NCBI RefSeq assembly: GCF_003287285.1
Contig: NZ_QMIG01000004.1
Coordinates: forward strand, 1-64,000
DNA: 64,000 bases
Source of the DNA: Phytoactinopolyspora halophila
Lineage (GTDB): Bacteria > Actinomycetota > Actinomycetes > Jiangellales > Jiangellaceae
Reading direction: 5' to 3'
A model generated the notes under the pieces. The model saw only the letters and a list, made by a program, of their open reading frames with translations. It searched no databases and was not told where the DNA came from. Shown piece by piece: positions 1 through 64,000 of this stretch; the first letter of the stretch is position 1, and every line of letters begins with the position of its first letter. The translations under genes were made by a program, and so were the position numbers.

Positions 1-17
1 CCACGCACACACAAAGA

Positions 18-39
18 AGGCCACCCCGAAGGATGGCCT
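18..39 (-). terminator. Stem-loop terminator after the first lipoprotein gene
   Basis: Arms AGGCCA (18-23) and TGGCCT (34-39) pair, with two more C-G pairs inside and a small CGAA loop. Read on the minus strand, the hairpin is followed by a T-rich run (TTCTTTGTG). It lies about 60 bases downstream of the stop of the minus-strand lipoprotein gene, where an intrinsic terminator would be expected. Confidence 0.6.
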
Positions 40-58
40 CCCCGCTGAGATCCGAAGA

Positions 59-83
59 CCCGCTTGTGTTCATGATCAGCGGG
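59..83. repeat. Half copy of the TGATCATGAAC palindrome family
   Basis: Contains GTTCATGATCA (68-78), the right arm of the family seen complete at 25249, 28198, 31317, 42656 and 49940. No left arm lies at the usual distance. Flanking CCCGCT (59-64) and AGCGGG (78-83) form their own 6-bp stem. It sits just after the stop codon of the minus-strand lipoprotein gene, a typical place for this family. Confidence 0.6.
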
Positions 84-97
84 AAGGGGCGGCGTGC

Positions 98-901
98 TCA
101 GGCCAGCGCGGAGCGCAAGCGCTCCAACGCCTTCTGCGAGAGCTCGTCCATGTCGAAGGCGGTCGAGTCCGAGTCGGCGGCCAGCACCACGCCGTAACCT
201 TGATCAATCATGAAGACGATCTCCAAGGACTGGCCGATCTCGCCCTCCTCGGCCTTCTCGAAGGCGATGACCTCCTCGGCATCCACCTCAGGAGCATCGG
301 TCTCGGACACTACCATCGTGACCTCGGCGGAACCGGCCGTTGCTTCACCGCCTTCCGGCAGGTTGAGCGTGTACTCGCCACACTGCTCGATGAACTCCGC
401 GACCTGATCGACGTCATCGGCCGTGGCGTTCGCATACACGGCGCCGCGGAGTTCCTTCCACACGAGTTCCTCTTCTTCGACCTCCGCGACCACCCCGGCC
501 GACTCCACGTCGTCGCGAGCCAGCGGACTGCTCGACGCGTTCTCGCACTCGGATGGCTCGACGGACGCCTCCTCGCTCTGGACCTCGACCAGCCGTTCCA
601 TGCTCGTCACCATTGTCATGTCCACAGCCGACTGAGGTCCGACCTCGGCTTCGTCAGGAAGATCATCCGCAGTGAGCAGAACCTCGGAAAGGTCAACGTC
701 CGATCCGGCACCTGCACCGTCATCGGGCTCATCAGCGGTGTCGTCGCTGTCCGCAGCGTCGTCGTCCGCCATGCCGTTCTCCGTCTCGCTTTCGGCACCG
801 TTGTCGCCGGTGGCGTCCTCGGCGTCCTCACCGTCGTCGCCACCACAGGCCGCGAGCACCAGGCCGGCGAGTATCGCCACACACATCCTCGTTTTACGCA
901 T
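98..901 (-). CDS. Acidic secreted lipoprotein of unknown function
   Basis: A 267-residue lipoprotein. The N-terminus MRKTRM is followed by a hydrophobic stretch ending in the lipobox LAAC, so Cys is the likely lipidation site after signal peptidase II cleavage. Residues about 20-65 are a very acidic Asp/Glu/Gly/Ala linker. The following globular part starts with LLTADDLPDEAEVG, which recalls the extracellular sensor-like domains of actinobacterial lipoproteins (PknH_C-like), with two well separated cysteines (SECENA, EQCGEY) that could form a disulphide. That family assignment is inference. An ATG seven codons upstream (922) is possible, but its GGAGGA then falls inside the coding sequence; the shorter start gives a standard signal peptide. 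It appears monocistronic, with a hairpin at 935-972 in front and a terminator behind. Confidence 0.75.
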   Translation of the reverse strand: MRKTRMCVAILAGLVLAACGGDDGEDAEDATGDNGAESETENGMADDDAADSDDTADEPDDGAGAGSDVDLSEVLLTADDLPDEAEVGPQSAVDMTMVTSMERLVEVQSEEASVEPSECENASSSPLARDDVESAGVVAEVEEEELVWKELRGAVYANATADDVDQVAEFIEQCGEYTLNLPEGGEATAGSAEVTMVVSETDAPEVDAEEVIAFEKAEEGEIGQSLEIVFMIDQGYGVVLAADSDSTAFDMDELSQKALERLRSALA

Positions 902-934
902 GAGTCTTGCTTCATCCTCCATAGACTTCGTGCA

Positions 935-972
935 GTCGGTCGGTCGGTCGACTTGCCAGCCGACCGACCGAC
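935..972. terminator. Perfect 13-bp inverted repeat between small membrane gene and lipoprotein gene
   Basis: Arms GTCGGTCGGTCGG (935-947) and CCGACCGACCGAC (960-972) are perfectly complementary around a 12-nt loop. Each arm is itself a GTCG tandem repeat. It lies 34 bp upstream of the lipoprotein start and downstream of the sortase/small-membrane-protein pair, so it could terminate the upstream transcript or be an operator. There is no T-tract, so the role is uncertain. Confidence 0.45.
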
Positions 973-1129
973 GATGCTACGAGACCTCCGGCTGCTGCGC
1001 CTGCACCATCGCCGTGATACGGCTGAGATCTTTATCACCATCGGAGGACGAGCAGGCACCGATCCCAGCTAACGGGAACGCGCCCGGCAGGATCGAGACC
1101 CAGGTCCGGTTGTCCGACACGAATCGAGC

Positions 1130-1285
1130 TCAGTCGACGGTGACCTGGGTGATGCCCAGGGTTTCCTCGGCCCAGGGAAAGATCCACATGAACAGGGCAT
1201 ACACGATGACAGCGAACAGCACCAGGGACAGAATCAGCTTCGCCGGCCACGGCCCGGGCAGCTGCCGCCACACGAAGGCATACAT
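1130..1285 (-). CDS. Small membrane protein coupled to class E sortase (51 aa)
   Basis: A 51-residue ORF beginning MYAFVWRQLPGPWPAK and ending ITQVTVD. It has one strong transmembrane helix (about residues 17-36, LILSLVLFAVIVYALFMWIF) preceded by a Trp/Pro-rich amphipathic start, with a short acidic outer tail. The ATG follows the sortase TAG stop with no base between, so translation should be coupled. A short Trp-rich membrane protein directly after a class E sortase gene is a recurring arrangement in actinobacteria as I recall it; no function is established. It may stabilise or localise the sortase (inference). The gene is easily missed because of its length. Confidence 0.8.
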   Translation of the reverse strand: MYAFVWRQLPGPWPAKLILSLVLFAVIVYALFMWIFPWAEETLGITQVTVD

Positions 1286-2002
1286 CTAGCGCTCCTCCAC
1301 GTCGATCAGGGTTCCCGTCGCATACATGCGATGCGAGGAGCCGAGTCTCGGCCAGCACGTGGTCAATGTCACGCGTGCCTCGTCGGGTTCGGTACTGCTC
1401 GGCTCTCCGGGCACCGGGTCTACCACCCAGGTGTCACTGATATTGATCTTGTTGCCGTCGGAATCGCCGTCCGGGGCGTCGTCAAGCCGGTAGGTGAAGA
1501 CACCTTCTGCCGTCTCCACTTCGACGATGTCTCCGACATGCAGCTCGGGAAAGTCCGCGAAGGGTTCACCATGTCCGGCCCGGTGCGCGGCGACCCCGAA
1601 GTTGCCCAGCTCGCCCGGATCTGCGGAGTCCGGGTAGTGACCGGGACCGTTGCGCAGGTCGTCATCCTCGACCCCCTCGACGATGACCCACTCCCAATCG
1701 TCACCGAAACGTGGAATCCGGATGATGCCGTACGCGTCACCGAGCTCCAGGTCTTGCAGGCTCGACGACGAATCGCCGTCGGACTGCTCCTGGTCGAAGT
1801 CGAGCTGCTCCCGCAAGTCGTCCTGCGCCGAGGCCGTCTGCAGGCCGGTTCCCCACAGGAGATAGACCACGAACAGGAGCACGATCACGCCGGCCGTGAG
1901 TAACAGTTCACCAATGAAACCCACGAACACCGCGAACGGACTCCGTCGCGGGCTTCTTCGCCGGTGCGCATGTCGGCGCACGTCGGTCGTCTCAGGTGTC
2001 AC
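1286..2002 (-). CDS. Class E sortase (transpeptidase)
   Basis: A 238-residue membrane-anchored sortase, which cleaves sorting signals and links surface proteins or pilins to the envelope. Order: Arg/His-rich cytoplasmic N-terminus, transmembrane helix (FIGELLLTAGVIVLLFVVYL), acidic linker, then the sortase barrel. The catalytic triad is visible: His in VAAHRAGHGEPF, Cys in TLTTCWP and Arg in SSHRMYATG. TLTTC with this His context is typical of class E. I chose the GTG at 2002 because GGGAGAACAG precedes it; an in-frame upstream start at 2101 would add an unusual Cys/Arg-rich stretch and run close to the TetR stop. No LPxTG/LAxTG substrate gene was seen in the window, so the substrate is unknown. 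It is directly followed by the small membrane gene. Confidence 0.88.
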   Translation of the reverse strand: MTPETTDVRRHAHRRRSPRRSPFAVFVGFIGELLLTAGVIVLLFVVYLLWGTGLQTASAQDDLREQLDFDQEQSDGDSSSSLQDLELGDAYGIIRIPRFGDDWEWVIVEGVEDDDLRNGPGHYPDSADPGELGNFGVAAHRAGHGEPFADFPELHVGDIVEVETAEGVFTYRLDDAPDGDSDGNKINISDTWVVDPVPGEPSSTEPDEARVTLTTCWPRLGSSHRMYATGTLIDVEER

Positions 2003-2110
2003 CTGTTCTCCCAGAGATCGATCTCCGCACGAGGTCGCGAGCCGACGACGCCGGCCATCCCCACAACGACCGCATTGCCGGCGAGGTTCCATGTACGCCA
2101 CATTGCGTGC

Positions 2111-2755
2111 TCACGCGGAGTCGATTGCCCGGTACACGCCGTCCACCACCGTCAATATCCGTGCGCCCGCCACATCAGGATCCGGCTCACCCGCATCCAG
2201 CCACGCCATGATCGACTCAATCACGATGGAGGTAGCGACCCGTGCCGCCCAGCCAGCCCAGCGCTCGTCGGTGACATCCTCGGCGAGGTATGGCCGCAGA
2301 GTCGCGACCATCCCCGCTCGTAACTCCTCGATCTCGGTGCTGGATTCCGGGTCACTGGCGGCATGCCGGAAAATCAGGCGGAACGCGTCGGGTTCGGCGC
2401 GTGCCCACTCGATCATGCCGGGCACGCTGCCCTCACCGAGCGCACCTGCCGTCGTCGTCGCCTCGTGCAAGCGCGTCACCGCTCGATCGATCACGCAGTG
2501 ATACAGCTCGGTCTTCGAGTCGAAGTGCCGGTAGAGAATCATGCGGGTGACGCCGGCCGCAGCCGCGACGTCTTCTAGCCCCGTATGTGCAAACCCGCCT
2601 GAACGCGCGAACGCCCGCGTCGCGGCCCGCAGGATTTGCTCCCGGCGTTCCTCCTTGCGCAGTCGCCGACGGGCCGTCGACCTGCCGTCCGCGCGGGCCG
2701 CTCGATCGATCTCGCTACCCGCCGCCCCGGACTCCTCGTGGTCGTTCGAACCCAT
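2111..2755 (-). CDS. TetR-family repressor, probable regulator of the divergent DrrAB exporter
   Basis: The N-terminal helix-turn-helix starts at RRLRKEERREQILRAATRAF and includes VAAAAGVTRMILYRHFDSKTELY, the TetR signature. The rest is an all-helical ligand-binding domain ending VYRAIDSA. I start at ATG 2755 (GGGGAG just upstream, 214 aa); longer in-frame starts (GTG 2803, or 2902) would run into the divergent promoter and its operator dyads. The gene faces the drrA-like gene across a 150-bp region with two TATAC dyads. This is the standard arrangement for a drug-responsive repressor controlling itself and an efflux pump; the inducing compound cannot be read from sequence. Confidence 0.85.
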   Translation of the reverse strand: MGSNDHEESGAAGSEIDRAARADGRSTARRRLRKEERREQILRAATRAFARSGGFAHTGLEDVAAAAGVTRMILYRHFDSKTELYHCVIDRAVTRLHEATTTAGALGEGSVPGMIEWARAEPDAFRLIFRHAASDPESSTEIEELRAGMVATLRPYLAEDVTDERWAGWAARVATSIVIESIMAWLDAGEPDPDVAGARILTVVDGVYRAIDSA

Positions 2756-2857
2756 CGCTCCCCACTGTGCCGCCTGCGCCGTTCGCACGAGTGTAGTGGC
2801 CACACATTCGGTGCGGAGGCTCGACGGATCGGCCGCTTGCCCGTTTCCCCGACTTAC

Positions 2858-2887
2858 TATACTTTTGCGTATATACTTTCGAGTATA
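2858..2887. promoter_or_regulatory. Twin TATAC dyads: likely TetR operator and drrA promoter region
   Basis: Two overlapping inverted repeats: TATAC-N6-GTATA at 2858-2873 and TATACT-TTCG-AGTATA at 2872-2887, centred 14 bp apart. This is the only A/T-rich patch near, 21 bp upstream of the exporter ATG. The layout suits two TetR dimers blocking the exporter promoter; the TATAAG at the right end could be the -10 box. Operator function is inferred from position and symmetry. Confidence 0.65.
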
Positions 2888-2907
2888 AGAGTGCGAGGAC
2901 ATATTTC

Positions 2908-3897
2908 ATGAACCTGCTCACCACCGAGACATCCGATCGCCATACCAACGCCACCCCCGCCATTGACGTCACGGCACTGGTCAAGCGCTACGGCGACACC
3001 CTGGCTCTCGATGCATTCGACCTGACGGTGCCCTATGGCACCGTGTGCGGCCTACTGGGACCCAACGGAGCCGGGAAGACCACCGCGGTACGCATCCTGT
3101 CCACATTGCTGCAGCCCGACTCGGGCAGGGCCAAGGTGGCCGGACTCGACGTCGTCACACACCCGGTTCAGGTGCGCTATCGCATCGGCCTCACGGGCCA
3201 GCTGCCGGCCGTCGAAGACCGGTTGACCGGCAGAGAGAATCTCGAGCTGTTCGCCCGTTTTTACCGCTTCAGCCGCACCGCCGCCCGGAACCGGGCCGCC
3301 GAGCTTCTCGAACGCTTCGACCTGGTCGAAGCCGCTGACCGGCCACCACGAGACTATTCGGGCGGCATGCGGCGCCGACTCGACCTGGCTATCAGCTTCG
3401 TCATGGCACCACCCGTGCTCTTTCTCGACGAACCCACCACCGGCATGGATCCGGGGCACCGGCAGGAAGTGTGGAACGCGATGCGCGCGCTCGTGGCGGA
3501 GGGGACAACGGTGGTGCTGACCACGCATTACCTGGACGAGGCCGACCAACTCGCCGACGCCTTGACCGTGGTCGATCACGGAAGGGTGATCGCTCGCGGC
3601 ACCCCGGACGATCTCAAGTCCGCTATCGGCGGAGACCGGGTCGACGTGATCGTTGACGAAGCCGATATCGCATACGTAAGTGAGCTGCTCACCCGATCCA
3701 CTGGAACCATACCGCAGGTCACACCCACTGCCAGGAGGGTGACTGTCACCGCGAACGACCGCGTGGGCACGCTCGCGCAGGTAGCGCGCACGCTCGACGA
3801 CGACGGCGTCGCCGTGCACGACGTCTCCCTGCGCCGCCCCACCCTTGACGACGTGTTTGCCCACTTCACCCGGAACATCCCAGACTCTCGGAGCTGA
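2908..3897 (+). CDS. ABC transporter ATP-binding protein, daunorubicin-resistance (DrrA) type
   Basis: A 329-residue ATPase of a two-component drug or lipid exporter. Motifs in order: Walker A GPNGAGKT, Q-loop area TGQLPAVEDRLTGREN, signature YSGGMRR, Walker B VLFLDEPTTGMDP, and H-loop TTHYLDEADQLAD. The C-terminal extension with RRPTLDDVFAHFT is the DrrA-family regulatory tail. GAGGA lies 8 bases upstream of the ATG. It forms an operon with the permease gene 4 bp downstream and is divergent from the TetR gene. The exported compound is unknown; DrrA homologues carry anthracyclines but many related pumps do not. Confidence 0.9.
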   Translation: MNLLTTETSDRHTNATPAIDVTALVKRYGDTLALDAFDLTVPYGTVCGLLGPNGAGKTTAVRILSTLLQPDSGRAKVAGLDVVTHPVQVRYRIGLTGQLPAVEDRLTGRENLELFARFYRFSRTAARNRAAELLERFDLVEAADRPPRDYSGGMRRRLDLAISFVMAPPVLFLDEPTTGMDPGHRQEVWNAMRALVAEGTTVVLTTHYLDEADQLADALTVVDHGRVIARGTPDDLKSAIGGDRVDVIVDEADIAYVSELLTRSTGTIPQVTPTARRVTVTANDRVGTLAQVARTLDDDGVAVHDVSLRRPTLDDVFAHFTRNIPDSRS

Positions 3898-3901
3898 TTG
3901 C

Positions 3902-4732
3902 ATGACAACCACACACGTGTGGCCCACGATCCCGGCGACGGCGACCACGAGGCTGCGAGCGACACTCGCCGACAGCTGGCTCATGACCCGTCGCAACCTC
4001 GTCTACTGGATCCGCTCTCCCGAAGAGCTATTCGGCAGCCTGGTGTTTCCGTTGATCACAGTGCTGCTCTTCGGATACGTCTTCGGCAATGCGATCCCCG
4101 TTCCCGGAGGAGGCGAGTACCGGGAATTCCTCATGCCCGGGCTGTTCGCGATGACGATGATCTTTGGGCTGGTCATCACCACGGGAGCCGTGGTGACCGA
4201 CACGGAACGCGGCGTGACAGATCGGTTCCGGGCGATGCCCATCTCGTCGTCCGCGGTCATGATCGGCCGCAGCACGTCCGACATGGTTCGCGCAGGCGCC
4301 GATCTCCTCGTTCTCATCGGCTGCGGCGCGCTCGTCGGTTGGCGTTCGCACGGTACTGTCGCCGCCACACTAGGAGGGCTCGGCCTGTTGCTGCTGCTAC
4401 GGCTCGCGCTCATCTGGGTCGGCATCTATCTTGGCCTGATTCTGCGCACCGCCGAGGGAGTATCGGCGATCTCGCCGCTCGTCTTGCCGTTCGCCATGGT
4501 CTCCAACGCGTTCGTGGCGCCAGCTCTCATGCCCTCCTGGCTCGGCACCGTGGCCGAGTTCACCCCCATGTCCGCCACCGTCACCGCGACGCGGGAACTC
4601 TTCGGCAACCCGGGACTCACCGGCGAGTCCTGGGCGGCCGAACACGCGACACTGCTGGCCGTTCTCTGGCCGCTCGTGCTCATCCTCGTATTCTTTCCCC
4701 TTGCCGTGGGGCGCTACCGAAGGTCGCGATAA
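3902..4732 (+). CDS. ABC-2 type permease, DrrB type
   Basis: A 276-residue integral membrane partner of the upstream ATPase. It has about six transmembrane segments (for example LVFPLITVLLFGYVFG, FAMTMIFGLVITTGAVV, LGGLGLLLLLRLALIWVGIYLG, LLAVLWPLVLILVFFPLAVG) and the ABC-2 motif AMPISSSAVMIGR after the second helix. The ATG at 3902 follows GGAGC and starts 4 bp after drrA. An in-frame start at 3845 would overlap drrA by 53 bp and is less likely. The last codon lies 27 bp from the stop of the convergent SDR gene, with no clear terminator between. Confidence 0.88.
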   Translation: MTTTHVWPTIPATATTRLRATLADSWLMTRRNLVYWIRSPEELFGSLVFPLITVLLFGYVFGNAIPVPGGGEYREFLMPGLFAMTMIFGLVITTGAVVTDTERGVTDRFRAMPISSSAVMIGRSTSDMVRAGADLLVLIGCGALVGWRSHGTVAATLGGLGLLLLLRLALIWVGIYLGLILRTAEGVSAISPLVLPFAMVSNAFVAPALMPSWLGTVAEFTPMSATVTATRELFGNPGLTGESWAAEHATLLAVLWPLVLILVFFPLAVGRYRRSR

Positions 4733-4759
4733 ATCCCGATCGGCACGAGACGTACCCAC

Positions 4760-5500
4760 CTATGCCCCGTACCCACCGTCGACGGCGAACGAGGCACCGG
4801 TCACCCACGCACCGTCGCCGCCGGCGAGGTACGACACCATGCCGGCGACGTCGGCGGGTGTCCCGTACCGGCCCAGCGCCGTCAGGGCGCGCTCGTCCGC
4901 GGCCTCGTCGGAGTCGGCCGGGTTCATGTCCGTGTCCGTCGGGCCGGGATGGACGACATTGGCCGTGATACCTCGCGGTCCGAGGTCCCGGGCCAGTCCC
5001 TTGGTCAACCCGGTCAAGGCGGACTTGCTCATCGAATACAGCGTGATGCCCGCGACCGGCACGCGTTCGGCCAGGCAACTCCCGATACTGATGATGCGGC
5101 CCCCGTCGCCCATATGCGCCGCCGCAGCCTGCGCAGCCAGGAAGACACCGCGCACGTGGACAGCCAGGGTGCTGTCGACCTCGTCGAGTGTGACCTCCTC
5201 AAGTGGTCCCATGGGGAACACCCCGGCGTTGGCAACGAGAATGTCCAGCCGGCCAAGCTGGCGCACCGTCTCGTCGATGACCCAGGTCACGGCCTGGGGG
5301 TCGGCACTGTCAGCCGCGAGCGCGAGCGCCCGCCGACCTCCGGATTCGATCTTCTCGACGACCGTCGCCGCTTCGTCGGCTCTGCTGCGGTAGGTGACGA
5401 CGACGTCCGCGCCGTCCTCGGCCAGCCTGCTTGCGATGGCCGCACCGATCCCCCGGCTGCCCCCTGTGACCACAGCCACCTTGCCCGTCAGATCCGGCAT
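4760..5500 (-). CDS. Short-chain dehydrogenase/reductase (classical SDR)
   Basis: A 246-residue NAD(P)H-dependent oxidoreductase. Cofactor motif TGGSRGIG, then NAG, catalytic Ser in IISIGSCLAE, YSMSK (Tyr-x-x-x-Lys) and the PGPTDTDMNP loop; it ends in the usual ASFAVDGGYGA. AGGAGGA precedes the ATG. The substrate is unknown. It is divergently arranged with a TetR-type regulator gene only 97 bp away, the usual set-up for SDR genes controlled by that subfamily in response to electrophiles or other small molecules. Confidence 0.88.
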   Translation of the reverse strand: MPDLTGKVAVVTGGSRGIGAAIASRLAEDGADVVVTYRSRADEAATVVEKIESGGRRALALAADSADPQAVTWVIDETVRQLGRLDILVANAGVFPMGPLEEVTLDEVDSTLAVHVRGVFLAAQAAAAHMGDGGRIISIGSCLAERVPVAGITLYSMSKSALTGLTKGLARDLGPRGITANVVHPGPTDTDMNPADSDEAADERALTALGRYGTPADVAGMVSYLAGGDGAWVTGASFAVDGGYGA

Positions 5501-5597
5501 TTCCGTCCTCCTATTTTGTAACGATCGATAAATAAATTAGTATCAGGAGGCACAGCCGGAGTCAAAATCCGCACCATGGGCCGGGAGGAAGCTAGCT
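5501..5597. promoter_or_regulatory. Divergent SDR / TetR promoter region
   Basis: Holds an A/T-rich core at about 5516-5545 (TTTTGTAACGATCGATAAAT then TAAATTAGTATCA), unlike the surrounding GC-rich DNA, with a CGATCG dyad. Both genes have strong ribosome sites at its edges (AGGAGGA for the SDR, GGGAGGAA for the regulator). It is the likely operator of the adjacent regulator; the exact half-sites cannot be assigned by eye. Confidence 0.55.
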
Positions 5598-6344
5598 ATG
5601 GCAGACCGTGGCCGACCGCGGTCGTTCGACCGGGATGCTGCCCTGCGGCAAGCGATGGAGCTCTTCTGGGAGCACGGCTACGAAGGAGTGGCCATCAGCG
5701 ACCTCACACGCGCCATGGGCATCAATACTCCGAGCCTGTATTCCGCCTTCCACGGCAAAGCGGCACTCTTCCGCGAGGCACTGGATCTCTATGCCCGCAC
5801 GGCCGGCTCGATGACCGATCGGGCGCTCGCCGAGGAACCGACGGCGCGCCGCGCCGTGGAAGCGATCCTGCGTGGGAACGCCACGCTCTACGCCCAGCCG
5901 GGCCGCCCGAGTGGCTGCATGTTCGTACTCTCCGCGACCAACTACAGCACGAAGAGCAGCGAGGTACACGACTTCGTCGCCGAGCAACGCAGGAAGACCG
6001 TCGCCGCTATCGAACGGCGGCTGGCCCGTGGCGTTCGCGAAGGTGAGCTGCCCGCCGGCACGGATGTCGGCGCGATGGCCGCCTTCTACGGCACCGTACT
6101 GCACGGAATGGCGATCGAAGCACGCGACGGGGTCTCCCGAACGACCCTGGAATCGATCGTCGACTCGGCCATGCTCGCCTGGGATACGCTCCTCCAGCAG
6201 GAGGATGCCGCAGCGGACCCTGGCGGTACCGGCGAGGCGGGCGCCAGCGGCACGGACACCGGCGATGCGGGCACCGAAGCGGGAGCCCCGACCTCTGCCG
6301 CCTCGGCAGGCACCGGCCGAGCTCCGTCAACCCCTCCGGCCTGA
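5598..6344 (+). CDS. TetR/AcrR-family regulator with low-complexity C-terminal tail
   Basis: A 248-residue regulator. The opening MADRGRPRSFDRDAALRQAM and the HTH FWEHGYEGVAISDLTRAMG followed by NTPSLYSAFHGKAALFREAL place it in the AcrR subfamily that usually controls a neighbouring SDR or NmrA-type reductase gene. The ligand domain ends near residue 200; the last ~45 residues are a Gly/Ala/Thr/Ser-rich low-complexity tail (for example GTGEAGASGTDTGDAGTEAG) with no expected role in DNA binding. GGAGGAA lies 7 bases before the ATG. It is divergent from the SDR gene. Confidence 0.85.
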   Translation: MADRGRPRSFDRDAALRQAMELFWEHGYEGVAISDLTRAMGINTPSLYSAFHGKAALFREALDLYARTAGSMTDRALAEEPTARRAVEAILRGNATLYAQPGRPSGCMFVLSATNYSTKSSEVHDFVAEQRRKTVAAIERRLARGVREGELPAGTDVGAMAAFYGTVLHGMAIEARDGVSRTTLESIVDSAMLAWDTLLQQEDAAADPGGTGEAGASGTDTGDAGTEAGAPTSAASAGTGRAPSTPPA

Positions 6345-6754
6345 AGAGACCTCGGCCGAAGCCCTACGCCGTTAGAGGTCGACCTCACTATGCACCGGGC
6401 GCAGCGACCACTGCGGCTCGCCCAGTCATGCCCCTCGCCCTCGCTAGCCATGCACGTTGAGTACACCCAAGCAAGCGCTTTCCGGAACCCGGATGTGGGG
6501 ATTCAGCGTGCATGGCGCGGGGATTCGGCGTGCACCAGCGGACCACGCATGCCGGTTCCGGGACTCGACAGCACATAGCGGGACGACGACGCATGCCGGA
6601 TCGGCCAGCTGCCAGGAACGCGTGTGGTGCGATCCCGAGCTGGCCGTGAGAGGGGGCGCACCGGCATGCGGGGCGACCCGGCCCACGTGCTGGCCGTGAG
6701 GCGATCATCGCTATGCGGAGACGACCTCGCCCACGAGCTGGCCGTGAGGAGTGG
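6345..6754. other. 410-bp gene-free spacer with degenerate direct repeats
   Basis: No credible coding frame. It carries short direct repeats: GGGGATTC(A/G)GCGTGCA twice (about 6497 and 6522), GCATGCCGG twice (about 6547 and 6590), and the 48-50 bp units described at 6641-6790. The convergent TetR and pyk genes end at its two borders. The repeat content suggests decay or local duplication rather than regulation. Confidence 0.55.
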
Positions 6755-6790
6755 TCACCGGTATGCGGGGGCGACCTGGCCCACCGCGTC
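6641..6790. repeat. Three imperfect 48-50 bp direct repeats derived from the pyk 3' end
   Basis: Units start with TGGCCGTGAG at 6641, 6691 and 6739 and continue with a variable part, then (C/T)ATGCGG.G.CGACC..GCCCAC. The last unit includes the final codons and stop of pyk (stop at 6755-6757), so the other two look like copies of the pyk end placed downstream. The copies are diverged, so the duplication is not recent. Confidence 0.6.
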
Positions 6791-8194
6791 ACCGATACGG
6801 TGCACGCGCATGGCGTTCGTGGAACCGGGGATGCCGGGAGGCGAACCGGCGACGATCACCACGAGATCGCCCTTATCGCATCGCCCCTGCTCCAGCAGGA
6901 CACGGTCCACTTGCTTGACCATCTCGTCCGTGTGGTCGACGTGCTCGGCGGTATAGGCCTCGATCCCCCACGAGAGGGCAAGCTGGTGCCGGGTCGACTC
7001 CAGCGGGCTGAATCCGAGCAAGGGCACCGGCGGCCGCAACCGGACCATCCGGCGAGCGGAGTCTCCCGTCTGCGTGAACGCCACGATGTATCGAGCGTCC
7101 AGCAACTCGGCGGCCTCGACCGCCGCGCGGGTGATCACGCCACCCTTGGTCCGTGGCAGCGTTCCCAGCGGTGGAATCCGTTCGTGGCCATGTTCCTCGA
7201 CGGTCGACACGATCTTGCTCATCGTGCGAACCGTCTCGATCGGGTAGCTGCCGACGCTCGTCTCACCGGACAGCATCACCGCGTCGGCGCCGTCGAGCAC
7301 CGCGTTCGCGACGTCGGAGGTCTCGGCCCGGGTCGGCCGGGGGTTGCTGATCATCGAGTCCAGCATCTGGGTGGCGACGATCACCGGCTTGGCCTGCTGC
7401 CGGCACATCTCGATGGCCTGCTTTTGCACGAGAGGCACGTCCCACAGCGGCAGCTCGACACCCAGATCACCGCGGGCCACCATGACGCCGTCAAAGGCGT
7501 CGACGATCTCCCTCAGGTTCTCGACCGCCTGCGGTTTCTCGATCTTGGCGATCACGGGCCGCCGGATGCCCTCGTCGTCCATGATCTGGTGCACGACATC
7601 CACGTCGTCTGCCGAGCGCACGAACGACAGCGCGATCATGTCGGCTCCGGTACGCAGGCCCCACCGCAGATCGTCCGTGTCCTTGTCGGACAGCGCCGGC
7701 ACGCTGACCGCGGTCCCGGGCAGGTTGAGACCCTTGTGGTTGGAGACCCGGCCACCAAGAACCACCCGGGTCACGACGTCGTTGCCGGTGACCTCTTGCA
7801 CCTCGAGGGAGATCCGGCCGTCGTCGACCAGCACCGTGTCGCCGGGCTGCACGTCACCTGGAAGGCCGGAGTACGTCGTGGAGCTGCGCTCGTCGTCTCC
7901 GGCGATGTCGTCCGTCGTGATCGTGAACTGATCACCCTGGTGAAGCAATACCGATCCCTCGGCGAACGTACCGAGCCGGATCTTGGGTCCCTGCAGGTCC
8001 ACGAGTACGCCGACGTTGCGCCCGGCCTCGGCCGCGGCCTTGCGGACCCGGGCGTAGCGCTCCTCGTGTTCGGTGTGGCTGCCGTGGCTCAGGTTGAACC
8101 GCGCCACATCCATGCCCGCCTCGACCAGCTCGTGTAAGCGCTCGTCGGAGTCGGTCGCCGGCCCGAGGGTGCAGACTATCTTCGCTCTACGCAC
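6755..8194 (-). CDS. pyk: Pyruvate kinase
   Basis: A 479-residue glycolytic enzyme that converts phosphoenolpyruvate and ADP to pyruvate and ATP. It starts VRRAKIVCTLGPATDS (GTG at 8194; longer frames up to 8344 add a non-conserved stretch). Visible motifs: GMDVARFNLSHG, the B domain, the active-site signature IAKIEKPQAVENL with the catalytic Lys, MVARGDLGVELP and TQMLDSMISNPRPTRAE plus VMLSGETSVG. The C-terminal domain is complete at normal length. The ribosome site is weak. Its last codons are part of a 48-50 bp repeat series continuing downstream. It lies 171 bp downstream of gltD on the same strand but probably has its own promoter in that gap. Confidence 0.95.
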   Translation of the reverse strand: MRRAKIVCTLGPATDSDERLHELVEAGMDVARFNLSHGSHTEHEERYARVRKAAAEAGRNVGVLVDLQGPKIRLGTFAEGSVLLHQGDQFTITTDDIAGDDERSSTTYSGLPGDVQPGDTVLVDDGRISLEVQEVTGNDVVTRVVLGGRVSNHKGLNLPGTAVSVPALSDKDTDDLRWGLRTGADMIALSFVRSADDVDVVHQIMDDEGIRRPVIAKIEKPQAVENLREIVDAFDGVMVARGDLGVELPLWDVPLVQKQAIEMCRQQAKPVIVATQMLDSMISNPRPTRAETSDVANAVLDGADAVMLSGETSVGSYPIETVRTMSKIVSTVEEHGHERIPPLGTLPRTKGGVITRAAVEAAELLDARYIVAFTQTGDSARRMVRLRPPVPLLGFSPLESTRHQLALSWGIEAYTAEHVDHTDEMVKQVDRVLLEQGRCDKGDLVVIVAGSPPGIPGSTNAMRVHRIGDAVGQVAPAYR

Positions 8195-8365
8195 GTCTAT
8201 CAACTCTAGACCTCTTCTCCTCGTGCCGACGAGCCCGATGGCCCCGCGCAGCGTAAAGTTTCCGTTATCGACACCGGAGCGTTCCCCGGTACCGCCAGGC
8301 GACATCAACACCGTCTCCGGTGCAGGTTCCCGGTCCGGCACCACCCGCGCGAGCCCGATCGTCCC

Positions 8366-9835
8366 CTAGACGGTCAGCGGACGATCGGCCGGCTCCACCG
8401 GTGCCGGCAACCGCTTCGCACCGGTCAGCCAACGGTCAACCTCGGCCGCGCACGCGCGCCCCTCGGCGATCGCCCACACGATCAGGGACTGCCCACGACC
8501 GGCGTCACCGGCGACGAACACGCCGGGCACGTTCGTCTCGTAGGTGCGGTCCCGAACGATGTTCGTGCGCTCGTCGCGATCAACAGCGAGCTGATCCAGC
8601 AGCGGCGATTGCTCGGGCCCGGTGAACCCCATGGACAGTAGCACAAGGTCGGCCGGGAGCTCGCGCTCGCTCCCCTCGACGGGCTCGAAACCCGACGCCG
8701 TGCGCTGCACCTCGACAAGCTTCAACGCCCGAACCCGGCCGTCGTCGTCGCCGAGGAACTCCTGCGTGGAAACGGAGAAGAGACGCTCCCCGCCCTCTTC
8801 GTGAGCGCTCGACGTGCGCAGGATCAGCGGCCATGTCGGCCAGGGGGTGGACTCGGGACGCTGCTCCGGGGGTTCGGGCATGATCTCCAGCTGCGTCACC
8901 GACGCCGCTCCCTGGCGGTGTGCCGTGCCCAGGCAGTCAGCTCCGGTGTCGCCACCACCGATGATGACCACGTGCTTGCCCTCGGCGGTGATCTGGTCCG
9001 GAACGTGCTCCCCGAGGGCCGTCCGGTTCGCCTGCGGCAGGTACTCCATGGCCTGATGGATCCCGTCCAGCTCGCGTCCCGGGATCGGCAGGTCACGGGC
9101 CTGCGTGGCGCCGACAGCCAGGACCACGGCGTCGTAGCGGCGCTTGAGTTCCTGACCGGTCAGGGTCTCACCGACCTCGATGCCGGTACGGAAGATGGTG
9201 CCTTCGGCGCGCATCTGGTCGAGCCGGCGCTCGATATGGCGTTTTTCCATCTTGAACTCGGGAATGCCGTAACGCAGCAGGCCGCCGACGCTATCGTCAC
9301 GCTCGTACACCGCGACGGTGTGCCCGGCGCGGGTCAGCTGCTGCGCCGCCGCGAGACCGGCGGGACCGGATCCGATAACGGCGACTGTGTGGTCCGTGAG
9401 CCGCTCTGGAGGCTGGGGCGCGACCCACCCTTCCTCGAACGCCCGGTCGATGATCGCCACTTCGACGTTCTTGATGGTGACCGGGTCGTCGGAGATGGCC
9501 ACGACGCAGGCCGCCTCGCACGGTGCCGGGCAGAGCCGGCCGGTGAACTCCGGGAAGTTGTTCGTGGCGTGCAGCCGTTCCGACGCCTCGTGCCAGTCGT
9601 CCCGCCACACGAGATCGTTCCACTCGGGAATGAGGTTTCCCAGAGGGCAGCCGTCGTGACAGAACGGAATGCCGCAGTCCATGCACCGACCGGCCTGCTC
9701 GGTGATGATCGGCAACAATGTTTTGCCGATTCCGGGTTTCGGATAGATCTCGTTCCAGTCCTGCACCCGCTCGGAAACCGGCCGGGGCTTCGCACCCTCC
9801 CGGCCAGTCGTCATGAACCCACGTGGGTCAGCCAT
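8366..9835 (-). CDS. gltD: Glutamate synthase small subunit
   Basis: A 489-residue NADPH-binding subunit of GOGAT. N-terminal cysteine clusters for 4Fe-4S centres (CMDCGIPFCHDGCPLGNLIPEWN and CPAPCEAACV), then the FAD-binding motif VIGSGPAGLAAAQ, the NADPH-binding motif VIIGGGDTGADCLGTA and the C-terminal FAD motif GVFVAGDAGRGQSLIVWAI. It supplies electrons to GltB for making two glutamates from glutamine and 2-oxoglutarate. Start ATG 9835 follows GGAGGCAGCGC; this segment is part of a 21-bp repeat also present at the end of gltB. It is normally translationally coupled to gltB; here a 170-bp hairpin-bearing segment separates them. Confidence 0.95.
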   Translation of the reverse strand: MADPRGFMTTGREGAKPRPVSERVQDWNEIYPKPGIGKTLLPIITEQAGRCMDCGIPFCHDGCPLGNLIPEWNDLVWRDDWHEASERLHATNNFPEFTGRLCPAPCEAACVVAISDDPVTIKNVEVAIIDRAFEEGWVAPQPPERLTDHTVAVIGSGPAGLAAAQQLTRAGHTVAVYERDDSVGGLLRYGIPEFKMEKRHIERRLDQMRAEGTIFRTGIEVGETLTGQELKRRYDAVVLAVGATQARDLPIPGRELDGIHQAMEYLPQANRTALGEHVPDQITAEGKHVVIIGGGDTGADCLGTAHRQGAASVTQLEIMPEPPEQRPESTPWPTWPLILRTSSAHEEGGERLFSVSTQEFLGDDDGRVRALKLVEVQRTASGFEPVEGSERELPADLVLLSMGFTGPEQSPLLDQLAVDRDERTNIVRDRTYETNVPGVFVAGDAGRGQSLIVWAIAEGRACAAEVDRWLTGAKRLPAPVEPADRPLTV

Positions 9836-10026
9836 GCGCTGCCTCCATATTCCTGGTCGGCGCCACACGCCACTGTCGAGGTCTCTCCCATCGGACGAGC
9901 ACGAGAGGGCCCGGTGGGTGGAGGGCCTTCAGGGCGTGGTCGGGCGTGCGTAGGGTGACGAAGGAGCCCGAAGCGGGCGAGGAGGGCCTCCACCCACCGG
10001 GCGCCTCACCCATGCGCTGCCTCCAT
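9828..10026. mobile_element. 178-bp duplication/insertion unit splitting the gltB-gltD junction
   Basis: The 21-bp sequence TCANCCATGCGCTGCCTCCAT occurs at 9828-9848 and 10006-10026 with one mismatch. It contains both the gltB stop context and the ribosome site plus start of gltD. Between the copies, 9849-10005 holds a large hairpin: arms 9909-9927 (GCCCGGTGGGTGGAGGGCC) and 9985-10002 pair with a single bulge. The simplest reading is an ancestral gltB-gltD overlap (CATGGNTGA) duplicated when a small palindromic element entered, like a target-site duplication of a MITE. There is no transposase. A plain tandem duplication followed by divergence is the alternative. Confidence 0.6.
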
Positions 10027-13000
10027 GATCGCCTCGTTGACGTCGCGTCCCTCGCGCTCGGCGGCGGCCTTGGCGGCGAGCACTCGCTTGAAATCACGGG
10101 GCATGATCGTGGTGAACCGGGAGGCGGACCGCTCCCAGTCGGCAAGCAGCGCATCCGCCACCGTCGAGCCGGTCTCGTCCCGATGTTTGGTGATGATCTC
10201 GTACAGCTGGTCGAGCTCCTCCGTCGATGGCTCTTGCAGCTCCACCATCTCCGGGTTCACCAGGGCAGGGTCGAGATCGAGCACGTACGCGGTGCCACCC
10301 GACATGCCCGCGGCGATGTTGCGGCCGGTGCGGCCGAGGACCACCGCGACTCCCCCGGTCATGTACTCGCAGGCGTGATCGCCGACACCTTCGACCACGG
10401 CGGTCACCCCGGAGTTGCGCACGCAGAACCGCTCGCCGGCCACGCCCCGGACGAACAGCTCGCCGCCGGTCGCGCCGTAGGCGCTGACGTTGCCGGTGAT
10501 GACATTCTCTTCCGGGGCGAACGCCGCCTCGCGGTCGGGCCGGACGATGATCCGCCCACCGGAGAGGCCCTTGGCCAGGTAATCGTTGGCATCACCTTCC
10601 AGGCGCAGGGTGACGCCCCGCGGCACGAACGCGCCGAACGATTGCCCGGCGGAGCCGACGAGCGTGATGTCGATCGTGTCGTCCGGGAGACCGTCGCCAG
10701 CGAAGCGCTTGGTGATCTCGTGGCCGAGCATGGTGCCGACCGTGCGGTTGACATTGCGGATCGGCAACTGCGCGCGAACCGGCTCCCCGTGCTCCAGGGC
10801 GTCCGTGGCCAGCGTGATGAGCTGGTTGTCGAGCGCCTTCTGCAAGCCGTGGTCCTGCTCGACCACCTTGTGGCGTGGCGTGCCTTCGGCGAGCTCGGGC
10901 ACGTACAGCAGCGGCGTGAGATCCAGGCCGGACGCCTTCCAGTGATCCACCGCGACCGTGGTGTCCAGCATGTCCGCGTGCCCGATCGCCTCGTCCAGGC
11001 TGCGGAAGCCCAGCTCGGCCAGGTACTCGCGGACCTCCTCGGCCACGTATTCGAAGAAGTTGACGACGAAGTCCGCGTGGCCGGTGTACTTCGTGCGCAG
11101 CTCCGGATTCTGCGTGGCGATCCCGACCGGGCAGGTGTCGAGGTGGCACACGCGCATCATCACGCACCCGGACGCCACCAGCGGTGCGGTGGAGAAGCCG
11201 TACTCCTCCGCTCCGAGCAGCGCGGCGATCACGACGTCGCGGCCGGTCTTGAGCTGGCCGTCGGTCTGCACGACGATGCGGTCACGCAGGCCGTTGAGCA
11301 GCAGCGTCTGCTGTGTCTCGGCCAGCCCGAGCTCCCACGGGGCACCGGCGTGCTTCAGGCTGGTCTGCGGCGAGGCACCGGTACCGCCATCGTGCCCGGA
11401 GATGAGCACGACATCGGCGTGCGCCTTGGACACGCCAGCGGCGACCGTCCCGACGCCCACTTCGGCGACGAGCTTGACGTGCACCCGCGCCGACGGGTTC
11501 GAGTTCTTCAGATCGTGGATCAGCTGTGCCAGATCCTCGATCGAGTAGATGTCGTGGTGCGGGGGTGGCGAGATGAGGCCCACGCCAGGCGTCGAATGGC
11601 GGGTCTTGGCGATCCATGGCCAGACCTTGCCCCCGGGCAACTGTCCACCTTCGCCGGGTTTCGCACCCTGCGCCATCTTGATCTGCAGATCGTCGGCGTT
11701 GGTGAGATAGTCCGAAGTGACACCGAAACGGCCGCTGGCCACCTGCTTGACGGCGCTGCGCCGTTCGGGATCGTGCAGGCGATCCTCGTCCTCACCGCCC
11801 TCACCGGTGTTGGACTTGCCGCCGAGCCGGTTCATGGCGATCGCCAACGTCTCGTGCGCCTCCTGGCTGATCGAGCCGTACGACATCGCGCCTGTGGAGA
11901 ACCGCTTCACGATCGACTCGACCGGTTCGACCTCCTCGATGGGCACCGGCGGGCGCGCGCCCTCTTTAAAGCCGAACATCCCGCGCAGCGTCATCAGGCG
12001 TTCCGACTGCTCGTTGACCCGGCGGGTGTACTGCTTGAACACGTCGTACCGGCCGCTTCGCGTGGAGTGCTGCAAGCGGAACACCGTCTCGGGGTCGAAC
12101 AGGTGATATTCGCCCTCGCGGCGCCACTGGTACTCGCCGCCGACCTCGAGCGTGCGGTGTGCGGGCGCCGTGCCGCCCGGCGGGTAGGCACGCACGTGCC
12201 GCCGCCGGACCTCCTCGGCGAGGACGTCGACGCCGACGCCGCCCAGCCGCGAGGTGGTGCCGGTGAAGTACCGGTCGACGAGCTCTCGCGACAGCCCGAT
12301 CGCCTCGAAGATCTGCGCGCCCGTGTAGGACGCGACCGTCGAGACCCCCATCTTGCTCATGACCTTGAGCACGCCCTTGCCGAGCGCCTTGATGAGGTTC
12401 GCCACGGCCTTCTCCGGCTCGACGCCGGGAAGCAGCGTTCCCCGGCGGGCGAGATCCTCGACACTCTCCATCGCCAAGTACGGGTTGACGGCCGAGGCGC
12501 CGTAGCCGATGAGAAGCGCGACGTGGTGCACCTCGCGGACGTCTCCCGCCTCGACGACGAGCCCGACCAGGGTGCGCGTCTTCTCCCGCACCAGGTGATG
12601 GTGCACGGCGCTGGTCAGCAGCAGCGACGGGATGGGCGCCCGGGTGGCATCGGAGTGCCGATCGGACAGGACGATGATCCGGGCACCGGTGTCGATCGCC
12701 TTCGACACCTCGGTGCAGATCTCGTCCAACCGGCGCGACAGCGCGGCGCCGCCCCCGGCGACGTCGTACAGACCCCGCACGACGTGCGTGGCATAGCCCG
12801 GAAGGTTGCCGTCCTGGTTGATGTGGATGATCTTCGCCAGATCGTCGTTGTCGATGACCGGGTACGGCAGCACCAACTGGCGACACGACGCCGGGCCGGG
12901 CTCGAGCAGGTTGCCTTCCGGGCCGATGGTGCCGGCCAGCGACGTCACCAGCTCCTCGCGGATCGCATCCAGCGGCGGATTGGTGACCTGGGCGAACAGT

Positions 13001-14523
13001 TGCGTGAAGTAGTCGAAGAGCATGCGCGGACGCTCGGACAGCGTCGCGATCGGCGTGTCGGTCCCCATCGACCCGATGGGTTCCGCGCCCGCCTTCGCCA
13101 TCGGCGTGAGCAGCACGCGCAGCTCTTCCTCCGTGTAGCCGAAGGTCTGCTGCCGGCGCGTGACGCTGGCGTGGGTGTGCACGACGTGCTCGCGCTCGGG
13201 AAGGTCGTCGAGGTGCATGAGCCCGGCATGCAGCCACTCGCCGTACGGCTTGGCCTGCGCCAGCTCGCTCATCACTTCGTCGTCGTTGACCAGACGGTGT
13301 TCGCTCAGGTCCGCGAGGAACATGCGGCCCGGCTCCAGCCGGCCCTTGCGCACCACCTTCGACGGCTCGACGTCGAGGACGCCCGACTCGGACGCGAGCA
13401 CCACGAGGCCGTCGTCGGTGACCCACCAGCGCCCGGGACGCAGCCCGTTGCGGTCGAGCACCGCGCCGAGCTGGTTGCCGTCGGTGAACACCACGCACGC
13501 CGGGCCGTCCCACGGCTCCATGACCGTGCTGTGGAACTCGAAGAACTCCCGGCGCTCGGCGGGGAGATTGGCGTGGTTTTCCCACGCTTCCGGGATCATC
13601 ATCCGCACAGCGTGCGGCAGGCTGCGCCCGCCCAAGTGCAACAGTTCAAGAACTTCGTCGAAGCTGGCGGAGTCCGAACCCGTGGGATCGACGATCGGGT
13701 ACAGCCTGCTGAGATCACCCGGGATGAGGCCACTGGACAGCAGCGACTCGCGCGCCCGCATCCAGTTGCGGTTGCCCTGCACGGTGTTGATCTCGCCGTT
13801 GTGCGCGACGTACCGGTACGGATGCGCCAGCGGCCAGCTGGGGAACGTGTTGGTGGAGAACCGCGAGTGGACGACGGCCATCGCGGACGCGAAGCGCCGG
13901 TCGGAGAGATCCGGGAAGAAGGGTTCCAGCTGTCCCGTGGTCAGCATGCCCTTGTACACGAGGGTGCGCGCCGACAGGCTCGGGAAGTAGACGTCCGCCT
14001 CGTGCTCGGCGCGCTTGCGCACCGCGAACGCGCGACGCTCCAGATCCATGCCGGTGACCCCGCCACCGGTGCCGCCGACGAAGAGCTGGCGGAAACGCGG
14101 CATGGTCGAGCGCGCCGTGGCGCCCACCAGCCCCGGCGTCGTCGGCACGTCACGCCAGCCGAGGACGTCGAGCTCTTCCTCGCCGACGATCCGCTCGATG
14201 GTGTCGACAGCCTTCTGTGCTGCCTCATCATCGTCGGGCAAGAATCCCAGACCGACAGCGTACGAGCCTTGTTCGGGCAGTTCGAAGCCCACCACGGCCC
14301 GGAAGAAGGCATCGGGGATCTGCACGAGAATGCCCGCCCCGTCACCGGAGTCGGGTTCGGATCCCGAGGCTCCCCGATGGTCGAGGTTGGCCAGAACTTT
14401 CAACCCGTGGTCGACAATCTCGCGGCTGGGGACGCCATCCAACGTGGCCACGAACGCCACGCCACAGGCGTCGTGCTCGAACTGCGGGTTGTACAAGCCC
14501 TGGGTGGCAGGCATGAAGCGCAT
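10006..14523 (-). CDS. gltB: Glutamate synthase large subunit
   Basis: A 1505-residue GOGAT subunit. The N-terminal class II glutaminase domain begins [12 protein letters not shown], where the Cys becomes the N-terminal nucleophile after removal of a short propeptide. A central domain follows, then the FMN/2-oxoglutarate synthase domain with the 3Fe-4S cysteines in [17 protein letters not shown] and HDGGTGASP, and the C-terminal GXGXG beta-helix ([20 protein letters not shown]). Start ATG 14523 has GGGAG 5 bases upstream; ATG 14529 is also in frame. The last codons (MEAAHG) contain an intact SD-ATG, the relic or ancestor of the gltD start. Function: nitrogen assimilation together with gltD downstream. 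Confidence 0.95.
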
Positions 14524-14886
14524 CGGCACTCCCGTCGTCGTCGAAGTGACAGCGGGTGGGACAGCGCTGGCCCAGACAACTCTCTTCGAGAGTTTGGAGG
14601 AGATTACATCACGAGCACAAGATCACGTTGTGCTGTCTCAGCATATGTGGACATACCGGGTCCACCCCGAACGGCGCCTGTGCCGTACGCAATACCAGCG
14701 ACACCACCGAAAATGGCACATCCCGGCCGCGTGCTCGATATTGCGTCTTGCAACCTTACCGCACGTGACACGTTTATGGATATGCGACAAGCCGCTCACC
14801 GGACGGCGGCGACCCCGCCGCCGTCACCGTGACGTCCGCATCCGTCACCGTACCGGGAACGGCAACGGACACCGCCGTGGCGCATC
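14524..14886. other. gltB leader and lgt-gltB spacer (363 bp)
   Basis: No gene is seen. A small hairpin AACTCTC-TTC-GAGAGTT at 14578-14594 lies in the gltB leader, about 55 bp before the start. The 14600-14660 part is less GC-rich (GGAGATTACATCACGAGC; TGTGCTGTCTCAGCATATG) and is the best candidate for the gltB promoter. The part next to lgt (14810-14880) holds several CCGTCACCGT-like repeats without a clear terminator. Confidence 0.45.
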
Positions 14887-15969
14887 TCACGTCCGTTCCG
14901 GCTCTCCGCCGGTGTCGCCGCTGCCTCCAGCGTCCTCCCCGTCTCCGCCAGCACCGCCGTCGTCACCGGCCACGCTGCCGGGTTCGCTATCGAGGTCACC
15001 GGCCGTCTCGCCGCTGGCATCACCAGCCGCCCCGGTATCGGCAGTCTCGCTCGCCGTCCCCGCGACGACCTTCTCCTGCGCTTCCTCCTCCGCTTCCGCG
15101 CCAGCAGGCGTTCCAGCCACCGTCTCCGGCGCCTCGCGCCCGGGCCGCAGCCGTGCCGAGAGGACGAAGTACACGATGGCCGCGATGAAGAGCAGGCCGG
15201 AGACCCACATGTTGACGCGGAGCCCGAAGATCTCGTTGGCCGGGTCGACCCGCAGGTACTCGAAGAACCCGCGGCCGAGCGTGTAGCCGGCGACGTACAG
15301 CGCCAGCACCCGGCCGTGCCCGAGCTGGAACCGGCGGTCGGCCCAGAGAAGGAACAGCGCGACCGCAACCGCCCACAACGACTCGTACAGGAAGGTTGGA
15401 TGGAACGTCTCAGCGTTGGCGTAGGCGGCCGGGCGGTTGCCGGGGTCGATCTCCAACCCCCACGGCAGGTCCGTGGGGCGGCCGAAGAGCTCCTGGTTAA
15501 ACCAGTTGCCCCACCGGCCAATCGCCTGGGCGAGCAGGATGCCCGGAGCCAGGGCGTCGGCCATGGCCGGCATCGGGATGCCGCGCCGGCGGCAGGCGAT
15601 CCACACGCCCAGCGCACCACCGGCGATGGCCCCCCAGATGCCGATACCACCTTCCCAGATCTGCAGCGCCCGCCACGGATCGCGACCCTCGCCGAAGTAC
15701 AGCTGGTTGTCGGTGATGACGTGGTAGATGCGCGCGCCGACGATGCCGAACGGCACGGCCCAGATGGCGATGTCGGACACCGTTCCCGCGCTGCCTCCGC
15801 GCGCCTGCCACCGGCGGCTGCCCAGCCAGATCGCCACGACGATCCCGGCGATGATGGCCAGCGCGTACGCCCGCAGCGGGAAGGGCCCGATGTGCCACAC
15901 TCCCTCGTCCGGGCTCGGGATCGAGGCAGGCAGCGTGGTCGGTGCGATATTCGCCATGATCATGGTCAC
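14887..15969 (-). CDS. lgt: Prolipoprotein diacylglyceryl transferase
   Basis: A 360-residue membrane enzyme that transfers diacylglycerol to the lipobox Cys of prolipoproteins, the first step of lipoprotein maturation. Multiple transmembrane helices, the Lgt signature GRWGNWFNQELFGRPTDLP, ETFHPTFLYES and FGIVGARIYHVITD. The catalytic core ends near residue 270; the last ~85 residues form an acidic, Ala/Gly/Asp/Glu-rich tail (for example ETADTGAAGDASGETAGDL), common in actinobacterial Lgt but longer than the catalytic unit needs. The start is taken at ATG 15969; ATG 15963 or 15957 is possible. Substrates in this window include the lipoproteins at 98 and 25779; the matching signal peptidase lspA is at 56185. 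Confidence 0.93.
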   Translation of the reverse strand: MTMIMANIAPTTLPASIPSPDEGVWHIGPFPLRAYALAIIAGIVVAIWLGSRRWQARGGSAGTVSDIAIWAVPFGIVGARIYHVITDNQLYFGEGRDPWRALQIWEGGIGIWGAIAGGALGVWIACRRRGIPMPAMADALAPGILLAQAIGRWGNWFNQELFGRPTDLPWGLEIDPGNRPAAYANAETFHPTFLYESLWAVAVALFLLWADRRFQLGHGRVLALYVAGYTLGRGFFEYLRVDPANEIFGLRVNMWVSGLLFIAAIVYFVLSARLRPGREAPETVAGTPAGAEAEEEAQEKVVAGTASETADTGAAGDASGETAGDLDSEPGSVAGDDGGAGGDGEDAGGSGDTGGEPERT

Positions 15970-15996
15970 GAGGCGACGGTACCCGTACGAGCGCGA

Positions 15997-16836
15997 CTAG
16001 TCATCATCCGCGCCGGCATCGCCGTCCTCCTCGTTGCCCGGCTCGTCGGCGCCGTCGTCCTCGGCGCCCTCATCGCCGGCTTCCTCGCCGTCGCCGGAGC
16101 CGCCATCGCCGCCGTCGAGCTCGGCCTCGATGGCCGACTGCAACGCCTGCGGCGACTGCCATTCCTGGAGGACCTCGCCGTTGATGATGACGGTGGGCGT
16201 GCCCTCGATCCCGGCTTCACGTGCCTTGTCGGTCATCGACGTTGCCCAGTCCGAGTACGTGCCATCGTCCACGCACTCCTCGTACTCGCCCTCGATCCCG
16301 AGGTCTGCCCCGAAGTCGGCGAGCTGGTTGTCGGTCCACTGGGGCAACGAATCCCCAGAGTACGCCGCCGTCTTGAACTCGGAGCCCATGCCCTCTTCGG
16401 CGGCACAGGCGAAGGCGTTGCTGGCCCGTGCAGAGTAGACACCGCCGGTGAAGGTGATCGGGTGGGCGATGAGCTGCACGTCGCCGGACTCGATGAACTG
16501 CTTGAGGACGGGCCCGCTGTTCTGTTCGAACGATTGACATGCCGGGCAGAGGAAGTCCATCCAGTACTCGACCGTGACGGGGGCATCCTCGTTCCCCAGC
16601 ATGATCCCGTCGTACTCGCCGGTTGCCGCCGTCGGCACCGCGGAGTTCCCGCTCGCCGTGCTATCGCCGTCGTCTCCCCGCGTGCTGATGACCGCGACCG
16701 CGATGATCGCGACAGCGACCAGGACGGCGCCCGCGATTCCGAACCGCATCATGCGCTCTCTGGCGCGCTCCTTGCGTGCCTGCTCCTCGCGCATCGCCTT
16801 GACGCGCTCTCGGGCCTCCGCCTTCTTATTGCTCAT
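15997..16836 (-). CDS. Membrane-anchored DsbA-like thiol-disulphide oxidoreductase
   Basis: A 279-residue protein. A Lys/Arg/Glu-rich cytoplasmic segment (about 1-32) precedes one transmembrane helix (FGIAGAVLVAVAIIAVAVI). Outside the membrane lies a thioredoxin-fold domain with active site LCPACQSF and cis-Pro loop GTPTVIINGE, the pattern of DsbA / thioredoxin_4 proteins that oxidise or reduce exported proteins. The last ~45 residues are an acidic Gly/Glu/Asp tail. ATG 16836 follows AGAGGCAGCG; the longer frame to 16872 adds MCTVRGHSKEAA and is less likely. It lies between trpA and lgt on the same strand. VKOR or DsbB partners are not visible here. Confidence 0.87.
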   Translation of the reverse strand: MSNKKAEARERVKAMREEQARKERARERMMRFGIAGAVLVAVAIIAVAVISTRGDDGDSTASGNSAVPTAATGEYDGIMLGNEDAPVTVEYWMDFLCPACQSFEQNSGPVLKQFIESGDVQLIAHPITFTGGVYSARASNAFACAAEEGMGSEFKTAAYSGDSLPQWTDNQLADFGADLGIEGEYEECVDDGTYSDWATSMTDKAREAGIEGTPTVIINGEVLQEWQSPQALQSAIEAELDGGDGGSGDGEEAGDEGAEDDGADEPGNEEDGDAGADDD

Positions 16837-17019
16837 CGCTGCCTCTTTCGAATGACCTCGAACCGTGCACATCTACCGACGACGCCGCGGGGCAAGCCGT
16901 TCACAACTAGCCGTCGACGACGGTACAACTTCTGCAGGGCAGGGACGAGTTCCCGGCACCATCGCGGCAATCACAGATTGATTACCCTTTGGCCCCGAGA
17001 TCGGGCTCCCGTCGACCGC

Positions 17020-17820
17020 TCACGGCGTCGCGCGCCGCACGCCGTCAGCGAGCTCTGCGGCCAGGCTCGCGGCCGCGCGCACGCCGCTCGCCGCATCGTC
17101 GGCGTCCATCAGGCGGCGCACGAACGCCGACCCCACGATGACGCCATCGGCGAAGCTGGCGACCTCGGCGGCCTGGTCCCCGCTGGAAACGCCGAGGCCC
17201 ACCGCAATCGGCAGGTCGGTCGTCGCGCGTGTCCGGGTGACCAGCCCCGCAGCGGCGTTTCCTACCTGCCCACGGGTACCGGTCACGCCCATGGTCGAGG
17301 CGGCGTAAACGAACCCCCGGCACTCCCGCGTCGTCAGCGCGATCCGCTCGTCCGTCGACGACGGCGCCACGAGAAAGACGGTGTCGAGCTCGCGGGCCCG
17401 AGCCACCGGCAGCCACTCCTGCGCGTCGTCGGGAATCAGATCCGGGGTGATGGCCCCCGATCCCCCGGCCGACTGGAGATCGCAGGCGAATCGCTCTGCG
17501 CCATACCGGTCGATCGGGTTCCAGTACGACATCACGAGTACTGCCGCACCCGTCGACGCGACGGCCTCGACCGTGCGCAGCACCTCCGGCGTCCGGGTGC
17601 CGCCCCGCAGCGCGGCGTCCACGGCATCCTGGATCACCGGCCCGTCCATGAGTGGGTCGCTGTAGGGAAGGCCCACCTCGACGACGTCGACGCCGGCCTC
17701 GACCATGGCCGTGAGCGCCTGGATCCCGCCGTCGACGGACGGGTAGCCCGCCGGCAGGTAGCCGACCAGGGCCGCACGCCCCTCCGCGTGCGCCTTCGCG
17801 AACGCTGTCGATGTCTTCAC
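17020..17820 (-). CDS. trpA: Tryptophan synthase alpha chain
   Basis: A 266-residue TIM barrel that cleaves indole-3-glycerol phosphate to indole and glyceraldehyde 3-phosphate, passing indole to TrpB. Visible: catalytic Glu in DVVEVGLPYSDPLMDGPVIQ together with the Asp of the same segment, the LLVSYWNP-like MSYWNPIDRYG, and the phosphate-binding glycine loops GLGVSSGDQAAEV and GVIVGSAFV. It starts 15 bp after the trpB stop, so the two are co-transcribed. The 183 bp downstream, before the DsbA-like gene, holds no ORF. Confidence 0.96.
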   Translation of the reverse strand: MKTSTAFAKAHAEGRAALVGYLPAGYPSVDGGIQALTAMVEAGVDVVEVGLPYSDPLMDGPVIQDAVDAALRGGTRTPEVLRTVEAVASTGAAVLVMSYWNPIDRYGAERFACDLQSAGGSGAITPDLIPDDAQEWLPVARARELDTVFLVAPSSTDERIALTTRECRGFVYAASTMGVTGTRGQVGNAAAGLVTRTRATTDLPIAVGLGVSSGDQAAEVASFADGVIVGSAFVRRLMDADDAASGVRAAASLAAELADGVRRATP

Positions 17821-17835
17821 GTCGTCCTCACTTCG

Positions 17836-19083
17836 CTACGTTCCTTCCTGCGCGTCCGGATCGAGCAACCCGAACCACCGCGCTGCGGTGTCGAGATCCT
17901 TGTCCCCGCGCCCGGAAAGATTGACCACGATGACGGCGCCCGGGCCCAGCTTGGCTCCCAGCAGGCGTGCCCCGGCGAGCGCGTGCGCGCTCTCGATCGC
18001 GGGAATGATGCCTTCGGTGCGGCTGAGCAGCTGGAACGCCTCCATCGCGGCGGCGTCGTCCACGGGCTCGTACACCGCGCGGCCACTGTCGTTGAGCCAG
18101 GAATGCTCGGGGCCGACGCCGGGATAGTCCAGACCTGCCGAGATGGAATGCGATTCGATGGTCTGCCCGTGCTCATCCTGCAGCAGGTACGAGCGGGCGC
18201 CGTGCAGCACCCCGGGTGCCCCGGAGGAGATGGTCGAGGCATGCCGGCCGGTCTCGACGCCGTCCCCGCCGGCTTCGAATCCATACAGCCCGACCTCGGT
18301 GTCGTCGATGAAGGCGTGGAAGATGCCGATGGCGTTCGATCCGCCGCCGACGCACGCTGCCACGGCGTCGGGTAGCTTCCCGGTGAGCTCCTGGACCTGC
18401 TGGCGCGCCTCGACACCGATGACGCGCTGCAGGTCGCGGACCAGGGTCGGGAACGGGTGCGGGCCGGCGACCGTGCCGAAGACGTAGTTGGTGGTCTCGA
18501 CGTTGGTCACCCAGTCACGCATGGCCTCGTTGATGGCGTCCTTGAGGGTGCGCGATCCCGTGGAGACCGGGACGACACGCGCGCCGAGCAGCTCCATGCG
18601 GGCGACGTTGAGCGCCTGCCGGCGGGTGTCCTCCTCGCCCATGTAGATCACGCATTCGAGGCCCATGAGCGCGGCCGCCGTCGCCGTGGCGACGCCGTGC
18701 TGGCCGGCCCCGGTCTCCGCGATCACGCGGGTCTTGCCGATCCGCTTGGTCAGCAGTGCCTGGCCGAGCACATTGTTGATCTTGTGTGAGCCGGTGTGGT
18801 TGAGATCCTCGCGCTTGAGCAGGATCCGCGCGCCGGATGCGGCCTCCGCGCTGAAGCGCGTCGCGTCGGTGAGTGGCGTGGGGCGGCCGCTGTACGACTT
18901 CAGCAGGCCGTCGAGCTCGGCCCCGAATGCCGGATCCGCGGCGGCTGCCTGATACTCGCGATCGAGCTCGTCCAGGGCGGCGACCAGTGCCTCGGGTACG
19001 TAGCGGCCCCCATAGGGACCGAACCGACCCGGTCTCTCGGATGGCCGCTCGGGTCGCTCGGTCACCTCGTGCTCCTCGGTCAC
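17836..19083 (-). CDS. trpB: Tryptophan synthase beta chain
   Basis: A 415-residue PLP enzyme that joins indole and serine to make tryptophan. PLP lysine in HTGSHKINN, phosphate loop [12 protein letters not shown]-type region around MGEEDTRRQ, and [15 protein letters not shown]. The start is ambiguous because an 18-bp segment with ribosome site and start (GAGGAGCACGAGGTGACC) is tandemly repeated: GTG 19083 or GTG 19065 are equally placed; I took the outer one. Upstream the expected partner trpC is separated by a divergent ArsR-MFS pair, so trpB needs a promoter in the roughly 180 bp between 19083 and 19262, shared with the ArsR operator region. Confidence 0.95.
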
Positions 19084-19226
19084 CTCGTGCTCCTCGAAGA
19101 TGCGTGCGTCGACACCGGCGGGCGTGCGCCCCTCCCGCTCGTCGCCGGCGCGGCGCGCGCCGACGACGAACCTTGGCCTGACCCTAGCCTGCGCCCGTGC
19201 ACGTCCACCACGCGGGTTTGCGCAAC

Positions 19227-19259
19227 TTGCAAAGACTCGTTTGCAAATATACCTTTGCA
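19227..19259. promoter_or_regulatory. TTGCAAA operator for the ArsR-type regulator
   Basis: Perfect dyad TTGCAAA-N6-TTTGCAA at 19227-19246, plus a third half-site TTTGCA at 19254-19259, immediately before the ATG at 19262. No ribosome site fits between, so the regulator mRNA may be nearly leaderless and the dyad would cover its promoter. An HTH repressor with its own dyad over the promoter is classic autoregulation; binding is inferred. trpB reads away from the same region. Confidence 0.65.
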
Positions 19260-19261
19260 TC

Positions 19262-19894
19262 ATGGACGACACGCCCCAAGGGCCTCCGCTGGACGACGAC
19301 GAGCGCGCGGTGCGCCTGGATGCCCTCTCGGTCCGTGGCTTGGCGCATCCGATCCGCCTCAAGATGCTGGGACTCCTTCGAACCGATGGCCCCGCTACGG
19401 CAACGAGCCTGGCCCGGCAGCTCGGGTTGAACACCGGCGCGACCAGTTACCACCTGCGCCAGCTCGCGGCATACGGGTTCATCGTGGAGGATTCGGGCCG
19501 CGGCACCACGCGGGAGCGGTGGTGGCGCGCCGCTCACCGGTCCACCTACTTCGACCGCAACGCCCTGACCGGCGACGAGACCGGCGAGGCATTCGTCCGG
19601 GCAATCGGGCAGATCTACTCCGAGAAGATCCAGCGAGCCATCGACGAGTACGCCACCCTGCCGCCCGAATGGCGGGACGCCGGCACGCTCAGCGACACCA
19701 TGTTGATGCTGACACCGGACGAGTCCACGCGGCTGGTGTCCGAGCTGTTCGAGGTCATGGCCCGCTACCGGCGGCACGATCCGGACCATCCGTCGCCCGC
19801 CCCTGCCGATGCCACGCCGGTCACCCTCCAGCTCCAGGTGTTTCCGGACGCGAGCAAGCTCGCCGACGCCGAACCGCCCGAGGAGACCGGATGA
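19262..19894 (+). CDS. ArsR-type winged-helix regulator
   Basis: A 210-residue regulator. Residues 20-90 form an ArsR/HTH_20 winged helix: [29 protein letters not shown], then [20 protein letters not shown] and the wing [13 protein letters not shown]. The remainder is a helical domain with a conserved-looking [19 protein letters not shown] and no metal-binding Cys motif, so it is more likely a small-molecule or drug responsive regulator than an arsenic sensor. ATG 19262 is chosen; a frame to 19100 lacks support. The stop overlaps the MFS start (ATGA), so the two genes form one unit that interrupts the trp genes on the opposite strand. Confidence 0.86.
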
Positions 19895-21144
19895 GCGACC
19901 CGGAGGGCGCGGGGCACGCCGGGCGCGAACCGCGCGAACCGCGCGAACCGCGCAGCCTGTACGGCTTGCTGGCCGCGAACATCGTCTCGCTCGCCGGCAC
20001 CCGCCTGTCGATGATCGCGCTGCCCTGGTACGTCATCACCAGCACCGGTGATGCCGTCAACACGGGCCTGGCGGCCTTCGCCCAGATGACGCCATACGTG
20101 CTCGCCAAGGCCCTGGCCGGCCCGGTGGTGGATCGCCTCGGACCCCGGCGGGTCACCATCGTCGCCGAGATTGCCGGCGCGGCGGCGATCGGCCTGATCC
20201 CCGTCCTGCACGCCGCCGACGCGCTGCCATTCGGCACGTTCCTGGTGCTGGTGGCGCTGGTCGGGATGGCCAGCGGTCCGGCCGACGGCGCCAAATCCGC
20301 GATGATCCCGGCAGTCGCCGAGCGGGCCCAGGTACCCCTCGAACGAGTCACCGGGCTGACCGGGACGATCGAGCGGCTCGCCAGCACTATCGGCGCGGCC
20401 GCAGCCGGAAGCGTCGTCGCCTTTCTGGGCGCCGCCCCCGCACTCGCCGTGAACGCCGTGACGTTCGTGTTCGCAGCGGTGATCGTGATGGCCACGGCGC
20501 CGTCCCGGTACGGACCGCATACTCGCGTCGCGGGTGGCTACCTCGGCCAGTTCCGGGAAGGCGCCAGTTTCATCTGGCGCGATCGCCTGCTACGCGCGAT
20601 CTACATGATGACCAGTATCACCAACCTGCTGGATGCGGCCACGTTCTCCGTGCTGCTCCCGGTCTGGGCGCACAGCTCCGGGCGGGGACCCGCGGAGATC
20701 GGCCTGCTGGCGGCGGCGTTCGGCGCCGCTGCGGTAGCGGCGAGCATGCTCGCGGCGGCCATCGGGCACCGCATGCCACGTCGTGCGACGTACCTGGCCA
20801 GTTTCCTGATCGCCGGCGCGCCCCGGTTCATCGTTCTCGTGCTCGACGTGCCGTTGAGCACCATCGTTTCCGTCTACGTCGTTTCGGGCTTCGCCGCGGG
20901 TTTCATCAATCCGATCCTGGGCGCAGTGATCTTCGCGCGGATCCCGGCCGATCTCGTCGGCCGGGTGAGCGCGCTGGGCACGTCCCTCGCCTGGGCCGGC
21001 GTCCCGTTCGGCGGGCTCGCCGGGGGCGCGATCACCGCGGCGGTCGGGCTGTCGCCCGCCTTGATCATCCTGGGCATCGCCTACCTCGTCACCACCATCC
21101 TGCCCGGCTTGCAGCGCAGTTGGCGCGAGATGGACCGCCGGTGA
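19891..21144 (+). CDS. Major facilitator superfamily transporter
   Basis: A 417-residue membrane transporter with about 12 helices. Family features: SLAGTRLSMIALPWYVITSTGDAV, the loop motif GPVVDRLGPRRVTIVAE (MFS motif A) and GMASGPADGAKSAMIPAV, placing it near enterobactin/macrolide-type exporters (MFS_3). The N-terminus has EPREPREPR encoded by three perfect 9-bp repeats. ATGA overlap with the ArsR gene indicates joint translation, so the probable job is efflux of a compound sensed by the regulator; the substrate is not known. It ends 10 bp from the trpC stop (convergent), with no room for a long terminator. Confidence 0.88.
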   Translation: MSDPEGAGHAGREPREPREPRSLYGLLAANIVSLAGTRLSMIALPWYVITSTGDAVNTGLAAFAQMTPYVLAKALAGPVVDRLGPRRVTIVAEIAGAAAIGLIPVLHAADALPFGTFLVLVALVGMASGPADGAKSAMIPAVAERAQVPLERVTGLTGTIERLASTIGAAAAGSVVAFLGAAPALAVNAVTFVFAAVIVMATAPSRYGPHTRVAGGYLGQFREGASFIWRDRLLRAIYMMTSITNLLDAATFSVLLPVWAHSSGRGPAEIGLLAAAFGAAAVAASMLAAAIGHRMPRRATYLASFLIAGAPRFIVLVLDVPLSTIVSVYVVSGFAAGFINPILGAVIFARIPADLVGRVSALGTSLAWAGVPFGGLAGGAITAAVGLSPALIILGIAYLVTTILPGLQRSWREMDRR

Positions 21145-21154
21145 CCGGCGGCTC

Positions 21155-21964
21155 CTACTGCGAACGGTTGTTCAGCGCCGGATGCGCGCCAGCCGCCACG
21201 AGGTCGGCCACCGCACTACGCGGTTCCTTGCCCGTCACCAGGCTCTCGCCAACGAGCACCGCGTCGGCACCGTCCTGGCCCAGTTCGATGACGTCGTGCG
21301 GGCCCCGCACGCCCGACTCGGCGATACGCACGACTCCGTCCGGCACCAGCGAGGCGAGCCGGTGGAACGTCGACGTGTCGACCTCGAGCGTGTTCAGATC
21401 GCGCGCGTTGATGCCGATGATGCGCGCACCCGCGTCGACGGCACGGTGGACCTCGTCCGCGGTATGCGCCTCGACGAGAGTGGTCAGGCCGATCGACTCC
21501 GCCCGCTCGATCAGGCTCACGAGCGCGTTCTGCTCGAGAGCGGCCACGATGAGTAACGCGACGTCGGCGCCGTGCGCGCGCGCCTCCCAGAGCTGGTAAC
21601 TGGTGATGATGAAGTCCTTGCGCAGGATGGGAACATCGACGGCCGCGCGGACCGCGCGAAGATCGTCGAGCGAACCGTTGAAGCGCTGGCCTTCAGTTAG
21701 CACGCTGATAGCGACCGCACCACCGGATTCGTAATCGACGGCGAGTGCCGCGGGATCCGAGATATCCGCCAGGGAACCTTTCGACGGGCTCGACCGTTTT
21801 ACCTCAGCAAGGATCGAGACTCCGGGAGAACGCAACAGTGGCGTCACGTCACGCGCCGGCGGCTGCTTCGACGCCAGCTCCTTCAGATTGCCCAGTGGGA
21901 TCCGTTCCTGGCGCGCGGCAAGATCGGCGCGGACACCGTCGAGGATCTCCTCGAGTACGCTCAC
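21155..21964 (-). CDS. trpC: Indole-3-glycerol phosphate synthase
   Basis: A 269-residue TIM barrel that closes the indole ring from carboxyphenylaminodeoxyribulose phosphate. Motifs: [17 protein letters not shown] (catalytic Lys/Glu), [37 protein letters not shown] and [12 protein letters not shown], and the closing phosphate site [12 protein letters not shown]. The start is GTG 21964 with GGAGAGCAAGC upstream; the long frame to 22237 lacks family similarity. It belongs to the trpE-trpC transcription unit; trpD, trpG and trpF were not found in this window. Confidence 0.96.
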
Positions 21965-22133
21965 GCTTGCTCTCCGCCCTGTGATTGTGTGCATATGACA
22001 ACTAATGTGGGGGGACTCAACCGATCCAGAGTAGCCACGCGTCCTGACGCGTCCTGCCGCGGCCCCCTGTGTGGATCGCGTCGCGCATCGAGCACACGAC
22101 GATTCGGTGGCCAGCGCTGAACGTTCGGTGACT

Positions 22134-22526
22134 TCATGGCACCTCGTCACTCCGCGGCGAGACGGACGAATGCGGGACACGCGGCGGATCCAGCGCGTAT
22201 CCGACACCCCGGACCGCGTGGATTTCCAGCGCTCCACCCAGTTTGGTACGCAACGACGCGATGTGGACGTCGACCGTGCGTGAACCGATCGGGTTCGGGT
22301 AACCCAGTGCCTCGCACATCAGCTCCGTGCGGGTACAAATCCGTCCTGGACGGTGCATCAGGTATCCCAGAACCGCCGCCTGGACCGGGGTCAGCGAGAT
22401 CGAGCGACCCGCCGCCGGCAGCACGGCCGTGCGTCTGGCGACATCGAGCGTGACTCCAGCAACCGAGACCGACGATCCGCCTTCACCAGGTCGGCTCGCC
22501 GCTCGGCCACCGGCGCCGCTACTCAT
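22134..22526 (-). CDS. Stand-alone OmpR-type winged-helix protein within the trp cluster
   Basis: A 130-residue protein with only a Trans_reg_C DNA-binding domain: [75 protein letters not shown] and the wing [11 protein letters not shown]. No receiver domain or other sensor domain is present and none is encoded nearby. It begins 2 bp after the stop of the HGxxPAAW gene and is followed 169 bp later by trpC, so it is probably co-expressed with trp genes. A role as a regulator of this cluster is inference; the absence of a phosphorylation domain means control must come from another signal. Confidence 0.8.
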
Positions 22527-22528
22527 GA

Positions 22529-22789
22529 CTAGCCGTCTCTGCCCTCGGAACCCGCCGGGACCGACTCGGGTGACTGCTCTTTCGAGCTCATCCGCTCGTG
22601 CTGGCCGAATCCCATCATCTGCAGCACCTTGCCGGCGATGCCACCGAGGACGATGAGCCCGACGCCTCCGAACCAGAACACCTGCCAGTTCAGCATCATG
22701 ACGCCGATACCACCGACCACGAACCCGGCCACGATCATGATGACGGCCGTCCAGGCCGCCGGGGTATGGCCGTGGCTGTTGTACGCCAT
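22529..22789 (-). CDS. HGxxPAAW motif membrane protein
   Basis: An 86-residue membrane protein starting MAYNSHGHTPAAWTAVIM: the HGxxPAAW signature is followed by two transmembrane helices (AVIMIVAGFVVGGIGVMML and FWFGGVGLIVLGGIAGKVLQMMGFG) and a polar tail. This family is found next to trp genes in many actinobacteria; its biochemical role is unknown. It lies between the Trp-associated membrane protein gene and the winged-helix gene on the same strand. Confidence 0.88.
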   Translation of the reverse strand: MAYNSHGHTPAAWTAVIMIVAGFVVGGIGVMMLNWQVFWFGGVGLIVLGGIAGKVLQMMGFGQHERMSSKEQSPESVPAGSEGRDG

Positions 22790-22903
22790 CTCGTCTCCTT
22801 GCGAGCTAGATACCTGCGGGCAGTATCCGTGTTCGTCTACGTTCGTCGCTTACGCACCGTGCTGAGAATCTCGATATGACTATTGTGCCGGATGCGCGCG
22901 AGT

Positions 22904-23692
22904 TCACGCTGTCGGGTCGTCACCTCGGTCCAACGCATCCCAGACGGCCGCCGAACTGCCGGCCTCACCGTCACCCTCAGTAACCGCCTGCCCGCCGCCG
23001 AGCTGGGCGCGACGATCGGGGTGACTGGCGTGGTCCGCCCGGTCCGCATTACCCGACCCGTCCGCCCGGCCCGCCTGGTCAGTCCGATCCATCCGATCCA
23101 TCTGATCCGTCCGGCCCGCACGTCCAGTACGTCCGGTACGGCCGGTCCGTTCATACCGGCGGCCCATGGCCGGCCAGCGGTGACCGCGCAGCGCCACGAG
23201 CACGCCGGCTGCCACCATCAAGGCCGCACCCGCCGCCGTCGGGACGACCCACCCGGGCGAGGTGGAGAGCGTGTCCACCGGACCGGATCCCTCGCCTCCG
23301 CGCTCGATCCAGCGCGCCGCCCGGCCGTCCACATCGGCGGCGACGACCAGCACGTTGACCAGCAGCACGGACCCCAGCAGCGCGAGCACGGCACCCACGA
23401 TCCGCCGGCCCATCCGCCGCACGGCCGGCACCAGCACGACAGCCGCGAGCCCGACCAGGCACACGGCCGACGCGAGCGGGACGAGATCGCTGCCGGTCAC
23501 CTCGACCGTCGTGCGCATCAACGTCGCCGGAACCTCGGCCGTCGCCCAGGTGCGCGTGGCTCCCCACAGCCCCGTCCCCGAGCCGAGGACGAGCGCGCCG
23601 AGCGTTGCCAGGCACTCCCTGCGGGCCGCTCGCCGATGCCTCGCAGCCAGGTCCGTCACCGCGTTCTCCATCCGGGTCTCACGGGCTCTCAT
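22904..23692 (-). CDS. Tryptophan biosynthesis-associated membrane protein
   Basis: A 262-residue membrane protein of the Trp_oprn_chp type, encoded directly after trpE. About four hydrophobic helices ([76 protein letters not shown]) with the usual WA/W motif after helix 1. The C-terminal tail (about residue 185 on) is a low-complexity Arg/Thr/Gly/Asp region ([22 protein letters not shown]) from short DNA repeats. ATG 23692 overlaps the trpE stop by 14 bp; ATG 23671 is an alternative. Function unknown; transport of a pathway intermediate or tryptophan has been imagined only. Confidence 0.83.
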
Positions 23693-25316
23693 GTTCTCGG
23701 CGTTCGGCGACGGGGCGCATGGCATCGGCGATCGCGACCGCGCGCAACGCCGACGCCGCCTTGTTCCGCGATTCCGTCCACTCGGCCTCGGGGTTGGAAT
23801 CGGCCACCACGCCCGAACCCGCCTGGACGTAGGCGACGCCGTCGCGAATCAGCGCGGTCCGGATGGCGATGGCGACATCGAGGTCGCCGGCGAAGTCCAG
23901 ATACCCGACCACGCCGCCGTACAGGCCGCGCCGGGTGGGTTCGAGCTCGTCGATGATCTCCATGGCGCGCACCTTGGGCGCACCCGACAGCGTGCCCGCC
24001 GGGAAGCACGCCGCGAGCACGTCCAGCGCACTGCGCTCCTCGCCGAGCCGGCCCACCACGGTGGACTCGAGATGCATGACGTGGCTGTAGCGGCGGACCG
24101 ACATGAAGTCGACGACCTCGACCGTGCCCGGAGCGCACACCCGGCCCAGATCGTTACGGGACAGGTCGACAAGCATCAGGTGCTCGGCGCGCTCCTTGGG
24201 ATCGTCGACGAGTTCGGCCGCCAGCGCCGCGTCGGCCTCGGGGGATTCGCCACGCCACCGGGTCCCGGCGATGGGATGCGTCATCACCCGGTCACCCTCC
24301 ACCTTGACCAGGGCCTCGGGGCTGGAACCGACGACGGAGAAGGCGTCGTGCCCGTCGCCGTTCGGCCCGGGAAACCGCAGCAGGTACATGTAAGGGCTCG
24401 GGTTGTCGCGGCGCAGCACCCGATACACGTCCAGCGGATCGGCCTGGGTGGTGGCCTCGAACCGCTGGGACAGCACCACCTGGAAGGCCTCGCCGGCGTA
24501 GATCTCTTCCTTGGCCCGCTCGACGGAGGCCAGGAAATCCTCCTTGCTGGTGCGGCTGTGGTGCTCGGGGACCATCTCCGGCACGTACGGGTTGACCGAC
24601 GACGGCGTGGGTGCGGCCAGCTGCGCGGTCATCCGGTCGAGGCGGGTCACCGCGTCGAACCACGCCTCGTCCACTCTCTCGTCGGAGTCGTCCCAATTCA
24701 CGGCGTTCGCGACCAGTAGCACCGTGCCGTCGTCGTGGTCGACCACGGCGATGTCGGTAGCGAGCAGGAAGGCCATCTCCGGCAGCCGGAGGTCGTCGGC
24801 GGTGCTGGCCGGCAACCGTTCCAGGCGCCGTACCGCGTCGTAGGAGACGAAGCCCACCAGGCCACCGGTCAGCGGCGGCAGGCCAGGCAAGTGGGAAGTC
24901 CGCAGGATCTCGAGGGTGCCGGCGAGGGCTTCCCACGGGTTGCCTCCCGACGGGAGGCCGGTCGGTGGGTTTCCGTGCCAGATCGCGGCGCCGTCGCGCT
25001 CGGTGAGGATCGCCGCTGAATCGGCACCGATGAAGGAGTACCGCGACCACACTCCCCCGTGTTCTGCGGATTCCAGCAGGAAGGTCCCGGGCCGGTTCCC
25101 GGCCAGCTTGCGGTAGATGCCGACCGGGGTTTCGGCGTCGGCCAGCAGGCGGCGCACGACGGGGATCACGCGGCGGTCCCGGGCGAGCTTCCGGAACGTG
25201 TCGATATCGGGCGCGACGTCGAGCCCGATCGGCTGCTCAAACGTCCCATGATCATGAACGCTGGTCGTCTCCGTGTGACGACCAGCGTTCATGATCATGG
25301 GCGTGGGATCGGTCAT
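23679..25316 (-). CDS. trpE: Anthranilate synthase component I, with a palindromic repeat inside its 5' coding region
   Basis: A 545-residue enzyme that makes anthranilate from chorismate with the TrpG glutaminase. The N-terminal domain has the feedback region [19 protein letters not shown]; the chorismate-binding domain shows [46 protein letters not shown] and [18 protein letters not shown] 25316 has GGAGGA upstream and overlaps the hisI stop (ATGA), which fixes the start. Residues 6-24 (from [11 protein letters not shown] to SVHDHG) are encoded by a complete dispersed palindrome (25245-25301), giving an extra N-terminal segment before the normal [18 protein letters not shown]. No Trp-rich leader peptide was seen upstream. 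Confidence 0.94.
25245..25301. repeat. Palindrome family A, copy inside trpE
   Basis: Perfect 25-bp arms (25245-25269 and 25277-25301) around a 7-nt loop. The outer core TGATCATGAAC (25249-25259) / GTTCATGATCA (25287-25297) is shared with the other family members and the distance between the cores is 27 bp. It encodes trpE codons 6-24 in frame. A strong RNA hairpin this close to the start codon could affect trpE translation. Confidence 0.85.
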
Positions 25317-25690
25317 GCCATTCCTCCGGATGGTGTACTCACGGGCTCGATCAAGCCGTCGTCGAAACAGGTCGACGCGCCGGTATGACAGGCCGGCCCC
25401 TCTTGCTCGACCTTCAGCAAGATCGTATCGGCATCGCAGTCCAGCCTGACCTCGCGCACCCACTGCCGGTGACCTGACGTCTCGCCCTTCACCCAGTGCT
25501 CCTGGCGGCTCCGGCTCCAATACGTGGCCCTGCCGGTGCTGAGCGTGCGGTGCAGCGCTTCGTCGTCCATCCACGCGAGCATCAGCACCGAGCCGGTGTC
25601 GTGCTGCTGGACGATAGCCGGAAGCAGGCCATCGGTGGTGCGCCTCAGGCGCTCTGCCAAGGCGGGATCGAGACTGGACATGCCATCCAT
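25313..25690 (-). CDS. hisI: Phosphoribosyl-AMP cyclohydrolase
   Basis: A 125-residue enzyme of histidine biosynthesis (third step: opens the adenine ring of phosphoribosyl-AMP). The family signature is complete: [35 protein letters not shown] and the metal-ligand region [29 protein letters not shown]. There is no fused HisE pyrophosphohydrolase. The start is ATG 25690 or ATG 25681; neither has a strong ribosome site. Its stop overlaps the trpE start (ATGA), linking histidine and tryptophan synthesis in one transcript. Confidence 0.94.
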
Positions 25691-25778
25691 TCTGCCGGAC
25701 ACCGGTGCATCGCTGATGCTCGTGGCCGCTGCGATACGGTTCCTGGGTTGAGATGATGACGTGACCGAGGAGCTATTC

Positions 25779-26291
25779 GTGATACGTAACACTCTGCGTT
25801 CCCGTATCGTCGGTGTCGCAGCACTGGCGGCTGCGGCGCTGATCATGAGCGGTTGCAGTGCTTTCGAGGACCTGATGGGTGACGACAAACCCGACCGTGA
25901 CGAGGAGACCGGCCAGGTCACGGAACAACAGGAAGACATCAGCGTCTTCGACATCGAAGAAGGCGACTGCATCGGCGAGTTCGCCCAGGATTCAGTGGAC
26001 ACGGTCGACCTCTATCCGTGCGACGAAGAACATTTCCAGCAGGTATTCCTCATCACCGAGATCGAACAAGATGAGCTGCCGGGCGACGAGGAACTCGAAG
26101 AACTCGTGATCGACGAGTGCCTGCCCGCGTTCGAAGAGCACGTGGGCGTCGCCTACGAAGAGTCGGAACTGGACGTCAACTATCTCGCCCCGTCACAGGA
26201 CACCTGGGCGGACGGTGACCGCGACATCGTCTGCACCGTCTTCGACCCCGCCGGCACGGTCACCGGCAGCCTCGAAGGCGCCGACCGCTAG
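25779..26291 (+). CDS. Septum-formation family lipoprotein
   Basis: A 170-residue secreted lipoprotein. The signal peptide [26 protein letters not shown] ends in a lipobox with Cys. The mature acidic part contains [30 protein letters not shown] and [14 protein letters not shown], a Cys pattern of the actinobacterial Septum_form domain. GTG 25779 is chosen (GAGGAGC 7-8 bases upstream); GTG 25761 is also in frame. It is divergent from hisI, 88 bp away, and convergent with the ABC exporter. Precise function unknown; the family name comes from a member linked to cell division. Confidence 0.82.
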
Positions 26292-26360
26292 CCTCACCCG
26301 TAGGCACCAGTCCCTCGATCGTCCCGCCACCGATCCCTTGATCGCCCCTCCGACCGAACC

Positions 26361-26396
26361 GTCGTGGAACCGGCTGTCGTGGAACCGGCCGTCGTG
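26361..26396. repeat. 15-bp tandem repeat between convergent genes
   Basis: GTCGTGGAACCGGC(T/C) is repeated at 26361-26375 and 26376-26390 with a partial third copy to 26396, next to the stop of the minus-strand ABC gene. The 106-bp gap 26292-26397 shows no other feature and no clear hairpin terminator. Confidence 0.7.
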
Positions 26397-26397
26397 C

Positions 26398-28188
26398 TCA
26401 CCGGGACTGGGCGATCCACGCCACGTGCAGCTTCGCGTACACGCCACCAGCCTCGACCAGCTGCACATGTGGGCCCCGCTCGACGAGACGGCCGGCGTCG
26501 AACACGAAAACCTCGTCGGCCGTCTCCGCGGTGGACAGGCGGTGGGCGATGGTGACCGACGTGCGCCCTCGCGACACCCCCTCCAGGGCTCGCGCCAGGC
26601 GCACCTCGGTCGCGGGATCGACCGCACTGGTCGCCTCATCCAGCACCAGAAGATCCGGATCGGCCAGGTAGGCGCGCACCAGCGCCACGAGCTGGCGCTC
26701 ACCGGCGGACAGCGACTCGCCACGCTGGCCCACCGACGCGTCGAGCTCACCGGGTAGGGACTCCGCCCACTCGGCGAGACCCAGCTCGGTGAGGGCCCAC
26801 CACAGGTCGTCGTCGGTGGCATCCGGACGCGCGAAACGCAGGTTCGCCGCGAGCGTGTCGTCGAACAGGAAACCTTCCTGCGGCACCATCACGACGCGCT
26901 GGCGCAGCGAATCGAACCGCACCTCACGCAGGTCAACGCCGTCGAGAACCACCCGCCCCGACACCGGATCCATCAGGCGGGTGAGAAGCTTGGCGAACGT
27001 CGTCTTACCCGAACCCGTCTCCCCGACCACGGCCACCTTCGTACGCGGCAGGATTTCCGCGTTCACGTCGTGAAGCACCCGAGGCCCATCCGGGTAGGCG
27101 TACGAAACAGCCTCGAACCGGACATCGACGGGCCCGTGGGGCAGCGTCGTGCCGGCGTCGCCGGGGTCTGCGACGTCGGCGGGCGTGTCCAGTACCCCGA
27201 GCACGCGCCGCCAGCCGGCGATCGCGTTCTGCGCCTCGCTCAGCACCTCCGTACCAACCTGGATGGGGGCGACGAAGAGGGTGACGAGGAAAATGAACGC
27301 CAGGAGCCGTCCCAGGGTGATGTCGCCGGCGATACCGAGTCCCACGCCGGCGAGCACCACGGCGGCGTTGGCGATCCCGGCGAACACTTCCCCGGTGGAG
27401 AACGTGAACGCGGCCAGGCGATGTGCCCGGGTGGCGGCGCTGCGATGCGCCTCGACCGCCTCGTCGATCCGCTGCTGCGTCCGGCCCTCGATCGCGTACG
27501 CGCGGACGGTCTGCGCACCCACGATCGACTCGGAAACGGCGCCCAGCATCGCGCCGACCCGCTCGCGCACCACCATGAACGCCGCGGACAGCATGCGCTG
27601 GAACCAGCGCAGGGCGACGAAGAACGGGAGGAAGCACAGCCACACCAGGAGCGTGAGCTGCCACGAATAGATCGCCATGATCACCGTGGCGATGATCAAC
27701 TGGCCGATATTCACCAGCAGGAACAAGCCACCGAACTGCACGAACTGCGAGATCGTGTCGACGTCGGTGGTAACGCGCGCCACGAGCCCTCCGCGGCGCT
27801 CGGTGTTCTGGGTGAGTACCGACAGGTCGTGGACGTGCCGGAACGCCTTGGTGCGCAAGGTGGCCAGACCCGCCTCGCTGGCCCGGAAGAGCCTCCGGTT
27901 CATGAGGTAGGTGGCACCGATGGTGATCACGATTCCGCACCCCGCCACCACGGCCATCCACCGGACGAACTCCAGGTCCGCCCCGCCGGGCGCGTTCAAA
28001 CCGCGATCGATCGTCTGCTGCACCGCGATCGGGACGATGACCCGGCCCGCCGTGGCGACCATGGCGATGACGAGCGTCAGCGGCAGGCCCTGCTTCATCT
28101 CGGGAGACAGGGCGAGGCCCCGTGCGATGGTGCGCAGCGCGCCGTCGGACCTCTTCTCCCCGAGCCGGGAGGATGCCACGCTCACCAC
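26398..28188 (-). CDS. ABC exporter subunit with intact ATPase site (half-transporter 1)
   Basis: A 596-residue fused membrane-ATPase protein. The transmembrane domain (about 1-320) carries LPLTLVIAMVATAGRVIVPI, LFLLVNIGQLIIATVIMAIY and LTLGRLLAFIFLVTLFVAP-like helices. The ATPase domain has Walker A GETGSGKTTFAK, signature LSAGERQ, Walker B LLVLDEATSAVD with catalytic Glu, and H-loop TIAHRLST. LSAGE instead of LSGGQ is a mild deviation. GTG 28188 (or GTG 28185) follows GGAGG. It pairs with the upstream exporter gene, which has a degenerate ATPase site, so the two should form an asymmetric heterodimer. They sit inside the histidine/tryptophan region; the exported substrate is unknown. Confidence 0.9.
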   Translation of the reverse strand: MVSVASSRLGEKRSDGALRTIARGLALSPEMKQGLPLTLVIAMVATAGRVIVPIAVQQTIDRGLNAPGGADLEFVRWMAVVAGCGIVITIGATYLMNRRLFRASEAGLATLRTKAFRHVHDLSVLTQNTERRGGLVARVTTDVDTISQFVQFGGLFLLVNIGQLIIATVIMAIYSWQLTLLVWLCFLPFFVALRWFQRMLSAAFMVVRERVGAMLGAVSESIVGAQTVRAYAIEGRTQQRIDEAVEAHRSAATRAHRLAAFTFSTGEVFAGIANAAVVLAGVGLGIAGDITLGRLLAFIFLVTLFVAPIQVGTEVLSEAQNAIAGWRRVLGVLDTPADVADPGDAGTTLPHGPVDVRFEAVSYAYPDGPRVLHDVNAEILPRTKVAVVGETGSGKTTFAKLLTRLMDPVSGRVVLDGVDLREVRFDSLRQRVVMVPQEGFLFDDTLAANLRFARPDATDDDLWWALTELGLAEWAESLPGELDASVGQRGESLSAGERQLVALVRAYLADPDLLVLDEATSAVDPATEVRLARALEGVSRGRTSVTIAHRLSTAETADEVFVFDAGRLVERGPHVQLVEAGGVYAKLHVAWIAQSR

Positions 28189-28197
28189 CCACCTCCA

Positions 28198-28246
28198 TGA
28201 TCATGAACGCGAGTCGATCTGTGAGGGCGATTTACGTTCATGATCA
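28198..28246. repeat. Palindrome family A, copy between the two ABC exporter genes
   Basis: Left arm TGATCATGAACG (28198-28209), right arm CGTTCATGATCA (28235-28246); 27 bp between the TGATCATGAAC cores, with an unrelated centre that pairs poorly. It is in a 70-bp spacer within an apparent operon, so it is not simply an end-of-operon terminator. Confidence 0.85.
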
Positions 28247-28258
28247 GCGGAACGGGGG

Positions 28259-30304
28259 TCATGGCGTACCTCCATCTCCGTCCGCCGCCCGGTCCGCCGC
28301 GTCTCGCTCGTACGCCGTCAGCAGCTGCTCGTATCCGGGCGACGTCACCATCAGCTCGGCATGGCTCCCACGCCCCGCGATCCGGCCGTCCTCGATGTAC
28401 ACGACCTCGTCAGCGAGCGCGATCGTCGCGCGGCGATACGCCACGACGATGACGGTCGACGGCAGCCCCGCCTCCCGCAAACCGGCCAGGATCCGGCGCT
28501 CCACCTGCGGATCCACCGCACTGGTCGCGTCGTCGAGCACCAGCAAGCGAGGCCGGCGCACCAGTGCCCGCGCCAGCGCGAGCCGCTGCCGCTGGCCCCC
28601 GGAGAGCGTCGTTCCCCGCTCCCCCACCACGGCGTCCAGCCCGCCGTCGTCCTGGCGCACGAAGTCGTCGGCCTGCGCGAGCTCCAGGGCCGCCCAGACG
28701 TCCCCGTCAGGTACGTCGCGGCCCAGCGTGACGTTGTCCCGGATGCTGTCCTCGAAGACGAACGGCTGCTGGAACACCAGCGCCGCCGCGTCGGCAGCCT
28801 CCCCACGCGTCAGCGACCGGATGTCGACGCCGTCCACGAGCACCGAACCATCCGAGGGATCGACCAGGCGGACGAGCAACCCGGCCAGCGTCGACTTTCC
28901 AGATCCCGTCGGCCCGACGACGGCGATCGTCCGCCCCGGCGGAACGTCCAGGGTCACGCCCTCCAGGACCCGGTGCTCGCCATCTCGGCGCTCGTCGCCA
29001 TCTCGGCGCTCGTCGCTCTCTCGGCGCTCGTCGCCGTCGCGTTGCTCACCGTCATCGCGTTGCTCACCGGCGTGGCGCTCGCCTCCTGCCTGTCCAGCTG
29101 CGTGCTCCCCTCCCGGTCTGGCATCGCCGCGGCGCTCGCCCGCGGTGCGGCGGGTCATCGCGCGACCCGCGCGTCGCTCGCGCTCCGCCACCGTGGGCAG
29201 GGTCTCGCCGGCATCGGTCTCGTACGCAAAGCTCACGTCCTCGACGCCGACGCGTGCTGCGCTGCCGGCACCGTCGAGGCGTCGTTCGCCGTAGGGCAGC
29301 GCCCCGGTCGCGTCGAGGACCGCCGACACCCGGCGCCAGCCAACGACGGCCCGGGGAAGCTCGCCCAGCACGAAGCCGATCGCCCGGATGGGGAACGCGG
29401 TGAGCGTGAAGAGATAGGCGACCTGAACGAGTTGCCCGGGCTCCAGAGTCCCACCGGCGATGCGCGTCGAGCCGATCAACAGCACGACGAGGATCGCGAG
29501 GTTGGGCAACGCCTCGAGTATCGGGTCGAACGCGCCCCGGATCCGGCCCACCCTGGCGTTCGCGTCACGCAGCTGGTGAGCGACGCGGCGGAATCGTTCG
29601 GTCTCGTCCGACTCCCGGCCCATCGCCTTGACCAGAGCCGCGCCGTCGAACGACTCGTGCGCCACGCCGGACAGGTCGGCGCGCAGCGCCTGCGCGCGCG
29701 TCGCCACCGGTGAGAGGCGGCGCTGGTAGACGAAATTGATCATGAGGATCGTCGGGAAGACCAGGAACCCGACGAGTGCCAGCCATGGATCGACCAGCAC
29801 CATCGACACCAGCGCGATCGCCAGCATGACGATCACGCCGAGCGCGAACGGCAGCGGCGCGATAGGCCACCATGTCGCCTCCACGTCGGCGTTCGCGTTC
29901 GACAGCAACCTGCCGGCGGAGTGGCGATGATGCCACGACAGCGGAAGCTTGAGGTACTGGCGCGTGACCTGCCTGCGATACGAGGCCTGGAGACGGTATT
30001 GCCCCATCCCGGCGTAGTACCGGCGAAGCACGATGCCCGCCGCTTTCAAGATCGCCGCACCGATGATGGCCGTGGCGGCCACCGCCAGTGCCCCAGCCGT
30101 CGTCCTGCCCTCGGCGAAAGCCGGCACGACGACGCGATCGGTCACCCGCCCGATCACCTCGGCGGCGACGACGGTCATCAGTCCGTACAGGGCGCTGCCG
30201 AGGATGGCGACACCGAGGACCACGGGCTCGTCCCGCAAGGCCCGGCCAAGGATGCGCATGCCCTCACCGAGCGTCGCCCGCCGTTCGGGCCGCCTGTCGC
30301 TCAC
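28259..30304 (-). CDS. ABC exporter subunit with degenerate ATPase site and a repeat-rich insertion
   Basis: A 681-residue half-transporter. The transmembrane domain is followed by an ATPase with Walker A GPTGSGKSTLAG, intact LSGGQRQR, but LLVLDDATSAVD (Asp replaces the catalytic Glu) and VIVVAYRRAT (Tyr replaces the H-loop His), so one composite site should be inactive, as in heterodimeric exporters. Between the first strand (DVSFAYETDAGETLP) and VLEGVTLDVPPGRT there is a roughly 70-residue hydrophilic insertion (about 371-442) made of short repeats such as DERRDGDERRDGE. GTG 30304 follows GAGGGCGG; a longer frame runs through the 30332 palindrome and is rejected. It is followed by the partner gene 70 bp downstream. 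Confidence 0.88.
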   Translation of the reverse strand: MSDRRPERRATLGEGMRILGRALRDEPVVLGVAILGSALYGLMTVVAAEVIGRVTDRVVVPAFAEGRTTAGALAVAATAIIGAAILKAAGIVLRRYYAGMGQYRLQASYRRQVTRQYLKLPLSWHHRHSAGRLLSNANADVEATWWPIAPLPFALGVIVMLAIALVSMVLVDPWLALVGFLVFPTILMINFVYQRRLSPVATRAQALRADLSGVAHESFDGAALVKAMGRESDETERFRRVAHQLRDANARVGRIRGAFDPILEALPNLAILVVLLIGSTRIAGGTLEPGQLVQVAYLFTLTAFPIRAIGFVLGELPRAVVGWRRVSAVLDATGALPYGERRLDGAGSAARVGVEDVSFAYETDAGETLPTVAERERRAGRAMTRRTAGERRGDARPGGEHAAGQAGGERHAGEQRDDGEQRDGDERRESDERRDGDERRDGEHRVLEGVTLDVPPGRTIAVVGPTGSGKSTLAGLLVRLVDPSDGSVLVDGVDIRSLTRGEAADAAALVFQQPFVFEDSIRDNVTLGRDVPDGDVWAALELAQADDFVRQDDGGLDAVVGERGTTLSGGQRQRLALARALVRRPRLLVLDDATSAVDPQVERRILAGLREAGLPSTVIVVAYRRATIALADEVVYIEDGRIAGRGSHAELMVTSPGYEQLLTAYERDAADRAADGDGGTP

Positions 30305-30331
30305 TGTGTCCGCCCTCGTCAGATGCCGTAT

Positions 30332-30384
30332 CCGGGCGTTCCCACCCTTCACGCCGAGTCGGCGTGAAGGGTGGGAACGCCCGG
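30332..30384. terminator. 53-bp perfect palindrome upstream of the ABC exporter genes
   Basis: Two perfect 26-bp arms around a single central G (CCGGGCGTTCCCACCC... / ...GGGTGGGAACGCCCGG). It lies 28 bp before the ABC start GTG 30304, between hisF and the exporter. It could be a factor-independent terminator for the his transcript, a protein site, or part of a repeat family. It differs from families A and B. Confidence 0.7.
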
Positions 30385-30462
30385 AATTCCTGTACGGTAC
30401 CAACCGCCTCCGACGCTCGTGAAACAGATTGTCACTGCCGGACGATTCCCGGATACCACAAC

Positions 30463-30535
30463 AGGACTTCTCGGGCCGTGACACGACTACAGACGTGTTA
30501 CGGCTCGAGAAAACGTACCAAACATGATCATTCGG
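30463..30535. repeat. Repeat family B, copy at the end of hisF
   Basis: On the minus strand: GAATGATCATGTTTGGTACG then a hairpin of 16-bp arms (30470-30485 / 30494-30509, 14 of 16 paired) ending GAGAAGTCC. The TGA of hisF (30528-30530) is part of the TGATCA core. Two further copies lie at 38101 and 38493. Confidence 0.85.
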
Positions 30536-31301
30536 GAGCGGCGCGTACGGCGTGGCCGCCGGACGCGAGTGCCTCCTTCACCGCGCCGATCCGCAGCTCG
30601 CCGAAGTGGAACACGCTCGCGGCGAGCACCGCATCGGCACCGGCGTCGATGGCGGGCGAGAAATGGTCCACGGCACCAGCTCCCCCGCTGGCGACGATGG
30701 GGACCCCCACCGCGTTCCGGACGGCCATGATCATCTCGAGGTCGTAGCCGGCCTTGGTGCCGTCGGCGTCCATCGAGTTGAGCAGGATCTCACCCGCACC
30801 GGAATCGGCGGCACGGCGCGCCCACTCGACCGCGTCGATGCCCGTCCCGCGGCGCCCGCCGTGGGTGGTGACCTCGAACCCGGACGTCGTGTCGCCGCCG
30901 CGCCGGGCATCCACCGAGAGCACGAGCACCTGCGCGCCGAACCGGTCAGCAATCTCGCCGATCAGCTCGGGACGCTCGATCGCACCCGTGTTGACCCCGA
31001 CCTTGTCGGCGCCGGCGCGCAGCAACCGGTCCACGTGCTCGACCGACCGGATGCCACCGCCCACGGTGAGGGGGATGAACACCTCCTCCGCGGTGCGGGC
31101 CACGACGTCGTAGACGGTGTCGCGGTCGTCGCTGGATGCGGTGATGTCGAGGAACGTCAGCTCGTCGGCACCTTCGGTGTTGTAGGCCGCCGCGAGCTCG
31201 ACGGGATCGCCGGCGTCCCGCAGGTTGACGAAGTTGACGCCCTTCACCACGCGTCCCGCATCCACGTCGAGGCACGGGATGACCCGGACTGCAACGCTCA
31301 T
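30528..31301 (-). CDS. hisF: Imidazole glycerol phosphate synthase, cyclase subunit
   Basis: A 257-residue TIM barrel that uses ammonia from HisH to form imidazole-glycerol phosphate and AICAR. Catalytic Asp in [19 protein letters not shown] and the second catalytic Asp in [12 protein letters not shown]; phosphate loops [10 protein letters not shown] and [16 protein letters not shown] 31301. The C-terminal extension [11 protein letters not shown] ends exactly where a family B repeat supplies the stop codon. It follows hisA with a 49-bp spacer occupied by a family A palindrome. Confidence 0.96.
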
Positions 31302-31316
31302 ACCTTCACCTTCCCA

Positions 31317-31366
31317 TGATCATGAACACGTACCCCATCACAGAGGCCGGCTAGTGTTCATGATCA
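31317..31366. repeat. Palindrome family A, copy between hisA and hisF
   Basis: TGATCATGAACAC (31317-31329) pairs with GTGTTCATGATCA (31354-31366); 28 bp between the cores. The hisA stop codon TAG (31351-31353) and its last five codons (ADHEH) come from the right arm and its flank. It fills nearly the entire spacer of these co-directional genes. Confidence 0.87.
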
Positions 31367-32127
31367 GCGGGTTGAGGGGGCGGGGTGTGGGCCGTGGGGT
31401 GGCCGGCGACGTTCAGCGCCTGTTCGAGGGTGAACGCGCCCGAGTACAGCGCCTTGCCCACGATCGCGCCCTCCACGCCGTCGTCGACGAGCGTGCGCAG
31501 CGCGGCGAGGTCGTCGAGCGTCGACACGCCACCGCTGGCGACGACGGGACGATCGGTCCGCTCGCACACGGATCGCAACAGCTCGACATTCGGTCCACGC
31601 AGCGTCCCATCCTTGGTGACGTCGGTGACGACGTAGCGCGCGCAGCCATCCGCGTCGAGCCTCTCCAGGACGTTCCACAGCTCGCCACCCTCCCGGGTCC
31701 AGCCCCGGGCCGCCAACGTGGTCCCACGAACGTCCAGCCCGACGGCGATGCGCTCGCCGTGGTTCGCGATCACCCGCGCCGTCCAGTCCGGGTCCTCCAG
31801 CGCGGCGGTACCGAGATTCACCCGCGCGCACCCCGTCTTCAGCGCATGCTCGAGGGACTCGTCGTCGCGGATGCCGCCGGAAAGTTCGACATGCACGTCG
31901 AGGCGGCCCACGACCTCCGCGAGCAGCGCGCGATTGGAGCCGCGACCGAAAGCCGCGTCGAGATCCACGAGGTGAATCCACTCCGCTCCGGCCTCCTGCC
32001 ACGCCAGCGCCGCCTCCAGCGGGGAGCCGTACGACGTCTCCGTGCCCGCCTCGCCGCGTACCAGGCGTACCGCCTGGCCGTCGGCGACATCGACCGCGGG
32101 CAGCAAGACCAGCCGTCCCTCGCTCAT
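31351..32127 (-). CDS. priA: Phosphoribosyl isomerase A (HisA/PriA)
   Basis: A 258-residue TIM barrel. Start [20 protein letters not shown] with the catalytic Asp, later [18 protein letters not shown] and [17 protein letters not shown] with the second catalytic Asp, and phosphate loops ELSGGIRDD and [13 protein letters not shown]. In actinobacteria without trpF this enzyme isomerises both ProFAR (histidine) and PRA (tryptophan); no trpF is in this window, and RGWT is the PriA loop region, so dual function is likely. ATG 32127. The C-terminal tail PADHEH is encoded by a family A palindrome that also provides the stop. Confidence 0.93.
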
Positions 32128-32221
32128 GTGCCTCGTCCTCCGAGTCTTTCGATGTCCGATGCCGTCTATCGTCTCGATCCGCCTGCCGCCGCCCGAGCTC
32201 GCCACGCGACGGCACGCGCCC

Positions 32222-32971
32222 TCACGCCAGCTTCACCGCCCGAAAACGCAGCCGGCGGTAGTCGGCCCACCACGCGCCGTCATGCCACAGCTCGGGCCGG
32301 GCGAGCTCGACGACGCGGTTCAGCACCCCCGGGGACATGTCGGCCAGCACGTCCGAGGCGAACATCTCCAGCCATCGCTGCAAGCCGTCGGGCCCGGTCA
32401 GCTTCGTCGGCCGGTCGTAGAAATCGAGCTGGCGGATCTCCAGGCCGGTGTCTTCCAGCATCGCCGCGTATTCCGCTGGCGACGGGAAGTACCACGGCCA
32501 GCGCCGCTCCGGCAGGCCGGACTCGCGGCATGCCTGGTCGACTACGGTCATGATGGTCGAGACATTGCCGGTAGCTCCCATCTCGGCGACGAATCGCCCG
32601 TCCGGGCGCAGGGCGTCGGAGACGCATCCAAGGACTTCCACCGGTGCCGGCATCCAGTGCAGGGCCGCGTTCGACACGACGGCGTCCACCGGCTCTTCGA
32701 CGGAAAAGTCGTGCGCGTCAACAACGCGCAGCTCGGCCGAGTCGCCCAGCCGCTGCCGCGCCGCATCGATCATCGTCTGGTCCGCGTCCAGTCCGAGGAC
32801 GTCGGCGCCGGAATCGACGAGGCGGGCGGTGAGCTCGCCGGTTCCGCAGCCCAGATCGATGATCTTCTCGCCGGGCTGCGGCCGCAGCCAGTCCAGGAGC
32901 TCGACGCCGTACGCCGCGACGAACGCGAACTCTTGGTCGTACGTGCGGGCATCCCAGTTCGTCACGCTCAC
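32222..32971 (-). CDS. Class I SAM-dependent methyltransferase (trans-aconitate-methyltransferase-like)
   Basis: A 249-residue methyltransferase. SAM-binding motif [16 protein letters not shown], acidic loop [13 protein letters not shown], motif [19 protein letters not shown], and a C-terminal half rich in aromatic residues ([23 protein letters not shown]) as in trans-aconitate or malonyl-carrier methyltransferases. The substrate is unproven. GTG 32971 overlaps the hisH stop by 4 bp (GTGA), so it is translated with hisH and inserted between hisH and hisA. A TTG at 32986 is a less likely start. Confidence 0.85.
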
Positions 32972-33615
32972 AGACCTTTCACCCAATTGCGCAGCAATGC
33001 AAGTCCTGCCTCACCCGACTTCTCCGGATGGAACTGTGTCGCCGCCAGGGCACCGTTCTCCACCGCGGCGACGAAACGGTCGTGCTGGTGCTCCGTCCAG
33101 GTCACCAGCGGAGGACGAATCCGCGCCGCCGTGGTGTCGCGGGGCATCTCCCAGCGCCGCACGCCGTACGAATGCACGAAATAGAACCGCTCGCTCTCGA
33201 TCCCGGCGAACAGGCCGGAACCGGACGGGACGGTGATCGTGTTCCAGCCCATGTGCGGCAACGGTGCGGCATCCAGCCGCTCGACGGTACCCGGCCACTC
33301 GCCCAGCCCGTCGCTCTCGACACCATGCTCGACACCCCGCTCGAACAGCACCTGCATGCCCACGCAGATCCCCAGCACCGGGCGCCCGCCGGACAGCCGG
33401 CGGCCGATCACCTCGTCGCCGCGGACCGCGCGCACCCCCTGCACACACGCCGCGAACGCCCCGACGCCGGGCACGACCAGGCCGTCGGCGTCCTCGGCGG
33501 CTCGCCGCTCGGCGGTCAGCTCGACGTCCGCACCGACCCTCCGCAGCGCACGGGTCGCCGACCGGACGTTGCCGAAGCCGTAATCGAGAACGACGACACG
33601 GCGCGACGCGTTCAT
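32968..33615 (-). CDS. hisH: Imidazole glycerol phosphate synthase, glutaminase subunit
   Basis: A 215-residue class I amidotransferase that provides ammonia to HisF. It starts [20 protein letters not shown]; nucleophile Cys in [16 protein letters not shown]; catalytic His-x-Glu in [22 protein letters not shown] and YFVHSYG are typical. ATG 33615. In contrast to compact his operons, hisB is separated from hisH here by a plus-strand hydrolase gene, so hisH must start from its own promoter in the 29 bp shared with that gene or slightly inside it. Confidence 0.95.
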
Positions 33616-33644
33616 CGCTGCCCTCCTCGTGCCACACTTTCACC

Positions 33645-34844
33645 GTGACCGTGGACAAGTCCTCCCGCCCAGATCCAAGCCAGCTCGACGAGATCGGCCG
33701 GGCTGCCCACGCTACCGCCGACATGCCAGCGCGCCGCTGGCCCCGGCGCGCCGCCATCGCATCGGCGACGGTGATCGTCGTCGTGGTGGCGACGACGACG
33801 GCCGGCGGCTGGTACTACGCGGACGAGCTCCTGCTGGTGGACGCCTCGCCGGCAGAATATCCGGTGGAGGTGCTCGACGTGACCGGCGACACCGTGACCC
33901 TGACCGGCACGGACGCCGACCAGCCGGGGCTCGTGGGACTGGAGTGGAACAGTGGATACGCCCGGCTGGGCCCGGAGATCGCACGGTCGGGCAACCGGGT
34001 GATCCGCCCGCTCGTCCCGTTTCCGGACGTGCCCGAAGCCGGCACCAAGGCGCGCGTCGACGGCTACGCCTTCCCATCCGAACTCGCGACCTTTCGCACC
34101 GTCAGCACGCTCGACGCCACCGAGGTCCACTTCCCCGGGCCGCTTGGCGCCTATCCCGCCACCTACGTTCCTGGCGAACGTGACCGCTGGGTGATCCACG
34201 TCCACGGCCGCGGCGGCAACCGCGCCGAGGCGTACCGCCTCGTGCCGGCGATCCACCAGCTCGGATACCCGCAGCTGTCGATCTCCTACCGCAACGACGA
34301 CGATGCGCCGTCCGACTCCGACGGCGAGTACGGGCTCGGCTGGACCGAGTCGGAAGACCTGGCCGCTGCCGTGGCCCATGCCCGCGAACGCGGCGCTCGC
34401 GACGTCGTGCTCGTGGGGTACTCGATGGGCGGTGCGGTCGTGGGGAACTACCTGCGTGTCCACGGCGAAACGGGTATCGCCGGCCTCATCTACGACTCGC
34501 CGGTCCTGTCGTGGGCGGACGTGCTGGCCCACGAGTCGGCGAACCGTAACCTGCCCGGGTTCGCGGCGCACGTCGCGTCGGCGGTCGTGCGCGTGCGCAC
34601 CGGCATCGACCTCGGCGCCATGGACCAGATTCGCAACGCCGACGACGCCTCCGTGCCCGTCCTGCTGTTCCACGGCAGTGCCGATCCGACGGTGCCGGCG
34701 CGCTCGTCGGACGAGTACGCGGCGGCGCGGCCCGACATCGTCACCTACATCCGGCCCGCGGGCGTCGGGCACGTGCGCTCGTGGAATCACGACACCGATG
34801 CCTACGACGCCGCCGTCACCGACTTCCTGAGCAGCCTGCGCTGA
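33645..34844 (+). CDS. Membrane-anchored alpha/beta hydrolase
   Basis: A 399-residue protein with one N-terminal transmembrane helix (AIASATVIVVVVATTTAGGWYY) and an external alpha/beta hydrolase domain. The nucleophile elbow is VLVGYSMGGAVVGNY; HGRGGNRAEAYRLV is the oxyanion region; the acid may be in FHGSADPTVP and the His in VGHVRSWNHDTDAY. There is a roughly 100-residue segment before the hydrolase fold. The start is uncertain: GTG 33645 or GTG 33651; no ribosome site is seen and a leaderless mRNA is possible; ATG 33723 would still keep the helix. It interrupts the his genes on the opposite strand. Substrate unknown. Confidence 0.8.
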   Translation: MTVDKSSRPDPSQLDEIGRAAHATADMPARRWPRRAAIASATVIVVVVATTTAGGWYYADELLLVDASPAEYPVEVLDVTGDTVTLTGTDADQPGLVGLEWNSGYARLGPEIARSGNRVIRPLVPFPDVPEAGTKARVDGYAFPSELATFRTVSTLDATEVHFPGPLGAYPATYVPGERDRWVIHVHGRGGNRAEAYRLVPAIHQLGYPQLSISYRNDDDAPSDSDGEYGLGWTESEDLAAAVAHARERGARDVVLVGYSMGGAVVGNYLRVHGETGIAGLIYDSPVLSWADVLAHESANRNLPGFAAHVASAVVRVRTGIDLGAMDQIRNADDASVPVLLFHGSADPTVPARSSDEYAAARPDIVTYIRPAGVGHVRSWNHDTDAYDAAVTDFLSSLR

Positions 34845-34863
34845 TCGCCCCGAGCTACCCGGC

Positions 34864-34929
34864 GCGCCGCCAGGCATCGCGGCCATCCAGCTCACCGCGC
34901 CGCCAGGCATCGCGGCCATCCAGCTCACA
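34864..34929. repeat. 33-bp tandem duplication over the hisB stop
   Basis: GCGCCGCCAGGCATCGCGGC... occurs at 34864-34896 and again at 34897-34929 with one difference at the end. The second copy includes the hisB stop codon (34925-34927). It fills the gap between the convergent hydrolase and hisB genes. Confidence 0.85.
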
Positions 34930-35539
34930 GCGCGCCCTTCGTCGACGGCACGCCCCGTTCCCGCGGGTCGAGCGCGACGGCAGTGCGTAGCGCCCGGGCG
35001 AGCGCCTTGAACTGCGCCTCGGCGATGTGGTGCGGATCGCGGCCGGCAAGCAACCGGACGTGCATCGTCATGCCCGCGTGGTGCGCGATGCTCTCCAGCA
35101 CGTGCGCCGTCAGCGAGCCGGTGAAGTGCCCACCGATCAGCACATACTCCTGGCCAGCGGGTTCGCCGGAATGGACGAAGTACGGCCGCCCCGAGACGTC
35201 GACGACGGCCTGGGCGAGCGCCTCGTCCAGCGGCACCAGGGCATCGCCGTAGCGGATGATCCCGGACTTGTCGCCGAGCGCCTCGCGCAGCGCCTGACCC
35301 AGCACGATGGCCGTGTCTTCCACCGTGTGGTGCACGTCGATGTGGGTGTCCCCGTGCGCGGAGATGGAGAGATCGATCAGCGAGTGCCGGGCCAGGGCCG
35401 TGAGCATGTGATCGTAAAACGGCACCGTCGTGGAGACGTCGTGCGTCCCCGTTCCGTCGAGATTTACCTCGACGACCACCGCGCTCTCGCTGGTCGTCCG
35501 CTCGATCTTTGCCGTGCGGGCACCGTCTGCGTGCGTCAT
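34925..35539 (-). CDS. hisB: Imidazoleglycerol-phosphate dehydratase
   Basis: A 204-residue monofunctional IGP dehydratase (no phosphatase domain). Mn-binding motifs HDVHHTVED-type ([13 protein letters not shown]) and the second HHxxE in [18 protein letters not shown], plus [18 protein letters not shown] 35539 overlaps the hisC stop by 4 bp (ATGA). The C-terminus is [10 protein letters not shown], standard for the family. It is the last gene of the hisD-hisC-hisB unit. Confidence 0.96.
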
Positions 35540-36642
35540 GTCCCCGTATCCTCGCCTGGTTCCCGTGCCAGCACCTTTCGCAGGGCACGAACGAATGTTT
35601 CGGTTTCCTCGGGCGTGCCCACGCATGCCCGCAGCCAGCCCTCCGGGCCCGTCTCCCGGACCAGCACCCCGTGCTCCAGCAGCGCCCGGAAGATCGCGTG
35701 CCGGTCGTCGAACGGACCGAACAGCACGAAGTTCGCGTCCGAATCGGGCACCTGCAGACCCAGCGAGCGCAACGACTCTGCGAGCTCGTCCCGGGTCGAG
35801 CGTAGCTGCTCCACCCGCTCCTGCAGCTCGGCCGCGTGCGCCAGGGCGACCCGCGCCACCGCCTGCGTCACCGCCGACAGGTGGTACGGCAGCCGCACCA
35901 CGCGCAACACGTCGACCACCTCGGTGGAGGCCGCGGCGTATCCGACCCGCGCACCCGCGAAGGCGAACGCCTTGCTCATGGTCCGGGTCACGATCAACCG
36001 CGGGCACTCGGCCAGCAAGCTCAGCGCACTCGGCGTGCCGGCACGGCGGAACTCCGCGTACGCCTCGTCGACGACGAGCATCCCCGGCGAGGCGTCGTGC
36101 AGCGCACGCACCAGATCAAGCGAGACGGCCGTTCCCGTCGGGTTGTTCGGCGACGCGACGAACACCACCGACGGCCGGTGCTCCACCACCGCGGCCAGCG
36201 CGTCGTCGACGTCGACGGTGAAATCCTCGCGACGCGGCGCGGTGACCCACTCCGTCGCCGTGTTCCGGGCGTACTCCGGATACATCGAGTACGTGGGCGC
36301 GAACGAGAGCACGCGCCGGCCGGGACCGCCGAACGCCTGCAAGATCTGGAGCATGATCTCGTTGGAGCCGTTCGCCGCCCACACCTGTTCCGGTGTCAGA
36401 TCGACACCCGACTCACCCGCCAGGTAGGTGGCCAGGTCGGCGCGCAAGTCCAGCGCCTCGCGGTCGGGGTACCGGTTGAGCCCGGCCACGGCGTCCGCGA
36501 CCGCCTTCGCCGCATCCGCCGCCAGCGCCTCCGACGGCGGGTACGGATTCTCGTTCACGTTCAGCCGGATCGGAACGTCCAGCTGCGGAGCCCCGTACGG
36601 TTGGATCCCGCGGAGCTCCTCGCGGATCGGCAGGTCCGTCAT
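35536..36642 (-). CDS. hisC: Histidinol-phosphate aminotransferase
   Basis: A 368-residue PLP aminotransferase, class II. Starts with [30 protein letters not shown] lysine in [27 protein letters not shown]-type motif [16 protein letters not shown]. It converts imidazole-acetol phosphate to histidinol phosphate. ATG 36642 overlaps the hisD stop (ATGA) and its own stop overlaps hisB, so the three are tightly coupled. Confidence 0.95.
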
Positions 36643-38012
36643 GACGTATCTCCCGTGGTCGTGCCGGCCGAGCCGCCCGTTTGGACGCCACCCGCCGTAA
36701 ACCGGGCCCGCACGGCCGCTCCGTGCGCGGGCAGATCTTCGGCGTCGGCGAGCGTCTCGACGTGGGCCGCGACATCGCGCAGTGCCGCCTCGTCGTACTC
36801 CACCACGTGGATCCCGCGCAGGAACGATTGCACCGACAGCCCGGACGTGTGCCGGGCGGAGGCGCCCGTGGGCAGCACATGGTTGGAACCGGCAGCGTAA
36901 TCACCGAGGCTCACCGGCGACCACGGCCCGACGAAGACGGCACCGGCGTTGCGCACCCGGCTCGCGACGTCGGCCGCGTCACGCGTGTGTATCTCCAGGT
37001 GCTCGGCCGCATACGCGTCGACGACGGCGAGTCCCTGCTCGAGATCGTCGACGAGGACGATGCCGGACTGGTCCCCACCCAGAGCCGTCGCCACCCGGTC
37101 GACGTGCTTCGTCGCGGCGACCTGCACATCCAGCTCGGCCTCCACGGCGTCGGCGAGCGCGCCGTCGTCGGTAACCAGCACGCTGGCGGCCAACGTGTCG
37201 TGCTCGGCCTGGCTGATCAGGTCCGCGGCGACATGCCGCGGGTCCGCGGCGGCGTCCGCGAGGATCGCGATCTCGGTGGGTCCGGCCTCGGCGTCGATAC
37301 CGATGACGCCCTTGAGCAGCCGCTTCGCCGCGGCCACGTAGACATTGCCCGGCCCGGTGACCATGTCGACAGGCGCGCACCCGGTCCCCGCGTCGTCGCC
37401 GGCCCCGTACGCGAACATGGCGATCGCCTGCGCACCGCCGACGGCATAGACCTCGGTGACGCCGAGCAACGCGCACGCGGCAAGGATGGTGGGGTGTGGC
37501 AGGCCATCCGGGCCCTGCTGCGGCGGGCTAGCCACCGCGATCTCCTCGACGCCGGCCTCCTGGGCAGGGACGACGTTCATGACCACGCTGCTCGGATAGA
37601 CCGCGAGCCCGCCTGGCGCGTACAGGCCTACACGCTGCACGGGAACCCAGCGCTCGGTCACCGTTCCGCCGGGAACCACGGTGGTCGTCACATCGGTGCG
37701 CCGCTGATCGGCATGGACCCTGCGGGCACGGACAATGGACTCGTCCAGCGCGGCTCGTACGTCGGTGTCCAGCCCGTCAAGCGCGGCATGTAACACGCTC
37801 TCGGGCACCCGGAGATCGTCAACGTCGACGCCATCGAAGCGGGACGTCAGCTCCTTCAGCGCGGCCACGCCCCGATGGCGCACGTCGGCGCAGATGGGCC
37901 GCACGGCGTCGAGCGCTGCCTCGACGTCGACAGGGGCACGGGGGACGAGCGCGCGGTAGTCGAGCACCTCACCGGTGGCGAGGCGACCGCGCAGGTCGAT
38001 GCGGCGTATCAC
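36639..38012 (-). CDS. hisD: Histidinol dehydrogenase
   Basis: A 457-residue Zn/NAD enzyme for the last two oxidation steps of histidine synthesis. It starts [10 protein letters not shown] (GTG 38012). Motifs: [85 protein letters not shown], and the Zn His in EHLEIHT plus the C-terminal [11 protein letters not shown]. The longer frame to 38156 runs through a family B repeat and is rejected. The last residues ([17 protein letters not shown]) are a non-conserved Gly/Thr tail. It is the first gene of the hisDCB unit. Confidence 0.95.
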
Positions 38013-38556
38013 GCGCTCAAGTGTAAGGACGTGGTCCACCACCTGGACAGCCCGATCGCATACCAAGACACCCCTCCCCTCCAGTTCCGCCTCCAGCTCC
38101 GAATGATCATGTTTGGTACGTTTTCTCGGCCCGTAACACGGCTGCAGACGTGTCACGGGCCGAGAAAGCGTGTTGGCGTAACGCGACCGACCAATGCGAC
38201 GCGGGCAAGATCAGCTCGACGCAACGTGGCAGGATCGACGCGACATGCTCGGGCCCAACACGATGTGCACGATGTGGGCGGAATCAGCACGATAAGGCGG
38301 GCTCAGTACCACGGGGGTAGGTGCCCCGAGGAGAGGGGAGTAGCTCCCCGGCGAAGGGCTAGCTCCCGGCGAGCCAGGCCGACGAGTCTGAGCGCACGGC
38401 AACGGCACGAAGCGGCTCCACGGCCCTGCCGACACGCACCGCCACGTCACCCCCTGTGCGTGCCACCCCCTTCAGAGCACGTCACGGCACCAGGACTTCT
38501 CGGGCCGTAACACGTCTACAGCCGTGTTACGGCCCAAGAAAACGTACCAAACATGA
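38013..38556. other. 544-bp spacer with two inverted family B repeats
   Basis: No gene is convincing. Copies of family B at 38101-38170 and 38493-38565 point in opposite directions and enclose about 320 bp. The inner part includes near repeats TAGCTCCCCGGCGA / TAGCTCCCGGCGA (about 38341 and 38360) and a small run CCCCGAGGAGAGGGGAG. Because family B normally begins at a stop codon, the left copy may mark the end of a lost plus-strand gene. The hisD promoter should lie at 38013-38100. Confidence 0.5.
38101..38170. repeat. Repeat family B, copy upstream of hisD (opposite orientation)
   Basis: Plus strand: GAATGATCATGTTTGGTACG, then hairpin arms 38122-38140 and 38149-38167 pairing at 18 of 19 positions around an 8-nt loop. 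Same architecture as the copies at 30463 and 38493 but reversed. It lies 89 bp upstream of the hisD start. Confidence 0.87.
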
Positions 38557-38565
38557 TCATTCGGA
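38493..38565. repeat. Repeat family B, copy at the end of the aminotransferase gene
   Basis: Hairpin arms 38497-38514 and 38523-38540 (17 of 18 paired), followed by the shared AAACGTACCAAACATGATCA. The aminotransferase stop TGA (38557-38559) lies in the TGATCA core, as at hisF. Confidence 0.87.
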
Positions 38566-39855
38566 GCCGGGGGTGGAGCGGAGGAGCTGGCCGAGGATCG
38601 CCACGCCGGACTCGATCTGCTCCGGCGTCGCCACCGAGTAGCTCAGCCGCAGGCCGTTCGCCCCACCTCCGTCGGGATAGAAGGCGTGACCCGGCACGTA
38701 TGCCACACCAGCGTCGACAGCTTCGCGCGCCAGCTCCATCGTGTCGAGCCCGTCGGGGACCGTGAGCCAGATGAACATGCCACCCTCCGGGCGGGTCCAT
38801 CGGCATCCCGCGCCGAGATGGCGTTCCAGCGCCTGGAGCATCAGGTCCCGGCGGCTGCGGTAGTGGTCCCGGATCTTCAGCAGATGCTCGTCCCGGAACC
38901 CGTCCCCGGCGACCTCCACCGCCACCATCTGCGCCAGGGTCGACGTATGCAGGTCGGCGGCCTGCTTGGCATGCCGGACTGGGGCGAGCGCGTCGGGCGT
39001 GGCGACCAGCCATCCCAGCCGGAGACCCGGAACCATGGTTTTCGAGAACGTCCCCACGTGGATCACCTGCTCGGGCGCCAGGTCGAACAGGTGCGGCAGC
39101 TCGTCGCCGTCGAAGCGCAGCTCACCGTACGGGTTGTCTTCGAGGATGGGAACGCCATAGCGACGCGCCAGCTCGATGACCGCGTGCCGCCGTTCGAGGT
39201 TCAGGCTCACGCCGCTGGGGTTGTCGAAGGTGGGGATCACGTAGATCAGCTTCGCGCCTGCTGCCAGCGCAGCTTCCAGAGATTCCACGACGAACCCGTC
39301 GCCGTCCGTGTCGACGGCACGGTAGCGCACCTCATACGGGTCGAACGCGCGCAGCGCGCCCGGGTAGGTCGGAGCGGCAACGACGACGGTGTCGCCGGGA
39401 TCCAGGTAGCACTTGGCTACCAGATCGAGTCCTTGCTGCGCCCCGGAAACGATCTGCACCCAGGAGCCGTCCACCTCCGCCGCGGCACCCGTGCCCGATG
39501 CACCAGCCGGGCCCACACCGGGAACGCCATGCGAGCCCGCACCAGAGACGCCAGCCGAACCCGCATCGGGCACGCTGACCGTTCCGGCACCGGAATGCCG
39601 GGCGGCGACCCACTCCCGCAGCGCCGCATGCCCTTCGGTGGTGCTGTACTGCAGGGCGCTGGCACCCTCGCGAGCCAGTACGCGCCGGGTGGCATCCTCG
39701 ATTTCCGCCACGGGGAACAGCTCTGGTGCCGGTAATCCACCCGCGAACGAGATGACGTCGCCCGTCTGGGTCAGCTTCAGGATTTCCCGGATCGCTGACG
39801 GCTTGAGCCTTCGCGTACGCGACGCGGCATGCGCCGACCAATCGATCATAACCAT
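38557..39855 (-). CDS. PLP-dependent aminotransferase (LysN/2-aminoadipate type) with low-complexity insertion
   Basis: A 432-residue class I aminotransferase of the kind that resembles the catalytic half of MocR proteins. Motifs: SFAGGLPAPELFPV, QYSTTEGHAALREWVAAR, IVSGAQQGLDLVAK, VVAAPTYPGAL, TFDNPSG, ILEDNPYGELRF, PLP lysine in HVGTFSKTMVPGLRLGWLVA, and EGGMFIWLTVP. Between the strand ending VAARHSG and the motif WVQIVSGAQQ there is a roughly 40-residue Gly/Ala/Ser/Val-rich insertion (about 87-127; SAGVSGAGSHGVPGVGPAGA), absent from most relatives as I know them. ATG 39855 or 39849. Substrate specificity cannot be told. Stop codon in a family B repeat. Confidence 0.85.
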   Translation of the reverse strand: MVMIDWSAHAASRTRRLKPSAIREILKLTQTGDVISFAGGLPAPELFPVAEIEDATRRVLAREGASALQYSTTEGHAALREWVAARHSGAGTVSVPDAGSAGVSGAGSHGVPGVGPAGASGTGAAAEVDGSWVQIVSGAQQGLDLVAKCYLDPGDTVVVAAPTYPGALRAFDPYEVRYRAVDTDGDGFVVESLEAALAAGAKLIYVIPTFDNPSGVSLNLERRHAVIELARRYGVPILEDNPYGELRFDGDELPHLFDLAPEQVIHVGTFSKTMVPGLRLGWLVATPDALAPVRHAKQAADLHTSTLAQMVAVEVAGDGFRDEHLLKIRDHYRSRRDLMLQALERHLGAGCRWTRPEGGMFIWLTVPDGLDTMELAREAVDAGVAYVPGHAFYPDGGGANGLRLSYSVATPEQIESGVAILGQLLRSTPGSE

Positions 39856-39904
39856 CCCATCACCCCGCTACGTGTCCATCATCAGGAATTCAGCCTTCAG
39901 GGAC

Positions 39905-40849
39905 TCAGCGTTGCACGGAGTCCGGGGAACCCAGGGTCCGCAGGTCCTCTCGGGTCGGAAGGCCCTCCCAGTCACCGAGGGCCGTGCACGCGAATGCACC
40001 CGCCGTGACAGCGGTACGCAGCCGCTGCGCCGGGGGTTCGGCGGCCATCCACTCCGCCAGGTATCCGGCTACGAAGGCGTCACCGGCGCCGACCGTGTCC
40101 ACCACGGGCACGGACAGCGCCGCCAACGTGTGCGGCTGCCCGTCGACGAGCGCGTACGCACCGTCGCCGCCGAGCTTCAAGATCACTTGGTCTGGCCCCA
40201 GGCCCGACAGGGAGCGGGCGAGCTCCTCGTGGTGCCCGTCGGGCACCACCAGCGCCGCCTCCTCCGGACCGGCGAAGACCGCATCGGCACGCTCCACCAG
40301 GTGTTTCAGGACCGGCCCGGCGTCCTCGCGGCTCCACAGGCTCGACCGGTAGTTCAGATCGACCGAGACCCGCGTGCCGTGCTGGCGGGCGATGTCGACG
40401 GCGTGCTGCACCGCCGACGCCGGACCCGGACCCAGGGCAGGTGTGATTCCCGTGACGTGCAGGACGTCCGCCGCAGCGATGGTCTCGCTGTCGACGTCGA
40501 ACGCGGTCATCGCCGACGCCGCGCTGCCCGAGCGGTAATACCGCACGTGAGTGCGCATGGCGTTCGGACGTTCCTTGATCATCAAACCGGTAGGGCGGCC
40601 GGTGTCGATCTGGACGAGGGCTTCGACCCGTTCGGCACGCAGTTCACGCTGGATCAGCTCACCGAAGCCGTCGTTGCCGAGGCGGCTGATCCACGTGGCC
40701 CGGCCGCCGAGCCGGGCCACCCCGATCGCGACGTTCGTCTCCGCGCCTGCCACCGACAACCGCATGTCGCGATTGCTCGCCAGCGAGCCGACCTGCACTG
40801 CCGCGATCAGCGCCATCGTTTCCCCGGCGGTGACGAGATGACCGCTCAT
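39905..40849 (-). CDS. kdgK: PfkB-family sugar kinase, probable 2-keto-3-deoxygluconate kinase
   Basis: A 314-residue ribokinase-family kinase. N-terminal GETMALIA and GAETNVAIGVARLGG; RYYRSGSAAS typical of KDG kinases; anion hole and catalytic base in VVDTVGAGDAFVAGYL. It would phosphorylate 2-keto-3-deoxygluconate to KDPG. Strong support comes from context: its ATG overlaps the stop of the KDPG aldolase gene by 4 bp (ATGA), giving the two-enzyme route from KDG to pyruvate and glyceraldehyde 3-phosphate. The exact sugar (gluco or galacto) remains open. Confidence 0.85.
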   Translation of the reverse strand: MSGHLVTAGETMALIAAVQVGSLASNRDMRLSVAGAETNVAIGVARLGGRATWISRLGNDGFGELIQRELRAERVEALVQIDTGRPTGLMIKERPNAMRTHVRYYRSGSAASAMTAFDVDSETIAAADVLHVTGITPALGPGPASAVQHAVDIARQHGTRVSVDLNYRSSLWSREDAGPVLKHLVERADAVFAGPEEAALVVPDGHHEELARSLSGLGPDQVILKLGGDGAYALVDGQPHTLAALSVPVVDTVGAGDAFVAGYLAEWMAAEPPAQRLRTAVTAGAFACTALGDWEGLPTREDLRTLGSPDSVQR

Positions 40850-41574
40850 GCGAGCGCCTGCCCGCCTGACGGCTGCGCGCTCGCCTCTCCAGGCGATCCG
40901 GTAGCACCGGACACCGCCTGCCGGGCCGTGCGGACCGCGTCCAATGCCCTTCTGGCCCGCTCGGCCAGCGCATCCAGGTCGCCGCCCTCGGCGGCATCAC
41001 CTTGTAACGGCCCGCCCAGCCCGACGCCTACGGCGCCGGCGCGGATCCAGTCCCCGATGCTGTCGATCGACACGCCTCCGGTCGGCATGAGCCGGATGTC
41101 GGGGAACGGCCCGGCAACGTCCTTGAAGTACGACGGCCCGACCGTCGATGCGGGAAACACCTTGACCGCGCTGGCTCCGGCGCGCCACGCCGCGTGGATC
41201 TCCGTCGGGGTCAGCGCTCCGGGGTACGACGGGATGCCCGCCGTGCGTGCCACCCGGACGACGTCGAGCTCGGCCGACGGCGACACGAGGAAATCCACGC
41301 CGGCCTCGACGGCAGTTCGTGCCTGCTCAGCCGTGGTCACCGTGCCCGCACCCACCTCGACATGATCCGGCAGATCGGCCCGCACAGCCTTGATCGATTC
41401 GATCGCATCCGGCGAGGTCAGGGTGATCTCCAAGCAGGTCACCCCGGAATCCACGAGAACGCGGCAGATCTCGCCGAAGCGTGCGGCCGACGGGGCTCGC
41501 AGGATGGCCATCACGCCGGTCTGCCGCAGCTGCGGCGTCGGTGGCATCCGGCCGGACGCGTCGCCCTCGTTCAT
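40846..41574 (-). CDS. eda: KDPG aldolase (bifunctional 4-hydroxy-2-oxoglutarate type)
   Basis: A 242-residue class I aldolase. The core shows GVMAILRAPSAARFGEICRVL, GVTCLEITLTSPDAIESI (Glu), VEVGAGTVTTAEQAR, VDFLVSPSAELDVV, PGALTPTEIHAAWRAGASAVKVFPAS with the Schiff-base Lys, and LMPTGGVSIDSIGDWIRAGAVGVGLGG. ATG 41574 has GGGGAG 8 bases upstream; GTG 41577 and 41580 are adjacent alternatives. The C-terminal ~30 residues are a non-conserved tail. First gene of the eda-kdgK pair. Confidence 0.9.
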   Translation of the reverse strand: MNEGDASGRMPPTPQLRQTGVMAILRAPSAARFGEICRVLVDSGVTCLEITLTSPDAIESIKAVRADLPDHVEVGAGTVTTAEQARTAVEAGVDFLVSPSAELDVVRVARTAGIPSYPGALTPTEIHAAWRAGASAVKVFPASTVGPSYFKDVAGPFPDIRLMPTGGVSIDSIGDWIRAGAVGVGLGGPLQGDAAEGGDLDALAERARRALDAVRTARQAVSGATGSPGEASAQPSGGQALA

Positions 41575-41622
41575 CACCACATCTCCCCTTTCGTCCCTTG
41601 CCACCCTATCCAGCAGTCAAGA

Positions 41623-42594
41623 TCAGCTTTTGACCAGGTCACGCAGCCAGGTCAGCCGTTCGCGCACCTGGAAGGTCTGACCACCTTCGTGCTGGTTGTA
41701 CGTCCAGACCCGGATCTCTTTCGGGCCCGCATAATGGTTGTACGAGCCGAAGACCGTCGACGGCGGGCACGTGGCATCCATCAACGCCACGCTGAACAGC
41801 GCCGGCACGGTGCAGCGCGGCGCGAAGTTCGTCCCGTCGAAGTAGGACAGCGTGCGAAAGACCTGTTCCTCGTGGTCCCGGTGGGTGGCGAGGTAGGTGA
41901 CGATCTCGCGGTACGGCATGGTGTCGACGAGTTCGGTGGCGCGCCGGAATCCGGTGAGGAACGGCACGTCGATCATCGCTCCGAGCAGTCCCGGGTAGAG
42001 CGCGGCCACCGCCTGCGCGATTCCGCCGCCCTGGCTGGAACCATCGACGACGACGCGCCCGGCGTCGGCGCACGGATGGGTGAGGGCCGCCTCGACGGCG
42101 CGTACCGCGTCGGTGAAGACCCGGCGGTAGTAGTAGTCGTCCGGGTCGAGCACGCCGCGCGTCAGGAACCCGGGCGCCTGCGGGCTGGCGCCGCCGACGG
42201 GATCGGGCGTGTCGCCGGGGATGTTCACCGAGCCCTGGCCCCGGGTGTCCATGATGAACGTCGCATAGCCAGCGGCCGGGAGGGTCAGCCAATCGTGAGG
42301 AAGGCCACGGCCGCCTCCGTATCCGATGTACGTGACGACGGTCGGCAGCGGCTCCGTCGTGCCGGCAGGCAGCATGAACCAGCCGGCGATGCGGTGTCCG
42401 CCCCAGCCGCAGAACCGGACGTCGTAGACGTCGATCACGCTCAATCCGGCATCGTAGGGAGTGAACTCCGCCTCCAGCGGAAGGTCGCGCGCTTCGGCGA
42501 GCGTGCGCTGCCAGAACGCGTCGAAGTCGGGCTGCTCGTCGCGCTCGGGCCGGTATTCGCGCAGTTCCGCCAGAGGTTTGTCGAACAGGGGCAC
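41623..42594 (-). CDS. Acetyl xylan esterase / cephalosporin-C deacetylase family esterase
   Basis: A 323-residue serine esterase of the AXE1 family (CE7-like), intracellular (no signal peptide). Oxyanion area [22 protein letters not shown], nucleophile elbow [15 protein letters not shown], acid in [15 protein letters not shown] and His in [10 protein letters not shown]. It removes acetyl groups from xylo-oligosaccharides or related esters. GTG 42594 is preceded by GGAGC. It lies upstream of the eda-kdgK pair on the same strand (48 bp gap), consistent with use of plant-derived acetylated sugars and sugar acids. Confidence 0.9.
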
Positions 42595-42655
42595 GGGCAG
42601 GCTCCTTACTCGATCGGCCGGAGAGGGACATGTCGCAGCCTAGCCACCCCTCCCA

Positions 42656-42705
42656 TGATCATGAACGCCTGTGTACCCCATATGGACACATAGTGTTCAT
42701 GATCA
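42656..42705. repeat. Palindrome family A, copy between the esterase and mannosidase genes
   Basis: TGATCATGAAC (42656-42666) and GTTCATGATCA (42695-42705), cores 28 bp apart. The centre contains TGTGT/ACACA pairs. This is a divergent promoter region, so termination cannot be its only role here. Confidence 0.86.
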
Positions 42706-42766
42706 GCGGACAGGGTGGGGGTAGCGTGTATGTCAGGACATCTTCACCACCCCACGACCGGAGGAC

Positions 42767-45700
42767 ATGGCACCGATGCACGACGACCGCAAGCTGATCG
42801 AAGACCGGCTCGATCGCGTCCTGCGCGAACGCATCCGCCCCGCCGTGTACCCCTACACGGCACCGCTGGCCGTCGAGATGTGGCATGTCCCCGGCGAGCC
42901 GGTCCCGGCCGCGACCGGGCTCGCCGCCACCTACGAGCCCGGCGCCGTCGGCGACCCGTGGGGGCCGCCCTGGGGCACCACGTGGTTCCGGTTCAGCGGC
43001 CACGTACCGGAATCCTGGCACGGCCGGACCGTCGAAGCCGTCATCGATCTCGGCTTCGACTCGGACCGCACCGGCTTCTGCGCCGAAGGGCTCGTCTACC
43101 TTCCCGACGGCAGCACGGTGAAGGGCCTGCACCCGCGTAGCCGGTGGGTACGCGTCGCCGAGCCGGCGGCCGGTGACGACGACGTGCTGTTCTACGTGGA
43201 GGCGGCGGCGAACCCCCTCATCGAGGGTCCGGTGACGTGGCTCGGCGACACCACCACCGCCGGTGACGACCCGCTCTACCGGCTGGCTCGAGCCGAGCTC
43301 GCCGTGTTCGATGCGGCCGTGTGGGAGCTCGTCCAGGACCTCGACGTGCTCGGACAGCTCATGCACCAGCTGCCGCTCGACCAGCCCCGGCGCTGGGAAA
43401 TTCTGCAAGCCATCAACCAGGCCCTCGACGTTCTCGATCTCGACGATGTCAACGCCACGGCAGCCGCCGCCCGCGAGCGGCTCGCTCCCGCGCTGGCCAG
43501 CCCGGCGCAGGCGTCCGCCCACCAGGTCAGCGCCGTCGGGCACGCGCACATCGACTCCGCGTGGCTGTGGCCCCTGCGCGAAACCGTGCGCAAGGTGGCC
43601 CGCACCGCCTCCAACACGGTGAACCTGATGGATGACCATCCGGAGTTCATCTTCGCGATGTCGCAGGCCCAGCAGCTGGCCTGGATCAAGGAGCATCGTC
43701 CCGAGGTCTTCGAGCAGGTACGCAAGAAGATCGCCGACGGGCGGTTCATCCCGGTTGGCGGCATGTGGGTCGAAGCCGACACCAACATGCCCGGTGGCGA
43801 GGCGATGGCCCGCCAGTTCGTGCACGGCAAGAGGTTCTTCGCCGACGAGTTCGGCATCGAGACCGACGAGGTGTGGCTGCCCGACTCGTTCGGCTACTCC
43901 GCCGCGCTCCCCCAGCTGGTCAAGCTCTCGGGTTCGCGCTGGTTCCTCACGCAGAAGATCTCGTGGTCGACGACGAACCCCTTCCCGCATCACACGTTCT
44001 GGTGGGAAGGCATCGACGGGACCCGCGTGTTCACCCATTTCCCGCCCGTCGACACCTATAACGCCGAGTTCACCGGGCAGGAAATGGCCCACCTGGTGCG
44101 CAACTTCCGGGACAAGGGGCCGGCGCGGCGCTCCCTCGTCCCGTTCGGGCACGGCGACGGCGGCGGTGGCGCCACCCGCGAGATGCTCGCGCGCGCCGCC
44201 CGGATGCGTGACCTCGAAGGATCTCCGCAGGTCACGATCGAGCCCCCGGCCACCTTCTTCGCGAAGGCCCGGGAGGACTATCCGGACGCCCCGGTCTGGG
44301 TGGGCGAGCTGTACCTGGAGTATCACCGCGGCACGTACACGTCGCAGGTGAAGACCAAGCAAGGAAACCGGCGCAGCGAACACTTGCTGCGCGAGGCCGA
44401 GCTCTGGGCCGCGACGGCCGCCGTCCGTGCCGGCTTCGAGTACCCCTACCAGCAGCTCGACCGGTTGTGGAAGGTGGTCTTGCTCAACCAGTTCCACGAC
44501 ATTCTCCCCGGCTCGTCGATCGCCTGGGTGCACCGCGAGGCGGCGAGCACGTACGCGGCCGTCGCCGACGAGCTGCACGACATCATCGCGGACGCCCAGA
44601 GCGCCCTGGCCGGCGACGGTGAGCAGCACATCGTCTTCAATGCCGCGCCACACGAGCGAGCGGGGATCCCCGCGGGTGGCGCCGGCGTCCGGCCCGTAGC
44701 CGCGACCCCGGCCGCGGCCACCACGCCGACGGCCAGCAGCACGGCCACCAGCACGGCCACGGTGGACGACGCCCGGGTTACGGCCACGGAGCGCGGCGAC
44801 GGCTGGGTGCTCGACAACGGCCACCTCCGTGTCGTCGTCGACGGGCGCGGGCTGGTGACCTCCGTCGTGGAGCACGCCACCGGCCGGGACGCCGTCGCGC
44901 CCGATGCTGCGGCCAACCTGCTGCAACTCCACGCCGATCTGCCCATCCAGTACGACGCGTGGGACATCGAGTCCTACTACCGCAACACTGTGACCGATCT
45001 GACCGGCGTCAACGAGCTCTCCCTGGATAGCACCGGACCGGACGCCGCGACCGTGCGCGTCACGCGCAGCTTCGGCCAGTCCACGGTGACGCAGCTGGTC
45101 AGCCTGCGGGCCGGGAGCCGCGTCGTGGACTTCGCGACCGAGACCGACTGGCACGAGACGGAGAAGCTGCTCAAGGCGGCGTTCCCGCTCGACGTCCGGG
45201 CCGAGGTGTCGTCGGCGGAGACCCAGTTCGGTCACGTCAATCGGCCCACGCATTCCAACACGTCGTGGGATGCCGCCAAGTTCGAGATCTGCGCGCACCG
45301 GTTCGTGCACGTCGGCGAACCCGGCTGGGGCGCGGCGCTCGTCAACGACTCCACGTACGGCCACGACGTCACGCGGACCGTGCGCCCCGGCGACGGCGGC
45401 ACCACCACGACCGTGCGGTTGTCACTCGTGCGTGCACCACGGTTCCCCGACCCCGAGACCGATCAGGGCACGCACCGCTTCGGCTACGCGCTCGCGCCGG
45501 GAGCCGGCATCGTCGACGCGGCACGCGAGGGCTACCGCATCAACATTCCCGAGCGGGTGGTCACCGGCGGGCATACCGTGCAGCCGCTGGTGTCGATCGA
45601 CAACGATGCGGTGGTCGTCGAGGCCGTCAAGCTCGCCGACGACGGTTCCGGTGACGTCATCGTCCGGTGTTACGAGGCCACCGGAGGCAGGGCGCTAGCC

Positions 45701-45934
45701 CGGCTGACCGCCGGGTTCGCCGTGGATTCCGCGGTTACCACCGATCTGCTGGAACGCTCTGGCGGCGACGAAGCCGGCGGGGACGCTGCGGGGGACGCCC
45801 GCGGTGTGGCCGGGTCCGACGCCGGCCCGGAAGCTGCGAAGCTCGACGGGAACACCGTGACGTTGCGCCTGCGGCCATTCGAGATCGTCACTCTCCGGTT
45901 GGCCCGCCTGGCCGAGCAGACCCGCAGTGCCTGA
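42767..45934 (+). CDS. Alpha-mannosidase, glycoside hydrolase family 38
   Basis: A 1055-residue cytosolic GH38 enzyme. Order: N-terminal beta domain, catalytic barrel with GHAHIDSAWLWPLRETVRKVART (Zn ligands), FAMSQAQQLAWIKEH, VGGMWVEADTNMPGGEA, the nucleophile Asp in WLPDSFGYSAALPQL, then FGHGDGGGGATREML and LNQFHDILPGSSI, followed by the C-terminal beta domains. A Thr/Ala/Ser-rich linker (about 645-665, VAATPAAATTPTASSTATST) and a Gly/Asp/Ala stretch near residue 1010 are low complexity. ATG 42767 (GGAGGAC) or ATG 42776. It likely degrades mannosides imported by an unseen transporter. An AraC regulator gene converges on it. Confidence 0.93.
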   Translation: MAPMHDDRKLIEDRLDRVLRERIRPAVYPYTAPLAVEMWHVPGEPVPAATGLAATYEPGAVGDPWGPPWGTTWFRFSGHVPESWHGRTVEAVIDLGFDSDRTGFCAEGLVYLPDGSTVKGLHPRSRWVRVAEPAAGDDDVLFYVEAAANPLIEGPVTWLGDTTTAGDDPLYRLARAELAVFDAAVWELVQDLDVLGQLMHQLPLDQPRRWEILQAINQALDVLDLDDVNATAAAARERLAPALASPAQASAHQVSAVGHAHIDSAWLWPLRETVRKVARTASNTVNLMDDHPEFIFAMSQAQQLAWIKEHRPEVFEQVRKKIADGRFIPVGGMWVEADTNMPGGEAMARQFVHGKRFFADEFGIETDEVWLPDSFGYSAALPQLVKLSGSRWFLTQKISWSTTNPFPHHTFWWEGIDGTRVFTHFPPVDTYNAEFTGQEMAHLVRNFRDKGPARRSLVPFGHGDGGGGATREMLARAARMRDLEGSPQVTIEPPATFFAKAREDYPDAPVWVGELYLEYHRGTYTSQVKTKQGNRRSEHLLREAELWAATAAVRAGFEYPYQQLDRLWKVVLLNQFHDILPGSSIAWVHREAASTYAAVADELHDIIADAQSALAGDGEQHIVFNAAPHERAGIPAGGAGVRPVAATPAAATTPTASSTATSTATVDDARVTATERGDGWVLDNGHLRVVVDGRGLVTSVVEHATGRDAVAPDAAANLLQLHADLPIQYDAWDIESYYRNTVTDLTGVNELSLDSTGPDAATVRVTRSFGQSTVTQLVSLRAGSRVVDFATETDWHETEKLLKAAFPLDVRAEVSSAETQFGHVNRPTHSNTSWDAAKFEICAHRFVHVGEPGWGAALVNDSTYGHDVTRTVRPGDGGTTTTVRLSLVRAPRFPDPETDQGTHRFGYALAPGAGIVDAAREGYRINIPERVVTGGHTVQPLVSIDNDAVVVEAVKLADDGSGDVIVRCYEATGGRALARLTAGFAVDSAVTTDLLERSGGDEAGGDAAGDARGVAGSDAGPEAAKLDGNTVTLRLRPFEIVTLRLARLAEQTRSA

Positions 45935-45950
45935 CGCGGCCCGGCAACGG

Positions 45951-46826
45951 CTACGGGACGAAGGCACGCTGGGCCTGCCTGCGGAACTCGCGCGGTGACA
46001 CGTCCCGCAGGTCGCGGAAGCGCCGGGTGAAGTAGGACTGGCTGGAGAAGCCGCAGCGGTGGGCGATCGCGGTAATCGATTCCGTGGACGTGGCGAGCAA
46101 TGTCGCCGCTCGTTCGATCCGTAGCCGGGTCACGAACTCCGTCGGCGTTGTATCCAGGTGAGTCCGCATCGTGCGGGCGAGGTGCGCCGGGCTCACTCTG
46201 GCCACGTGCACCATTCGTGCCACCCCGCCGCGCAGGTTCTCCTCGTGGCGCATTGCCTGGCAAACATCGGCCAGCCAGGGCGGCTGCGCCCCGGCCACCG
46301 CCGTATCCGGCTCGGCTCGCGGTGCGGCCACCACGGCGAGCACGTCGCTCCAGAACCGGGTGAGGTCGAGCATGTGCGGATCGGAGTAATACCGGGCCAG
46401 CGCGCTCTCGAACACCGCACGGGCATGAGCGCGCCACGCGGGCGGCACGGTCACGGCTGGCGGTTCGGGGCGGTGCTCCCACGTGCGTTCCGGGTCAATA
46501 CCGGCCAGTTCGGCGAACCGGCGCCAGCCCTCTGCCGGGAATGCGACGTTGATGAACTCCAGGCCGTCCGGATGCAGGCCGCGGAAGGCGTGACGATCCT
46601 GCGGGCGGATGAAGACGACGTCGCCGTGACGCAACTCGCGGCGCCCGTCGGCCAGCAGGTGCTCGCCGCTTCCGGCCGTGACGGCCAGGATCTCGTAGAA
46701 ATCAGCGTGTCCGTGCAGGTCGGACTGTGGCGATCTCGGTTCGAAGCGCACCCGTGCGGCATGGTACGGGCGTCCACGGGCATGGGAGTCAAACCACAGC
46801 AGCGCCACCACATCAACACGGTACAT
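45951..46826 (-). CDS. AraC-family transcriptional regulator with cupin sensor domain
   Basis: A 291-residue regulator. An N-terminal AraC-binding cupin (HGHADFYEILAVTAGSGEHLL, HGDVVFIRPQDRHAFRG) likely senses a sugar or related ligand. The C-terminal double HTH is complete: GVARMVHVARVSPAHLARTMRTHLDTTPTEFVTRLRIERAATLL and SITAIAHRCGFSSQSYFTRRFRDLRDVSPREFRRQ. It is divergent from the PhyH dioxygenase gene (76 bp apart) and convergent with the mannosidase gene. Control of one or both is inferred from position. Confidence 0.9.
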   Translation of the reverse strand: MYRVDVVALLWFDSHARGRPYHAARVRFEPRSPQSDLHGHADFYEILAVTAGSGEHLLADGRRELRHGDVVFIRPQDRHAFRGLHPDGLEFINVAFPAEGWRRFAELAGIDPERTWEHRPEPPAVTVPPAWRAHARAVFESALARYYSDPHMLDLTRFWSDVLAVVAAPRAEPDTAVAGAQPPWLADVCQAMRHEENLRGGVARMVHVARVSPAHLARTMRTHLDTTPTEFVTRLRIERAATLLATSTESITAIAHRCGFSSQSYFTRRFRDLRDVSPREFRRQAQRAFVP

Positions 46827-46902
46827 GTTCTCGCAACATGCGTTCTATCCCGCACACCGCCGGGCGACGCACCATGGAGGTACGCACCCTAACGGAGGAA
46901 TC
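46827..46902. promoter_or_regulatory. Divergent AraC / dioxygenase promoter region
   Basis: A 76-bp region with the dyad ACATGTTCTCGCAACATGCG (CATGTT ... AACATG, about 46824-46841) near the regulator start, and GGAGGAATC before the dioxygenase ATG 46903. The CATGTT/AACATG inverted pair is a reasonable operator candidate; it was not possible to test for direct AraC half-sites. Confidence 0.45.
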
Positions 46903-47709
46903 ATGCTCAACGAGGCACCGCAGACCTTTTCACGCCACTCGGACGGGCCCGTCGGTGACGCCGATCGGGAACGCGCCATGAACGACTTCGAGCGCGACGG
47001 TTACATCATCTTCCGGGATGTCATTGATCCGGACCTCATCAACGAGGTGCACGGCCACGTCGAATGGTTGCGGCAACGCCATCCGGATGTCCGGCCGGAA
47101 CAGCTGGGCCACATCTATCTGCGCGACGACCCGTTCTGGCTCCGGCTGGTGAGCGACGAGCGGCTGCTGCGTATCGCCGAGCTGTTCGTCGGTCCCGACA
47201 TCGCGCTGTTCGCCTCGCACTACATCTCGAAGCCGCCCTACTCCGGCCAACCCGTCCTGTGGCATCAGGACGCCGCCTTCTGGCCGCTGGAGCCGATGGA
47301 CGTCGTGACACTCTGGCTTGCGGTGGACCACTCCACGCCGGAGAACGGCTGCGTGCGGCTCATTCCGGGCTCCCACACCTGGGATATCGCGGACAAGCGC
47401 GCCAACACCGACGTGGAGAGCGTCCTGGGTGAAGAGATCGCCGTAGACGTCGACGAGGATCAGGCCGTGAACATGGTGCTCGCACCCGGCGACGTCGAGG
47501 TTCACCACTCCGCGATCGTTCACGGCAGCGAGGCCAACACATCGCCACACCGCCGATGCGGGCTCACCATTCGCTACATCCCGACGTCGACCAAGATCAC
47601 CGCCGAGGAACAGCCCTACCCCAGCGCGTTCCACCTGCGCGGTGATCCGGGCGTGAACGTGTATCAGCCATGGCCGGCGTTCGATCCGGACCGGCACTAC
47701 GCGCCTTGA
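46903..47709 (+). CDS. Phytanoyl-CoA dioxygenase (PhyH) family Fe(II)/2-oxoglutarate oxygenase
   Basis: A 268-residue non-haem iron oxygenase. The HxD iron motif is in PVLWHQDAAFWPLEP; the distal His is in EVHHSAIVHGSEANTSPHRRCGL, with the following Arg binding 2-oxoglutarate; RLIPGSHTW is typical. It hydroxylates an unknown substrate; some family members in sugar or osmolyte clusters act on small molecules. ATG 46903 has GGAGGAATC; the longer frame to 46825 would overlap the AraC gene. Divergent from the AraC regulator, its probable controller. Confidence 0.88.
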   Translation: MLNEAPQTFSRHSDGPVGDADRERAMNDFERDGYIIFRDVIDPDLINEVHGHVEWLRQRHPDVRPEQLGHIYLRDDPFWLRLVSDERLLRIAELFVGPDIALFASHYISKPPYSGQPVLWHQDAAFWPLEPMDVVTLWLAVDHSTPENGCVRLIPGSHTWDIADKRANTDVESVLGEEIAVDVDEDQAVNMVLAPGDVEVHHSAIVHGSEANTSPHRRCGLTIRYIPTSTKITAEEQPYPSAFHLRGDPGVNVYQPWPAFDPDRHYAP

Positions 47710-47767
47710 GCCGCTGACCGCTCGACTACGACGACGGCCGGTGAGCAGCTGCTGCTTCTTGCCACCG

Positions 47768-48032
47768 TCATGCGACCCGGTCGCCATAGCGTTGCCGTGC
47801 AGCCTCACCGGTGGTGCCGAGCTCGTGCCCGATCTTGGCCCACGATGCCCCGGAAACGGGCATCGCGTACCGCATCGGCCAGCTCACGTTCCACCTGTGA
47901 TCGGCGATATGCGAGCCTTCGCAATGCCATCATCGGAGGCTCATGCCGATCTTCGGCACGAGGCTCATAGTCTTCGAATTGGTCCGCAAGCTCAGCGGCG
48001 CGAGCAATGAGTTCGTCGATCGATCGTGGCAT
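47768..48032 (-). pseudogene. Frameshifted small helix-turn-helix protein
   Basis: The frame starting at ATG 48032 reads MPRSIDELIARAAELADQF, EDYEPRAEDRHEPPMMALRR and ELADAVRDARFRGI, then runs to an early stop. Moving to the next frame at 47843 continues as WAKIGHELGTTGEAARQRYGDRVA and stops at 47768. Joined, this is a typical ~87-residue family: an acidic N-terminal helix, a middle helical region and a C-terminal sigma-factor-like HTH (...GI-WAKIG..LGTT.EAARQRYG). A single base (47843) lies between the two codons, so either one base was gained or two lost. It could also be a sequencing error. No partner toxin was seen. Confidence 0.65.
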
Positions 48033-48242
48033 TACGAGAGAACGGAACGTCTATCAGCGGCATGAATCGGTCAACAACAAACGATGTCACGCGATGCGTG
48101 CAGACATGACGTCAAGGAGTCCTGCACATGATCTCTGTCGTTGTACATTCACTCCTCAGGACGACGCGCCGCGCGCGCCAGTGCGGTGACACTCGTGTCC
48201 CACACATCGACAGCTGATCGACACCGGGCATGATGGTGCCCG

Positions 48243-48749
48243 ATGAGCAAGAGACGCCGTGCCAACTCGGGCACGCCGGCCACGGTCATGCTGGACCGCG
48301 CGGGCGTGTCCTACACGCTGCACCCTTACCAGCACGATCCCTCGGCGGATTCGTTCGGCCTCGAAGCCGCCGCCGCGCTGGGCGTCGACGCCGAGCGCGT
48401 GTTCAAGACCCTGCTTGCCGACGTCGACGGCCGCCTGGTGGTCGGAATCGTCCCGGTGACCGACTCGCTCGACCTCAAGGCGCTCGCCCGGGCCGCTGGC
48501 GGCAAGCGGGCGACCATGGCCGAGGTCGCCACGGCCGAGCGGGCCACCGGTTACGTCGCCGGCGGCATCAGCCCGCTCGGCCAGCGAAAGCAGCTACCCA
48601 CGATCCTCGACGAGAGTGCCCGGGAATTTCCGACCATCTACGTCTCCGGTGGCCGGCGTGGCCTGGACATCGAGCTGAGCCCGGATGACCTGCGGACGTT
48701 GACCGGGGCCACCATTGCCGCGATCTCCCGGTCCGACGCGCCGGCCTGA
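48243..48749 (+). CDS. ybaK: Cys-tRNA(Pro)/Cys-tRNA(Cys) deacylase (YbaK/EbsC)
   Basis: A 168-residue trans-editing enzyme that hydrolyses misacylated Cys-tRNA(Pro). Family features: TPATVMLDRAGVSYTLHPYQHDP, AAAALGVDAERVFKTLLADVDGRLVVGIVPV, LKALARAAGGKRATMAEV and the motif GYVAGGISPLGQRKQLPTILDE with the catalytic GxxxSPxG-K pattern. ATG 48243. Single gene on the plus strand with about 180 bp before the next gene. Confidence 0.92.
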   Translation: MSKRRRANSGTPATVMLDRAGVSYTLHPYQHDPSADSFGLEAAAALGVDAERVFKTLLADVDGRLVVGIVPVTDSLDLKALARAAGGKRATMAEVATAERATGYVAGGISPLGQRKQLPTILDESAREFPTIYVSGGRRGLDIELSPDDLRTLTGATIAAISRSDAPA

Positions 48750-48932
48750 CCGTTGGTGACAACCGCCCTGCACGCGGGGGGCATGCACCTTTCGTGCGAA
48801 AATGTCGGACGCGCCGGGCTGCACAGCGCCGTGCTCACCGTTTCCGTTCGCCGCCACCGGTGAGCCGCACGATCCGACCGGGATGCGACGGCTCCCAGCG
48901 CGAGGCTCACCCGACACGCGAGGACCGCTCAC

Positions 48933-49955
48933 ATGACCGACCGGGCGACCGATGTGCTCGACCGCCCCGAACCGCCACCCGCCCCTACCCTGCGAGAGCG
49001 GGCCCGGCGTATCGTCGGCTCCACGCACTTCCAGCGCGTGATCATCTCGCTGATCGTCGTCAATGCGGCCGTGCTCGGCCTGGAGACCTACGAGACGATC
49101 ACGTCGAACTGGGGATGGTTGCTCGTCCCGCTCAACCGCACCATCGTGGCGATCTTCGTGGTGGAGATCGCCCTGCGGATCTACGTCGATCGGCTCGCGT
49201 TCTTTCGCTCCGCGTGGGGCCTGTTCGACCTGCTCGTCGTGCTGGTCGCGCTGGTACCGGCCACCGGCGAGGCGGCCGTGCTGCGGGTGTTGCGGGTGCT
49301 TCGCATCCTGCGGCTGCTGTCCACAGTGCGGTCCATGCGCCGCGTGGTCGGCGCCCTCATCACCGCTATTCCCGGGATCGCCTCGATCGGCGCCCTGCTG
49401 GCCATCCTTTACTACGTCGGCATCGTGATGGCAACGAACCTGTTCGGCGAGATGGCACCGGAGCACTTCGGCAGCCTCGGCCAGTCCGCCGCGTCGATGT
49501 TCCGGATCATGACCGGCGACGGAGGTCTCGGCGACATCGCCGAACCCGTCGCCCGGCAGCAGCCCGCGGCGTGGTTGTTCTTCCTGATCTTCGTGGTGAC
49601 CACCACGTTCGTGGTGCTCAACCTGTTCATCGCGGTCACGGTCGAAGCCCTGGAACACCAGCGGGACAACGCGCACGACACCCCTGAGCCGGGTGCGGTG
49701 GGTGGCGCCGAAGGTCCGGACGGCCCGGATCGCCCGGACAGCCCGCATGGCCTACATAGCCCACACAGCCCGCGCAGCCCAGACGGCCCCCGCAGCCCGG
49801 ACGGCCCGCTCGGTCGGGACACCCGCGCCCGGGACGACGAGCTCCTCCAGGCGATCACCGCCCTGCAGGAACAGGTGACGGCACTGGAACGACGCCTGGA
49901 CCAGCCCCGCCACTCCCCCTCCCGTGATCATGGTTCCGGTGATCATGAACACTAG
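48933..49955 (+). CDS. Single-domain voltage-gated ion channel (BacNav-like) with atypical selectivity filter
   Basis: A 340-residue six-helix channel subunit. S1 (QRVIISLIVVNAAVLGLETY), S2/S3 with FVVEIALRIYVDRLAFFRSAWGLFDLLVVLVAL, S4 voltage sensor RVLRVLRILRLLSTVRSMRRVV, S5, a pore loop, and S6 FLIFVVTTTFVVLNLFIAVTV. At the filter, the pore helix SMFRIMT is followed by GDGGLGDIAEPV, where BacNav channels carry LESWxS; the conserved Glu and Trp are replaced by Asp and Gly. The C-tail has a Pro/Asp/Ser repeat linker and a coiled coil (DELLQAITALQEQVTALERRLDQ) that would hold the tetramer. Stop codon and the last residues (HGSGDHEH) come from palindrome family A. Confidence 0.87.
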   Translation: MTDRATDVLDRPEPPPAPTLRERARRIVGSTHFQRVIISLIVVNAAVLGLETYETITSNWGWLLVPLNRTIVAIFVVEIALRIYVDRLAFFRSAWGLFDLLVVLVALVPATGEAAVLRVLRVLRILRLLSTVRSMRRVVGALITAIPGIASIGALLAILYYVGIVMATNLFGEMAPEHFGSLGQSAASMFRIMTGDGGLGDIAEPVARQQPAAWLFFLIFVVTTTFVVLNLFIAVTVEALEHQRDNAHDTPEPGAVGGAEGPDGPDRPDSPHGLHSPHSPRSPDGPRSPDGPLGRDTRARDDELLQAITALQEQVTALERRLDQPRHSPSRDHGSGDHEH

Positions 49956-50007
49956 GCGGCTACATGGAACGCTTAGTGTTCATGATCACCGGAACCATGA
50001 TCACGGG
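49921..50007. repeat. Palindrome family A, extended copy between convergent genes
   Basis: Perfect 34-bp arms (49921-49954 and 49974-50007) around a 19-nt loop. Each arm has the family core (TGATCATGAAC 49940-49950; GTTCATGATCA 49978-49988; 27 bp apart) plus a second TGATCATGG motif outside. It contains the TAG of the channel gene and the TGA of the SMP-30 gene, so it likely works as a two-way terminator here. Confidence 0.9.
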
Positions 50008-50909
50008 AATTGGGGGCCGCGCCGGTTCAGGTAGATCGCGTACAACGACGTGGTGGCGGCGATGAACAGCCGGTTGCGCTTTGGGTCGCCGAACGTGCAG
50101 TTGGCGACCGTCTCCGGCACCCGGATCCGGCCCAGCAAGGTGCCATCCGGCGCGTAGCAGTGCACGCCATCGCCGGCACTGCACCACAAGAAATCTTCGT
50201 CGTCGACGGCGAGGCCGTCCGGCACCCCCGGCGACACGTCGCCGACCACCCGCGGCGCGTGCAGCTCGCGACCGTCGCGGACCTCGTACGCGCACAGGTG
50301 GTGCGGGCCGCCGGGATCGTGCGTGCGGGCGCTGTCGGCCACGTACAACACGGTCTCGTCGGTGGAGAACGCCAGCCCGTTGGGCTTGACCATGTCGTCG
50401 GCGACGACGTCGAGCTCGCCCGTCTGCGGATCGAACCGGAAGACGTAGCAGCCGTCGAGCTCGGACGGCGCCTTGTGTCCCTCGTAGTCGCTGAGAATGC
50501 CGTACGTGGGGTCGGTGAACCACACGCTGCCGTCCGACTTCACCACGACGTCGTTGGGCGAGTTGAGCCGCCGGCCCCGGTACGAGTCCGCCAACACCGT
50601 CACGGAGCCGTCCATTTCCGTGCGGGTCACGCGCCGGGTGCCGTGCTCGCAACTGACCAGCCTGCCCGAGCGGTCCCGCGTGTGCCCGTTCGCGAAGTTC
50701 GACGGCTGCCGGAACACCGACATCTCGGCACCCTCGACCCAGCGCAGGATGCGATCGTTGGGAATGTCGCTGACCAGCAGGTGACCGGCATCGGCCACAT
50801 AGACCGGGCCCTCGGCCCAGCGCATACCGGTCGCCAGCCGTTCCAGAGAAGCGTTACCGAGCACGAAATCCGCGAACCGGCGGTCCACGATCTCCACCTC
50901 ACCCGGCAT
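50001..50909 (-). CDS. SMP-30/gluconolactonase family protein
   Basis: A 302-residue six-bladed beta-propeller lactonase. Metal ligands are suggested by Glu in GMRWAEGPVYVADAGHLLVSD, Asn in RLNSPNDVVVKSDGSVWFTDPTYG, Asn in DMVKPNGLAFSTDETVLYVADSA and Asp in GVPDGLAVDDEDFLWCS. It hydrolyses sugar lactones to acids; in principle it could feed the KDG/KDPG route at 39.9-41.6 kb, but it is not in that operon. ATG 50909 is the second of two starts created by a 19-bp tandem duplication; the longer frame to 50966 overlaps the upstream gene. Stop in the family A palindrome. Confidence 0.87.
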   Translation of the reverse strand: MPGEVEIVDRRFADFVLGNASLERLATGMRWAEGPVYVADAGHLLVSDIPNDRILRWVEGAEMSVFRQPSNFANGHTRDRSGRLVSCEHGTRRVTRTEMDGSVTVLADSYRGRRLNSPNDVVVKSDGSVWFTDPTYGILSDYEGHKAPSELDGCYVFRFDPQTGELDVVADDMVKPNGLAFSTDETVLYVADSARTHDPGGPHHLCAYEVRDGRELHAPRVVGDVSPGVPDGLAVDDEDFLWCSAGDGVHCYAPDGTLLGRIRVPETVANCTFGDPKRNRLFIAATTSLYAIYLNRRGPQFP

Positions 50910-50928
50910 GCTCCACCTCACCCGGCAT
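50891..50928. repeat. 19-bp tandem duplication at the SMP-30 start
   Basis: On the minus strand ATGCCGGGTGAGGTGGAGC (50928-50910) is followed at once by ATGCCGGGTGAGGTGGAGA (50909-50891). The first copy contains the stop codon (50920-50918) of the upstream membrane-protein gene; the second starts the SMP-30 gene. A single ancestral copy would have given an 11-bp overlap between the two genes. Confidence 0.85.
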
Positions 50929-51505
50929 GATCGCGTCCTTCGTCCTCCCCGCTCCCGGCACTCCACGGCGTGCGATCATCGCGCGCGACCGTCATCACCG
51001 TAACGACGATCAAGGCCACCAACGGCCACACGAACAGGGCCGACGGGGTGTCGAGTTCCATCGGCAGGGCCACCGGCGTTCCGGGTGGGTCGTCGCTCTC
51101 CGCCGGACCGAGCAGGATTCCCACGCCCAGCGCGAGCAATGACCCGCCGGCCCCGCCGAGAACGAGTGTCGCCAGTGCCGTGACGGGACGCCCGCGGTGG
51201 CGCAATCCGGACACCACCCCCAGGATCAGACCGATTCCGGCACTCAGAAGAGCGAACACCGCCACGCGATCGAAGAGCTCGCGGGCCTCCTCGATGGGGA
51301 TCGCCACGCCGTTGTCGTCCACCTGCCCGGTGATCTCCGGTGCGAGCGCATACCAGGCCACACCGTACAGCGCACCGAACACGAGCGACAGCACCACGAT
51401 CTCGGCAGCGACCCGTCTGGGCGTCAGTGGTGGCCGGCGTGATCGTCCCGCCGCGCCGTGCCGATGCGCCCGGGTACCCACGCCGGTGTCCGCCTCAGAC
51501 GACAC
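50918..51505 (-). CDS. Membrane protein of unknown function downstream of dnaE
   Basis: A 195-residue protein with a basic N-terminus and four predicted helices: VAAEIVVLSLVFGALYGVAWYA, VFALLSAGIGLILGVVSGL, LATLVLGGAGGSLLALGVGILLG and LFVWPLVALIVVTVMTVA. No recognised domain; it resembles small actinobacterial membrane proteins with a DUF2567-like layout, not firmly. GTG 51505 overlaps the dnaE stop by 11 bp, so it is co-translated with dnaE. The upstream ribosome site is weak, as expected for re-initiation. Confidence 0.75.
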   Translation of the reverse strand: MSSEADTGVGTRAHRHGAAGRSRRPPLTPRRVAAEIVVLSLVFGALYGVAWYALAPEITGQVDDNGVAIPIEEARELFDRVAVFALLSAGIGLILGVVSGLRHRGRPVTALATLVLGGAGGSLLALGVGILLGPAESDDPPGTPVALPMELDTPSALFVWPLVALIVVTVMTVARDDRTPWSAGSGEDEGRDHAG

Positions 51506-54500
51506 AGGCCGGACCGAGCAATGCCTTGAGGTCCCCCATGAGTTCGGACGACGGTGTGACGCGCAGCCCGTCGGACACGCGCATCACCGTCGTGCGTTGT
51601 GAGCTTTTCAGCTTCAGATGGACCTCGGTGGAGCCGGGATGGGTCACGAGCACGTCCTTCAACTTCTCGACGACCGGTGGGGTGCATCGAGCCAGCGGCA
51701 TGGCCACGACCAGCGGCCCCGTCGGGGCTTGCGAGATATCCGGCATGCTCAGCTCGCTCGCGATGAACTGTACCGAATCGTCACGGCGATCCAGTTTCCC
51801 CTTCACGAGTACGATCTCGTCCTCGATCAGCTGCGTCGAGTACAGCTGGTACGTCGCGGGGAAGAACAGGCACTCGATGGAACCCTCCAGATCCTCCACC
51901 GTGGCGATCGCCCACGTGTCTCCGCGCTTGGTCACCTTGCGCTGGATACCGGTGACCAGGCCACCGATGGTGACCGTGGTGCCGCTGGAGACCTCGGATT
52001 CGTCGTTCAACGCCGAGATCGGGCGATCGGTCGAGGCGTTGAGCACGTGCTCCAGGCCGAGGAGCGGGTGGTCGGAGACGTAGAGACCGAGCATCTCCCG
52101 CTCGTACCCCAACTTTGCCTTCTTGTCCCACTCGTCCAGCTCCGGAACGTTGACCTCCAGACCGGAGGTGGACTCCTCGCCGGCGCCACCGAAGAGGTCG
52201 AACTGCCCGATCGCCTCGTTGCGCTTGAGGGTGATCACCGCGTCCACGGTGTCGTCCACGATGGACACCAGGGCTCGCCGCGCGTACCCCATGGAATCGA
52301 ACGCACCGGCCTTGACCAGGGAGTCGACGACGCGCTTGTTGCAGACCGACACCGACACCTTGTTCATGAAGTCCGGGAAACTCTCGTAGCGGCCCTCGCT
52401 CTTGCGGGCCGCGACGATGCCGTCGACGACGTTCCCGCCGACATTGCGAATGGCCGAGAGCCCGAAGCGGATGTCCGTTCCGACCGGCGTGAAATCGCCC
52501 TCGGACTCGTTGACGTCCGGGGGAAGCACCTTGATACCCATGCGCCGGCACTCGGAGAGATACAGCGCGGTCTTGTCCTTGTCACCACGCACCGACGTGA
52601 GAAGCGCGGCCATGTATTCGGCCGGGTAGTTGGCCTTCAGGAATGCCGTCCAGTAGGAGATGACACCGTAGGCCGCGCTGTGCGCCTTGTTGAACGCGTA
52701 GTCGGAGAAGGGGACGAGGATGTCCCACAGCGTCTTGATCGCGGCGTCGGAGAAACCGTTGGCGCGCATCCCCTCGGAGAACGTCACGAACTCCGCGTCG
52801 AGCACCTCGCGCTTCTTCTTCCCCATGGCGCGACGGAGCAGGTCCGCTTTGCCGAGCGTGTACCCGGCGAGCTGCTGGGCGATGGCCATGACCTGCTCCT
52901 GGTACACGATCAGGCCGTAGGTGGTGCCCAGGATCGGCTCCAGCGCGTCGGCCAGCTCCGGATGGATCGGGGTGATCTCCTGCTGGCCATTCTTGCGCTG
53001 GGCATAGTTGATATGCGAGTTCGCGCCCATCGGGCCCGGGCGATACAGCGCCAGGACCGCCGAGATGTCCTCGAAGTTGTCCGGTTTCATCATCCGCAGC
53101 AAGCTGCGAATGGGGCCGCTGTCGAGCTGGAAGACGCCCAGCGTGTCGCCCCGGGCCAGGAGCTCGTACGCGGCCGGATCGTCCAGATCGAGCTCGTCGA
53201 GGTTCACCGGCTCCTTGCCGTTGCGGACGATGTTCTTCAGCGCGTCGTCGAGGATGGTGAGGTTGCGCAACCCCAGGAAGTCCATCTTGACCAGGCCGAG
53301 CGTCTCGCAGGTCGGGTAGTCGAACTGCGTGATGATCGCGCCGTCCTGCTCGCGCTTCATGATCGGAATGGTGTCGAGCAGCGGCTCGGACGACATGATC
53401 ACGCCTGCCGCGTGCACGCCCCACTGGCGCTTGAGGTTCTCCAAGCCCTTGGCGGTGTCGACCACCTTGCGCACGTCGGAGTCGGACTCGTACAGCTGGC
53501 GGAACTCTCCCGCCTCGGAGTACCGGCTGTTCTCGGTGTCGAAGATTCCGCCCAGCGAGATCTCCTTGCCCATCACCGCGGGCGGCATGGCCTTGGTGAT
53601 CCGCTCCCCCATGGCGAACGGATAACCCAGAACGCGGCTGGCGTCCTTGATGGCCTGCTTGGCCTTGATGGTGCCGTACGTGACGATCTGGGCGACGTGA
53701 TCGCTGCCGTATTTGTCCGTGACGTACCGGATGACGTCACCGCGCCCGCGCTCGTCGAAGTCGACGTCAAAGTCCGGCATGGACTCACGTTCCGGATTGA
53801 GAAACCGCTCGAAGAACAGCCCGTGTTTCAACGGATCGAGATCGGTGATCCCCATGGCAAATGCCGTCATGGAACCGGCGCCCGACCCCCGGCCCGGACC
53901 GACCCGCACGCCGTTGTTCTTCGACCAGTTGATGAAGTCGGAGACGATCAGGTAGTAGCCGGCGTACCCCTTGCCCGTCACCACCTCGGTCTCGTATTCG
54001 GCCTGCTTGCGGGCATCGTCCGGGACGCCATCCGGATACCGCCGCTGCAGCCCGCGCTCGACCTCCTTGACGAACCACGACGTCTCGTCCTCGCCCTCGG
54101 GCACCGGGAAGTGCGGCATGTAGCGGCCGGCTTCCTCGACGAACTCGACCTCACACCGCTCGGCCACCAGCAGCGTGTTGTCACACGCCTCGGGGAGATC
54201 CGACCATACCGAGCGCATCTCCTCGGCGCTCTTGAGATAGAAGTCCTCGGCGTCGAACTTGAACCGCTTGGGGTCGGCCAGCGTGGATCCGGACTGCACG
54301 CACAGCAGCACCTCTTGGGCCTGGTGGTCGGCCTTGTGGGTGTAGTGCAGGTCATTCGTCGCGAGCAACGGCAGTTCGAGTTGCTTGGCCAGGCGGAGCA
54401 GGTCGTCACGGATGCGCCGCTCGATCGACAGGCCGTGGTCCATCAGCTCGACATAGAAGTTTCCGGCACCGAAGATGTCGCGGAACTCGGCAGCCGATGC

Positions 54501-55031
54501 CACAGCGTCGTCGTACTTGCCCATCCGTAGCAGCGTCTGCACCTCGCCACTCGGGCATCCGGTGGTGGCGATGATCCCGCCGGCATACTTCTCCAGCAGC
54601 TCGCGGTCCATACGCGGCTTGAAGTAGAACCCTTCGATGGAGGCCAGCGAGGACAGCCGGAAGAGGTTGTGCATGCCGGCGGTGGTCTCGGCCAGCAGCG
54701 TCATGTGGGTGTAGGCGCCACCGCCGGAGACGTCGTCCTCGCCGCCCTCGGCCCAGCGGACCCGCGTCTTGTCGAACCGGCTGGTCTTCGGCGTGAGGTA
54801 GGCCTCGGTGCCGATGATCGGCTTGATGCCGTGGGATTTGGCCTTGCTGTAGAACTCGTAGGCGCCGAACACGTTGCCGTGGTCGGTAGTGGCGAGCGCG
54901 GGCATCCCGAGGCGAGTCGCCTCGGTGAACAGATCGTCCAGCTTGGCCGCGCCATCGAGCATCGAGTACTCGGTGTGGACGTGCAGGTGGACGAAGTTGG
55001 AGCCGGATGTGTTGGACCCAGCACTCGACAC
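51495..55031 (-). CDS. dnaE: DNA polymerase III alpha subunit
   Basis: A 1178-residue replicative polymerase. N-terminal PHP domain starts FVHLHVHTEYSMLDGAAKL with the metal His; the palm has the catalytic aspartates in PDFDVDFDERGRGDVIRYV; RVGPGRGSGAGS, VPFSDYAFNKAHSAAYGVISYWTAFLKANYP and the HhH/OB region near the C-terminus (TTVTIGGLVTGIQRKVTKRG) follow. Length is normal for actinobacterial DnaE1. GTG 55031 is chosen; GGAGG lies 12 bases upstream and no better site exists. It is followed by an overlapping membrane-protein gene; the rluD-lspA pair is upstream on the same strand. Confidence 0.96.
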   Translation of the reverse strand: MSSAGSNTSGSNFVHLHVHTEYSMLDGAAKLDDLFTEATRLGMPALATTDHGNVFGAYEFYSKAKSHGIKPIIGTEAYLTPKTSRFDKTRVRWAEGGEDDVSGGGAYTHMTLLAETTAGMHNLFRLSSLASIEGFYFKPRMDRELLEKYAGGIIATTGCPSGEVQTLLRMGKYDDAVASAAEFRDIFGAGNFYVELMDHGLSIERRIRDDLLRLAKQLELPLLATNDLHYTHKADHQAQEVLLCVQSGSTLADPKRFKFDAEDFYLKSAEEMRSVWSDLPEACDNTLLVAERCEVEFVEEAGRYMPHFPVPEGEDETSWFVKEVERGLQRRYPDGVPDDARKQAEYETEVVTGKGYAGYYLIVSDFINWSKNNGVRVGPGRGSGAGSMTAFAMGITDLDPLKHGLFFERFLNPERESMPDFDVDFDERGRGDVIRYVTDKYGSDHVAQIVTYGTIKAKQAIKDASRVLGYPFAMGERITKAMPPAVMGKEISLGGIFDTENSRYSEAGEFRQLYESDSDVRKVVDTAKGLENLKRQWGVHAAGVIMSSEPLLDTIPIMKREQDGAIITQFDYPTCETLGLVKMDFLGLRNLTILDDALKNIVRNGKEPVNLDELDLDDPAAYELLARGDTLGVFQLDSGPIRSLLRMMKPDNFEDISAVLALYRPGPMGANSHINYAQRKNGQQEITPIHPELADALEPILGTTYGLIVYQEQVMAIAQQLAGYTLGKADLLRRAMGKKKREVLDAEFVTFSEGMRANGFSDAAIKTLWDILVPFSDYAFNKAHSAAYGVISYWTAFLKANYPAEYMAALLTSVRGDKDKTALYLSECRRMGIKVLPPDVNESEGDFTPVGTDIRFGLSAIRNVGGNVVDGIVAARKSEGRYESFPDFMNKVSVSVCNKRVVDSLVKAGAFDSMGYARRALVSIVDDTVDAVITLKRNEAIGQFDLFGGAGEESTSGLEVNVPELDEWDKKAKLGYEREMLGLYVSDHPLLGLEHVLNASTDRPISALNDESEVSSGTTVTIGGLVTGIQRKVTKRGDTWAIATVEDLEGSIECLFFPATYQLYSTQLIEDEIVLVKGKLDRRDDSVQFIASELSMPDISQAPTGPLVVAMPLARCTPPVVEKLKDVLVTHPGSTEVHLKLKSSQRTTVMRVSDGLRVTPSSELMGDLKALLGPACVV

Positions 55032-55255
55032 GATTAGATCAAGCCTCCTCGCGCATCCACGCGGTTGATACCGACGCGCCGCGGGACGGTCCGGCCCCAC
55101 CGGGACGGCCATCCGCGGGCAACAACAGCCACTCTAGGGGCACCTCGCGACAACCTTGTGGCGCCACCCCGGTTGGCTCCGAACGTTCGCGGATCCACTG
55201 GTGGGGCCCGTTCTCACGGTGGCCAGAGCGGTGGGTGACGGGGCCCGGATGGCAC

Positions 55256-56188
55256 TCAGACGAACTGGTGCGTGAGGGTGTCCAGCGCCTGCTGCAGATC
55301 GTCCGGATACGGGGACTCGAATTCGGTCCACGCGCCCGACGACGGGTGTTCCAGCCCGAGCCGCACGGCGTGCAGCCACTGTCTCGACAGTCCCAGCCGG
55401 GATGCCAGCGTGGGATCGGCACCGTAGGTGAGATCTCCCACGCACGGGTGCCGCACGGCGCTCATGTGCACACGAATCTGGTGCGTGCGCCCGGTCTCCA
55501 ACCGGATCTCCAGCAAGCTCGCGGCCGGATGCGCTTCCAGGGTCGCGTAATGCGTCACGCTGGGCTTGCCTTCGGCTACCACGGCCCACCGGTGGTCGTG
55601 CTGGGGGTGACGCCCGATCGGCGCGTCCACGGTGCCGTGTGTCGGGTCCGGATGACCCTGGACGAGCGCGTGATACACCTTGTCCACGCCACGTTCGCGG
55701 AATTGGCGTTTCAACGACGTGTACGCGTGCTCGGACTTCGCGACGATCATGATGCCGCTAGTGCCGACGTCGAGCCGGTGCACGATCCCTTGCCGTTCTG
55801 CCGCTCCACTCGTGGAAACCCGGAAGCCGGCGGCGGCCAAGCCGCCGATCACGGTGGGGCCCGTCCAGCCCGGACTGGGATGCGCGGCGACGCCGACAGG
55901 CTTGTCCACGACGACGACATCGGCGTCGTCATGGACGATCCGCATCCCTTCCACGTGCTCGGGCACCACCTGCACGGGCGCCGGAGGATCGGGGAGCTCC
56001 ACCTCCAGCCAGCCCCCCGCCTGCACCCGGCTCGACTTGGGCTCGGCTACGCCGTCGACGAGCACGTGACCGTCCTGGACAAGCTCGACGGCCTTGCTGC
56101 GGGAGAAACCGAAGAGCCGGGCCAGAGCGGCGTCGAGTCGCTCCCCTTCAAGGCCCTCCGGCACGGGCAACGCACGCCGCTCACTCAC
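55256..56188 (-). CDS. rluD: RluA-family pseudouridine synthase, RluD type
   Basis: A 310-residue RNA-modifying enzyme. N-terminal S4 RNA-binding domain ([31 protein letters not shown]), then the catalytic domain with [19 protein letters not shown], catalytic Asp in [32 protein letters not shown]-type [27 protein letters not shown]. Likely modifies the 23S rRNA helix-69 uridines or a related site. GTG 56188 overlaps the lspA stop (GTGA), the usual lspA-rluD arrangement. Confidence 0.94.
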
Positions 56189-56742
56189 CGCTGTTCGGAC
56201 CCCGCTTCCCGCTCGCCCACGGTGGAGAACGCCACGCCCCGGAAGCTGAGCAGCGCGATCAGGATTGCCGCGCCGACGATCGCGGAGTCCGCGACGTTGA
56301 AAATGGGCCAGTTCGGCAACGCGATGAAGTCCACCACGTGGCCCCGCATGGGGCCCGGTTCCCGAAAGAGCCGGTCCGCCAGGGTGCCGCTCGCTCCACC
56401 CAGCAGCCCTCCGAGAGCCACCGCCCACATCGGGCTCGTCACCCGATGGCTGATCCACACGATCACCGCGATCACAGCGATCGCGATGATCGTGAGTACC
56501 AACGTGTGGTCGGTGAACATGCTGAACGCGGCGCCCGGGTTGCGGACCAGGCGGAACTGCAGGATCTCGCCGATGACGTCCACGACACGGCCATCACCCA
56601 GCGCGGAGACGGCCCATACCTTGGTCAGCTGATCCAGGCCCAGCACCGCCACGGCGATGGCGAGCAACATCGCCGTTCGACGGCGTGGCTTCCGGGGCCC
56701 CGCGGCGTCGTGGCTCAGCGACGCTCCTGCTGTTGTTTGCAT
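56185..56742 (-). CDS. lspA: Lipoprotein signal peptidase (signal peptidase II)
   Basis: A 185-residue aspartic protease with four transmembrane helices that removes signal peptides of lipoproteins. Motifs: [53 protein letters not shown] with the first catalytic Asp area, and [18 protein letters not shown] with the second. ATG 56742 overlaps the 3' end of the traR/dksA-type gene by 28 bp; GTG 56751 is an alternative; no clear ribosome site, suggesting coupling. It processes lipoproteins modified by lgt (14887). Confidence 0.94.
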
Positions 56743-57176
56743 GTCACGCACATTGTGGCACGTGGGAACGCCTGCAACCGAGCCTTGCCGATGGGATTGC
56801 CGCAGTTCTCGCAGATGCCGTACGTACCGTTGTCGATACGCTGCAACGCGCGCTCGATCTGCAGCACCGTCTCCCGGTGGCTCGCCGCGCGGGACAGCTC
56901 GTGCTCGCGTTCGAAGGCCTTGGTCCCGGTGTCGGCGGGGTCTTCACCGCCGCCATCGACACCACTCTTGAGTAGTTCGGCGATCTCGGTCTCGGTGTCG
57001 GAGATCTCCTCCCGGAGCCGGCTGGCATCCGACAGGAGCTCCGTGCGGACCTCCTCGAGCTCGTCCGGCGTCCACGGATCCTCGTCCGCACCCACCACCA
57101 GTGTTGCCGCATGTTCGTCCGAGGTCATCTGCTCCGCCCGAGCCGTCGCCTGCTTGCTGTCCGTGCGTTCGGCCAT
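56715..57176 (-). CDS. TraR/DksA-type zinc-finger protein
   Basis: A 153-residue protein. N-terminal acidic coiled-coil region (LEEVRTELLSDASRLREEISDTETEIAELL), then the DksA/TraR C4 zinc finger [29 protein letters not shown]. Family members insert a coiled coil in the RNA polymerase secondary channel; in actinobacteria the role is less clear. ATG 57176 gives the full protein; ATG 57128 with GGAG 3 bases upstream is an alternative. Followed by lspA (overlapping) and rluD. Confidence 0.9.
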   Translation of the reverse strand: MAERTDSKQATARAEQMTSDEHAATLVVGADEDPWTPDELEEVRTELLSDASRLREEISDTETEIAELLKSGVDGGGEDPADTGTKAFEREHELSRAASHRETVLQIERALQRIDNGTYGICENCGNPIGKARLQAFPRATMCVTCKQQQERR

Positions 57177-57410
57177 GCCTACGCACCCCCTGTTCTGCCA
57201 CGTGCCCGCCCACTCGTTGTCCGGGTCAGGTGAGGATAGATCTTTCCTTGCTCGCCTTCAACGAACCGCCCTCTCTCAGTGTCTTCACAGCTACGATCGT
57301 GCGGATCAGGCACGCCCGGACCCTGGAAGCGAGCGACTTGACCATGCATGCTACCCGCATTGCCTTGATCGACACCTTCTTCTGAGGGATCCAGCAATAC
57401 CAGCTCGGCA
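57177..57410. other. 234-bp spacer upstream of the TraR/DksA gene
   Basis: No convincing ORF or repeat. The segment 57225-57370 has lower GC than average (for example GAGGATAGATCTTTCCTTG and CACCTTCTTCTGAGG), which suits the promoter of the traR-lspA-rluD unit. No clear terminator hairpin follows the upstream DUF167 gene. Confidence 0.4.
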
Positions 57411-57692
57411 TCAATTCCCGGCATCGCCCGATGTCGCAGCGTCGCATAACGACTCGAACTGCGCACGTAATTCGTCGGGAATCTCGACCGTCTTGACCCG
57501 GCTTCTCGCTCCCGCGACGAGACGAACATCACGCCCGTGACAGCCCAGCGTTCGCACGAGCGCGTCCAGCGCCGCTCGCGTCGCCTTGCCGTCCACGGCC
57601 CGTTCGCGAACGGCGATCACGAGCGCGCCGGCGTGCCGCCCCCCGACACGCGGACGTGCCGAGCCGGGTTTCACCCGCACCGTGACTCGCAT
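57411..57692 (-). CDS. DUF167 (YggU family) protein
   Basis: A 93-residue conserved protein: VTVRVKPGSARPRVGGRHAGALVIAVRERAVDGKATRAAL is the DUF167 core, with ALVRTLGCHGRDVRLVAGARSRVKTVEI completing it. Function unknown. ATG 57692 is chosen since the domain begins there; GTG 57731 adds TVDSDVDKDTGV. It is divergent from the ileS T-box leader. Confidence 0.85.
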   Translation of the reverse strand: MRVTVRVKPGSARPRVGGRHAGALVIAVRERAVDGKATRAALDALVRTLGCHGRDVRLVAGARSRVKTVEIPDELRAQFESLCDAATSGDAGN

Positions 57693-57807
57693 GACTCCAG
57701 TATCCTTGTCGACATCGCTGTCGACCGTCACGTGGTGGAGCTAGCGGGAGGCGACGCGCCCGGATATCCGTGTGCTCCAGCCAGACGGCGATGCGTACAC
57801 TAGCCCG

Positions 57808-58076
57808 TGCGAGCAGGCGTGGATGGGGACGAGTAGCCCACGCGGACGGCCAGGAGCGAGCCGGGGATGGTGTGAGCCCGGTGGTACGAGCGTGCGTGAA
57901 CATCACCCCGGAGCCGCCGGAAGAACGGCACCCGGACATCGTCCGGGCGCCCAGTAGAACCGGCCGCACCTGAACGAAGCGGGCCGTGCTGTCGCGCGCG
58001 GCCAAGGAGGGTGGTACCGCGGGGTCATGCCTCGTCCCTCTGTCGAGCCCAGGACGACGGAGGATTCGGTGAGACG
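57808..58076 (+). promoter_or_regulatory. T-box riboswitch, isoleucine-specific, leader of ileS
   Basis: The T-box AGGGTGGTACCGCGG is at 58008-58022. Upstream stem I shows GGGGACGAGTAGCCC near 57824-57838, a distal loop around GGGGATGGTGTGAGCCC, and the specifier loop GAACATCACC with the Ile codon ATC at 57902-57904. After the T-box, CGTCC (58033-58037) can pair with GGACG (58052-58056) next to the GGAGG at 58059-58063, so uncharged tRNA-Ile probably frees the ribosome site (translational type, usual for actinobacterial ileS); there is no terminator with T-run. A possible -10 TACACT is at 57796-57801. Confidence 0.9.
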
Positions 58077-61000
58077 ATGAGTGAGGCCAGTACCCCGGAT
58101 ACCCCGGGAGCGCATACCTACCGGCCGGTCCCCGCGCAGGTGGACCTTCCGGCGATGGAACACGAGATCATCTCCTTCTGGCGGGACAATGACGTGTTCG
58201 CCCGCGTGCTCGAAGCGACCGAGGGCAAGCCGCCATGGACGTTCTATGAAGGCCCGCCCACCGCGAACGGCGCGCCCGGCACGCACCACATCGAAGCCCG
58301 CGTCTTCAAGGACATCTTCCCGCGCCACCGGAGCATGAAGGGCTACCACGTCGTCCGCAAGGCCGGCTGGGACTGCCACGGGCTTCCGGTCGAGATCGCA
58401 GTCGAGCAGGAACTCGGCCTGTCCTCGAAGAACGACATCGAGTCCTACGGCATCGCCGCATTCAACGAACGCTGCCGCGAGTCCGTCCAGCGGCACGTCG
58501 ACGCGTTCGAGGAAATGACCGAGCGGATGGGGTACTGGATCGACATGTCCCGGCCCTACCGCACCATGGACTCCTCGTACATCCAGAGCGTGTGGTGGTC
58601 ACTGAAGCAGATCTTCGACGCCGGGCTACTCGTCGAAGACCATCGCGTCGCGCCGTACTGCCCCCGGTGCGAGACCAGCCTGTCCTCGCACGAACTCGCG
58701 CTCGGCTACGAGACAGTGGCCGACCCCTCGGTGTACGTGCGGCTGCCCATCACCTCGGGCCCCTGGCAGGGACGGGCGTCGCTGCTGGTGTGGACGACGA
58801 CGCCGTGGACGCTGGTGTCGAACACCTCCGTGGCCGTCCACCCCGACGTCACGTACGTCGCCGCCACCGATTCCAGCGAGACACTGATCGTCGCCGAGAA
58901 GCTGTTCGATTCCGTTCTGGGCGAGGGCTGGACCGTCACCGACCGGTTCACCGGCGCCGAGATGGAACGGTGGGGCTATCAGCGGCCGTTCGAGCTGGTG
59001 GAATTGACCGACGGCGAGCACCCGGCTGGCGACGTCAACTACGTAGTCGTCGACGACTACGTCACCACCGACGACGGCACCGGCCTCGTCCACCAAGCCC
59101 CCGCGTTCGGCGCGGACGACCTGCGGGTGTGCCGGCGGTACGGATTGCCCGTGGTCAACCCGGTACGGGCGGACGGGACGTTCGGCGCGGACGTGCCACT
59201 CGTCGGCGGCCAGTTCTTCAAGCACGCCGACACCGCGCTCACCCGCGACCTCGAAGAGCGCGGGCTGATGTTTCACCACACCCAGTACGAGCACGAGTAC
59301 CCGCACTGCTGGCGCTGCCATACGCCGCTGCTGTACTACGCGCAGCCGTCCTGGTACATCCGCACCACCCAGTTCAAAGACGCGCTGCTGCGCGAGAACG
59401 AGAAGACGAACTGGTACCCGGACACCATCAAGTGGGGCCGCTACGGCGAATGGCTGCGCGGCAACGTCGACTGGTCGCTCTCCCGGAATCGCTACTGGGG
59501 CACGCCACTGCCGATCTGGCGAAACGACGAGGATCCCTCCCACCTCGTGTGTGTGGGCTCCTTGGCGGAACTGTCCGAGCTGGCCGGGACGGATCTGTCG
59601 AATCTCGACCCGCACCGCCCGTTCGTCGACGACATCACCTTCACGCTGGACGGAGTGCCAGGGACGTTCCGCCGCGAGCCGTACGTCATCGACGCGTGGT
59701 ACGACTCCGGTTCGATGCCGTTCGCGCAGTGGGGCTACCCGCACGCCCCCGGCAGCACGGAAGCGTTCGAGAACGCCTACCCGGCACAGTTCATCTGCGA
59801 GGGGATCGACCAGACACGTGGCTGGTTCTACACGCTCATGGCCGTGGGTACCGCGGTGTTCGGCCGCTCGTCATACGAGAACGTCCTGTGCCTGGGCCTG
59901 CTCCTCGCCGAGGACGGCCGCAAGATGTCCAAACATCTGGGCAACGTGATCGAGCCCTTCCCGCTCATGGACGACCACGGTGCCGACGCCGTGCGCTGGT
60001 TCATGGCCGCACACGGGTCGCCGTGGCAGGCACGCCCTCTCGGCCCGACGGTGCTCGGCGAGATCGTGCGCAAGGTATTGCTGACGTACTGGAACACCGT
60101 CTCCTTCCTGTCGCTGTACGGGCGCACATCGGGCTGGAGCCCGGGCGACGGCGCACCGGCCGTGGATCAGCGGCCGGTGCTCGACCGCTGGGCGCTGAGC
60201 GAGCTGAACCGGCTCGTGGCCGATGTCGACGCCGCGCTCGATGCCTACGACACCCAACGCGCCGGCAGCCGGCTGGCCACATTCATCGACGACCTGTCGA
60301 ACTGGTACGTGCGACGCTCCCGTCGCCGCTTCTGGGACGGCGACCCGGCCGCGCTGGCGACGCTGCACGAGTGCGTGGAGACGCTGACCCGGCTCCTCGC
60401 TCCGATCACGCCGTTCATCACCGAGCGGGTGTGGCAGGACCTCGTCGTCGCGGTCGATCCGTCCGCTGCCGCGTCCGTGCACATGGCGTCGTGGCCGGAG
60501 CCGGACACCGCCCTGGTCGACGACCAGCTGGCCGAGGAAGTCGCCTTGACCCGGCGACTCGTCGAGCTCGGGCGGGCAGCCCGCGCGGAATCGAAGATCC
60601 GTACCCGCCAGCCGCTGGCCCGCGCGCTCGTGGGTGCCTGGGGGTGGGACCGGCTGCGCGGCGAGCTTCGCGCCGAGATCGCCGACGAGCTGAACGTCAC
60701 CGAGGTCATGTCGTTCTCCGAGGCCGCCTCGTCAGGAGCGTCCGGTGATGCTGGCGATGCCGGTGAGGCGGGCCATCCGGCTGCCGCCGGAGGGTCGCCC
60801 GGCACCGCCCAGGCAGGCGATACCGCCCAAACAGGCGATCCAGACGACGCGGGCAGTGCCCTGCTCGACGTCTCGGCCAAGGCGAACTTCCGCTCCCTGG
60901 GCAAGCGCTACGCGAAGGACACCCCCAAGGTCGCCGCGGCGATCGCGGAGACGGACGCGGCCGAGCTGGCGGCGTCGCTGCGCGCCTCCGGATCGGCCAC

Positions 61001-61409
61001 GCTCACCGTCGAGGATGTCGGCGACGTGGTGCTCAGCCCGGAAGACGTGGTGATCACCGAGACGCCACGGGAAGGCTGGGCGGTCGTGCGCGAGGGCGAG
61101 ACGGTCGCGCTCGACTTGACGCTGACCGACGAGCTGGTGCGAGCAGGTCTCGTGCGCGAAGTGATCCGCCTGATCCAGGAAGCACGCAAGGCCAGCGGCT
61201 TCGATGTCGCCGACCGGATCGAGCTGGCCTGGTCCGCGTCGCCCGACGCCGGCCAGCTCGACCAGGCCGTACGCGAGCACCAGCAACTGCTCGCGGACGA
61301 GGTGCTCGCCGTATCCGTGCACGACGAGCTTCACGCCTTGGACGGTGAAGCAGACCACACCGATGAGGGCTTGGGCTTCACCTTCCGGCTACGCCGGGCC
61401 ACCCGCTAG
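58077..61409 (+). CDS. ileS: Isoleucyl-tRNA synthetase, with an extra low-complexity segment
   Basis: A 1110-residue class I synthetase. The HIGH-equivalent is in GPPTANGAPGTHHIEARVFKD; WDCHGLPVEIAVEQELG; editing (CP1) domain with LLVWTTTPWTLVSNTSVAV and DDGTGLVHQAPAFG; KMSKS-equivalent GRKMSKHLGN; tRNA-binding VWQDLVV region after. About residues 882-922 (EAASSGASGDAGDAGEAGHP ... AGS) are a Gly/Ala/Asp-rich insertion before the conserved VSAKANFRSLGKRYAKDTPK; relatives have a short link there. The long form with PxANGxPGxHH is the type 2 family that often shows mupirocin resistance (family knowledge). ATG 58077; controlled by the T-box leader. Confidence 0.95.
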   Translation: MSEASTPDTPGAHTYRPVPAQVDLPAMEHEIISFWRDNDVFARVLEATEGKPPWTFYEGPPTANGAPGTHHIEARVFKDIFPRHRSMKGYHVVRKAGWDCHGLPVEIAVEQELGLSSKNDIESYGIAAFNERCRESVQRHVDAFEEMTERMGYWIDMSRPYRTMDSSYIQSVWWSLKQIFDAGLLVEDHRVAPYCPRCETSLSSHELALGYETVADPSVYVRLPITSGPWQGRASLLVWTTTPWTLVSNTSVAVHPDVTYVAATDSSETLIVAEKLFDSVLGEGWTVTDRFTGAEMERWGYQRPFELVELTDGEHPAGDVNYVVVDDYVTTDDGTGLVHQAPAFGADDLRVCRRYGLPVVNPVRADGTFGADVPLVGGQFFKHADTALTRDLEERGLMFHHTQYEHEYPHCWRCHTPLLYYAQPSWYIRTTQFKDALLRENEKTNWYPDTIKWGRYGEWLRGNVDWSLSRNRYWGTPLPIWRNDEDPSHLVCVGSLAELSELAGTDLSNLDPHRPFVDDITFTLDGVPGTFRREPYVIDAWYDSGSMPFAQWGYPHAPGSTEAFENAYPAQFICEGIDQTRGWFYTLMAVGTAVFGRSSYENVLCLGLLLAEDGRKMSKHLGNVIEPFPLMDDHGADAVRWFMAAHGSPWQARPLGPTVLGEIVRKVLLTYWNTVSFLSLYGRTSGWSPGDGAPAVDQRPVLDRWALSELNRLVADVDAALDAYDTQRAGSRLATFIDDLSNWYVRRSRRRFWDGDPAALATLHECVETLTRLLAPITPFITERVWQDLVVAVDPSAAASVHMASWPEPDTALVDDQLAEEVALTRRLVELGRAARAESKIRTRQPLARALVGAWGWDRLRGELRAEIADELNVTEVMSFSEAASSGASGDAGDAGEAGHPAAAGGSPGTAQAGDTAQTGDPDDAGSALLDVSAKANFRSLGKRYAKDTPKVAAAIAETDAAELAASLRASGSATLTVEDVGDVVLSPEDVVITETPREGWAVVREGETVALDLTLTDELVRAGLVREVIRLIQEARKASGFDVADRIELAWSASPDAGQLDQAVREHQQLLADEVLAVSVHDELHALDGEADHTDEGLGFTFRLRRATR

Positions 61410-61421
61410 GCCGCTATGGCC

Positions 61422-61489
61422 ACTTCTTGGGCCTGCGGAACGTCCAGGACCAGATGTGGGCCTCTGGAGGTTCCACAGGCCCAAGAAGT
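61422..61489. terminator. Bidirectional hairpin between convergent ileS and gdh
   Basis: Arms 61422-61445 (ACTTCTTGGGCCTGCGGAAC...) and 61466-61489 pair at 22 of 24 positions around a 20-nt loop. Located just after the ileS stop and before the gdh stop, so a two-way terminator is the natural reading; no T-run is present. Different in sequence from families A and B. Confidence 0.7.
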
Positions 61490-61530
61490 CGCCTCTGGCG
61501 TGCTGCTCGTAGATGGAGAGGGAGCGTGCC

Positions 61531-62784
61531 TCACAGGTAGCCGCGCAGCTTCGCGGCAGTGGCGACGCGCTCGACCGCGATCTGAAAGGCCGACTGCCGC
61601 TGCGTCATGTTCTCCTTCGCCGCGCGCTCCTGAACCGCTGTATAGGCCGCCGCCATGTGCCGGTAGAGCTCGTCGTTGACCTGCTTCTCCGACCACTTGA
61701 ACTCTTGCAGGTTCTGGGTCCACTCGAAGTACGACACCGTGACACCGCCAGCGTTGACGAGAATGTCCGGCAGGACGTCGATGCCGCGATCAGCCAGGAT
61801 GTCGTCAGCATCCGGCGTGACGGGGTGATTGGCAGCTTCGAGGATCATGCGGGCCGAAACCTGATCGGCATTGGACGCGGTGATCACTTCGCCCAGGGCG
61901 GCGGGGATCAGCACCGTCGCATCCAGCGTGACGAGCTCCTCGTTGGTGATCGCATCCGTGCCGGGAGTGTCGACGACGCTGCCGGTCTCGCGCATCTGCG
62001 TATCAACGGCGTCGATGTCCAGACCACCACCGGAATAGATACCGCCGTAAGCGTCACTGACCGCCACCACGCGGAAGCCCTCATCAGCGGCGAGGCGAGC
62101 TGCCCAGGACCCGACATTGCCGTAGCCCTGGATGGCGACGCTCACATCCTCGGGCCGCCAGCCATGATCGGCTGCCGCCTTGATGAGCACCATGATCGTG
62201 CCACGTCCGGTGGCCGCGTCCCGGCCCTTCGAGCCGCCGAGCTCCACCGGCTTGCCCGTGACAATGGCCGGTGTGTGACCGTTCTTGCGCCCGTACTCGT
62301 CCATCATCCACGCCATGGTCTGGGCGTCGGTGTTGACGTCCGGCGCCATGATGTCGCGGCGTTCGCCGATGACATAGCTCACCTGCGACATGTAGCGCCG
62401 AGACATCCGCTCGGCCTCGCCCTCGGACAGCGTGTTCGGGTCCACCTGCACACCGCCCTTGGCCCCGCCGAATGGAACGTCGACGAGCGCCGTCTTCCAC
62501 GTCATCAACGACGCCAGCGCCCGCACCTCGTCGAGATCGGCGTGCTGGTGAAAGCGCACACCACCTTTGTACGGACCGCGGGCACCGTTGTGTTGGACCC
62601 GATAGCCGTACACCGTGCGCATGCCCCCGTCGCGCGACCGCAGCGGTACCTGCACCCGGATCTCCCGGTAGGTACCAGCCAGCAGTTCCCGCGTCGTGTC
62701 CTTCAGACCGAGCTGATCAGCCGCGCGGTGGAAGCACGCCGTCACGGCCTCGAACGGCGTGAGCTTCGTGCTCTCCGATGCCAT
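61531..62784 (-). CDS. gdhA: Glutamate dehydrogenase (Glu/Leu/Phe/Val dehydrogenase family)
   Basis: A 417-residue amino acid dehydrogenase: YGYRVQHNGARGPYKGGVRFHQHADLDEVRAL with the 2-oxoglutarate/ammonium-binding lysines, VDVPFGGAKGGVQVDP with the catalytic Lys, DIMAPDVNTDAQTMAWMMDEYG, nucleotide-binding VAIQGYGNVGSWAARL, and PDILVNAGGVTVSYFEW. Glutamate as substrate is the usual assignment, cofactor uncertain. ATG 62784 overlaps the divIVA stop (TGATG), so it is co-translated with divIVA, an unusual partner for a metabolic gene. With gltBD it gives two routes between 2-oxoglutarate and glutamate. Confidence 0.93.
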   Translation of the reverse strand: MASESTKLTPFEAVTACFHRAADQLGLKDTTRELLAGTYREIRVQVPLRSRDGGMRTVYGYRVQHNGARGPYKGGVRFHQHADLDEVRALASLMTWKTALVDVPFGGAKGGVQVDPNTLSEGEAERMSRRYMSQVSYVIGERRDIMAPDVNTDAQTMAWMMDEYGRKNGHTPAIVTGKPVELGGSKGRDAATGRGTIMVLIKAAADHGWRPEDVSVAIQGYGNVGSWAARLAADEGFRVVAVSDAYGGIYSGGGLDIDAVDTQMRETGSVVDTPGTDAITNEELVTLDATVLIPAALGEVITASNADQVSARMILEAANHPVTPDADDILADRGIDVLPDILVNAGGVTVSYFEWTQNLQEFKWSEKQVNDELYRHMAAAYTAVQERAAKENMTQRQSAFQIAVERVATAAKLRGYL

Positions 62785-63788
62785 CAACGTTGGTCATCGT
62801 CGAGCAAGCTGGCAACCGATCGCAGCGATCCCCCCGTCTGGGTTACCGACGCACCTTCACCGCCAGCCTGTCCCTGCTGGCCCGAGCCACTGCCGTCCGA
62901 CTGCGGCTCGTCCTGCTCCGGATACTGCTCCGGGTACTGTTCCGGATATTGCTCCGGGTACTGCTCCGGATATTGCTCCGGGTACTGCTCAGGCTGCTGC
63001 TGGTTCTGGTGCTGGTTCTGATGTAGCTGCTGCACCTCGTCTTCGTGCGGCTGCAGCTGCGGAGGATGCTGCTGCTGCGCCGGAGCGAGCTCGGATTCGT
63101 CGCGCTCCGTCTCTTCAGCCCCGCCCATCTCGAGCTTGCGTAGCTCGTTCTCCAGGTAGGACTTCAGCCGGCTGCGGTATTCACGCTCGAACGCACGGAG
63201 TCCTTCGAGCTGGCGCTCCAGATCGGCCCGCTCGGTCTCGAGCTTGCCGAAGGCCTGTGCCCTACGCTTCTGGACCTCCTGGTCGATCGATTCCGCACGC
63301 TGGCGCGCGTCTTGCTCGAGCTTGGCCGCCTTCGCCTTAGTTTCGGCGTCAAGCTTCTCGGCACGACTGCGAGCCTCGTTGATCAACCGATCCGCCTCGG
63401 TCTTGGCATCCGCCACCAGCTCATCCGCCGTCTTCTGGGCGAGAGCGAGAACCTTGGCCGCCGCATCGCTGGGCTGGCCGCTACCGGAGCCCTGCCCTTG
63501 CGATTGGGCTTGCTGGGCGGCCGCCGCCGGCGGTGCCGCCGACGGTGGAGATTGCGGGGCTTCGGCCTGGCGCGGAGCAGCCTGGACCGGCTCGGCCGAC
63601 CCAACCGCACCCGAACCACGGGTCACGGCGGCGAGCTTGTCACGAAGCTCGTCGTTCTCGCGCTGCAATCGCGCGAGCTCGGCCTCGACTTCGTCCAGGA
63701 ACTCGTCGACCTCCTGCATGTCGTAACCTTCACGCAGGCGGACCGTTGTGAACTCCTTGTTCTGGACAGCCTCAGGCGTCAGTGGCAT
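62784..63788 (-). CDS. divIVA: DivIVA/Wag31-type polar growth protein with PEQY repeats
   Basis: A 334-residue coiled-coil protein that marks poles and directs tip growth in actinobacteria. N-terminal DivIVA motif MPLTPEAVQNKEFTTVRLREGYDMQEVDEFLDEVE; Pro/Ala/Gln linker (about 60-105); long coiled coil AAKVLALAQKTADELVADAK to YRSRLKSYLENELRKLE. The C-terminal tail is Gln/Pro-rich, with six PEQY units plus PEQD encoded by 12-bp tandem repeats, then a Gly/Ser segment and SLRSVASLLDDDQR. Longer than typical (about 260-300). ATG 63788 has GAGGTGACGTT. Next to yggT upstream, the usual dcw-region tail; gdh follows with TGATG overlap. Confidence 0.93.
   Translation of the reverse strand: MPLTPEAVQNKEFTTVRLREGYDMQEVDEFLDEVEAELARLQRENDELRDKLAAVTRGSGAVGSAEPVQAAPRQAEAPQSPPSAAPPAAAAQQAQSQGQGSGSGQPSDAAAKVLALAQKTADELVADAKTEADRLINEARSRAEKLDAETKAKAAKLEQDARQRAESIDQEVQKRRAQAFGKLETERADLERQLEGLRAFEREYRSRLKSYLENELRKLEMGGAEETERDESELAPAQQQHPPQLQPHEDEVQQLHQNQHQNQQQPEQYPEQYPEQYPEQYPEQYPEQYPEQDEPQSDGSGSGQQGQAGGEGASVTQTGGSLRSVASLLDDDQR
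62910..62993. repeat. 12-bp tandem repeats encoding PEQY in divIVA
   Basis: Seven 12-bp units of the form (A/G)TA(C/T)TG(C/T)TCCGG in alternating variants, from 62910 to 62993. They encode PEQYPEQY... and the final PEQD. The units differ mostly at third positions, so selection on the amino acid sequence, and possible copy-number change between strains, are both plausible. Confidence 0.9.
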
Positions 63789-63833
63789 AACGTCACCTCG
63801 AATGTGAGCAGCGTCGAGAGTCACCGTACCGCG

Positions 63834-64000
63834 TCATCCCAGCGAATCCACAACCGAGATGGCAATTCGTACCAGGATGATCAGCACGATGAACGCCAAA
63901 TCAATGGCAACCGATCCGATCCGAAGCGGCGGAATGATCCGCCGCAGTGCCCGGAGAGGCGGATCGGTCACTGTGTACACGGCCTCCAAGACTACGAGTA
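63834..64000 (-). CDS. YggT family membrane protein (5' end outside the window)
   Basis: The last 55 codons of a yggT gene, read from the window edge: LVVLEAVYTVTDPPLRALRR, IIPPLRIGSVAIDLAFIVLI and ILVRIAISVVDSLG, then TGA at 63836-63834. The TDPPLRALRR-IPPLRIG motif and a final transmembrane helix are YggT hallmarks. YggT genes lie between sepF and divIVA in actinobacteria, matching divIVA 45 bp downstream here. Probable role in cell division or envelope; unproven. Confidence 0.88.
   Translation of the reverse strand, partial: LVVLEAVYTVTDPPLRALRRIIPPLRIGSVAIDLAFIVLIILVRIAISVVDSLG

Follow-up and report, generated by a model that had tools for sequence, protein, structure and literature searches.

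To our knowledge, the control of tryptophan genes in actinobacteria has been little studied outside a few models. GlnR, a protein with a receiver and a DNA-binding domain (DBD), serves nitrogen control in actinomycetes. Four loop substitutions in PhoB (W184R, G185R, V190M, and D192G) are reported to abolish activation (PMC3973317). RitR is a response regulator turned Cys-based redox sensor that kept a receiver-like domain and has its sensor Cys in the linker (PMC5965902). TrpM/TrpX (SCO2038) of Streptomyces coelicolor is a small trp-cluster gene affecting tryptophan synthesis; it is reported to have no similarity to proteins of known function and to lie in trpCXBA between trpC and trpB (PMC5036795). 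The open-access titles and abstract openings that we searched described neither a trp-cluster two-component system nor a trp cluster with a lone DBD, and either may exist in print.

A lone winged-helix gene in the trp cluster

We analyzed a 64,000-nucleotide stretch of Phytoactinopolyspora halophila DNA (the window). Its trp cluster runs on the minus strand, in the order hisI (ORF 25313..26002, true start further in), trpE (23679..25316), a gene for a Trp_oprn_chp (TIGR02234-like) membrane protein (22904..23725, start approximate), a gene for a small HGxxPAAW family protein (NF041681, 22529..22789), the lone DBD gene (22134..22526), trpC for indole-3-glycerol phosphate synthase (IGPS; 21155..21964, coding start about 21964), trpB (ORF 17836..19434, true start further in), and trpA (17020..17820, assigned by profile matches). 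The membrane protein matched PF09534 above the cut-off and TIGR02234 below its cut-off. Genes for an ArsR-type regulator and an MFS efflux transporter (19100-21144, plus strand) separate trpC from trpB on the opposite strand. The distance between trpC and trpB is also about 3 kb in four relatives (L039, L042, L043, and L046).

The lone gene has an ATG start and encodes 130 amino acids. Pfam placed Trans_reg_C (PF00486) at aa 40-112 (E = 5.3e-18, 65.3 bits against a cut-off of 26.2), and no Response_reg match was obtained at E 0.01. The stop codon of the HGxxPAAW gene, directly 5' of the lone gene, ends 2 bp before the lone-gene ATG, leaving no space upstream for a receiver. This distance stays at 2-3 bp across the 20 Jiangellaceae loci examined, which ruled out a receiver masked by a frame shift or a wrong start. 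The preliminary description of a 130-aa protein with Trans_reg_C alone and no receiver domain, encoded between the HGxxPAAW gene and trpC, was thus confirmed. The HGxxPAAW gene and the lone gene appear to be translationally coupled.

The 3D structure of the lone protein was modeled using AlphaFold2. Winged-helix elements were predicted at aa 19-113, with block means of 86-93 over aa 21-110; the pLDDT was below 50 for residues 1-16 and averaged 80 over the whole chain. The predicted fold has the N-terminal sheet, recognition helix, and wing of an OmpR/PhoB winged-helix domain. Foldseek searches with the model returned the domains of SaeR, GlnR, PhoP, and PhoB (1gxp, 2pmu, and 4ixa among the matches). 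By sequence, the nearest solved structures were 8hig and 8hih, followed by others including MtrA and BasR.

The preliminary description had also reported that no Trp-leader attenuator precedes trpE, and this held as far as tested. In the window, the hisI stop and the trpE start share the sequence ATGA, which leaves no leader space, and no Rfam family reached its gathering score there. On these grounds, a trp leader/attenuator or a T-box before trpE was rejected as far as tested. The hisI–trpE junction had been proposed, together with the trpC upstream region, as a place to test for binding of the lone protein. The same 4-bp overlap was found in 10 of 12 named relatives by a nearest-start rule, so neither the window nor these 10 has intergenic space there; the gaps in the other two were 67 and 76 bp, and a 13th relative (L039) had no hisI/trpE match.

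A separate observation concerns a short inverted-repeat element with the core ATGATCATGAAC, present in about six copies in the window (25245-25301, near 68, 28188-28247, 31316-31367, 42655-42706, and 49939-49989). Its arms gave 11 matches with at most one mismatch, against 0.16 expected in the window. The trpE copy has perfect 25-nt arms and forms part of the 5' coding sequence of the gene, where it is translated in frame. The TrpE starts of relatives that we examined had no such stretch.

Conservation and selection in Jiangellaceae

Orthologs of the lone gene were found in 20 of 22 Jiangellaceae genomes (E 1e-20 or better); one genome (G012) had a weaker second match as well. The nearest named relatives were from Jiangella, Phytoactinopolyspora, and Haloactinopolyspora. 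The order HGxxPAAW–lone DBD–trpC was observed in 19/19 family loci besides the window, thus in 20/20 in all. The 13 named loci, which largely overlap these 19 in genomes, all contained the HGxxPAAW gene, the lone gene, and trpC, with no receiver or kinase match. Conservation beside the trp genes in relatives had been put forward as a check, and the slot was kept wherever the gene was present. Its conservation in the trp context supports the earlier suggestion of a trp-linked regulator.

The two genomes without the lone gene (G002 and G003) are 1.7-2.3 Mb in size and 75-81% complete. Neither trpC nor trpB gave a match at 1e-10 in them; the trpB search was positive in a control genome (G004), and the trpC search had no control. 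Because of the incompleteness of these genomes, the joint absence of the lone gene and trpC/trpB is weak evidence.

The median dN/dS of the lone gene was 0.22 for 45 Jiangella pairs, 0.21 for 10 Phytoactinopolyspora pairs, and 0.23 and 0.34 for two single pairs. It was lower than that of the HGxxPAAW gene in three groups and higher in one, and exceeded those of trpC and trpE in all four. The lone gene is under purifying selection, with a median dN/dS of about 0.2. These values and the common start in 20/20 loci ruled out a chance ORF. Across 17 family members, 36 columns were invariant. As the gene is still under selection, its product is probably a working local switch.

Relatives carry a full two-component system in the same slot

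Outside Jiangellaceae, 67 loci (mostly from actinobacterial MAGs) were picked by similarity to the lone DBD among the matches listed, so the counts show where kin of the lone DBD lie and not how frequent the system is. A trp gene (trpE/trpC/trpB) was present in 65 of these 67 loci, a receiver in 66, and a kinase in 64; 61 had all three. The usual order was hisI-trpE-[Trp_oprn_chp]-HGxxPAAW-RR-HK-[DUF2752]-trpC-trpB-trpA, where RR is a response regulator and HK a sensor kinase. Pfam scans of trp-slot proteins found Response_reg and Trans_reg_C in three regulators, HAMP, HisKA, and HATPase_c in two kinases, and DUF2752 in one protein. As relatives hold a full response regulator and a sensor kinase in the same slot, the lone gene looks like a reduced two-component system.

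Other ORFs were seen near this slot. Most of the loci L051-L117 have an ORF of ~135-230 aa between the kinase gene and trpC, and the one scanned (L051) contained DUF2752. The Jiangellaceae gap before trpC is too short for such an ORF. In one Nanopelagicales locus (L079), the kinase gene and trpC are separated by a 558-aa ORF (8685 to about 10360) whose start resembles a secretion signal. Another locus (L163) has a Pro-rich ORF between the HGxxPAAW and DUF2752 genes, with no DBD recognized by eye.

We surveyed 138 genomes of the class with a full-length regulator as the query, using matches at 1e-70 only. Regulators scoring at least 326 bits were found in 23 genomes, and the next value down was 270 bits. 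In 13 of the 23, spanning 10 family codes, trpC lay within 5 kb of the regulator gene. One further regulator (in G027) adjoins trpE, with trpC on another contig, and the other nine are away from trpC. With 10 of 23 not within 5 kb of trpC, counting the one beside trpE, this type of regulator is not bound to trp genes everywhere. Around seven of the nine (L156-L162, 12 kb each), trp queries gave no match. The regulators in these seven loci are closely related to the trp type and have a kinase alongside. The trp clusters of G050 and G125 had neither a regulator nor a kinase match, and complete loss of the system therefore also seems to occur.

Among the 12 family genomes in the sample, the same search matched four at 239-243 bits and none of the other eight at 1e-70; for comparison, the trp-type regulators and their close kin scored 326-410 bits. 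A search of seven Jiangellaceae genomes for a kinase ortholog elsewhere was negative: the best scores, 103-136 bits, were of generic level, against 369 bits in G022 and 934 bits in G025, the query's own genome. The lone protein has no receiver with a phospho-acceptor Asp, and no cognate kinase was seen in the 13 named loci or in these seven genomes. A second lone form outside Jiangellaceae was not seen in 393 genomes, where the listed matches of E 1e-30 or better had open frames of at least 190 aa, frame length being a crude test.

A DBD tree was built from 113 columns and 83 of 123 rows, with many forks poorly resolved. The rows left out were L038-L050 (named copies) and L094 (cut by the contig), and L056-L117 were thinned to every third. 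The 20 lone proteins formed one clade (100/99). A set of 53 rows, made of the 20 lone proteins, 30 trp regulators, and three others, was separated from 30 other OmpR DBDs (100/97). Twelve other DBDs of the window's genome were in the tree and fell outside the trp set, and recruitment from another OmpR group of that genome was rejected. The AU test did not reject a tree in which the full regulators together form a clade separate from the lone proteins (p = 0.218), so the lone proteins may either be nested among the full regulators or lie beside them. These sequence relations indicate that the lone protein very probably derived from a trp-cluster response regulator. The full form would be ancestral, since outside Jiangellaceae the trp-cluster kin in this slot have a receiver and are accompanied by a kinase.

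Most predicted DNA contacts are kept and the activation loop is changed

The lone proteins were compared with 65 full regulators, all distinct; five loci without a clean start or stop, and L094, L055, and L093, were left out. Both groups retain R83, T84, D86, V87, H88, A90, R93, and K95 in the recognition helix, and R106, G107, G109, and Y110 in the wing. Recognition-helix Q91 is replaced by T, S, or A in the lone proteins. The activation-loop Trp of the VWGY motif was present in 65/65 regulators and in 0/20 lone proteins, which thus do not have this mark of a PhoB-like class II activator. From the VWG motif, we take this Trp to be the equivalent of PhoB W184. The alignment pairs the same loop position of the lone proteins with VWGY of GlnR. 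Helix 1 changed from TEFD in the regulators to mostly L-Q-A-A. Cys64 occurs in 20/20 and Cys71 in 17/20 lone proteins, where the regulators mostly have F/Y and S, respectively.

These comparisons suggest that DNA recognition is largely preserved and that RNA polymerase may no longer be contacted in the usual way. With most predicted DNA contacts kept and the activation-loop Trp lost, analogy with PhoB tentatively favors a repressor or another contact mode over a PhoB-like activator.

A decaying remnant, kept for spacing or translational coupling and with no role in DNA binding, would agree with the loss of the kinase and receiver and with the G050 and G125 trp clusters that have neither a regulator nor a kinase match. 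It is hard to reconcile with median dN/dS values of 0.21-0.23 in three of the four groups, the 36 invariant columns, the mostly unaltered recognition helix and wing, and the confident predicted fold, and we consider it very improbable. A DNA-binding role of the lone protein is likely.

A conserved element upstream of trpC

The lone gene and trpC are separated by a 169-bp intergenic region (21965..22133, minus strand), a candidate operator/promoter region. It contains a GGGGG box followed by a -10-like sequence, GGGGG-N29-TACTCTGG (22026..22067, minus strand). The form GGGGG-N26-30-TANNCTGG was found between the lone gene and trpC in 20/20 family loci, and the remainder of the intergenic region aligned poorly across genera. 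In a 15-kb part of the window and in 13 relatives (8-14 kb each), the element was the only site on either strand in 14/14 stretches. Base-shuffled intergenic sequences gave 0-5 element matches per 2000; the shuffles and the block table used 10 of the 20 family loci.

Across the 5.04-Mb genome, GGGGG-N26-30-TANTCTGG had a single match. As this strict element gave only the trpC site, no regulon can be proposed. None of the 71 regions examined upstream of trpC in relatives contained the element, and the strict element was absent from the whole of those 71 loci. Of these regions, 70 were distinct, L081 being identical to L168, and a receiver match was present in 68 of the loci. The element is thus specific to the family, and its association with the lone DBD is confounded with descent.

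If TANNCT is the -10 sequence, transcription would start about 40-45 bp downstream of the GGGGG box. No conserved -35-like hexamer was recognized by eye at the usual spacing, which makes an extra factor at the trpC promoter plausible. We read the element as a putative regulator-dependent trpC promoter. Judged by its position, this candidate element would be bound by the lone DBD.

The element might instead be an ordinary trpC promoter, served by RNA polymerase and some other regulator independently of the lone DBD. By eye, it contains no direct repeat of the OmpR-family type conserved family-wide, which is in line with such a promoter; in the window sequence, a 10-bp unit occurs twice. The missing -35-like hexamer points the other way, as it leaves room for an extra factor and the neighboring gene encodes a candidate. 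An independent promoter is a real possibility, clearly below an even chance.

Action elsewhere is another alternative, in which the lone protein has the same origin and serves a distant regulon or binds jointly with another OmpR regulator, its trp position being merely inherited. Close kin of the regulator also lie away from trpC and trpE in 9 of the 23 high-scoring genomes, and a shift in role is suggested by the differences in helix 1 and the activation loop. On the other side, the slot is kept in the 20/20 family genomes with the gene even though trpC–trpB spacing varies, and a conserved promoter-like element adjoins the lone gene. We regard action elsewhere as improbable.

A proposed local regulator between the two halves of the cluster

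Taken together, a reduced, phosphorylation-free local regulator that came from a trp-cluster response regulator and acts at the trpC promoter is a reasonably likely reading of these sequences. Its parts differ in strength, and the trpC promoter as the main target falls somewhat short of an even chance. In this model, the kinase and receiver would have been lost in Jiangellaceae, with the DBD retained as a separate small protein that would bind DNA without phosphorylation. The trpE side would be co-transcribed through the lone gene. Because the lone gene follows trpE, the Trp_oprn_chp gene, and the HGxxPAAW gene, and starts 2-3 bp past the HGxxPAAW stop, the amount of its product would track how strongly the first half of the cluster, hisI-trpE-HGxxPAAW, is transcribed. 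The conserved region that directly follows the lone gene would then serve as the binding site of the lone protein. Expression of trpC and the following genes would thereby be coupled to trpE, and the two halves of the cluster would be joined. More tentatively, the trp-cluster two-component system of actinomycetes may have become, in Jiangellaceae, a one-protein circuit in which the lone DBD, translated along with the first half of the cluster, controls the trpC promoter through its level alone or through new sensing, for example by the gained cysteines.

If this holds, tryptophan synthesis in many actinomycetes would be controlled by a two-component system of its own, so far undescribed and encoded inside the trp cluster. 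The sensor kinase/regulator pair in the trp cluster of several families and the bare yet preserved DBD in one form a natural experiment for learning what the kinase and the receiver add. They make the control of trp genes directly testable in named strains of Jiangella and Phytoactinopolyspora.

Comparison with known systems

The DBDs of PhoB, PhoP, and SaeR share the winged-helix fold with the lone protein, whereas their full proteins carry a receiver. The PhoB loop residue W184 (PMC3973317) is replaced in the lone proteins. Among solved DBDs, that of GlnR of actinomycetes (PDB 8hig, 8hih, and 8hml) has the most similar sequence (E = 1.2e-14) and one of the best-matching folds. The likeness to RitR is that of a regulator outside phosphorylation control; the lone proteins gained Cys64 and Cys71, for which a redox role would be speculative. 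TrpM/TrpX and the lone gene are both small extra genes of a trp cluster, and TrpM/TrpX differs in lying between trpC and trpB. The trp-cluster RR/HK pair of other actinomycetes, for which we found no name, occupies the same slot and has the closest DBDs. It shares the recognition-helix and wing residues with the lone protein except Q91, and differs in having a receiver, a kinase, and the VWGY Trp (65/65 regulators) and in lacking the GGGGG/-10 element ahead of trpC (71 loci).
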